From the NCBI GenBank assembly GCA_018267055.1, contig JAFDZF010000177.1, positions 1-34,114 of the forward strand: a stretch of DNA of 34,114 nt, in the 5' to 3' direction. The translations under genes and the position numbers were made by a program. This DNA is from Bacteroidota bacterium. GTDB taxonomy: Bacteria > Bacteroidota > Bacteroidia > Flavobacteriales_F > PHOS-HE28. Of this stretch, positions 1 through 34,114 are shown piece by piece. The notes under the pieces are model-generated. The model saw only the letters and a list, made by a program, of their open reading frames with translations, had not been told where the DNA came from and searched no databases. Within the stretch, counting starts at the first letter, position 1. Each line of letters starts with the position of its first letter.

Positions 1-1
1 G

Positions 2-22
2 CCGGGGTTGGGTCCACCCCGG
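2..22 (-). terminator. Hairpin downstream of hutU
   Basis: A perfect 7-bp inverted repeat (CCGGGGT at 2-8, ACCCCGG at 16-22) lies 18 bp beyond the hutU stop. Whether a T-run follows on the minus strand cannot be judged because the window ends here. Confidence 0.35.
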
Positions 23-39
23 GAAAAAGACGCATTCCC

Positions 40-2061
<2,022 letters not shown>

Positions 2062-2065
2062 AGGG

Positions 2066-2073
2066 CGAAGATC
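2066..2073 (-). promoter_or_regulatory. Promoter -7-like box of hutU
   Basis: GATCTTCG on the minus strand lies 4 nt before the hutU ATG and resembles the Bacteroidota TAnnTTTG box. The divergent region 2062-2184 also holds two short inverted repeats, CCCGG/CCGGG at 2078-2093 and CACCGT/ACGGTG at 2109-2128, which could be operators. No regulator gene is nearby. Confidence 0.35.
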
Positions 2074-2184
2074 GCACCCCGGTACCATCCGGGAGGGCAT
2101 CGGGCGATCACCGTAGCCGATCACGGTGGGAACGGGGGGACCCAGGCCCCGGAGCGCCCGTACGATAGCCCAAACATTCCGCCC

Positions 2185-3825
2185 ATGCGCTTCACTACGC
2201 TCTTCCACGTCCTGGCCGCCCTGGCGCTCACCACCCCGGCGGGTGCCCAGGCGCCCACGCTGGTCCGTGATTTCTTCCCCGGCAGCAGCGGGGCCTTCGT
2301 CAACCATGGCCGTCCGTACGGCTTCCGCGTCCACGACGGCAAGCTGCTGCTCTTCGCCAACGACGGCCTTTCCCTGGGCAAGCTCTTCCAGCTGGACGAC
2401 CTGTCCGGCAATGTGCAGGAGCTCGCCCACGTGGGCGGTGCGCTCGGCTACACCACCACCAATGGCGGCCTCATCACCAGCGGTGACAACATCTACTTCT
2501 TCGCCCAGCAGGAAGGCAGCGTGAACGATATCCTGTGGCGCGTGAGCAACGGCTCGGTGCAGGCCCTCGACACCATCCCGTACCAGGTGCTGTTCTATTT
2601 CACCGGCATCCCGCTGCCCGGGGGGCGGCTCATCTATCCCGGCTCGGACCCCGACCACGGGTACGAGCCCTGGATCACCGACGGCACGCCCGGCGGCACG
2701 CACCGCCTGAAGGACATCAACTCGGGCACCGCCACATCGCTGGGCACGCCCTTCCCCTTGTTCCAGGGCTTCGACTTCGGCGGCAAGGCCTATTTCCTGG
2801 CGAGCGATGGCACCAACGGCCCGCAGCTCTGGTGCAGCGACGGCACGGAGGCCGGCACGTCGCAGTTCGCGGTGATCAATGAGGCCGGTGCCGCCGGTGC
2901 CGTCGCCCTGCGCTATTCCAGGAACGACGAGCGCTTCATCGTGGGCGGCCTCGCCGGGGTCATCGGCTCCGACGGCACCCCGGCGAACACGGGCGTCATC
3001 CACGCGGCCCAGTATGGCTTCCCGCACATGGCCGGCCTCACCTATCCCGAGGCCGGTGGCGACGACTGGATGTACTTCAGCGCCTTGGAGGACCAGTGGA
3101 AGCTGTACCGCACGCGCGGCACGGAGGCCACCACGGAGCTCGTGGTCGCCGGTATCCCGAACCTCGGGTACACGAACCTCACCGCGCTCAACGGCAAGCT
3201 CTATACGCTCACCGCGGACAACGAGCACGTCTTCCTGGTGGGCATCGATCCCGCCGCACAGGCTTCGGCCATCGTGAAGACCTTCGAGCCCGACCCCCTG
3301 AGCGGTCCGAACGCCGGCGCGTTCTATGGGTTCCGCAACGACGGCCAGCGGTTCTACTTCATGGGCAAGGAGGGCTCGCATGCCCGCCAGTACTGGCAAA
3401 GCGACGGCACCCTGGACGGCACCCGGATGGTGCACGAGTTCATGCCGAGCGTGCTCAACGGCGGCCCGGATGCCGCGGACGGTAACATGATCATCTTCCA
3501 GGGCGCCTTCGTCTTCGCGGCCAACGATGCGGACGTGGGCCTCGAGCTGTGGGCCGGCTCGGGCGTGGCCGGCATCGCCGCCGTCGGATCGACGGATGCC
3601 CGGGTGGACGTGCGGTGCAGTGGTGATGGCTACCTGCAGGTGCAGAGCCTGGAGGGTGCCATCCGTTCCGTGCGGGTGATGGACGCAACGGGCCGCACGG
3701 TGCTCCAGCAGGGCGGTACCGATAACGACCGCATGCGGATCGTCGCACAGCAGCCGGCCGGCATCTACCTCGTGCAGGTGACGACCACGACGGGCACGGC
3801 CACCGTGCGCGTGTTCATTCCGTAA
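2185..3825 (+). CDS. Secreted ELW-SDGT repeat protein with T9SS type A sorting domain
   Basis: A 546-aa exported protein. Residues 1-22 form a signal peptide (basic start, hydrophobic core, AGAQA cleavage site). The body has repeated ELW/EPW-x-(S/T)DGT-x-GT motifs (EPWITDGTPGGT, QLWCSDGTEAGT, QYWQSDGTLDGT), a repeat type common in large Bacteroidota secreted proteins and probably a beta-propeller-like fold. The last ~75 residues (VRVMDATGRTVLQQ, then PAGIYLVQV and a basic, hydrophobic end VRVFIP) match the T9SS type A C-terminal domain that directs export across the outer membrane and surface attachment. Biological role is unknown and no enzyme domain is visible. The ATG at 2185 gives the signal peptide directly; the gene is divergent from hutU. 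It is a candidate substrate of the secretion system controlled by PorX, encoded at 27.8 kb. Confidence 0.9.
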   Translation: MRFTTLFHVLAALALTTPAGAQAPTLVRDFFPGSSGAFVNHGRPYGFRVHDGKLLLFANDGLSLGKLFQLDDLSGNVQELAHVGGALGYTTTNGGLITSGDNIYFFAQQEGSVNDILWRVSNGSVQALDTIPYQVLFYFTGIPLPGGRLIYPGSDPDHGYEPWITDGTPGGTHRLKDINSGTATSLGTPFPLFQGFDFGGKAYFLASDGTNGPQLWCSDGTEAGTSQFAVINEAGAAGAVALRYSRNDERFIVGGLAGVIGSDGTPANTGVIHAAQYGFPHMAGLTYPEAGGDDWMYFSALEDQWKLYRTRGTEATTELVVAGIPNLGYTNLTALNGKLYTLTADNEHVFLVGIDPAAQASAIVKTFEPDPLSGPNAGAFYGFRNDGQRFYFMGKEGSHARQYWQSDGTLDGTRMVHEFMPSVLNGGPDAADGNMIIFQGAFVFAANDADVGLELWAGSGVAGIAAVGSTDARVDVRCSGDGYLQVQSLEGAIRSVRVMDATGRTVLQQGGTDNDRMRIVAQQPAGIYLVQVTTTTGTATVRVFIP

Positions 3826-3847
3826 GGGATCCCTTGCGTCAGGGACG

Positions 3848-3876
3848 CGGCCCGGTGCGCTCAGCGTGCCGGGCCG
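3848..3876 (+). terminator. Terminator-like hairpin between convergent genes
   Basis: CGGCCCGG (3848-3855) pairs with CCGGGCCG (3869-3876). Two G-U pairs and an inner CGC/GCG extend the stem to about 13 bp with a UCA loop, followed by TTCCGCTT. It lies 22 bp after the ELW-SDGT gene stop and overlaps the 3' end of the opposing small gene. A 12-bp perfect palindrome, AAGGGATCCCTT, sits at 3824-3835 on the stop codon. Confidence 0.5.
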
Positions 3877-4082
3877 TTCCGCTTGCGGTCCTCGGGTGAA
3901 TTGCCATAGGGGCAGTGCCGGCAGCCGCTCTTGCAGCAATAGCCCCGCCGCAGGTGGTACTGCTCGGTCCACACCACGTACCCTTCGGGGGTGAAATAGA
4001 AATCGCCGTCCTGGTACCCCAGCCGCTTGAGGTGCAGCACCCGCGGGTCATCGGGTGGCGGTATCGGGTGCTTCTCCTTCAC
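3861..4082 (-). CDS. Small Cys-rich DUF5522-type protein
   Basis: A 73-aa protein of unknown function. It ends with a conserved block: LGYQDGDFYFTPEGYVVWTE, then HLRRGYCCKSGCRHCPYG, i.e. a CCxxxCxxC cluster suited to binding a metal or iron-sulfur centre. This pattern matches the family I know as DUF5522, common in Bacteroidota; the link is from memory. No ATG fits the frame. The GTG at 4082 is preferred because a GACCTTCG box lies 5 nt before it, the same arrangement as at several other starts here. Another GTG at 4118 would give 85 aa. It is convergent with the ELW-SDGT gene and divergent from the glucosaminidase. Confidence 0.75.
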   Translation of the reverse strand: MKEKHPIPPPDDPRVLHLKRLGYQDGDFYFTPEGYVVWTEQYHLRRGYCCKSGCRHCPYGNSPEDRKRNGPAR

Positions 4083-4087
4083 CGGTA

Positions 4088-4095
4088 CGAAGGTC
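4088..4095 (-). promoter_or_regulatory. -7-like box before the DUF5522 gene
   Basis: GACCTTCG on the minus strand, 5 nt before the GTG start. It supports that start and suggests a leaderless or very short-leader mRNA. Confidence 0.35.
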
Positions 4096-4173
4096 GGAAG
4101 GCGGCGCGTTCTATCCACGATCAGCGGTGGACAGCCCTGTGGATCGATCGTGGAAAAGCCTCCTGAGCCCCAA

Positions 4174-4181
4174 TAGCTTCG
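4174..4181 (+). promoter_or_regulatory. -7-like box of the glucosaminidase gene
   Basis: TAGCTTCG matches TAnnTTcG and lies 30 nt before the ATG at 4212, leaving a leader of roughly 25 nt. No convincing -33 element was seen. Confidence 0.35.
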
Positions 4182-4211
4182 GCCCTTGCGGAAGACCGCC
4201 CCATCGGTACC

Positions 4212-5192
4212 ATGAGGATCGTGAATTTGTTGATGATCGCGGCGCTCGCTGTGACCGCCTTCGCCCTTCCGGCCCAGGGACAGCCGCCGGGGCGCACCAC
4301 CACGCCCGAGGAGTACATCGCGCTGTGGAAGGAGGTGGCCACCAAGAAGATGGCCGAGCACGGCATCCCCGCCAGCATCACCCTGGCCCAGGGGCTCCTG
4401 GAAAGCCGCAACGGCAACAGCGTCCTGGCCACCGAGGGCAACAACCATTTCGGCATCAAGTGCACGCCGGACTGGACGGGCGGCAAGATCTACCACGACG
4501 ACGACAAGAAGGACGATTGCTTCCGCAAGTACAAGGACGCCGCCCAGAGCTTCGAGGACCATTCCAAGTTCCTGCAGCGGCCCCGCTATGCCAGCCTGTT
4601 CGAGCTGAAGCCCACGGACTACAAGGGCTGGGCCCATGGCCTGAAGAAATGCGGCTACGCCACCGACCCGCGCTACCCGCAGAAGCTCATCGACCTGATC
4701 GAGCGGTACGAGCTGGACAAGCTCGATCGCGGCATCGATGTCACTTACGCAGGCAAGGCCGACAAGCCGGCGGCACCCGCCCCGGGCAAGCCCGCGCGCA
4801 AGCGGCCGTCGGACAACGACAACGTGGTGACGATCGGCAGCGGCCGCGCGGTGGAGAAGTTCGAGGGCCGCATCAAGTTCGTGCGGGCGAAGAAGGGTGA
4901 GCCCCTGCGGCGCATCGCCGATGAGGTGGAGCAGATGCCGGGCCTGATCGCCGGTTGGAACGACCTGCCCAAGGACGCCGTGCTGGAAGAGGGCCAGGTC
5001 ATCTACATCCAGCCGAAGCGGAACAAGAGCAAGACCACCGACTTCCACCTGGCCGAACAAGGCGAGACGCTCTGGGGCATCAGCCAGCGCTACGGCGTGA
5101 AGCTGAAGAAGGTCGCCGCCTACAACGGCCTGGGCATCGCCGATACGCTGAAGCCCGGGCAGAAGGTCTGGCTGCGGAAGCACCGCGATTAG
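4212..5192 (+). CDS. Exported peptidoglycan glucosaminidase with two LysM domains
   Basis: A 326-aa secreted cell-wall hydrolase. Residues 1-23 are a signal peptide (ending PAQGQ). Residues ~32-175 form a GH73-type glucosaminidase domain with the catalytic glutamate in LAQGLLESRNGNS (E64) and the GNNHFGIKC motif, as in FlgJ/Auto-type enzymes that cut the GlcNAc-MurNAc backbone. Two LysM peptidoglycan-binding modules follow: a divergent one at ~215-262 and a canonical one at ~279-326 (GETLWGISQRYGV). A Pro/Ala/Lys linker separates catalytic and binding parts. It probably acts in the periplasm during wall remodelling or daughter-cell separation. Its stop overlaps the stop of the convergent haemoglobin gene by 4 nt. 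Confidence 0.92.
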   Translation: MRIVNLLMIAALAVTAFALPAQGQPPGRTTTPEEYIALWKEVATKKMAEHGIPASITLAQGLLESRNGNSVLATEGNNHFGIKCTPDWTGGKIYHDDDKKDDCFRKYKDAAQSFEDHSKFLQRPRYASLFELKPTDYKGWAHGLKKCGYATDPRYPQKLIDLIERYELDKLDRGIDVTYAGKADKPAAPAPGKPARKRPSDNDNVVTIGSGRAVEKFEGRIKFVRAKKGEPLRRIADEVEQMPGLIAGWNDLPKDAVLEEGQVIYIQPKRNKSKTTDFHLAEQGETLWGISQRYGVKLKKVAAYNGLGIADTLKPGQKVWLRKHRD

Positions 5193-5554
5193 CGGCCGTG
5201 CACCTTGGCGCGGATGACCGCGGCGATGGAGAGGGCCCGCTCCTTGGCGGTTTCGGCCACCGGGCCGGTGAAGCGGGCGTCCACGGCGTTCCTCCACAGT
5301 TCCAGCCAGCGGTCGAAATGGCGCGGCTCCAGCGGCATCCGCTGCGCCAGTGCGCGGTGCACCTCGGTGACATTGGTCGTGTAGCCGGGCCGGTCCAGCA
5401 GCACCATTCCCCAGAACGCGCGGATGCGCGGCAGGTGCGCGTCCAGGTCGAGCCCCGCGAAGAAGGGGCCCACGAGGGGATCCCGCGCCAACGTGCCGTA
5501 GAAGTCCTCGACCAACCCGCGGAGGTCGTCCTCGGTGGCGATGTCGGGCTTCAC
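5189..5554 (-). CDS. Group III truncated haemoglobin
   Basis: A 121-aa 2-on-2 globin that binds haem and probably O2 or NO. Compared from memory with Campylobacter Ctb, the key residues are present: Y19 (B10, DFYG), H40 (E7, DAHL), the haem-ligating H66 (F8, VHRAL) and W83 (G8, FDRWLELW). Length is typical. The start is GTG at 5554: the upstream gene's TGA and this GTG share GTGA (5551-5554), so translation is probably coupled and the two are one transcript. Roles suggested for the class include NO or peroxide detoxification and respiration at low O2; substrate and redox partner cannot be read from the sequence. Confidence 0.92.
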   Translation of the reverse strand: MKPDIATEDDLRGLVEDFYGTLARDPLVGPFFAGLDLDAHLPRIRAFWGMVLLDRPGYTTNVTEVHRALAQRMPLEPRHFDRWLELWRNAVDARFTGPVAETAKERALSIAAVIRAKVHGR

Positions 5555-8193
5555 GGCCAGGGTGCCGACAGGGCGTAGGCGATCACGCGGCCGTCCTTGG
5601 TGGCGGTCACCAGCTCGAGCACGCCGTCCAGGTTGATGTCGGCCACCCGGAAGGGGACGTCGCCCGTCACCGGCAGGTCCGGCCAGCGGGTGCCATCGCC
5701 GCTGAAGAGCCGCACCTGGTCCTGGGCGGGCAGCACCAGGCCGAGCGCTTCACCGGTCCTTCCGGCAAGGAGTACCGGGAACACCTGCGGTGTGCCGCCA
5801 TCGGGCAGCGTGGTGCCGAAGCGCGGGCCCTTCGCGTCGGTCACGAGCAGGCTGTCGCTCGTCACGCGGGCCACGTCGATGCCGCCATCGCCGTCCGCGT
5901 CGAAGGCCGTCACCTGCCCCCGGCCCGGATGGGCGAGCGTATCCACGGCCCCGTCGAGCGTGCCGCTCAGCACGGCGCCGCTGCTGTCGCTCCAGGCCAC
6001 GCGGCAGGCCCCGATGTCCATCGCGCTGCGCAGGCCCAGCACCGCCTGGACGCCCTTCATCCGCAGCTGCGGCCGGTAGCGCTGCTCCCCGCGGCGGTCC
6101 AGGGCGATGGCGCCGCCCGCTGCATCCACCGCCAGGAGGAAGTCCTTGCCCTTGAGCCGCACGTGCTCGATCGGGGCGATGGCCGCCGCGGGCAACGGTC
6201 CCACCGCCCAGCCTTGCACCGGCTTGCCGTCCATCCCGAAGTTGAGCAGGCGGCCGTCGGCCAGCGGCACCAGGACGCGGTATTCGCGGGTGCCCTCGTA
6301 ATCGAAGACGCTGAGGGCGGTGGCGGCCTTGCCGGGCAGGACGATGGGGAAGCCCTCCACGTCCTTGCCGTTGCGGTCGATGAGGAAGACGGCGTCCGCC
6401 GTGTTGAAGAGGAGCTGCAGCTTGCCGTTCTTGAAGCGGTCCACCTGCCGCACATCGCCGAGGATGGGCGCGGGCAGCTCGCGCTGCCACAACACCTTGC
6501 CGGTGCAGCTGATCAGGCTGATGCGGTGGTCGCGGTCCTGCACGAGCACCTGCAGGGTCTTGCTCAAGTGGTCCCTCACCAGGTGGGGCACCCCCTCCAG
6601 CGGGGCGCCGATCGCGGCGCTCCAAAGGGCGCCCACCTCCTGCCGCTCGCCGCCCTCGTGCTGGAGGCAGAAGGTGATCTCGTGCACGCCGGGCCGTTGG
6701 GGGGCCAGTTCCAGGAGGCAGCCGCCCAGCCCGTCCCACGCGCCGCGTGCGGCTTCCAGGCGTTGCACCGCTTCGGGCCGCGCCTGGTCCTTCCAGAGCG
6801 GGAAGGCGTGCGCCACGTCGGCCCACCAGCTGAAGCTCGCGTCCGAGGCATAGCGGCGGAAGAACTCCCCGGCGCGCGGGTCCACGGCGAGCGACGTGCC
6901 ATCGGTCCACGCATCGATCGCCGCGCGCATGTCGGCCGGGGTGCCGGCCAGCACCACCTTGTCGGCCATCATCGTCCACAGCGGCCGGTCGAGCGACTTG
7001 AACAAGGGGCCGAACAGGGCCGTGAGCGCATCGCTGTCCGCCATGCGCGCCATGCGGAGCCCCCGGTAGATGGCCGTGTCGCATCCGTCGGTGCAGCGGG
7101 CCAGGAGGGCGGCGGCGGCCTTCGCCGGATCGGCGGCTTGCAGCACCCCCCAGCGATGCGTCAGGCTGTCGCCCGGCTGGCGCGCCTCGGCGAGGCCGAT
7201 GGTGCCGCTGACCCACGCCGCGTAGGCATTGAAGAGGTCCTCGTTCGGGGCGGCGCCGGTCCGTTCCTGCACATAGCGGAGGGCGTCGTCCACGCGCAGC
7301 GTGCGCAGGCGGGCCACGTTCGCGGGCAGCACCCGCAGGATGCTCGTGCGGTAGGTGTCGGATCGCCCGGGCGGTCCATGCAGGATGGCGTCGAGCCCCT
7401 TGTCGCTTGCAGCCGTGAAGAGCAGGCCGCTCATCAGCACCGCGCCGGGCCGGGTGCGCAGGTCGAGCGCGGCCCATCCCTCGGGCCAGGCCGCGGCGTC
7501 GCGTTCGGTCCAGGCGGCGAAGAGGCGTTCGGCGCGTGCGGGCTGCACGAGCAGGTGCGCATCGCTGCCGCCGCCCAGGGTGGCGCGGGCGCGGACAAGA
7601 AGGCTGTCGGGCGCGACCGATCCGTTGGCGAGCCGCTTCACCGCATCGTCCAGCATGCCGGACCGGTCGCTCGCCAGCAGCAGGCCGTTGTGCCAGGTGA
7701 GCTCCAGCGCAGGGAGCGTGCTGTCGCTGCGAAGCGCGAGGCGCCCACCGTTCCAAAGGGGTGATCCAGGGCCCAGGTCGATGCCGAGCGCGGTGCCCAG
7801 GGGAGCGAGGGTCCCTGAGGCGCCTTCCATCGGCCAGGCGGCCAGCAGGGCCGGCCCATCGCCGGCGGCCTCCCAGGCGACCAGCAGGGGATGGGTGGCC
7901 AGTGTGCGTTGCAGGCGCTCGTCGTTCGCCGCGGCATCGGCCATGCGCAGCAGCAGCCCGTTCAGGGTGGCGCAGGCCGGCACCTTCTCCAGGTCGCGCC
8001 AGAGCTGGGTAGTGGTGATGAACCGCTGCCAGGTGGCCAGCGGCAGGGGCACTTCGAGCACCACCGCGCTGTTCGGCGGCAGCGCCTTCCAGGGGTCGGC
8101 CAGGGGACCGGTATCGGACCGCCAGCGCAGCAGCCACCAGGCGGTGGCCCCCACGATGGCGACCAGGAGCAGGACGATGAGGAAGCGACGCAT
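5551..8193 (-). CDS. Membrane-anchored DUF3352-like protein with propeller-like C-terminus
   Basis: An 880-aa protein of unknown function. Residues ~3-22 are a single N-terminal transmembrane helix (FLIVLLLVAIVGATAWWLL) that should anchor it in the inner membrane with the bulk in the periplasm. The N-terminal two thirds contain the LPPNSAVVLEVP opening typical of DUF3352-like proteins. From about residue 545 the sequence turns into repeated strands resembling a quinoprotein/FG-GAP beta-propeller: KVLWQRELPAPI, then IDRNGKDVEGFP, FGMDGKPVQGW, FDADGDGGIDVA and DINLDGVLELVT, several of them calcium-loop-like. The ATG at 8193 starts directly at the helix; an ATG-in-frame alternative at 8223 adds ten residues. 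It is followed by, and overlaps, the truncated haemoglobin gene. The family assignment is tentative. Confidence 0.85.
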   Translation of the reverse strand: MRRFLIVLLLVAIVGATAWWLLRWRSDTGPLADPWKALPPNSAVVLEVPLPLATWQRFITTTQLWRDLEKVPACATLNGLLLRMADAAANDERLQRTLATHPLLVAWEAAGDGPALLAAWPMEGASGTLAPLGTALGIDLGPGSPLWNGGRLALRSDSTLPALELTWHNGLLLASDRSGMLDDAVKRLANGSVAPDSLLVRARATLGGGSDAHLLVQPARAERLFAAWTERDAAAWPEGWAALDLRTRPGAVLMSGLLFTAASDKGLDAILHGPPGRSDTYRTSILRVLPANVARLRTLRVDDALRYVQERTGAAPNEDLFNAYAAWVSGTIGLAEARQPGDSLTHRWGVLQAADPAKAAAALLARCTDGCDTAIYRGLRMARMADSDALTALFGPLFKSLDRPLWTMMADKVVLAGTPADMRAAIDAWTDGTSLAVDPRAGEFFRRYASDASFSWWADVAHAFPLWKDQARPEAVQRLEAARGAWDGLGGCLLELAPQRPGVHEITFCLQHEGGERQEVGALWSAAIGAPLEGVPHLVRDHLSKTLQVLVQDRDHRISLISCTGKVLWQRELPAPILGDVRQVDRFKNGKLQLLFNTADAVFLIDRNGKDVEGFPIVLPGKAATALSVFDYEGTREYRVLVPLADGRLLNFGMDGKPVQGWAVGPLPAAAIAPIEHVRLKGKDFLLAVDAAGGAIALDRRGEQRYRPQLRMKGVQAVLGLRSAMDIGACRVAWSDSSGAVLSGTLDGAVDTLAHPGRGQVTAFDADGDGGIDVARVTSDSLLVTDAKGPRFGTTLPDGGTPQVFPVLLAGRTGEALGLVLPAQDQVRLFSGDGTRWPDLPVTGDVPFRVADINLDGVLELVTATKDGRVIAYALSAPWP

Positions 8194-8206
8194 GGAGAGG
8201 AATGTC

Positions 8207-8214
8207 CAAAGGTC
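8207..8214 (-). promoter_or_regulatory. -7-like box before the 880-aa protein gene
   Basis: GACCTTTG on the minus strand, 13 nt before the ATG at 8193. The 94-bp gap to rnhB holds nothing else recognisable. Confidence 0.35.
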
Positions 8215-8287
8215 CGGCGGCACGCCGGGGAACGGCCCGCGCCGGCCTTCGCCTTTCGCACAGCGGCGTGTGGATGCCGGTGTCCGC

Positions 8288-8890
8288 TCAGAACAGCGTG
8301 GGCTCCACGGGCAGCAGCCGGAAGCTCATGCGGTGGTGCGGCGAGGAGCCGTGCGCGGCGATGGCCGCCCGGTGCTCCCCGGTGGGGTAGCCCTTGTTCT
8401 CCGCCCAGCCGTAGGCGGGATGCTCCGCATGCAGCCGGCGCATCAGTTCGTCGCGGTGCGTCTTGGCCAGCACGGATGCCGCGGCGATGCTGCGGTACTT
8501 GCCGTCGCCTTCGATGATGCAGTGGTGCGGGATGCCCGGGTAGCGCGTGAAGCGGTCGCCGTCGATGAGCAGCGCCTGGGGGGAGGCGCCCAGCCCGGCG
8601 ATGGCGCGGTGCATCGCCAGGAACGAGGCGTGCAGGATGTTGATGCGGTCGATCTCGTCGATGCTGGCCGAGGCCACGCACCATGCGATGGCCGCGCGCT
8701 CGATCAGCGGGCGGAGGCGCTCGCGGTCGGGGGCGGTGAGCTTCTTCGAGTCGTCGAGCCCCGGCAGGCGGACCCGCGGCGGCAGGATCACGGCGGCGGC
8801 CACCACCGGACCGGCCAGGCAGCCCCGGCCCGCCTCGTCGCAACCCGCCTCGACGAGGCCGGCGGTGTGGAAGGAAGCGAGCCGTGCCAT
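8288..8890 (-). CDS. rnhB: Ribonuclease HII
   Basis: A 200-aa endonuclease that cuts the RNA strand of RNA-DNA hybrids, removing misincorporated ribonucleotides and primers in the cytoplasm. The acidic active site starts with [18 protein letters not shown] (D18, E19). Other family blocks are LDDSKKL, IDGDRF, the [17 protein letters not shown] block and [15 protein letters not shown]. Length is normal. The ATG at 8890 places the DEAGRG motif at the usual distance from the N-terminus and has a TACTTTCG box 6 nt upstream. It lies 37 bp downstream of the GT4 glycosyltransferase on the same strand, but the box suggests its own promoter. Confidence 0.96.
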
Positions 8891-8896
8891 GCGTCG

Positions 8897-8904
8897 CGAA
8901 AGTA
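8897..8904 (-). promoter_or_regulatory. -7-like box of rnhB
   Basis: TACTTTCG on the minus strand, 6 nt before the rnhB ATG, in the short gap after the glycosyltransferase stop. A leaderless transcript is likely if it is used. Confidence 0.4.
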
Positions 8905-8927
8905 TCCCCGATGCGCCCAACGGCTTT

Positions 8928-10058
8928 TCAACGCCCGGTGGACAACACCCGCTCGATGCTGGCCCACAGGCCCTCGGCCGTGCGGTCCCAGGTGAAGCGC
9001 GCCGCGCGTTCGGGGCCCGCGGCGGCCAGGTGGGCGCGCAGCGCGCCGTCGGTCCAGATCCGCTCCATCGCCCGCGCGATGTCGGCCACGTCGAACGGAT
9101 CGCAGTACACGGCCGCATCGCCGGCCACTTCGGGCAGGCTGGTGGCCCGCGCGGCGATCACCGGCACGGCGCAGCGCATGGCCTCGGCCACCGGGATGCC
9201 GAAGCCCTCGAAGTAGGAGACGAACGCGAGCGCCCGCGCGCTCCCCAATGTCCGCCGCAGGGCCTGCTGCTCCAGGCGGCCGGTGAAGAGCACGCGTCCG
9301 GTGTGGCGCATCGTCCTCCAGGCGGCCTTCATGCGGTCGTCCCACCAGAAGGCCTCGCCCACGATGACCAGGCGGGCATCGGGATGCCCCTCGGCGAAGC
9401 GGTCGAAGGCCTGGAGCAGGCGGGCGATGTTCTTGCGTGGATGCAGCGAGCCGACGCAGACGAAGTAGGGCGCGCCGCCGGTGAGCCCCGCGCGCACTTC
9501 GGCCTGTTCCGCTTCGGGCAGGGGGGAGAAGACGTCGCCGATGCCGTTGTGCACCACGTCGATCCGCTCGGGGGCGATGCCGTAGCGCGCCACGATGTCC
9601 TGCTTCGAGAAATCGGATACGGTGACGATGCGCGCGGCCTTCTTCGCGAAGCGCGGGAAGAAGGAGCGGTAGTAGCGGCCATAGGCCCCGGGCAGGTCGC
9701 CGGGATGGTGCTCGAAGTTGAGGTCGTGGATCACTGGCAGTTGCGGCACGTCGGTGCGCAGGCTGAGGAAGCCGTCCGGCGAGACGAAGAGGTCGGCCCG
9801 GTGGCGGCGGAGCACGTTGGGCACCATCCAGCCGAACCAGATGCGGTAGAGCAGGGGGTGGCGCGTAGGCGGAGGCACCACCACGGGCGTGACGTTGCTC
9901 CCGTAGATGAACCGCCCGTTGTAGGGCCGGTCGAAGAGGAAGAGGAACTCGTGCTCGGGGTGCGCCCGGACGATCCGCTGCAGCGATTCGTGCGCGAACC
10001 ACCCGATGCCTTCCAGCTTGCCCGGCAGGAGCAGGCGGGTGTTCACGGCGATGCGCAT
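8928..10058 (-). CDS. GT4-family glycosyltransferase
   Basis: A 376-aa GT-B fold enzyme that transfers a sugar from a nucleotide-sugar donor, presumably to a lipid-linked surface polysaccharide intermediate on the cytoplasmic face. The N-terminal acceptor domain has VNTRLL and [11 protein letters not shown]. The C-terminal donor domain has [18 protein letters not shown] and the E-x7-E motif [11 protein letters not shown], followed by [18 protein letters not shown]. The ATG at 10058 is immediately preceded by a TAATATTG box. It is divergent from the flippase/Wzz/ligase operon, 73 bp away, which supports a role in the same polysaccharide pathway. The donor sugar cannot be predicted. Confidence 0.92.
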
Positions 10059-10062
10059 CCGG

Positions 10063-10070
10063 CAATATTA
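10063..10070 (-). promoter_or_regulatory. -7-like box of the GT4 gene
   Basis: TAATATTG on the minus strand, 4 nt before the ATG, in the 73-bp divergent region shared with the wzx-like gene. Confidence 0.4.
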
Positions 10071-10118
10071 GAGCCGGCGGCCGGCCCGGCGTGAGGGCCA
10101 TGCCAGCCGCAAACTCCC

Positions 10119-10126
10119 CACATTTA
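10119..10126 (+). promoter_or_regulatory. -7-like box of the polysaccharide operon
   Basis: CACATTTA lies 5 nt before the GTG start of the flippase gene. It is a weaker match to TAnnTTTG but has the same spacing as other boxes in the window. Confidence 0.3.
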
Positions 10127-10131
10127 CACCC

Positions 10132-11595
10132 GTGCAGCGCACCTTCCTCACCAACCTGGCCTTGGTGCTGGTGCTGAACCTGTTGGTGAAGCCCTTCTAC
10201 ATCCTGGGCATCGAGGCCGAGGTGCAGGGCCGTGCCGGCACGGAGGCCTACGGCGGCTATGCGGCGCTCTTCAGCCTGAGCGTGCTGCTCAACATCCTGC
10301 TGGACCTCGGCATCACCAACTGGAACACGCGCCACATCGCGCAGAACACGCACCTGATGCGGGCCCACGTGAGCGGCATCCTCACCGTGCGGTCGCTGCT
10401 GGTGGTGCTGTACGCGGTGGTGGTCTTCGTCGCGGCCTGGGTGCTGGGCTACCAGGGGGCGGAGCTGCACCTGCTGGCCATCCTGGTGCTGAACCAGGTG
10501 CTGGTGTCGCTGATCCTCTACCTGCGCTCCAACCTCGCCGGTGCGCAGCGCTTCGCGCAGGACAGCCTGCTGTCGGTGCTGGACCGGGTGCTGCTCATCG
10601 CCATCTGCGCCTGGCTGCTGTGGGGGCGTGCCCAGGCCGGGCCGTTCCCCATGCGCTGGTTCGCCTGGGCGCAGACGGTGGCTTACGGGCTCACGGTCCT
10701 GGTGGCGCTGGCGTTGGTGCTGCGCCGCACCGGCCGGCTGCGCCCCACGTGGGACCTGGCGTTCACCCGGACGGTGCTGCGGCAGAGCTTCCCCTTCGCC
10801 CTGCTGGTGCTGCTGATGAGCTTCTACTACCGCACGGACACGGTGATGCTGGAGCGGCTTTCGCCGGAAGGCAAGCTCCATGCGGGCATCTACGCCCAGG
10901 GCTTCCGCTTCTTCGAGGCGTTCAACATGCTCGGCTTCCTCTTCGCGGGGCTGCTGCTGCCGATGTACAGCCGCATGCTGAAGCAGGGCGACGACGTGGG
11001 GCCGTTGACCGGCCTGGCGTTGCGGCTGGTGCTCACGGGCACCATCGCTGTGGCGGTGGTGGGCTGCTTCTTCGCCCGGCCGGTGATGGACCTGCGCTAC
11101 CACGAGCACACGGACCTGTCGTCCCAGGCCTTCGCGGTGCTCATCTGGAGCTTCGTGGCGGTGTGCATCACCTACATCTTCGGCACCCTGCTCACGGCGA
11201 GCGGGGAGCTGCGCACCCTGAACCGGCTCGCGGCCGGGGGCATGGTGCTGAACATCGTCCTCAACCTGGTGCTGATCCCGCGGTGGCAGGCCCTGGGCGC
11301 GGCCACGGCGGGCCTGATCACCCAGGGGGCGATGGCGCTGGCCCAGATGGTGGTGGCTGCACGCCGCTTCGCCTTGCGGGCGCCCGCGATCGACGTGGTG
11401 CGGACGCTGGCCTATGCCGGCGTGCTGGTGGGCGGGGCGGCGCTGCTCGTGCGGGCGGGCGTGGGGCTCCCGGTGGCCGCGCCCGTGCTGGCCCTGGGGG
11501 CGCTCGGTGCGGCGTTCGCCACGGGCCTGGTGTCCCTGCGGGCGCTGCGGGCCGTGCTGGCCCTGCGTCCGGACGGGCGCCGGGAGGAACGCTGA
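10132..11595 (+). CDS. Polysaccharide flippase (Wzx-like, MOP superfamily)
   Basis: A 487-aa multispanning protein with about 12-14 hydrophobic helices, matching the polysaccharide export branch of the MATE/MOP superfamily. It should flip undecaprenyl-linked repeat units across the inner membrane. Features include an N-terminal helix with LNLLVKPFYILGIEAEVQ, the conserved SFPFALLVLLMSFYYRTDTVML region at helix 7 with the substrate-facing YYRTD motif, and the late NIVLNLVLIPRWQALGAA motif typical of the family. The start is GTG at 10132, with no ATG nearby in frame. It heads the operon wzx - wzz - wzz - ligase/polymerase. Confidence 0.9.
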   Translation: MQRTFLTNLALVLVLNLLVKPFYILGIEAEVQGRAGTEAYGGYAALFSLSVLLNILLDLGITNWNTRHIAQNTHLMRAHVSGILTVRSLLVVLYAVVVFVAAWVLGYQGAELHLLAILVLNQVLVSLILYLRSNLAGAQRFAQDSLLSVLDRVLLIAICAWLLWGRAQAGPFPMRWFAWAQTVAYGLTVLVALALVLRRTGRLRPTWDLAFTRTVLRQSFPFALLVLLMSFYYRTDTVMLERLSPEGKLHAGIYAQGFRFFEAFNMLGFLFAGLLLPMYSRMLKQGDDVGPLTGLALRLVLTGTIAVAVVGCFFARPVMDLRYHEHTDLSSQAFAVLIWSFVAVCITYIFGTLLTASGELRTLNRLAAGGMVLNIVLNLVLIPRWQALGAATAGLITQGAMALAQMVVAARRFALRAPAIDVVRTLAYAGVLVGGAALLVRAGVGLPVAAPVLALGALGAAFATGLVSLRALRAVLALRPDGRREER

Positions 11596-11599
11596 GGCG

Positions 11600-11607
11600 T
11601 ACTTTAG
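11600..11607 (+). promoter_or_regulatory. Possible internal promoter box before the first wzz gene
   Basis: TACTTTAG lies just after the flippase stop and 26 nt before the Wzz ATG. It could give the downstream three genes extra expression. Confidence 0.3.
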
Positions 11608-11633
11608 CCGCCCTTTCAATTCGATCCACGGTC

Positions 11634-12653
11634 ATGGCTGAAGGCATTCGGGGCGGGGTGGGCAATTCGTTCGACCTGGTGGTCTTCCTCTGGCGCAAGC
11701 GCCGGCTGATCATCGGCATCACCCTCCTCGGGGCGATCGCCGGCGTCATCGCCGCCTATGCCATCCGCCCGCTGTTCAAGAGCGAGGTCATCCTGTTCCC
11801 CGCCATCACCAACAGCGTGTCCAAGGCGCTGCTCTCCGAGCAGTCCACCGGCCGGGACGACATCCTGGCCCTGGGCGATGAGGAGGACGCCGAGCAGCTG
11901 CTCCAGATCCTCCATTCGGACCTGGTGCGCGAGCGCTCCGCGGAGCGGTTCGGGCTGATGAAGGTGTACCGCATCAAGGCGGACGACCCCCACAAGAACT
12001 CCGACCTGCGCGAGGCCTACGAGGACCACATCAAGTTCGAGTACACCAAGTTCGGCAGCGTGCGCGTGGAGGTGCTCGACGAGGACCCCCAGCGGGCGGC
12101 GGACATCGCCAACTTCATCGCCGAGCAGGTGGACAGCGTGTGGCGCGACATGGCGCGCGAGCGGGCGATGAAGGGCTTCACCCTCGTGAAGGCCAAGGTG
12201 GAGGAGCTCCAGGGCCAGATCGAGCAGATGGAGGACAGCATGCGCACCCTGCGCTCCCTCGGCGTGCAGGACTACCACACGCAGACCGAGCGCTACAACG
12301 AGTACCTGGGCGCGGCCATCCTGAAGGGCGACCAGCGCGCGGTGAAGGAGTTCGAGGACCGTTTCAAGGTATTGGCACAGTACGGAGGCGCCTATGTGAC
12401 CCTCCAGGACCGTCAATTCAACGAAGTGAAACGCCTCAGCGTGCTGCGCATGAAACTGGAACAGGCCCAGGCCGACCTGGAGAGCGACCTGCCGCATAAG
12501 TTCGTGGTGAACAAGGCCTTCGCGGCCGACCGCAAGAGCTACCCCGTGCGCTGGCTGGTGGTGGCCATCAGCACCGCGAGCGCCCTGCTGCTCGCCCTGC
12601 TGCTGATCATCATCCAGGAGAACGTCCGCAAAGTGCGTGCGAGCCATGCCTGA
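11634..12653 (+). CDS. Wzz-type polysaccharide chain-length determinant (copy 1)
   Basis: A 339-aa inner-membrane polysaccharide co-polymerase. The first transmembrane helix is at ~24-46 (LIIGITLLGAIAGVIAAYAI); a periplasmic region rich in coiled coil follows (~150-290); the second helix is at ~307-328, preceded by the motif KSYPVRW. This two-helix plan with a proline-containing entry to the last helix is typical of Wzz/PCP proteins that set polymer length with Wzy. There is no cytoplasmic tyrosine kinase domain and no Walker motif. The ATG at 11634 follows the flippase gene by 38 bp. The next gene overlaps its 3' end by 8 nt and encodes a paralogue. Confidence 0.9.
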   Translation: MAEGIRGGVGNSFDLVVFLWRKRRLIIGITLLGAIAGVIAAYAIRPLFKSEVILFPAITNSVSKALLSEQSTGRDDILALGDEEDAEQLLQILHSDLVRERSAERFGLMKVYRIKADDPHKNSDLREAYEDHIKFEYTKFGSVRVEVLDEDPQRAADIANFIAEQVDSVWRDMARERAMKGFTLVKAKVEELQGQIEQMEDSMRTLRSLGVQDYHTQTERYNEYLGAAILKGDQRAVKEFEDRFKVLAQYGGAYVTLQDRQFNEVKRLSVLRMKLEQAQADLESDLPHKFVVNKAFAADRKSYPVRWLVVAISTASALLLALLLIIIQENVRKVRASHA

Positions 12654-13587
12654 GGCCACCAGCTTCACGCGCTTCTTCGCGGTGGTGCAGCGGCATTGGC
12701 GGCTCTTCGTGGGGGTGGCCATCGCCGCGGCCGCGCTGGGGGCCATCTTCAGCGGGCCCCGCTTCATCACCCCGCGGTTCCGGTCGTCGGCCATCGTGTA
12801 CCCGGTGAACCTGAACAGCTATTCCATCGAGACCCGCGCCGACCAGCTGCTGCAGCTGCTGGAGAGCAACAGCATCCGCGACAGCCTGGTGAAGCGCTTC
12901 GACCTGGTGCACCACTACGGCATCGATACCGCGGCCCCTCCCGGCCGCACCTGGCTGCGCGACCTGTACAAGGAGCGGGTGGAGATCGGCAAGACGCGCT
13001 TCGAGAGCGTGGAGATCGAGGTGACGGACGAGGACCCGGTGCTGGCGCGCGACATGGTGAACGAGATCCTCCGCCAGGTGGACCTGCTGAACCGGCGCCT
13101 GATGCATGCGAACGCCCGCGAGGTGCTCACCATCATGGAGCGCACGCTGGCCGTGCTGAAGGAGGGCTCGGACAGCGTGGCGGCGCGGCTGGACACGCTC
13201 CGCAGCGGCACCGGCCTGCTGGAGTACAAGACCCAGACCGAGGAGCTGACCAAGGCCTACATGCGGCTGCTCACGCACGGCGGCAGCCCGGGGCAGAAGG
13301 ACCAGGTGCTAGCCATGCTGAAGGACCTGGAGCAGCGGGGCGGCGAGTTCCACAGCCTGTCGGAGCTGAACGACCTGCTGATCAAGGGCTACAGCAAGCA
13401 GCTGGCCGAGTACCAGAAAGTGCTGGTGGACGTGGACAAGGAGCTCACGATCACCAACGTGGTGACGTACCCGGAGGTGTCGGACAAGAAGGTCTACCCC
13501 GTGCGCTGGATCATCGTGGCCATCAGCATGGCCTCGGCGCTCCTCCTCTGTTACATCCTCGTGTTCCTCCGCGAGCAACGCCGCTGA
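12646..13587 (+). CDS. Wzz-type polysaccharide chain-length determinant (copy 2)
   Basis: A 313-aa protein with the same architecture as its upstream neighbour: first helix at ~19-37, a long helical periplasmic region and a last helix at ~289-308 preceded by KVYPVRW. The C-terminal blocks of the two are clearly related (YPVRWIIVAISMASALLL here, YPVRWLVVAISTASALLL there), so the pair looks like a tandem duplication that has since diverged. The ATG at 12646 lies inside the end of copy 1, giving an 8-nt overlap and probable translational coupling. A GTG at 12637 would add three residues. No kinase domain is present. Confidence 0.88.
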   Translation: MPEATSFTRFFAVVQRHWRLFVGVAIAAAALGAIFSGPRFITPRFRSSAIVYPVNLNSYSIETRADQLLQLLESNSIRDSLVKRFDLVHHYGIDTAAPPGRTWLRDLYKERVEIGKTRFESVEIEVTDEDPVLARDMVNEILRQVDLLNRRLMHANAREVLTIMERTLAVLKEGSDSVAARLDTLRSGTGLLEYKTQTEELTKAYMRLLTHGGSPGQKDQVLAMLKDLEQRGGEFHSLSELNDLLIKGYSKQLAEYQKVLVDVDKELTITNVVTYPEVSDKKVYPVRWIIVAISMASALLLCYILVFLREQRR

Positions 13588-13590
13588 GCG

Positions 13591-15057
13591 ATGGTGCGGG
13601 CGCTGAAGGCCAACTGGATCCCCTTCGCCTGCGTGGCGTTCGTGCTGGCGAACGTGCTGTGCATGGCGAAGGAGGTCTACTGGTTGAACCTGCTGCCCGC
13701 GGCGCTGCTCGTGGCCTGGGCCCTGGTGGCGGCGGCGGACAAGGTGCTGCTGTTCATCGTCTTCGCCACCCCGCTGTCGATCAACCTGGAGCAGCTGGAC
13801 CTCGGCGGCATCGGCGTGTCCCTGCCCACGGAGCCCCTGATGGTGGCCGTCATGCTCCTGTTCCTCCTGAAAGTGGTGCTGGAGCGCGGCGCGGTGGACC
13901 TGCGCGTGCTGCGCCACCCCATCACCGTCGTGATCCTCCTGCAGCTGGCCTGGATGGCCCTCTGCATCCTGCCCAGCAGCATGCCGCTGGTGTCGGTGAA
14001 GTACCTCGCCGCCCGCCTGTGGTTCCTGTGCACCATGTACTTCATGGCCACCCGGCTCTTCGAGGAGCCGCGCAACATGCAGCGCTTCTTCTGGCTGTAC
14101 ACCTGCGGCCTGGCGATCGTGATCGGCTACACGCTGGTGAACCACGCGCAGTACCGCTTCGAGCAGGACCCGGCCCATTGGGTGATGTCGCCCTTCTTCA
14201 AGGACCACACGAGCTACGGGGCCATCATCGCGTTCTTCCTGCCGTTCGCCGTGACGGCCATCGGCATGCCCGGGTATTCCCGCACGCGCCGGGGCGTGGC
14301 GGTGTTCTTCCTCCTGGTGCTGACGGCGGGTATGGTGTTCTCCTACACCCGTGCCGCCTGGGTGGGCGTGGCGGGTGCGCTGGCCCTCTTCCTCACCATG
14401 CGCCTGCGGGTGCCGGGCTGGGTGGTGGGCGCCGTGGCCGTGGTGGCGGGGGCCGTCTATTTCGCCAACCAGGACCGCATCACCATCGCCCTGGAGCGCA
14501 ACCGCGACGAGAGCAGCGACGACCTGGCGAAGCACGTGAGCTCCATCGGCAACATCCGCTCCGACGCGAGCAACCTCGAGCGCATCAACCGCTGGAACTC
14601 GGCGCTGCGGATGTACGAGCAGCGGCCCGTGATGGGCTGGGGCCCCGGTACCTACATGTTCCAGTACGCGCCCTTCCAGGCGGCCCGCGACCGGACGATC
14701 ATCAGCACCAACTTCGGCCTGAACGGGAACGCCCACAGCGAGTTCCTGGGGCCCCTCGCGGAACAGGGCCTGCCCGGCATGCTCCTCGTGGTGGTGCTGG
14801 TGGGCGTTTCCTGCTGGACGGCGGTGCGCCTGTACTCGCGGTTGCCGGCGGGCGTGGACAAGCGCATCGTGGGGGCCGCCTTCTTCGGGCTGGTCACCTA
14901 CTACATCCACGGCACCCTGAACAACTTCCTCGACCTGGACAAGGCGAGCGTGCCGTTCTGGGGCTTCACGGCGATGATCGTGGTGCTGGACCTCAAGTAC
15001 CCGGCGCGCCAGGCCTTCGCACAGCCGCCGGCTCCCAGCCTCAAGCCACAGGCTTGA
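13591..15057 (+). CDS. O-antigen ligase / polymerase family membrane protein
   Basis: A 488-aa protein with about 11-12 transmembrane helices and a large periplasmic loop (~290-375), the layout of the Wzy_C/WaaL family (PF04932). It either polymerises flipped repeat units or ligates polymer to a lipid acceptor; sequence alone does not separate the two. Family-like features are the YTRAAWVGVAGAL segment, the loop with RINRWNSALRMYEQRPVMGWGPG, and NAHSEFLGPLAEQGLPG, where the conserved histidine sits. It starts 3 bp after copy 2 of Wzz, as the last gene of the polysaccharide operon. It is convergent with the SpoIIE phosphatase, 28 bp away. Confidence 0.9.
   Translation: MVRALKANWIPFACVAFVLANVLCMAKEVYWLNLLPAALLVAWALVAAADKVLLFIVFATPLSINLEQLDLGGIGVSLPTEPLMVAVMLLFLLKVVLERGAVDLRVLRHPITVVILLQLAWMALCILPSSMPLVSVKYLAARLWFLCTMYFMATRLFEEPRNMQRFFWLYTCGLAIVIGYTLVNHAQYRFEQDPAHWVMSPFFKDHTSYGAIIAFFLPFAVTAIGMPGYSRTRRGVAVFFLLVLTAGMVFSYTRAAWVGVAGALALFLTMRLRVPGWVVGAVAVVAGAVYFANQDRITIALERNRDESSDDLAKHVSSIGNIRSDASNLERINRWNSALRMYEQRPVMGWGPGTYMFQYAPFQAARDRTIISTNFGLNGNAHSEFLGPLAEQGLPGMLLVVVLVGVSCWTAVRLYSRLPAGVDKRIVGAAFFGLVTYYIHGTLNNFLDLDKASVPFWGFTAMIVVLDLKYPARQAFAQPPAPSLKPQA
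15041..15057. terminator. Hairpin at the wzy/rsbU-like convergence
   Basis: TCAAGCC and GGCTTGA form a perfect 7-bp stem with a 3-nt loop ending on the ligase stop codon. A smaller hairpin, CCGGT/ACCGG, follows at 15061-15073. There is no T-run on either side, so intrinsic termination is uncertain. Confidence 0.3.
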
Positions 15058-15085
15058 TCACCGGTCGGACCGGAGGCTCCCGGCT

Positions 15086-16312
15086 TCAGGAAAAGCGGCA
15101 GGTGAGCAGCGCGATGTCGTCGAGGTAGGGGAGGCCGGCGCGGTGCGCTTCGAAGGTGGCGATGAGGGCCTCGTTCACCGCCTTGGGGCCGGCGGCCTGG
15201 AACAGCTCCAGGGTGCGGCGGATGGCGGGCGTCTCGAAGGCGTTGCCGGCGGCGTCCTCCTGTTCCACCAGGCCATCGGTATAGCACAGCAGGGTGCCCC
15301 GGGTGATGTTGGCCTTGCCCTCGAGCACGAACGGCAGCTCGGGCAGCATGCCCAGGGCGATGCTGCCGGTGCTGAGCTCGCTCACCGCGTCATCGCGCAG
15401 GAGCAGCGGCGCATTGTGGCCCGCGTTCACGAAGTGCATCACCCCCTTCGCCAGGTCCACCCGGCCGATGAAGAGCGTGATGAAGCGCTCGCCGCGCGCG
15501 CGTTCCAGCACGTTGGCGTTCAGCTCGGCCACCAGGCGGTCCAGCGGCAGCTCGCCGTGCTGCACCTTGGCGCGCAGGGTGGCCTGGAAGTTCGACATCA
15601 GCAGGGCGGCGGCCATCCCTTTGCCGCTGACGTCGGCCACGCAGATCACCAGCTCGTCGTCGCCCGTGGCGATCACGTCGTAATAGTCGCCGCCCACCTG
15701 GCGGTGGGGCTGGTACCAGGCGGCCGCCTGCACGCGCTCGTCGTTCGGCAGGTCGCGGGGGATCAGCATCATCTGCATCTCCGCGGCCAGCTCCAGCTCG
15801 CGCTTGTCCCGCTCCTGGGCCAGGGCCTGCTTCCCCAGCCGCTTGTTCTCCACGGCCACGGCGATCAGGTTGGTGAGCGTCTGGATGAAGTTCATGTGCT
15901 TCACCGTGGGGCTCATGCGCTGTTCCGCCTCGTCGATGTCGCCGATGAGCAGCAGGGCCAATGGCTGCTCGCGGTGGAACACGGGCACGGCGATGTCGAA
16001 CCCGGCGAGCTCCGGGGCCGTGCCGGCACCGATGAACTGGATGTCCTTGTACCGCTCCATCAGCGCGGCGGCGTCCACCTTCCGCTGGGCCCCTTCGTCG
16101 GCGCCGAAGGCCTGCACGCACCGCCAGTCCTGGCCGTGCTCGAACAGCATCAGCCGGGTGATGCCCAGCTCGTCGTGCATGATGCGGGCGTAGAGCTGCA
16201 GCAGCTCGTCGTGGCCCAGGTTGTTGTTGATGGCCTTGGTGACGTCGAGCAGCGCCCGCAGCTGGAACTCTTTCAGGTTCAAGCGTTCGGTGAGGCGGTC
16301 GAGGCGTGTCAT
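15086..16312 (-). CDS. GAF-SpoIIE (RsbU-like) serine phosphatase
   Basis: A 408-aa signalling protein. Residues ~20-165 form a GAF-like sensor domain; a charged helical linker follows (~165-200); residues ~205-408 form the PP2C-type SpoIIE phosphatase. Metal-binding motifs are visible: GGDYYDV, ADVSGKGMAAALLMSN, NAGHNAPLLL, YTDGLVEQED and LDDIALLTCRF. Such enzymes usually dephosphorylate an anti-sigma-factor antagonist (STAS) protein in partner-switching control. No STAS or kinase partner is encoded in the window. It starts 1 nt after the stop of the LpxD-like gene and so is probably co-transcribed with it. Confidence 0.93.
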   Translation of the reverse strand: MTRLDRLTERLNLKEFQLRALLDVTKAINNNLGHDELLQLYARIMHDELGITRLMLFEHGQDWRCVQAFGADEGAQRKVDAAALMERYKDIQFIGAGTAPELAGFDIAVPVFHREQPLALLLIGDIDEAEQRMSPTVKHMNFIQTLTNLIAVAVENKRLGKQALAQERDKRELELAAEMQMMLIPRDLPNDERVQAAAWYQPHRQVGGDYYDVIATGDDELVICVADVSGKGMAAALLMSNFQATLRAKVQHGELPLDRLVAELNANVLERARGERFITLFIGRVDLAKGVMHFVNAGHNAPLLLRDDAVSELSTGSIALGMLPELPFVLEGKANITRGTLLCYTDGLVEQEDAAGNAFETPAIRRTLELFQAAGPKAVNEALIATFEAHRAGLPYLDDIALLTCRFS

Positions 16313-16313
16313 C

Positions 16314-17240
16314 TCAGAGCCCCATCTTCTTCACCATGTCGGGCAGGCGGCCCATCAGCGCCACCTCGCGCATCTTCTGCTTCCATTCGCCGGCGGGCGA
16401 GCCGAAGTAGGTCTTGCCGCCCTCCAGGTCGGCGATGAGGCCGCTCTGGCCCAGCACCACTGCTCCCGCACCGATGGTGAGCTTGCTGGGCACGCCAACC
16501 TGGCCCCACAGCGTCACGCCGTCGCCGATGACGCAGCAGCCGGCGATGCCCACGTGCGCGGCGATGAGGCAGTGCTTCCCGATGAGGGTGTCGTGCCCCA
16601 CCTGCACGTGGTTGTCGATCTTGGTGCCCTGGCCGATGCGCGTGTCCGCGCTCACCCCCCGGTCGATGGTGCACAGCGCTCCGATCTCCACGTCGTCCTC
16701 GATTACCGTGGTGCCGCCCACCGCCATCTTCTCATAGCCGCCCGAGCGCTTCTTGTAGTAGAAGCTGTCGGACCCGATCACCGTGTTCGCATGGATGGTC
16801 ACCCGGTCGCCGATGGTGGTGTCCTGGTAGATGACCACCCCGGGCATGATGAGGCAGCCTTCGCCGATGCGGACGTTGGCGCCCATCACTACGCTGGGGT
16901 GCACCTCGCTGCCCATGCCGACGTCCGGCGTGCCGGCCTCCCAGGCGCACCGGGGCGCGAAGCGGCGCACCAGCTTGTTGTAGTCGGCGCAGGGGTCGGG
17001 GCTGATGAGGAGGGCCTTGCCGTCGGGGATGTCCACGTCGGCCTTGTCGATGAGGATGGTGGTGGCCGGGCTGTTCAGCGCCTTGGCGTAGTACTTCGGG
17101 TGGTCCACGAAGACCAGGTCGCCTTCGCGCACGCGGTTGATCTCGTTGATCCCGGTGATCCTCCGATGCGCGTTCCCCGCCACGCGCAGGCCCATCTGCT
17201 CCGCCAGCTCCGCGGCGGTGAGGGGGTGCTGCAGGTCCAT
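16314..17240 (-). CDS. LpxD-like left-handed beta-helix acyltransferase (second copy)
   Basis: A 308-aa paralogue of UDP-3-O-acylglucosamine N-acyltransferase. An LpxD-type N-terminal domain (1-95) is followed by hexapeptide repeats from ~105 to 290. H216 in VQVGHDTLIG matches the catalytic histidine position of LpxD, so it is probably active. It differs from the lpxD at 21 kb by a shorter C-terminus without the final helical coil, and it lies downstream of efp rather than in the lpx operon. In Bacteroidota a second LpxD-like gene beside efp is, as I recall, conserved; its substrate is unknown. A strong terminator separates it from efp and a TACCTTTA box lies 5 nt before its ATG, so it probably has its own promoter. 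Confidence 0.9.
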   Translation of the reverse strand: MDLQHPLTAAELAEQMGLRVAGNAHRRITGINEINRVREGDLVFVDHPKYYAKALNSPATTILIDKADVDIPDGKALLISPDPCADYNKLVRRFAPRCAWEAGTPDVGMGSEVHPSVVMGANVRIGEGCLIMPGVVIYQDTTIGDRVTIHANTVIGSDSFYYKKRSGGYEKMAVGGTTVIEDDVEIGALCTIDRGVSADTRIGQGTKIDNHVQVGHDTLIGKHCLIAAHVGIAGCCVIGDGVTLWGQVGVPSKLTIGAGAVVLGQSGLIADLEGGKTYFGSPAGEWKQKMREVALMGRLPDMVKKMGL

Positions 17241-17245
17241 CGCGG

Positions 17246-17253
17246 TAAAGGTA
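17246..17253 (-). promoter_or_regulatory. -7-like box of the second LpxD-like gene
   Basis: TACCTTTA on the minus strand, 5 nt before the ATG and just after the efp terminator. Its place between terminator and start makes it one of the better promoter candidates here, implying a leaderless mRNA. Confidence 0.45.
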
Positions 17254-17267
17254 GCGGAGGGAAAAGA

Positions 17268-17295
17268 TGGAGCCCCGCCGAAGGGCGGGGCTCCA
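17268..17295 (-). terminator. Intrinsic terminator of efp
   Basis: A perfect 12-bp stem (TGGAGCCCCGCC with GGCGGGGCTCCA) has a 4-nt loop. On the minus strand it is followed by TCTTTTCCC. It lies 24 bp past the efp stop and is the clearest terminator in the window. Confidence 0.8.
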
Positions 17296-17319
17296 GGGTC
17301 GTCGATCCGTTGCCGGAGG

Positions 17320-17883
17320 CTATTTCTTCACGCGGTCCAGGTATTCGCCGGTCTCGGTGTCGATGCGGACGATGGTGCCGATCTCCACGAAGGAGGGCAC
17401 GCTGATCTCCACGCCGGTCTCCAGCTTGGCGTCCTTCATCACCTTGTTGCTGGTATCGCCCTTCACCACGGTCTCGGTGTAGGTCACTTCCAGCTCCACC
17501 ACCTTGGGGGGGCGGGCGAAGATGGGCGTGTCGCTCTCGAAGCCCACCTGCACGGTCATCTCCTCCTTCATGAAGCCCAGGGCCTCGCCGAAGAGGGAGG
17601 CGGGCACGTACACCTGCTCGAAGCTCTCGGGGTTCATCAGCACCAGGTTGTCGCCTTCGCGGTAGAGGTACTGCAGCTCGTGCACCTCCACGCGGAGCAG
17701 CTCCACCGTCTCCCCGCTGCGGAAGCGGTTCTCCGCCAGCTTGCCGTTGCGCAGGTTGCGCATCTTGCCCTGGTAGAAGGCGCGCAGGTTGCCCGGCGTG
17801 CGGTGCTGCCATTCCATGATCTGGCAGATGTCGTTGTTGTAGCGGATGTAGGAGCCTACGCTCACGTCGGCGGTCGTAGCCAT
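17320..17883 (-). CDS. efp: Translation elongation factor P
   Basis: A 187-aa three-domain ribosome factor that relieves stalling at consecutive prolines. It has the N-terminal KOW-like domain, the OB domains and the C-terminal signature ETGVEISVPSFVEIGTIVRIDTETGEY. The tip loop reads HRTPGNLRAF: the residue normally Lys (or Arg), which is modified by EpmA, EarP or other enzymes, is Asn (N32) here, with an Arg at 34. No EF-P modification enzyme is seen nearby. Length is normal. The ATG at 17883 has a leader of about 45 nt from a TACATTCG box, and a strong terminator follows, so it may be a single-gene transcript. Confidence 0.96.
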   Translation of the reverse strand: MATTADVSVGSYIRYNNDICQIMEWQHRTPGNLRAFYQGKMRNLRNGKLAENRFRSGETVELLRVEVHELQYLYREGDNLVLMNPESFEQVYVPASLFGEALGFMKEEMTVQVGFESDTPIFARPPKVVELEVTYTETVVKGDTSNKVMKDAKLETGVEISVPSFVEIGTIVRIDTETGEYLDRVKK

Positions 17884-17930
17884 GTGGAAGAAGGTGCTGG
17901 AAAAGATGAGGCCTGCTGGGCAGGCGGGCG

Positions 17931-17938
17931 CGAATGTA
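17931..17938 (-). promoter_or_regulatory. -7-like box of efp
   Basis: TACATTCG on the minus strand fits TAnnTTyG well and lies 47 nt before the efp ATG, inside the 140-bp gap after the ABC gene. That gap shows no other feature. Confidence 0.45.
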
Positions 17939-18023
17939 GGAAAGTGGCGGCCGGATGGAAAGCGCTGACGGCCAAGTGCAATGTGGCCGGTGCGCCTTCC
18001 TCTGTGCACGTCCTGCCGGACCC

Positions 18024-18647
18024 CTAGGGCTTCCAGCGGGCGATGTCCACGGCCTCGGTGCAGGCGAAGGTCTCGTCGGCGTGGCGGTTGCTGGCCACCA
18101 GCAGGGTGCGCCCGCCCAGGTGGCCTTCCAGCAGGTCGCGGTACCAGGCGATGCCCGCGGCGTCGAGGTTGCTGGCGGGCTCGTCCAGCAGCAGCAGGGG
18201 GGCGTCGCTCAGGACGGCCAGGGCCAGTTTCAGCCGCTGCTTCATGCCGCTGCTGAAGTTGCGCACGGGCTTCCCCAGGTGCGCGTCCAGGTAGGCGATG
18301 CGGGCCACTTCCTCCGGGCGCATGCCACGCTGGAAGGGCTTGAAGCGCGCCTGTACGGCGATGGCCTCGCGGAGGGACAGCTCCTCGTATAGGTTCAGGT
18401 AGGGGGCGGCGATGGCCACGTGGCGGTACACCGCTTCGGGATCGAGGGGCGCACCGCCGAGCGCATGCTGCACGGTGCCGGTCGTGGGCGTCAGGGCCCC
18501 GGCCACCACCTGGAGGAAGGTGCTTTTGCCGCTGCCGTTGGGCCCGCCCACCGCCACGCGCGCGCCGCTGCCCAGCACGAGGTCCACATCGGCGAAGACC
18601 GTTTCGCGGCCGAACCGCTTGGCGACGTTGGCAAGGGTGACGATCAT
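18024..18647 (-). CDS. ABC transporter ATP-binding protein (CcmA-like)
   Basis: A 207-aa stand-alone nucleotide-binding subunit. Walker A is GPNGSGKST, the signature is NFSSGMKQRLKLA and Walker B is LLLLDEPASNLD. The switch region reads VASNRHADE: Asn stands where the H-loop histidine normally is, with a His two residues later. No permease gene is adjacent, so its membrane partner must be elsewhere. The start at 18647 is chosen because the fold begins there (MIVTLANVAKRFG); an in-frame ATG at 18677 falls inside an inverted repeat. It follows lpxA on the same strand; export of an envelope component is possible but not shown. Confidence 0.88.
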   Translation of the reverse strand: MIVTLANVAKRFGRETVFADVDLVLGSGARVAVGGPNGSGKSTFLQVVAGALTPTTGTVQHALGGAPLDPEAVYRHVAIAAPYLNLYEELSLREAIAVQARFKPFQRGMRPEEVARIAYLDAHLGKPVRNFSSGMKQRLKLALAVLSDAPLLLLDEPASNLDAAGIAWYRDLLEGHLGGRTLLVASNRHADETFACTEAVDIARWKP

Positions 18648-18658
18648 GTGCCCGGGTG

Positions 18659-18686
18659 CATGGGCCCGATCATCCATGGGCCCATG
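18659..18686 (-). terminator. 9-bp inverted repeat between lpxA and the ABC gene
   Basis: CATGGGCCC (18659-18667) and GGGCCCATG (18678-18686) form a perfect stem with a 10-nt loop. There is no T-run, so it may be an attenuator, an operator or mRNA-stabilising structure rather than a terminator. The surrounding 80 bp repeats ATGG/CATCATGG several times. Confidence 0.4.
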
Positions 18687-18734
18687 TGCGCATGGACATC
18701 ATGGACACCTGGGGCGATGGGCATCATGGCTGCT

Positions 18735-19517
18735 TCACTCCGCCAGCCCCCGCATGATCCCTTTCGGGCTGTTGCGGATGAAGTCGAGGATCTGGCCGCG
18801 CTCGGGGCTGCGGGGGAGGGTCTGCTCCACGTTCTGCACCGCGCGGTCCACGTTGGTGTTGCGCACGAAGATCTCGCGGTAGATGTCCTCGATGCGGGCC
18901 ACGGCCGCGTCGTCGTACCCGCGGCGGCGCAGGCCCACCACGTTCACGCCGATATAGCTCAGCGGCTCGCGTGCGGCCTTCACGAAGGGCGGCACGTTCT
19001 TGCGCACCAGCGAGGCCCCGGCGATGAAGCTGTGCGCGCCGATGTGCATGAACTGCTGCACGGCCACGTTGCCTTCCAGGATGGCCCAGTCGTCGATGGT
19101 CACGTGGCCGGCCACGTTCACGCTGTTGGCGATGACGATGTTGTCGCCGAGGATGCAGTCGTGCGCCAGGTGCACGTAGGCCATCAGCAGGCAGTTCCTG
19201 CCCACGGCGGTCTTCAGCCGGTCGGCCGTGCCGCGGTTGATGGTGACGCACTCGCGGATGGTGCTGCCGTCGCCCACTTCGGCGGTGGTCCTCTCCCCGG
19301 CGAACTTGAGGTCCTGCGGGATGGCGCCCACCACGGCCCCGGGGAAGATGCGGCATTTCCGGCCGATGCGGACGCCGTCCATCAGGGTGCAGTTGGGGCC
19401 GATCCAGGTGCCGTCACCGATCTCCACGTCGCCGTAGATGGTGGCGAAAGGCTCGATGGTGACGTCCTTGCCGATGCGCGCGTCCGGGTGGACGGAGGCC
19501 AGTTTGGAGATGCTCAT
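18735..19517 (-). CDS. lpxA: UDP-N-acetylglucosamine acyltransferase
   Basis: Catalyses the first step of lipid A synthesis, moving a 3-hydroxyacyl chain from ACP to UDP-GlcNAc in the cytoplasm. The 260-aa protein has hexapeptide beta-helix repeats from residue 1 to ~185 and a C-terminal helical domain. The block MAYVHLAHDC holds the catalytic histidine (about H119, equal to H125 of E. coli). Length matches the family. Its ATG overlaps the TGA of the upstream lpxC/fabZ gene as ATGA, so translation is coupled. Confidence 0.96.
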   Translation of the reverse strand: MSISKLASVHPDARIGKDVTIEPFATIYGDVEIGDGTWIGPNCTLMDGVRIGRKCRIFPGAVVGAIPQDLKFAGERTTAEVGDGSTIRECVTINRGTADRLKTAVGRNCLLMAYVHLAHDCILGDNIVIANSVNVAGHVTIDDWAILEGNVAVQQFMHIGAHSFIAGASLVRKNVPPFVKAAREPLSYIGVNVVGLRRRGYDDAAVARIEDIYREIFVRNTNVDRAVQNVEQTLPRSPERGQILDFIRNSPKGIMRGLAE

Positions 19518-20986
19518 CGGGTGACCGCGGCGGTTCGGGGTGTGGCGGCGGCGGGGGCATTGGTCTTCGGGGCCTCGGCGCTGCGGTCGCGGGCGATCTG
19601 GGCCATCATCTCGGCCTCCACGGCGGGCTGGCCGTTGACGTAGCCCACGCCCTTCATGTGCACGATGCCGCGGCGGATCGGGGTGATCAGCTCCAGGCGG
19701 AAGACCAGGGTGTCGCCGGGGATCACCTTGCGGCGGTAGCGCACGCCGTCGGTCTTCAGGAAGTAGGTGGTGTAGTTCTCCGGGTCGGGCACCTGGCTGA
19801 GGGCGAAGATGCCGCCCACCTGTGCCATGGCCTCCACCTGCAGCACGCCGGGCATCACCGGGTTGTCCGGGAAGTGGCCGGTGAAGTGCGGCTCGTTCAT
19901 CGTCACGTTCTTCACCCCCACGATGCTCTTGGCGTCCATCGTCAGCACCTTGTCCACCAGCAGGAAGGGGTAGCGGTGGGGCAGCATCCTGGTGATGGCG
20001 TTGATGTCGTACAGCGGCTCGGCGGTCAGGTCGATGCCGTGCAGCGGGTCCTTCTCCTCCTGCCGCATGCGCTCCTTGATGCGCTTGGCGAAGCTGGTAT
20101 TGCCGAAGTGGCCCGGCCGCGCGGCCAGGATATGCCCCTTGATGGGCCGGCCCACCAGCGCCAGGTCGCCCACGATGTCCAGCAGCTTGTGGCGCGCCGG
20201 CTCGTTGAGGAACTTCAGGTCGGTGGTGTTCAGCACGCCGTTGCGGCGGACCTCCACCTCGTGGTACTCACGGCCCAGGGCCTGGGCCACGGCCTTCAGG
20301 TCGTCCTGCGTGATGCCCTCGCGGTCCTCCAGCACGATGGCGTTGTCGAGGTCGCCGCCCTTGATCAGCCCGGCCTTGGCCAGCTGCTCCAGCTCGCGGA
20401 GGAAGACGAAGGTGCGGCACGGGGCGATCTCCGCGCGGAACTCCTCGCTGCGGTACATGCTCGCGTGCTGGGTGCCCAGTACGGGGCTGTTGTAGTCCAC
20501 CATCACCGTCACGCGGAACTCGCCGCCGGGGGTGGGCACGCCCAGCATCTCGGTGCCGCGCTCGCTGGTCTCGAACCAGATGGGCTCGCGCAGCACCCAC
20601 CAGTCGCGGGGGGCGTCCTGCTCCTCCAGGCCCACTGAGTCGATGGCCCGCACGAAGGGCAGGGCGCTGCCGTCCAGGATGGGCACTTCGGGGCCGGAGA
20701 GCCGCAGCAGGCAGTTGTCCACGCCCAGGGCGTAGAGGGCGGCGAGCACATGCTCGGTGGTGTTCACCCGGGCCTCGCCCTTGCCCAGGGTGGTGCCGCG
20801 CTCGGTGCTCACCACCAGGTCGGCATCGGCCTCGATCACGGGCTGGCCCTCCAGGTCGACGCGCTGGAACTTGTAGCCGTGGCCCACCGGGGCGGGGCAG
20901 AGGGAGAGCGTCACGGGCTCGCCCGTGTGCAGGCCCACGCCCTGGATGGTGGCGACGGCCTTCAGCGTATGTTGTTTGTCGCTCAT
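19514..20986 (-). CDS. lpxC/fabZ: Bifunctional LpxC deacetylase / FabZ dehydratase
   Basis: A 490-aa fusion typical of Bacteroidota. Residues ~1-310 are the zinc-dependent UDP-3-O-acyl-GlcNAc deacetylase LpxC, the committed step of lipid A synthesis, with ligands H79 (TEHVLAAL), H267 and D271 (ARHKLLDIVGD) and the catalytic H294. Residues ~325-465 are the 3-hydroxyacyl-ACP dehydratase FabZ with LPHRYPFLLVD, catalytic H372 (GHFPDNPVMPG) and E386 (VEAMAQ). Joining the two couples lipid A and fatty acid synthesis, which compete for 3-hydroxyacyl-ACP. The last ~25 residues are an Ala/Pro/Thr-rich tail. Both ends overlap neighbours as ATGA (lpxD before, lpxA after). Confidence 0.97.
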   Translation of the reverse strand: MSDKQHTLKAVATIQGVGLHTGEPVTLSLCPAPVGHGYKFQRVDLEGQPVIEADADLVVSTERGTTLGKGEARVNTTEHVLAALYALGVDNCLLRLSGPEVPILDGSALPFVRAIDSVGLEEQDAPRDWWVLREPIWFETSERGTEMLGVPTPGGEFRVTVMVDYNSPVLGTQHASMYRSEEFRAEIAPCRTFVFLRELEQLAKAGLIKGGDLDNAIVLEDREGITQDDLKAVAQALGREYHEVEVRRNGVLNTTDLKFLNEPARHKLLDIVGDLALVGRPIKGHILAARPGHFGNTSFAKRIKERMRQEEKDPLHGIDLTAEPLYDINAITRMLPHRYPFLLVDKVLTMDAKSIVGVKNVTMNEPHFTGHFPDNPVMPGVLQVEAMAQVGGIFALSQVPDPENYTTYFLKTDGVRYRRKVIPGDTLVFRLELITPIRRGIVHMKGVGYVNGQPAVEAEMMAQIARDRSAEAPKTNAPAAATPRTAAVTR

Positions 20987-22056
20987 TGGTTGCTGGTGGA
21001 AGCGTCCCCGTCCGCGGCCAGGGCCTTCAGTTCGATGAGGTCCTTCTCGAGCCGCTCGATGTGCCGCTTGAGGCCGGGCAGGTTGCGGAAGAGGACATAG
21101 CTGCGTTTGTAGTCGCCGATGGTGAAGGCCGGGGAGCCCTGCACGGTGGCGTCGTCGGGGATGTCGGACCCGATGCCGCTCTGGGCGGCGATGCGGACGC
21201 GGTCGCCGATGGTGAGGTGGCCCGCGATGCCCACCTGCCCGCCGATCATGCAGCCGGCCCCCACGCGCGAGCTGCCCGCGATGCCGGTCTGCGACACCAC
21301 GAAGGTGTAGGCGCCGATCTCCACGTTGTGGCCGATCTGGATCAGGTTGTCCAGCTTCACGCCCTTGCGGATGACGGTGCTGCCCAGCGTGGCCCGGTCG
21401 ATGGTGGTGTTGGCGCCCACCTCCACGTCGTCCTCCAGCACCACGTTGCCGATCTGCGCCATCTTCTCCGGCAGGCCGTCGGCCCCGGTGGTGAAGCCGT
21501 AGCCGTCCGCGCCGATGACCACGCCGCTGTGCAGGATGCAGCCCGCACCGATCACGCTCTTGGCATAGATCTTCACCCCCGCATGGAGGCGGGTGTTCCT
21601 GCCGATGCGCACGCCGTCGCCGATGAAGCAGTTGGGGAAGATCTTCACGCCGTCCTCGATGACGACGCCGTCCGCGATGTAGCTGAAGGCGCCGATGTAC
21701 ACGTCCCTGCCCACCTGGGCCTTGGGGCTCAGGTAGCTCGGCTGCTCATAGCCCACCTTCTCGTACTGGTGCGCATCGTGCATCTCCAGCAGCTTGGCGA
21801 AGGCCGCGCGCGGATCGCTCACGCGGATGAGCGTGAGGTGCTTGGGGATGCTCCGGGTGGGCTGGAAATCCAGGCCCACGATGGCCACGCTGGCCGCCGT
21901 GGTGTAGATGTGCTCGGTGTAGCGCGGGTTCGCCAGGAAGGTCAGCGTGCCCAGGCGGCCCTCCTCGATCTTGGCCACGTCGTGCACGAGCACCTGTGCG
22001 TTGCCGTCCACCTCCCCCTGGAGGAACTCGGCGATCTGACCGGCGGAGAATTGCAT
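20983..22056 (-). CDS. lpxD: UDP-3-O-acylglucosamine N-acyltransferase
   Basis: The third lipid A enzyme, adding the second 3-hydroxyacyl chain to the sugar amine. The 357-aa protein has the uridine-binding N-terminal domain (FLANPRY at 40-46), a long hexapeptide beta-helix (~110-320) and a C-terminal helical coil (LKRHIERLEKDLIELKAL). H243 in LIQIGHNVEIG is the catalytic histidine. The ATG at 22056 is chosen because LpxD homology begins there (MQFSAGQIAEFL); the frame stays open upstream without homology. It is the first gene of the lpxD - lpxC/fabZ - lpxA operon, with a TATCTTCG box 46 nt upstream. Confidence 0.97.
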   Translation of the reverse strand: MQFSAGQIAEFLQGEVDGNAQVLVHDVAKIEEGRLGTLTFLANPRYTEHIYTTAASVAIVGLDFQPTRSIPKHLTLIRVSDPRAAFAKLLEMHDAHQYEKVGYEQPSYLSPKAQVGRDVYIGAFSYIADGVVIEDGVKIFPNCFIGDGVRIGRNTRLHAGVKIYAKSVIGAGCILHSGVVIGADGYGFTTGADGLPEKMAQIGNVVLEDDVEVGANTTIDRATLGSTVIRKGVKLDNLIQIGHNVEIGAYTFVVSQTGIAGSSRVGAGCMIGGQVGIAGHLTIGDRVRIAAQSGIGSDIPDDATVQGSPAFTIGDYKRSYVLFRNLPGLKRHIERLEKDLIELKALAADGDASTSNQ

Positions 22057-22102
22057 GGCATTGGCCCGCAAGCCCTTGCGGCCTGGGCCGGAGGCGGGTC
22101 CG

Positions 22103-22110
22103 CGAAGATA
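22103..22110 (-). promoter_or_regulatory. -7-like box of the lpx operon
   Basis: TATCTTCG on the minus strand, 46 nt before the lpxD ATG. A good TAnnTTyG match in the intergenic gap heading the operon. Confidence 0.45.
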
Positions 22111-22165
22111 GTCGGCCCGCGCGGTCGGCAGCCAGCGGCCGTTCGCCCGCCGGCCGCGGTCCGCT

Positions 22166-22576
22166 TCAGGGAAAGGGGAAGAAGAAATAGACCGCCGCCG
22201 CCCATTCCTTGCGCACCCCCTTGGCATAGCCGATGGTGCTGCGGGAGGCGTTCTCCACGGTGCCGTCGTCGCGGATGTAGCCGATGGTGCTGCGGGAGCT
22301 GTTCTCCACGGTACCGTCGTCACGGATGTAGCCGATGGTGCTGCGGCTGCTGTTCTCCACCGTGCCATCCGTCCGGATGTAGCCGATGGTGCTGCGCGAG
22401 GCGTTCTCGATGGTGCCGTCCTCCCGGATGTAGCCCACCGTGCTGCGGCTGCCGTTCTCGATCCGGCCGTCGGCGCTGATGTAGCCCGTGGTGCTGCGGC
22501 TGCTGTTCTCCAGGGTGGCTTGCGCCCGGACCGGGCCCGTGCCCAGCACGACCAGCAACAGCAGGATGGCGCGCAT
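22166..22576 (-). CDS. Exported 17-residue repeat protein (5-fold beta-flower type)
   Basis: A 136-aa protein with a signal peptide (residues 1-19, ending VRAQA) and six near-identical 17-residue units (about 22-123). The consensus is (V/I)ENxSRSTxGYIRxDGT; the last unit degenerates to YAKGV. A short hydrophobic tail follows (AAAVYFFFPFP). The pattern matches what I recall as the 5-fold beta-flower domain, in which each unit supplies strands to a small toroid; this naming is from memory. Function is unknown; a periplasmic or surface location is likely. It starts 3 bp after the Cys/His-rich miniprotein gene and is probably co-transcribed with it. Confidence 0.85.
   Translation of the reverse strand: MRAILLLLVVLGTGPVRAQATLENSSRSTTGYISADGRIENGSRSTVGYIREDGTIENASRSTIGYIRTDGTVENSSRSTIGYIRDDGTVENSSRSTIGYIRDDGTVENASRSTIGYAKGVRKEWAAAVYFFFPFP
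22208..22513 (-). repeat. Six tandem 51-bp coding repeats
   Basis: The motif CGATGGTGCTGCG (or close variants) recurs at 22231, 22282, 22333, 22384, 22435 and 22486, an exact 51-bp period. The array is wholly coding (17-aa units). The units at 22.25-22.38 kb are the most alike, suggesting recent duplication or slippage. Confidence 0.9.
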
Positions 22577-22579
22577 GGC

Positions 22580-22834
22580 TCAGTGCGGCTGCACCACGCG
22601 CACCGTATCGCGCGTGCCGGGCGTCACCACCTGCACGGTGTCGCCGGCCATGCCATGATGCTCTCCCGGCTTGCAGCAGGCGCCCTTGCCGTGGCCTTCG
22701 CCGTGGCATTCCATGGCCCCCTCACGCCCGCAGGCGGCGTCGCGGTGGCAGCTGCCGCACATCCGCCCGAGCACGAAGCCGAGGATGCCGAAGAGCAGGC
22801 TGAAGAGGAGGATCTTGGACCAGTTCGTGTTCAT
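22580..22834 (-). CDS. Membrane-anchored Cys/His-rich miniprotein with a CxxCH motif
   Basis: An 84-aa protein I cannot name. Residues ~8-24 are a hydrophobic helix (ILLFSLLFGILGFVLG), directly followed by MCGSCH, a single CxxCH haem c-type motif (C26, C29, H30). Next comes a Cys/His/Gly stretch (AACGREGAMECHGEGHGKGACC, with EHH after it) and a Thr/Val-rich tail with two copies of a DTVxVV motif. It could bind a covalent haem if matured outside the membrane, or bind metal ions; neither is proven. The ATG at 22834 is preferred over the in-frame ATG at 22891, which would add 19 residues ahead of the helix. It lies 53 bp after the DUF2911 gene and 3 bp before the beta-flower gene. Confidence 0.7.
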   Translation of the reverse strand: MNTNWSKILLFSLLFGILGFVLGRMCGSCHRDAACGREGAMECHGEGHGKGACCKPGEHHGMAGDTVQVVTPGTRDTVRVVQPH

Positions 22835-22887
22835 GGGTGGTGGCGTTGGTGTTACGGGGATAATGGAGCGGGAGCGGGTCCCTTTTT

Positions 22888-23436
22888 TCACTGGTGGAGG
22901 GGCACGGCGACGCGCGTCCGGTCCCAGGCCAGGACCAGGGTGGGGCCCGGAGTGTCCTCGATGCTGATGGTGAACTGTTCGACCTCTTGCGGGAGCGCCT
23001 CCACCGGCACGGTCACCTGCAGGGCGTCCTCCGCGGGTTCACGGCTGGCGCTGGCGTTGAAGTCCACGCCCCAGCCGTACATCTTCTTGTTGAAGATGAC
23101 CTGCCAGTCTTTTTCCCCGGGGATGGTCCAGAGGGTGTATTTGCCCGCCGGGAGGGTCTTGCCGCCGATGGTCAGGTCCTGGCCGGTGCGGAAGGTGGTG
23201 GCCTCGTTGGCCCCCGTGCGCCACACCACGCCATAGGGCACCAGCCCCCCGAAGATGACGCGGCCCTTCTTGGACGGTCGGTTGTAGAACACCTCGATGT
23301 CCAGCCCGTCCTTGGCGTAGGTCACGGTGGCCTCGGGGCTGGCCTTCTTGGTCTGGTGCTGCATCACCTTGAACCCGATGAAGGCGAGCGCCAGCAGGGC
23401 GGCCACGATGATGATGAGGCGGATCAGGAAACGCAT
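22888..23436 (-). CDS. DUF2911 family anchored protein
   Basis: A 182-aa protein with an N-terminal transmembrane anchor (residues 3-22) and a soluble domain matching DUF2911, common in Bacteroidota. Recognisable blocks are VTYAKDGLDIEVFYNRPSKKGR, FGGLVPYGVVWRTGANEAT, LPAGKYTLWTIPG and WQVIFNKKMYGWG. The biochemical function of the family is not established. The ATG at 23436 places the helix at the N-terminus; a TACCTTTA box lies 19 nt upstream. It is the first of three small same-strand envelope-protein genes (DUF2911, Cys/His-rich, beta-flower). Confidence 0.88.
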   Translation of the reverse strand: MRFLIRLIIIVAALLALAFIGFKVMQHQTKKASPEATVTYAKDGLDIEVFYNRPSKKGRVIFGGLVPYGVVWRTGANEATTFRTGQDLTIGGKTLPAGKYTLWTIPGEKDWQVIFNKKMYGWGVDFNASASREPAEDALQVTVPVEALPQEVEQFTISIEDTPGPTLVLAWDRTRVAVPLHQ

Positions 23437-23455
23437 GGGGGACCGTTCGGTCTTG

Positions 23456-23463
23456 TAAAGGTA
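23456..23463 (-). promoter_or_regulatory. -7-like box of the DUF2911 gene group
   Basis: TACCTTTA on the minus strand, 19 nt before the ATG at 23436 and just after the dehydrogenase stop. Confidence 0.4.
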
Positions 23464-23474
23464 GGGCGCCCCGT

Positions 23475-24233
23475 TCAGCGGCGGGCGATGACGGTGCTGT
23501 TGGCCTGGGCGGTGGCGGTCACCACCACGTCGTTGATGCACACGTGCGGCGGCAGCGTGGCGGCGTAGTGGACGATCCCCGCGACATCCTCGGCCGACAG
23601 GGGCCGGAAGCCCGCATACACCTGCTTGGCCCGGGCCGCATCGCCGTGGAAACGCACTTCGCTGAACTCCGTCTCGGCCGCGCCGGGCGCCACCTGCGTC
23701 ACCTTGATGCCCTGTTCCACCAGGTCGATGCGCATGGCCTTGGTCAGGGCGTCCACCGCGTGCTTGGTGGCGCAGTACACGTTGCCTTTGGGGTACACCT
23801 CCTTGCCGGCCGTGCTGCCGATGTTGATGATGTGGCCCCGCCCCCGCGCCACCATGCCCGGCACCACCGCGCGCGTCACGTACAGCAGCCCCTTCACGTT
23901 GGTGTCGATCATCCGCTCCCAGTCGTCCACATCGCCCGTCTGGATCGGGTCCAGGCCGCTGGCCAGGCCGGCGTTGTTCACCAGCACGTCAATAGCGGCC
24001 CATTCGGCGGGCAGCGCGGCGATGGTGCGCTCCACCTCCCCGCGGTCACGCACGTCCAGGTGCACGGCATGGGCCATGGGGCCGTGGAGGCCTTCCAGCT
24101 CGCGCTTCAGGGCGTCCAGCCTGTCGCGGCGGCGGCCGCAGAGGAGGACGTGCCAGCCGTCGGCGGCGAACCGGCGGGCGATGGCCTCGCCGAAACCGCT
24201 GGTGGCACCGGTGATGAGGATGAGCTTGGGCAT
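23475..24233 (-). CDS. Short-chain dehydrogenase/reductase (YdfG-like)
   Basis: A 252-aa NAD(P)-dependent oxidoreductase with a Rossmann fold. The cofactor loop is TGATSGFGEAIA (8-19), NNAG is at 86-89, and the catalytic residues are S140, Y153 and K157 (YCATK). CGRRRDRL after the second strand favours NADP. Closest in type to E. coli YdfG, which oxidises serine and 3-hydroxy acids; the real substrate is unknown. Length is typical. The ATG at 24233 has a TGACCTTTG box 4 nt upstream. Confidence 0.93.
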   Translation of the reverse strand: MPKLILITGATSGFGEAIARRFAADGWHVLLCGRRRDRLDALKRELEGLHGPMAHAVHLDVRDRGEVERTIAALPAEWAAIDVLVNNAGLASGLDPIQTGDVDDWERMIDTNVKGLLYVTRAVVPGMVARGRGHIINIGSTAGKEVYPKGNVYCATKHAVDALTKAMRIDLVEQGIKVTQVAPGAAETEFSEVRFHGDAARAKQVYAGFRPLSAEDVAGIVHYAATLPPHVCINDVVVTATAQANSTVIARR

Positions 24234-24237
24234 GGGG

Positions 24238-24246
24238 CAAAGGTCA
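24238..24246 (-). promoter_or_regulatory. -7-like box of the dehydrogenase gene
   Basis: TGACCTTTG on the minus strand, 4 nt before the ATG. The same nonamer precedes the proposed TTG start of the HD gene at 27625. Confidence 0.4.
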
Positions 24247-24298
24247 TGGACGGAAGCGTACCCCCAAGGCGTTCACCGCTCCCCGATGGGTTGCTTCG

Positions 24299-24375
24299 CG
24301 AAGGATCGAGCGGAGACGCCGGATGCGCGGCTTCGATCGGTCGAACCACTCCTTCCCCAACCACCGCGGATAGGC
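24299..24375 (+). repeat. 77-bp direct repeat, left copy
   Basis: Matches 26352-26428 in the same orientation at 75 of 77 positions (differences at 24339 and 24360). Read on the minus strand it contains the last codons of the HD gene (YPRWLGKEWF), but the stop TGA is changed to CGA here. It sits in the 290-bp gap between the dehydrogenase and the T9SS cargo gene, where I see no other gene. A bulged hairpin, GGTCTTGT/ACAAGGACC, lies at about 24443-24461. Confidence 0.95.
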
Positions 24376-24495
24376 GGAGGTCGTGCATAAGAATTGACCG
24401 GCCGCCCCGGGCCTGAAGCAAGAGCCCATGGGTCTATGAGCCGGGTCTTGTGTACAAGGACCGATGCCGGATGGCAATGGTCATGAACGGTGCGG

Positions 24496-24503
24496 GACCT
24501 TCG
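24496..24503 (+). promoter_or_regulatory. -7-like box of the T9SS cargo gene
   Basis: GACCTTCG, 20 nt before the ATG at 24524, the same octamer as before the DUF5522 gene. Confidence 0.3.
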
Positions 24504-24523
24504 TGCCCCCATCTCTTCTTCGC

Positions 24524-26308
24524 ATGATCAAGCACCCGTTCCTCTTTGCCGTGTTGCTGTGCTCCGCCGACCTGTGGGCCCAGGCCCCCGATATCGAGTG
24601 GAGCCATTGTTATGGAGGTACGAATGGAGAGAGCGTGGCCGTGGTACGCTCCACCCCGGATGGTGGTGCCCTCCTCGCTGGTACCACCGCTTCCCAGGAT
24701 GGCGACCCGGGGGGCACGATGGGTGGAATGGATCTCTGGATGGTGCGACTTGATGCGAACGGGGCCATCCTTTGGCAACATACCTATGGCGGAACCCAGG
24801 GAGAGAGCCTCGTGGGCCTGGAGGAAAGCGCGGATGGTGGTTATTTCCTGTTAGCCCTCACGGCTTCACAGGACGGGGACGTCACCGGTGCGCATGGCAT
24901 GGGCGACGTATGGGTCTTGAAAGTGAGCAGCATGGGCGATCTGTTGTGGCAGCGTGCATTGGGTGGCTCCGCCGATGAGTTCTTCATTGGCGGCGTCAAC
25001 TACTTTTTCTTCACCGATTATCTGGCGCCGGCCACCGATGGTGGATGTTTCGTGGCGTGTACCACGAACTCCAATGACGGGGATGTGAACGGTGGGCCGT
25101 TGGGTGCCTGGGACATATGGATCGTGCGGTTGGCGCCCGATGGGGATCTGGTGTGGCAACGTAGGCTAGGTGGCGACAATGTGGATCAGGTGTACGCCAT
25201 ACGGCCTGCAGCCGACGGTGGTGTCGTGGCAGTGGCGCAAGGCTCTTCGGACAATGGCGATATGGTGGGCCACCACGGAAATGGGGATGTGTGGGTGATC
25301 AAGCTCAGTTCGATGGGCGCGGTGGATTGGATGCGGACCTATGGCGGGAGCGAAGACGACCTGCCCCTGGACCTTCGGCTGGCCCCCGACGGAGGCTGGT
25401 ACATCGGAGCCATCACGAATTCCAACGATGGTGACGTGACCTTGGGCGCCGGTCAGGGCAATGGTGACCTGTGGATCTTGAAGCTGGATGAGGCAGGGGA
25501 CATCGATTGGCAGCGTGTACTGGGCGGGCCTGGAACGGAATCGAACGTATTCGTGAGGCCGCTGGCCGACGGTGGATGCATCCTCGCTTCCACTACCGGA
25601 TCACCGGATGGTGGCGATGTGGAGGGCTCGCATGTGGATCCTCTGGCCATGGAGGCTTACCCCGATTACTGGGTCCTGCGCCTGGATGTTTCCGGTACTG
25701 TGCTGTGGCAGCGCTGCTTGGGTGGTGGTCGCGAGGATCATGTGGTGGATCTGGCGCTGTCGCTCGATGGAGGTTGTGTGGTCCATGGTGGATCGGAGAG
25801 CGAGGATGGTGACATAACGGGTCATCAGGGCAGTTTCGACGGCTGGTTGGTGAAGTTGGATGGCCAGGGAGCATTGCAGTGGCAGCGCATACTGGGCAGC
25901 ACAGGGTATGATTGGCCCGCCAAGGTGATAGCGATGGTCGATGGTGGCTACGTGGCTTGCGGCGGTATCCCCGTGGGTGATGGTGATGCCACCGGTGCGG
26001 GCCATCACGGCGGCCCCGATATCTGGGCGGTGCGATTGGAGAATGATGGCACCATGGTGCCCGAAGTGCATACGCTTGGCCTTGGGCTGGCGCCCCAGCC
26101 GGCAAGTGACGCGGTGCACCTGACCATGGATGTTCCGGTGCATGATGCGCCCATCAGCATAGCCGATATGGCCGGCCGTACGGTGCTGCGCACTTGGATG
26201 AACGGTGATCGGGCGCTTCTGCGAACAGGCCACCTGCCGCGCGGTGTCTACATGCTCACCCTCGATACGCCGCAGGGACGGATCGGCCGAAGGTTGGTGC
26301 TGCAGTGA
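24524..26308 (+). CDS. Secreted repeat protein with T9SS type A sorting domain
   Basis: A 594-aa exported protein with a signal peptide (1-20, ending LWAQA). It has eight repeats of about 55-65 residues, each with a DGG core and a (S/T)xDGD turn followed by D(I/L)WxxxLDxxGxxxWQRxLGG, which suggests a beta-propeller with calcium-binding loops. The C-terminus (ISIADMAGRTVLRTW, then LPRGVYMLTLD and RRLVLQ) is a T9SS type A sorting signal. Function is unknown; adhesion or surface display is plausible. Codon use differs from neighbours: GAT, GGT, TGT and GTG-GAT runs are common, where flanking genes prefer GAC and GGC, and GC looks lower. The gene is bracketed by the 77-bp direct repeat, which suggests acquisition or rearrangement. 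Confidence 0.9.
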   Translation: MIKHPFLFAVLLCSADLWAQAPDIEWSHCYGGTNGESVAVVRSTPDGGALLAGTTASQDGDPGGTMGGMDLWMVRLDANGAILWQHTYGGTQGESLVGLEESADGGYFLLALTASQDGDVTGAHGMGDVWVLKVSSMGDLLWQRALGGSADEFFIGGVNYFFFTDYLAPATDGGCFVACTTNSNDGDVNGGPLGAWDIWIVRLAPDGDLVWQRRLGGDNVDQVYAIRPAADGGVVAVAQGSSDNGDMVGHHGNGDVWVIKLSSMGAVDWMRTYGGSEDDLPLDLRLAPDGGWYIGAITNSNDGDVTLGAGQGNGDLWILKLDEAGDIDWQRVLGGPGTESNVFVRPLADGGCILASTTGSPDGGDVEGSHVDPLAMEAYPDYWVLRLDVSGTVLWQRCLGGGREDHVVDLALSLDGGCVVHGGSESEDGDITGHQGSFDGWLVKLDGQGALQWQRILGSTGYDWPAKVIAMVDGGYVACGGIPVGDGDATGAGHHGGPDIWAVRLENDGTMVPEVHTLGLGLAPQPASDAVHLTMDVPVHDAPISIADMAGRTVLRTWMNGDRALLRTGHLPRGVYMLTLDTPQGRIGRRLVLQ

Positions 26309-26311
26309 ACG

Positions 26312-26327
26312 TCCGACGATGGTCGGA
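26312..26327 (+). terminator. Small hairpin after the T9SS cargo gene
   Basis: TCCGAC and GTCGGA form a 6-bp stem with a GATG loop, followed by AATAT. It lies 3 bp past the stop; termination is possible but the stem is short. Confidence 0.3.
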
Positions 26328-26351
26328 AATATCCCAGGGTGTTCAGCCTCC

Positions 26352-26428
26352 CGAAGGATCGAGCGGAGACGCCGGATGCGCGGCTTCGATCAGTCGAACC
26401 ACTCCTTCCCCAGCCACCGCGGATAGGC
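26352..26428 (+). repeat. 77-bp direct repeat, right copy (covers the HD gene 3' end)
   Basis: Partner of 24299-24375. It covers the last 13 codons of the HD gene including its TGA stop, plus 38 bp downstream. Similarity ends sharply at both edges (26351 and 26429 differ from the left copy). Confidence 0.95.
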
Positions 26429-27625
26429 CAGGTAATGCTTGGTCACGGGGGTGGCCAGGGCGAGGATGCCCTGCGTGTCGCTCGCCTCGGCGATGTCGCG
26501 GATGGTGCCGTCCTTGTACAGCAGCTCGATGCGGTCCTTGGCGGTGTCGTAGGCGTTGTTCACGATGCTGCCCGCCACCACGAAGCGGTCCGCGTCGGCG
26601 AGGTCGATCCGCAGGTGGTCGGCCACCTTGCGCTTGATCCGCTGGATGCGCTCGGGCTCCCAGGCCTCTTCGCGCAGGCGGATCCGCAGCGTGCGGCGCT
26701 CCACCAGGTCGCGGCTGAGGCAGGCCAGCACGGGGTCCGGGTGGCCGGTCCACACCTTCACGGCGCCCATGATGTCGTGGTCGTCCAGCTTCAGGAAGTC
26801 CTCGAGCACGGCCGGGTCCTGGAACGAGGCGCGGTCATGCCGCTCGCGCAGGAAGCGCAGCAGGGCGGGAGAGGCGAAGAGGTCGGTCCCGCGCATGGCG
26901 AGCTGCTTCGCGCGGCGCAGGGTCTCCACCAGCATGCCTTCCGCGGCCACCACGGTCTTGTGCAGGTAGACCTGCCAGTACATCAGCCGCCGCGCCACGA
27001 TGAACTTCTCGATGCTGTAGATGGCCTTCTCCTCCACGAGCAGCCGGTCATTGCGCACCTCGAGCATCTTGATGATGCGGTCGCCGCCGATCACGCCTTC
27101 GCTCACGCCGGTGTAGAAGCTGTCGCGGTTGAGGTAGTCCATGCGGTCCACGTCCAGCTGGCTGCTCACCAGCTGGTGCAGGGCGTGCTTGGGGTACTGG
27201 CCGCGGAAGATGCGGAGGCCGGTGGTGAGGGCGCCGTCGGACCGCTCGTTCAGCCGGTCCATCACCAGGGCGCTCACCTCCTCGTGGCCGATGCCTTCCA
27301 CCAGGCTGTGCTCCAGGGCGTGGCTGAAGGGGCCGTGGCCCACGTCGTGCAGCAGGATGGCGATGGCGGCCCCCAGGGCCTCCTCGTCGGTCACCTCGTG
27401 GCCCTTGCCGCGCAGGGTGTCGATGGCCAGGCCCATCAGGTGCATGGCCCCCAGGGCATGGTGGAACCGCGTGTGCAGCGCGCCGGGGTAGACCAGGTGG
27501 GAGAGCCCCGCCTGCTTGATGTAGCGCAGCCGCTGGAACCACGGATGGTCGATCACCCCCAGCACCGTGGGGTGCGGCACGGTGATGAAGCCGTAGATCG
27601 GGTCGTTGAGGATCTTCTTGGCCAA
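26390..27625 (-). CDS. HD-superfamily phosphohydrolase
   Basis: A metal-dependent phosphohydrolase of the COG1078/dNTPase-like class, 411 aa. Metal ligands lie in RFHHALGAMHL and HDVGHGPFSHALEH, with a later DVDRMDYLNRDS. Substrate is not determined; a (d)NTP or related nucleotide is likely. The start is uncertain because no ATG fits. I prefer TTG at 27625: the family's opening (KKILNDPIYGFITVP) begins there, and a TGACCTTTG box lies 5 nt upstream. A GTG at 27730 would add 35 residues that look non-conserved. The last residues (WLGKEWFD) lie in the 77-bp repeat and may not be ancestral. It is divergent from porX. Confidence 0.9.
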   Translation of the reverse strand: MAKKILNDPIYGFITVPHPTVLGVIDHPWFQRLRYIKQAGLSHLVYPGALHTRFHHALGAMHLMGLAIDTLRGKGHEVTDEEALGAAIAILLHDVGHGPFSHALEHSLVEGIGHEEVSALVMDRLNERSDGALTTGLRIFRGQYPKHALHQLVSSQLDVDRMDYLNRDSFYTGVSEGVIGGDRIIKMLEVRNDRLLVEEKAIYSIEKFIVARRLMYWQVYLHKTVVAAEGMLVETLRRAKQLAMRGTDLFASPALLRFLRERHDRASFQDPAVLEDFLKLDDHDIMGAVKVWTGHPDPVLACLSRDLVERRTLRIRLREEAWEPERIQRIKRKVADHLRIDLADADRFVVAGSIVNNAYDTAKDRIELLYKDGTIRDIAEASDTQGILALATPVTKHYLAYPRWLGKEWFD

Positions 27626-27630
27626 GCGCC

Positions 27631-27639
27631 CAAAGGTCA
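27631..27639 (-). promoter_or_regulatory. -7-like box before the TTG start of the HD gene
   Basis: TGACCTTTG on the minus strand, 5 nt before the TTG at 27625. Identical to the box before the dehydrogenase ATG, which argues for this start. Confidence 0.35.
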
Positions 27640-27721
27640 GCAAGTTCTTTCCATCCGCCCACGGGGTAGCTCGGGAACCGGCGTGGGGCGCCGGGCCGAC
27701 GGGTACATGGGACGACCGTCG

Positions 27722-27729
27722 TAAATTCA
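27722..27729 (+). promoter_or_regulatory. Candidate porX promoter box
   Basis: TAAATTCA lies 63 nt before the porX ATG, right after the palindrome ACGAC-C-GTCGT (27712-27722). A second candidate, TATCCTTCG, is at 27752-27760. I cannot choose between them. Confidence 0.3.
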
Positions 27730-27792
27730 CGCGCCGATCTGCGGAACGCCCTATCCTTCGGAAAGCGGGTGCAAGGCCGCTCGGGCGAACGA

Positions 27793-29346
27793 ATGAGCGT
27801 GAACATCCTCTGGGCCGACGACGAGATCGACCTGCTGCGCCCCCACGTCCTCTTCCTGGAACAGAAGGGCTATGCGGTGCGCACCGTGAACAATGGTCTC
27901 GATGCGGTGGACGAGGTGAAGAAGCAGGAGTTCGACATCGTGTTCCTCGATGAGAACATGCCGGGCCTCAGCGGGCTGGAGACCCTCACCCGCATCAAGT
28001 CCATGGCCCCGCGCACGCCGGTGATCATGATCACCAAGAGCGAGGAGGAGGCCATCATGGAGGAGGCCATCGGCAGCAAGATCAGCGACTACCTGATCAA
28101 GCCGGTGAACCCCAACCAGATCCTGCTGGCGCTGAAGAAGCACCTGGAGGGCAGCCGCCTGGTGAGCGAGAAGACCACCAGCAGCTACCAGCAGCAGTTC
28201 GGCCGCCTGAGCATGCGCCTGGGCGACCGCCTGAGCACCAAGGACTGGACGGCGCTGTACGAGGAGCTGGTGCGCTGGGAGCTGGAGCTGAGCGGCAACC
28301 CCGACCAGGGCATGACGGAGATCCTCCGCAGCCAGTGGATCGAGGCGAACGACCTCTTCAGCCGCTTCGTGGAGAAGAACTACCTCGACTGGGTGAACGG
28401 CAAGGGCGATGACCTGCCCCTGCAGAGCCACCAGCTCTTCAAGGCCAAGGTGGCGCCGCTGATCGATGAGAAGCAGGGCCCCCTGTTCCTGGTGCTGATC
28501 GACAACCTGCGGCTGGACCAGTGGCGGATGATCGAGCCCTTGATCGCCGAATGGTTCAAGGTGGAGGAGCAGGGCCTCTTCTACAGCATCCTGCCCACCG
28601 CCACGCAGTACGCGCGCAACGCGCTCTTCGCGGGGATGATGCCCGGCGACATCGAGAAGCGCTTCCCCGGCAAGTGGATCAGCGAGGACGAGGAGGGCAG
28701 CAAGAACGCGAACGAGGAGGAGTTCATGCTGGACCAGCTGAAGCGCCTGGGCAAGCATGTGAAGGCCAGCTACCACAAGATCACCAACCTCGCCGCGGGG
28801 CGGAAGCTGGCCGAGAACCTGGGCAACCTGATGGGGAACCCCTTCAATGCCATCGTGTACAACTTCGTGGACATGCTCAGCCATGCGCGCACGGAGATGG
28901 AGGTGATCCGCGAGCTGGCCGAGGACGAGGCCGCCTACCGCTCGCTCACCCGCAGCTGGTTCCAGCACTCGCCGCTGTTCGACATCCTGAAGGGCATCGC
29001 CGAGAAGGGCGGCCGCGTGGTGCTGACCACCGACCATGGCACCGTGCGGGTGACCCAGCCCAGCAAGGTGATCGGCGACCGCAACACCAACACCAACCTG
29101 CGCTACAAGCACGGCCGCAACCTCACCTACGAGGCCAGGGACGTGCTCGCGGTGAAGGACCCGGCCAAGGCCTTCCTGCCGCGCGCGAACGTGAGCACCA
29201 CGTACATCTTCACGAAGAAGGACTTCTACTTCGTGTACCCGAACAACTACAACCACTTCGTGAACTTCTACCGCAACACGTTCCAGCACGGCGGCATCTC
29301 CCTGGAGGAGATGCTGGTGCCGGTGGTGCACCTGAAGCCACGTTGA
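27793..29346 (+). CDS. porX: Response regulator with PglZ/alkaline-phosphatase-like domain (PorX)
   Basis: A 517-aa two-part regulator. Residues 1-120 are a CheY-like receiver with the acidic pocket D9-D10, phospho-acceptor D53 (FLDENMPGLSG) and the conserved Lys in YLIKPVNP. A helical linker leads to a PglZ/alkaline-phosphatase-superfamily domain (~210-517) with metal-site motifs LVLIDNLRLDQ, TATQYARN and TTDHGT. This matches PorX, which with the kinase PorY controls expression and function of the type IX secretion system in Porphyromonas and Flavobacterium and whose effector domain can hydrolyse oligonucleotides. PorY and T9SS structural genes are not in the window, but three putative T9SS cargo genes are. 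The ATG at 27793 starts at the receiver fold. It leads a run porX - tsaE - ald. Confidence 0.95.
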   Translation: MSVNILWADDEIDLLRPHVLFLEQKGYAVRTVNNGLDAVDEVKKQEFDIVFLDENMPGLSGLETLTRIKSMAPRTPVIMITKSEEEAIMEEAIGSKISDYLIKPVNPNQILLALKKHLEGSRLVSEKTTSSYQQQFGRLSMRLGDRLSTKDWTALYEELVRWELELSGNPDQGMTEILRSQWIEANDLFSRFVEKNYLDWVNGKGDDLPLQSHQLFKAKVAPLIDEKQGPLFLVLIDNLRLDQWRMIEPLIAEWFKVEEQGLFYSILPTATQYARNALFAGMMPGDIEKRFPGKWISEDEEGSKNANEEEFMLDQLKRLGKHVKASYHKITNLAAGRKLAENLGNLMGNPFNAIVYNFVDMLSHARTEMEVIRELAEDEAAYRSLTRSWFQHSPLFDILKGIAEKGGRVVLTTDHGTVRVTQPSKVIGDRNTNTNLRYKHGRNLTYEARDVLAVKDPAKAFLPRANVSTTYIFTKKDFYFVYPNNYNHFVNFYRNTFQHGGISLEEMLVPVVHLKPR

Positions 29347-29378
29347 TCGAGCAAACGGACCGCCCGCCGGCGTTCGCC

Positions 29379-29831
29379 ATGAGCACCGTACTGCCCCTCC
29401 TCCGGCCCGCCGACGCGGACGAGCTCGCCGCGGCGCTGCTCGATGCGTGCGCCGACCGCCGGGTGTTCGCCTTCCATGGCGGGCTGGGCGCCGGCAAGAC
29501 CACGATGATCAAGGCCCTCTGCACCCAGCTGGGGGTGGAGCACGGCACCGCCAGCCCGTCCTTCGCCATCGTGAACGAATACCGCGGGACCACGGGACCG
29601 GTGTACCACTTCGACCTGTACCGGCTGAAGGACGCCGCGGAGCTTGAGGGCATCGGCTTCCAGGAATACCTGGACAGCGGCCATCACTGTTTCGTGGAAT
29701 GGCCCGAGCTGGCCGCGGACATGCTTCCCCCGGACACGGTGGACGTGCACATCGACGTGGCCGCCGACGGGAGCCGCATCATCGCCCTGGACCTGAACCC
29801 CGCGCCGTCCGCCACGGCGCCCCTCGCATGA
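29379..29831 (+). CDS. tsaE: tRNA t6A biosynthesis ATPase TsaE
   Basis: A 150-aa P-loop protein that works with TsaB and TsaD to make N6-threonylcarbamoyladenosine at tRNA position 37. Walker A is GGLGAGKTT (34-42); the usual Asp of the GDLGAGKT form is Gly here. Other family marks are SPSFAIVNEY, VYHFDLYRL and the late FVEWPEL. The ATG at 29379 is preferred; a TTG at 29343 would add 12 residues. It follows porX by 32 bp, and its TGA overlaps the ald ATG as ATGA, so it is coupled to ald. Confidence 0.94.
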   Translation: MSTVLPLLRPADADELAAALLDACADRRVFAFHGGLGAGKTTMIKALCTQLGVEHGTASPSFAIVNEYRGTTGPVYHFDLYRLKDAAELEGIGFQEYLDSGHHCFVEWPELAADMLPPDTVDVHIDVAADGSRIIALDLNPAPSATAPLA

Positions 29832-31048
29832 GCACGAGCAGTGAACTGCTGAAGCAACTGGCCCGCGAAGTGGCCCTCCTGCCCCAGGAGCAGACCCTGG
29901 AGACCGGCCGCCGCCGCAAGAACCTCTTCATCGGCATCCCCAAGGAGACCACCGCGCAGGAGCACCGCGTGCCGCTGAACCCCGCCAGCGTGGCCGTGCT
30001 CGTGGGCCGCGGGCACGACGTGGTGGTGCAGCGCGGTGTGGGCCAGAGCGTGCAGTTCCAGGACAGCGACTACACCGAGGCCGGTGCCATGCTGGCCGAG
30101 AGCGCCGAGGAGGTGTTCAAGGCCGACCTCATCCTGAAGATCGCCGCGCCCACCCCGGCCGAGATCGCCCTGCTGCGCCCCAAGCAGATCCTCATCTCCG
30201 CCCTCCAGATGAGCGGGCATCCCAAGGATTCCCTGCGGAGCATGATGGACAAGAAGGTGACCGCGGTGGCCTGGGACTTCATCAAGGACCGCGAAGGCAT
30301 CTACCCCATCATCCGCGCCATGGGCGAGATCGCGGGCAACACCAGCATGCAGATCGCCGGTGAGTACCTCAGCACCGACAAGGGCGGGCAGGGCCTCATG
30401 CTCGGCGGCATCAGCGGCGTGGCCCCGGCGGAAGTGGTCATCATCGGCGCCGGCACCGTGGGCGAGTTCGCCACGCGCGCCGCCATGGGCCTCGGCGCCA
30501 GCGTGCGGGTCTTCGACAAGAGCATCTACCGCCTCCGCCGCCTGCAGAGCGACCTGGGCCAGCGCATCTGGACCAGCGTGATCCAGCCCGACGTGCTGAA
30601 GCAGGCCCTGCAACAGGCCGATGTGGCCATCGGCGCCCTGCGCCCCGAGCACGGCCGCACCCCCATGGTCGTGACCGAGGAGATGGTGCGCGACATGAAG
30701 AACGGCAGCGTCATCGTGGACGTGAGCATCGACCGCGGCGGCTGCTTCGAGACCAGCGAGCTCACCTCCCTCACCGATCCCGTCTTCCGCAAGTACGGCG
30801 TGGTGCATTACTGCGTGCCCAACATCGCCAGCCGCGTGCCACGGACGGCCTCCTACGCGCTGGCCAACATCTTCACCCCGCTGCTCCTCGGCATGGGCGA
30901 CGTCGGCGGCTTCGAGGAGCTGATCAAGCGCGACCTGGGCCTGCGCCACGGCGTGTACCTGTTTAACGGCGCGCTCACCAGCGAGATCCTCTCCGAGGCC
31001 TTCCGCCTGCCCTACAAGGACCTGGACATCCTATTGGCGGCTTTCTGA
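29828..31048 (+). CDS. ald: Alanine dehydrogenase
   Basis: A 406-aa NAD-dependent enzyme interconverting L-alanine with pyruvate and ammonia. It has an N-terminal extension of about 30 residues, then IGIPKETTAQEHRVPLNP with the substrate-binding Arg, the KIAAPT segment, and a Rossmann motif VVIIGAGTVGEFAT. The late block SVIVDVSIDRGGCFETSE and VPNIASRVPRTASYAL are typical of the AlaDH/PNT family. Slightly longer than the usual ~370 aa because of the N-terminus, as in many Bacteroidota. It is translationally coupled to tsaE. Confidence 0.94.
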   Translation: MSTSSELLKQLAREVALLPQEQTLETGRRRKNLFIGIPKETTAQEHRVPLNPASVAVLVGRGHDVVVQRGVGQSVQFQDSDYTEAGAMLAESAEEVFKADLILKIAAPTPAEIALLRPKQILISALQMSGHPKDSLRSMMDKKVTAVAWDFIKDREGIYPIIRAMGEIAGNTSMQIAGEYLSTDKGGQGLMLGGISGVAPAEVVIIGAGTVGEFATRAAMGLGASVRVFDKSIYRLRRLQSDLGQRIWTSVIQPDVLKQALQQADVAIGALRPEHGRTPMVVTEEMVRDMKNGSVIVDVSIDRGGCFETSELTSLTDPVFRKYGVVHYCVPNIASRVPRTASYALANIFTPLLLGMGDVGGFEELIKRDLGLRHGVYLFNGALTSEILSEAFRLPYKDLDILLAAF

Positions 31049-31167
31049 GCATGTGGACATGTGTCCTTCATTGCACGTGGTCACCATTGCCATCGCAGCA
31101 TGGAGCAGGGGGCGATCCGGAATGGCCGCTCCGGACCATCCCAACGGATCGATGAATTGAACGATCG

Positions 31168-31551
31168 ATGGACCTGAAACGCCGCATCAAGCTCTTCCTC
31201 ATCGGCCTCGGCCTCGGCAGCATCGCCGCCTACTTCATCTTCGGCTCCCGCCTGACCAACGGCGCATGGACGCCGCAGGAGCGCGTGAAGCTCCGCCTGA
31301 AGAGCACCCTCGTGCATGCGACGCCCGCGGCGCAGGCCCATCTGGACACGCTGCACCTCGACCTGGCCACCCTCCGCGCCTCCCTGGACAGCTGCACCGT
31401 CGATTTCGGTGACAGCCGCCGCACCGACGACAGCCTGTACTACGTGGTGAAGGGGAAGGTGGGTGGGCAGCGCCTGCGCTTCCACGTGGCGGCCCTGCGC
31501 AACTACGAGATCGACTCCACCGCCACGTTGCTCGACATCGGGCCGCGGTAG
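31168..31551 (+). CDS. Small membrane-anchored protein, possibly DUF4258-like
   Basis: A 127-aa protein with an N-terminal basic start and helix (LKRRIKLFLIGLGLGSIAAYFIFG) and a soluble C-terminal domain (LDSCTVDFGDSRRTDDSLYYVVKG, RLRFHVAALRNYEID). The opening resembles small Bacteroidota proteins annotated with DUF4258, but that is a weak recollection. No catalytic motif is visible. It lies 119 bp after ald; the gap holds a short palindrome, GGACA-TG-TGTCC (31055-31066), and no clear terminator. Confidence 0.75.
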   Translation: MDLKRRIKLFLIGLGLGSIAAYFIFGSRLTNGAWTPQERVKLRLKSTLVHATPAAQAHLDTLHLDLATLRASLDSCTVDFGDSRRTDDSLYYVVKGKVGGQRLRFHVAALRNYEIDSTATLLDIGPR

Positions 31552-31556
31552 CCCTC

Positions 31557-31722
31557 AGCGGCTATCCCCCGAATGCTTTCGGTAGCGAGCGAGGCGGATC
31601 TTTCGTCCAGGCGAGGCATGGAAGCCGAGCATGGCCGGGCGCCCTGTGAGGTCTTCCGCAACAAAGCATGGGCGAAAGGGACCCGCGCGTAGCCCGAAGG
31701 GTATTCGGGGAGGATGGCCGCT
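31557..31722. repeat. Inverted-repeat element (~165 bp) between convergent genes
   Basis: Imperfect terminal inverted repeats of about 30 bp bound this stretch. Left: AGCGGCTATCC, then CCCCGAAT, CTTTCGG and TAGCG. The complement of the right end reads AGCGGCCATCC, then CCCCGAAT, CCTTCGGG and CTACG. An inner pair, CTTTCGTCC and GGGCGAAAG, also complements. It fills the whole gap between the small anchored gene and the stop of the PKD gene. No ORF. It could be a MITE-like repeat, a long RNA hairpin acting as a two-way terminator, or a structured RNA. Confidence 0.6.
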
Positions 31723-34114
31723 ATTCATCCCCGCGCACCAGGGTGACGTGGCCGACGTACTCGCGCTCGTCCCCGTTCTTGTTCAGGATCACCTTCCACA
31801 CGTAGACGTCGGTCTTGCACGGGATGCCCCGGCTGTTGCCGTCCCAGGCCGTGTAGCGGTCGCGGCTGTCGTGGATGACCTCGCCCCAGCGGTCGAAGAT
31901 CAGGAAGCGGTACCGCCAGTCGTCGAAGCCGTTCAGCACCGGGACGAAGCTCTCGTTGAGGCCGTCCTGGTCGGGCGTGAACGCGTTCGGCGCATAGATG
32001 CCGGGATCGCTGGCCGCAAGCACCGCTTCGCAGGTGGTGTCCGGGCAGCCGAAGCTGTTGATCGCCACCAGGCACAGCGGGTAGCGGTCGTTCGGCCCCG
32101 CGGGGAAGAGGTGCAGCGGCTCGAACTCCGCGGAGGTGCCGCCATCGCCGAAATCCCACCACCAGCCGATGGCGCCCTCGCTGCTGTTGTGGAACTGGAG
32201 CGCATAGCTCACGCTCTCCATCGGCACATAGCTGAAGGCCGCTGTCGGCGAGGGATCGATGTGCACCGCATCGGTCACCGACAGGGTGTCCGTGCAGCCG
32301 CCGGCACCGGTGGCGATCAGGGTCACGTCGTAGTCGCCGGCCTCGAAGACGTGCCAGGGCGTTCCCTCCGTGCTGGTGCCGCCATCGCTGAACAGCCACT
32401 CGAAGCTGCTGCTGTTGAGCGAGCCGTTCGTGAACGTGATGGGGTAGCCGGCGCATCCGGGCTGCGGCTCCGGGGTGAAGGCCGCCACCGGCGTGGGATG
32501 CACCGTGAAGTCGTGCGTGCTCACGTCCGCACAGCCGTACTGGTTCGTCACGGTGAGCGTGATGGGGTACGTGCCCGGCCCGGCATAGGTGATTAGCGGG
32601 TTATTGAGCAGCGAGGTCTGCCCGTCGCCGAAGTCCCACACGTGGTCGATCTCCCCGGAGGAGCCGTTGATGAACTGTACGTCCACCGGTGAGGTGCAGC
32701 TCTGCCCGGGCGTAAAGGTGAACGCGCTCGTGGGCAGCGGGAAGGCCACCACGTCCGCATAGGCGGTGTCCCGGCAGCCGTTCAGGTTCTCCGCCACCAG
32801 CCGTATGGTCCAGGTGCCCGCCGTGGTGTAGGTATGCAGGGGGGATGCGCCGCTGAGGGTGTTGCCGTCGCCGAAGTCCCATTGGTAGAAGTCCGCCGAA
32901 ACGCTCGCATTGGCGAACTGGACATCGAGCGGGATGCAGCCGCTGAGGGGGGCCGGCGTGAAGGCGGCGATGGGCGTCACCTGCACCGTCACCGGCTGCG
33001 TCAGGGAAGCGGGGCAGGCGTTCAGCGACGAGACCACCGCGAGCGTCACGGGGTAGGTGCCCGCCGTGGCATAGGTATGCACCGGGTCCGTCAGGTCGGA
33101 GCCGCTGCCGTCGCCGAAGTCCCAGGCGATGTCCGCGATGTCCGGCGTGCCGTTGATGAACTGGAACGGCAGCCCCGCGCAGGTCGTCGCCGGCACCACG
33201 CTGAACGACACATCGGGCGAGGGCAGCACCGTGATGGTGACGCTCACGGTGTCGTAGCTGCAGCCGTTGTCACCGAAGAGCGTGGCGGTATAGGTGCCCG
33301 GCCCGGTGTAGGTGTTCGTCACGTCCGGGTCGGTGCTCACATTGCCGTCGCCGAGCTCCCAGTGCCAGTGGGTGACGCCGATGCTGTACTGCGTGAACTG
33401 CACCGTCAGGGGCGCGCAGCCGCTCGTGGTGTCGGTGTTGAAGAACGCGGTGATCGTGTTCGGCAGCACCGTCACCGTGTAGTCCGCCACGTCCGTGCCG
33501 CAGGCATTGGTGGCCGTGAGGGTGATGGTGAACGTGGTGTCGTTCGGCCCGGTCACGTAGGTGTGGTGCACCAGGCTGTCCAGCGTCGTGCTGGTGTGCC
33601 CGTCGCCGAAGTCCCACAGGTAGCTGTCGGCCTGGCCGATGGTGACGTTGCTGAAGGTGACCGGCCAGGGCGAACAGCCGTAGTCGAGGTCCGGTCCGAA
33701 GAGCGCCGTGGGCGAGGGATGCACGGTGATGGGCTGCGTGGCGGTCACCGTGGCGCAGAGGTTCGTCGCTGCGAGCGTGATGGTGTACGTGGTGTCGTTC
33801 GTCAGGCTCGCGAGGTAGGTCGTGCTGCCCGGTTCCTCCAGGGTGCTGGTGCTGCCGTTGCCGAGGTCCCAGGCATAGCTCACCCCGTCGCCGAAGCTGC
33901 CATTGTCCAGCATGACGAGCAGGGGGGCGCAGCCTTCCGTGGGCGAGGCGCTGAAGCCCACCGTGGGGCCTTCCCACACGGTGACGGAGCCGGTGGTGGT
34001 CCGGGTGCAACCCATCCCCGTGGACACGGTCAGCGTCACGGTGTAGGTGCCCACGGCCGCATAGGTATGCGTGGGCGAGGAGGCGGTGGAGGAGCCGCCG
34101 TCACCGAAGTCCCA
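31721..34114 (-). CDS. Giant PKD-repeat protein with gliding-motility type B T9SS sorting domain (5' end outside window)
   Basis: The visible 797 residues are the C-terminal part of a larger cell-surface protein; the frame stays open to the right edge, so signal peptide and start are missing. Nine PKD-type repeats are recognisable by W(D/E)(F/L)GDG cores (one is WLFSDGG, one WDLGNGS), each about 80-90 residues with GTYxVTLxV endings and a paired Cys (GCAPL, NxCG). The last ~95 residues (YAPNAFTPDQDGLNE, then RFLIFDRWGEVIHDS, YVWKVIL and GHVTLVRG) match the gliding-motility-associated C-terminal domain, a type B T9SS signal. Likely a surface adhesin or matrix-binding protein. The stop at 31721 abuts the inverted-repeat element. 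Confidence 0.93.
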   Translation of the reverse strand, partial: WDFGDGGSSTASSPTHTYAAVGTYTVTLTVSTGMGCTRTTTGSVTVWEGPTVGFSASPTEGCAPLLVMLDNGSFGDGVSYAWDLGNGSTSTLEEPGSTTYLASLTNDTTYTITLAATNLCATVTATQPITVHPSPTALFGPDLDYGCSPWPVTFSNVTIGQADSYLWDFGDGHTSTTLDSLVHHTYVTGPNDTTFTITLTATNACGTDVADYTVTVLPNTITAFFNTDTTSGCAPLTVQFTQYSIGVTHWHWELGDGNVSTDPDVTNTYTGPGTYTATLFGDNGCSYDTVSVTITVLPSPDVSFSVVPATTCAGLPFQFINGTPDIADIAWDFGDGSGSDLTDPVHTYATAGTYPVTLAVVSSLNACPASLTQPVTVQVTPIAAFTPAPLSGCIPLDVQFANASVSADFYQWDFGDGNTLSGASPLHTYTTAGTWTIRLVAENLNGCRDTAYADVVAFPLPTSAFTFTPGQSCTSPVDVQFINGSSGEIDHVWDFGDGQTSLLNNPLITYAGPGTYPITLTVTNQYGCADVSTHDFTVHPTPVAAFTPEPQPGCAGYPITFTNGSLNSSSFEWLFSDGGTSTEGTPWHVFEAGDYDVTLIATGAGGCTDTLSVTDAVHIDPSPTAAFSYVPMESVSYALQFHNSSEGAIGWWWDFGDGGTSAEFEPLHLFPAGPNDRYPLCLVAINSFGCPDTTCEAVLAASDPGIYAPNAFTPDQDGLNESFVPVLNGFDDWRYRFLIFDRWGEVIHDSRDRYTAWDGNSRGIPCKTDVYVWKVILNKNGDEREYVGHVTLVRGDE

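Follow-up and report, generated by a model that had tools for sequence, protein, structure and literature searches.

Displaced gene ends mark a probably integrase-free insertion hotspot between an HD hydrolase gene and an SDR oxidoreductase gene in a genus of Bacteroidota

Conserved gene pairs that enclose different genes, or none, from genome to genome have been described in Neisseria as minimal mobile elements, whose contents enter when the flanking genes undergo homologous recombination (Saunders and Snyder 2002; definition in PMC3898611). Foreign DNA may also be acquired by homology-facilitated illegitimate recombination (HFIR), in which one of its ends joins by homology and the other illegitimately, usually with deletion of recipient DNA, and single crossovers of truncated circles in E. 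coli have duplicated 109-950 bp of the lacZ gene end (PMC3240628). In Vibrio, the sequential displacement of T6SS effector 3' ends has been attributed to HFIR, and a displacement model also exists for the C-terminal ends of Rhs proteins (PMC5361080).

The junction between an HD-domain hydrolase gene (HD) and an SDR oxidoreductase gene (SDR) examined in the present study resembles a minimal mobile element in having conserved flanks and variable or absent contents, but its insertions leave truncated ends of the flanking genes, which persist as scars because the insertions are additive, and the comparison is between species, not strains. The duplicated gene ends (38-640 nt) recall those obtained in E. 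coli (109-950 bp), although the latter were laboratory events; to our knowledge, HFIR is known mostly from laboratory transformation. As in T6SS effector and Rhs displacement, each new module is anchored upstream and moves the older 3' ends further downstream, leaving displaced ends in series; in contrast to those systems, the anchors are housekeeping genes, the cargo is unrelated to the anchor, and there is no toxin-immunity logic. A search within one library of papers returned no report of such displaced-gene-end scars for this phylum.

The window, by which we mean the whole stretch of 34,114 nucleotides that was analysed, belongs to a 203-contig assembly (G000). An earlier note on this DNA had pointed out a direct repeat at 24299-24375 and 26352-26428, equal at 75 of 77 bases and in the same orientation; the repeat is real, and ungapped extension lengthens it to 24293-24375 and 26346-26428 (79/83 bases, 95%), compared with a chance level of at most 57% for random 83-mers against a 2-kb target (30 trials). 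The right copy (26346-26428, minus strand) is the functional 3' end of HD (26390-27730, minus strand), which anchors the insertion. It was correctly recognised as such in the earlier note, except that it comprises the final 12 rather than 13 codons plus the stop (26390-26428; 39 nt, encoding AYPRWLGKEWFD and the stop), followed by 44 nt of post-stop sequence. The left copy (24293-24375, minus strand) is a displaced HD tail of the same 12 codons and 44 nt, in which the stop TGA is replaced by CGA and lost, and it runs directly into SDR (23475-24233, minus strand) with no second cargo copy there. On its other side HD has a conserved neighbour, porX (T9SS response regulator, NF052313; 27793-29346, plus strand), and the true HD start is probably near 27616, where its homologues begin.

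The 1970-bp segment between the copies (24376-26345) holds one gene (24524-26308, plus strand), coding for a 594-aa protein with SBBP-like beta-propeller repeats and a T9SS type A sorting domain (27.3 bits against TIGR04183, cut-off 23; the Pfam model scored below its own cut-off). The original description of a T9SS cargo gene lacking an integrase and a transposase holds, as neither was seen between the repeat copies or next to them. The codon use of the cargo gene had also been called odd, and a composition check bore this out: GC3 is 0.69, placing the gene at the 4th percentile among 450 gene calls from 568 kb of its genome and at the 7th percentile of 29 T9SS-cargo-like genes, a set in which at least one call (EF-P) is false. 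GAT/(GAT+GAC) (0.66) and GGT/Gly (0.35) both lie above the 95th percentile and are likewise unusual among the T9SS cargo of this genome. A near-full-length DNA homologue of the insert is absent from 44 genomes of the genus, where matches are short and partial, and in this comparison the cargo gene is species-unique. Two other repeat-protein genes are present in the window, one (22166-22576) coding for a small protein with five 51-bp repeats (N-S-SRST-GYI-DG units), conserved beside lpxD in part of the genus, and the other (31721-34114) for a large PKD-like repeat protein cut by the contig end, with a C-terminus that by eye is of the gliding type (T9SS type B-like).

A genome-wide search with the 77-mer, as the earlier note had advised, returned exactly two copies and a next-best match of 82% over 38 nt; the 77-mer has no further copy and, contrary to the suggested alternative, is not a dispersed repeat. 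A weak match in C25 looks like chance, and a hairpin role for the 44 nt post-stop was rejected, their fold being no better than that of shuffled sequences (z 0.40). Repeats are easily mis-assembled, and the window lies within a 203-contig assembly, but the two copies differ at 4 of 83 bases and have unique flanks on both sides, and the same anatomy recurs in independent assemblies including a single-contig genome, which makes an assembly artefact extremely improbable. Elsewhere in the same genome (C132, within L117), a 114-bp segment at 88819-88932 is an 85% copy of the 3' end of a sorting-domain gene (89089-90060), 160 bp downstream of that gene, and is possibly a second displaced tail.

Across 45 genomes of the genus, mostly MAGs and compared between species, the HD-SDR junction is an insertion hotspot. 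The region between the two conserved genes is empty in some genomes, with a gap of 6 (G019), 10 (G016), 16 (G024), 26 (G020) or 40 bp (G029), and in others spans 222 bp to 17.8 kb of unrelated contents, including T9SS cargo and toxin-antitoxin pairs, such as a DUF433/PIN pair in G033, as well as RelE-like and zeta-like genes, judged by sequence only, in G003 and G008. Displaced HD tails number 12 in 10 genomes (G000, G003, G005, G008, G022, G031, G033, G037, G039 and G041), the one in G005 lying beside SDR on a different contig from HD. Truncated SDR 5' ends, or heads, were found in about six (G005, G015, G018, G025, G033 and G039). Tail and head copies keep the parental orientation and have variable edges. 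The empty sites in relatives and the displaced tails of the same gene elsewhere uphold the proposal of an insertion at a gene 3' end. At the control genes lpxC-fabZ, ald and porX, no displaced tail was found beside the gene, only contig-end fragments or distant paralogues. The residues of HD past the conserved PRW/PRS motif are highly variable between species, a pattern suggestive of repeated replacement of this gene end. Ku (PF02735) was detected in four of 44 genomes (G000, G005, G018 and G022), all four with HD or SDR scars (one-sided p 0.008, a post hoc value that ignores relatedness).

Integrative elements classically target gene 3' ends and replace the end of the gene. The same targeting and replacement could be produced here by site-specific integration at the HD 3' end, by a recombinase that was later lost or is supplied in trans, and the earlier note had accordingly likened the repeats to attL/attR. 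Most HD tails end close to the stop, but their starts differ in nearly every event (-38, -61, -78, -86, -92, -94, -95, -107, -112, -175 and about -327 nt relative to the stop), so that there is no fixed core common to all insertions and the junctions differ; no recombinase was found in the inserts examined, nor any mobility gene in the window insert or in the subset of HD-SDR inserts scanned. Given further that the pattern recurs at six unrelated genes in another genome (G010, below), we regard site-specific integration as very unlikely, and the attL/attR-like reading as unsupported. A system for shuffling surface proteins, also raised in the earlier note, was too strong a claim, as the hotspot additionally takes up toxin-antitoxin and other genes and looks like a site of generic recombination. 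No dedicated shuffling system is in evidence; the repeat pair is the scar of a genuine insertion, and the site a genuine hotspot.

Several displaced tails are close to the functional HD end of their own genome (100% over 51 nt in G037 and 97% in G031), and the closest match to the tail is the HD gene of the same genome in 8 of 11 cases, from which it follows that most donors were close relatives or that the tails are local copies. Local copies would arise if an insertion process such as transposition, template switching or break repair duplicated 40-300 bp of target so that it flanked the new DNA, and the window pair, 95% identical and reaching 44 nt past the stop, also suits such a target duplication. 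Against it, the tails range from about 38 to 640 nt and are thus not target-site duplications of constant length, there is no transposase, each of three HD tails in series in G041 has its own terminal codons and stop, the functional tail of G022 is of a different type from the displaced one, and differences between tails are concentrated at third codon positions. Taken together, these observations leave target duplication unlikely, though still worth considering. Serial tails, in G041 and at a carboxyl transferase locus in G010, could instead reflect local tandem duplication of the HD tail and adjoining DNA, one cargo copy then being deleted or diverging, and the fusion of an SDR head to an HD tail in a single reading frame in G039 is shaped like a tandem junction. 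The genes separating successive tails are nevertheless unrelated (there is no cargo homology between the G041 units), the left tail of the window enters SDR without a second cargo copy, and neither the third-position bias nor the cross-species import described below is expected from such a process, which we consider improbable.

The codon-position test compared functional and displaced tails in 18 pairs and counted 84, 74 and 203 differences at codon positions 1, 2 and 3, respectively, with a third-position share of 203/361 over all pairs and 156/259 without G022; sites are not independent, short pairs are uninformative, and it is chiefly the longer pairs (clpB, lyase, acs and carboxyl transferase in G010, and G022) that carry the result. 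If a local copy decayed neutrally, the three counts should be equal, and the bias observed therefore indicates that most of the divergence arose while both ends were in working genes. On these codon counts, most tails appear to have diverged in separate lineages. The coding part of the window pair has just two differences, one of them the lost stop, which decides nothing in this test and leaves the pair indistinguishable from a simple duplication.

One cross-species import of an HD tail together with cargo was observed. Between G022 and G004, the final ~300 nt of HD together with 3.8 kb of cargo are mostly 99-100% identical (lower, 72-98%, around +2.1 to +2.8 kb), compared with about 82% in the HD body and porX region, making the two genomes the largest outlier in tail versus body identity among 630 pairs. 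The native HD tail of G022, 90% identical to that of G013, lies behind the import at +4361 to +4710, with G013-like DNA further on, and in HD the native type gives way to the foreign one within about 20 nt of the point at which the displaced tail starts. In this one case a homologous join is thus evident at one end of the incoming DNA, and little or no recipient DNA was lost, unlike in HFIR with its habit of deletion (PMC3240628). The type change in G004 is further downstream than in G022, which suggests that both imports came from a common third donor. G004 is compatible with purely homologous recombination in the flanks; for G022 and the other tails a second step, either non-homologous or by single crossover, is required, and non-homologous junctions were seen.

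The complete, single-contig genome of a relative (G010) was surveyed over 1.14 Mb (29%), yielding six further genes with displaced 3' tails, all on the same strand and downstream. These are priA, with its tail behind two T9SS proteins, an acyl-CoA dehydrogenase gene (behind BRO-N and AbiU2 genes), a beta-eliminating lyase gene (behind an RND efflux operon), acs, clpB, with a 643-nt tail behind PLD, PP2C phosphatase and kinase-like genes (C1 919759-929897, L299), and a carboxyl transferase gene (C1 1089149-1091851, L308), whose two serial tails recall the HD array of G041. The earlier note had asked whether other cargo genes are bracketed alike: none is this clearly in 568 kb of the window genome, but in G010 six other housekeeping genes have displaced 3' tails. 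The priA tail is limited to G010 within the genus, marking HD-SDR as the hotter site. The genes behind clpB look like a defence island, and a paaZ-like gene, named by eye, has a duplicated 5' head.

We consider it probable that foreign genes are imported by recombination anchored in gene 3' ends, in an additive manner akin to minimal mobile elements, with HD-SDR serving as an integrase-free site of gene exchange. Incoming DNA, derived from the corresponding locus in related cells and bearing cargo behind its own version of the HD 3' end, would recombine with the resident HD via that 3' end. Where its other end failed to recombine homologously, with an illegitimate join or a single crossover of a circularised fragment instead, cargo would be added rather than swapped, HD taking the incoming 3' end and the resident end being left as a displaced tail, in the order HD-cargo-tail-SDR seen in the window. 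The additive step could equally be one-ended addition of linear DNA (HFIR) or the single crossover of a circle; we infer natural transformation as the route and an event of this kind in the window. DprA, which is not competence-specific, is present in 42 of 44 genomes and would permit host competence. A process particular to the genus, possibly with enzymes of its own, that preferentially adds foreign modules and a spare gene-end copy at 3' ends genome-wide is doubtful, with a small chance of being correct. What the scars suggest is ordinary recombination, by which foreign DNA came in with a gene-end copy of its own, rather than a dedicated mobile element.

Displaced gene ends preserve a legible history of genes added without mobile elements, from which such events could be counted and ordered. 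They would show that surface proteins, toxin-antitoxin systems and defence-like modules can enter these uncultured bacteria via generic recombination at the ends of housekeeping genes, and a genus with many natural scars would make the natural rate and junctions of HFIR directly measurable.
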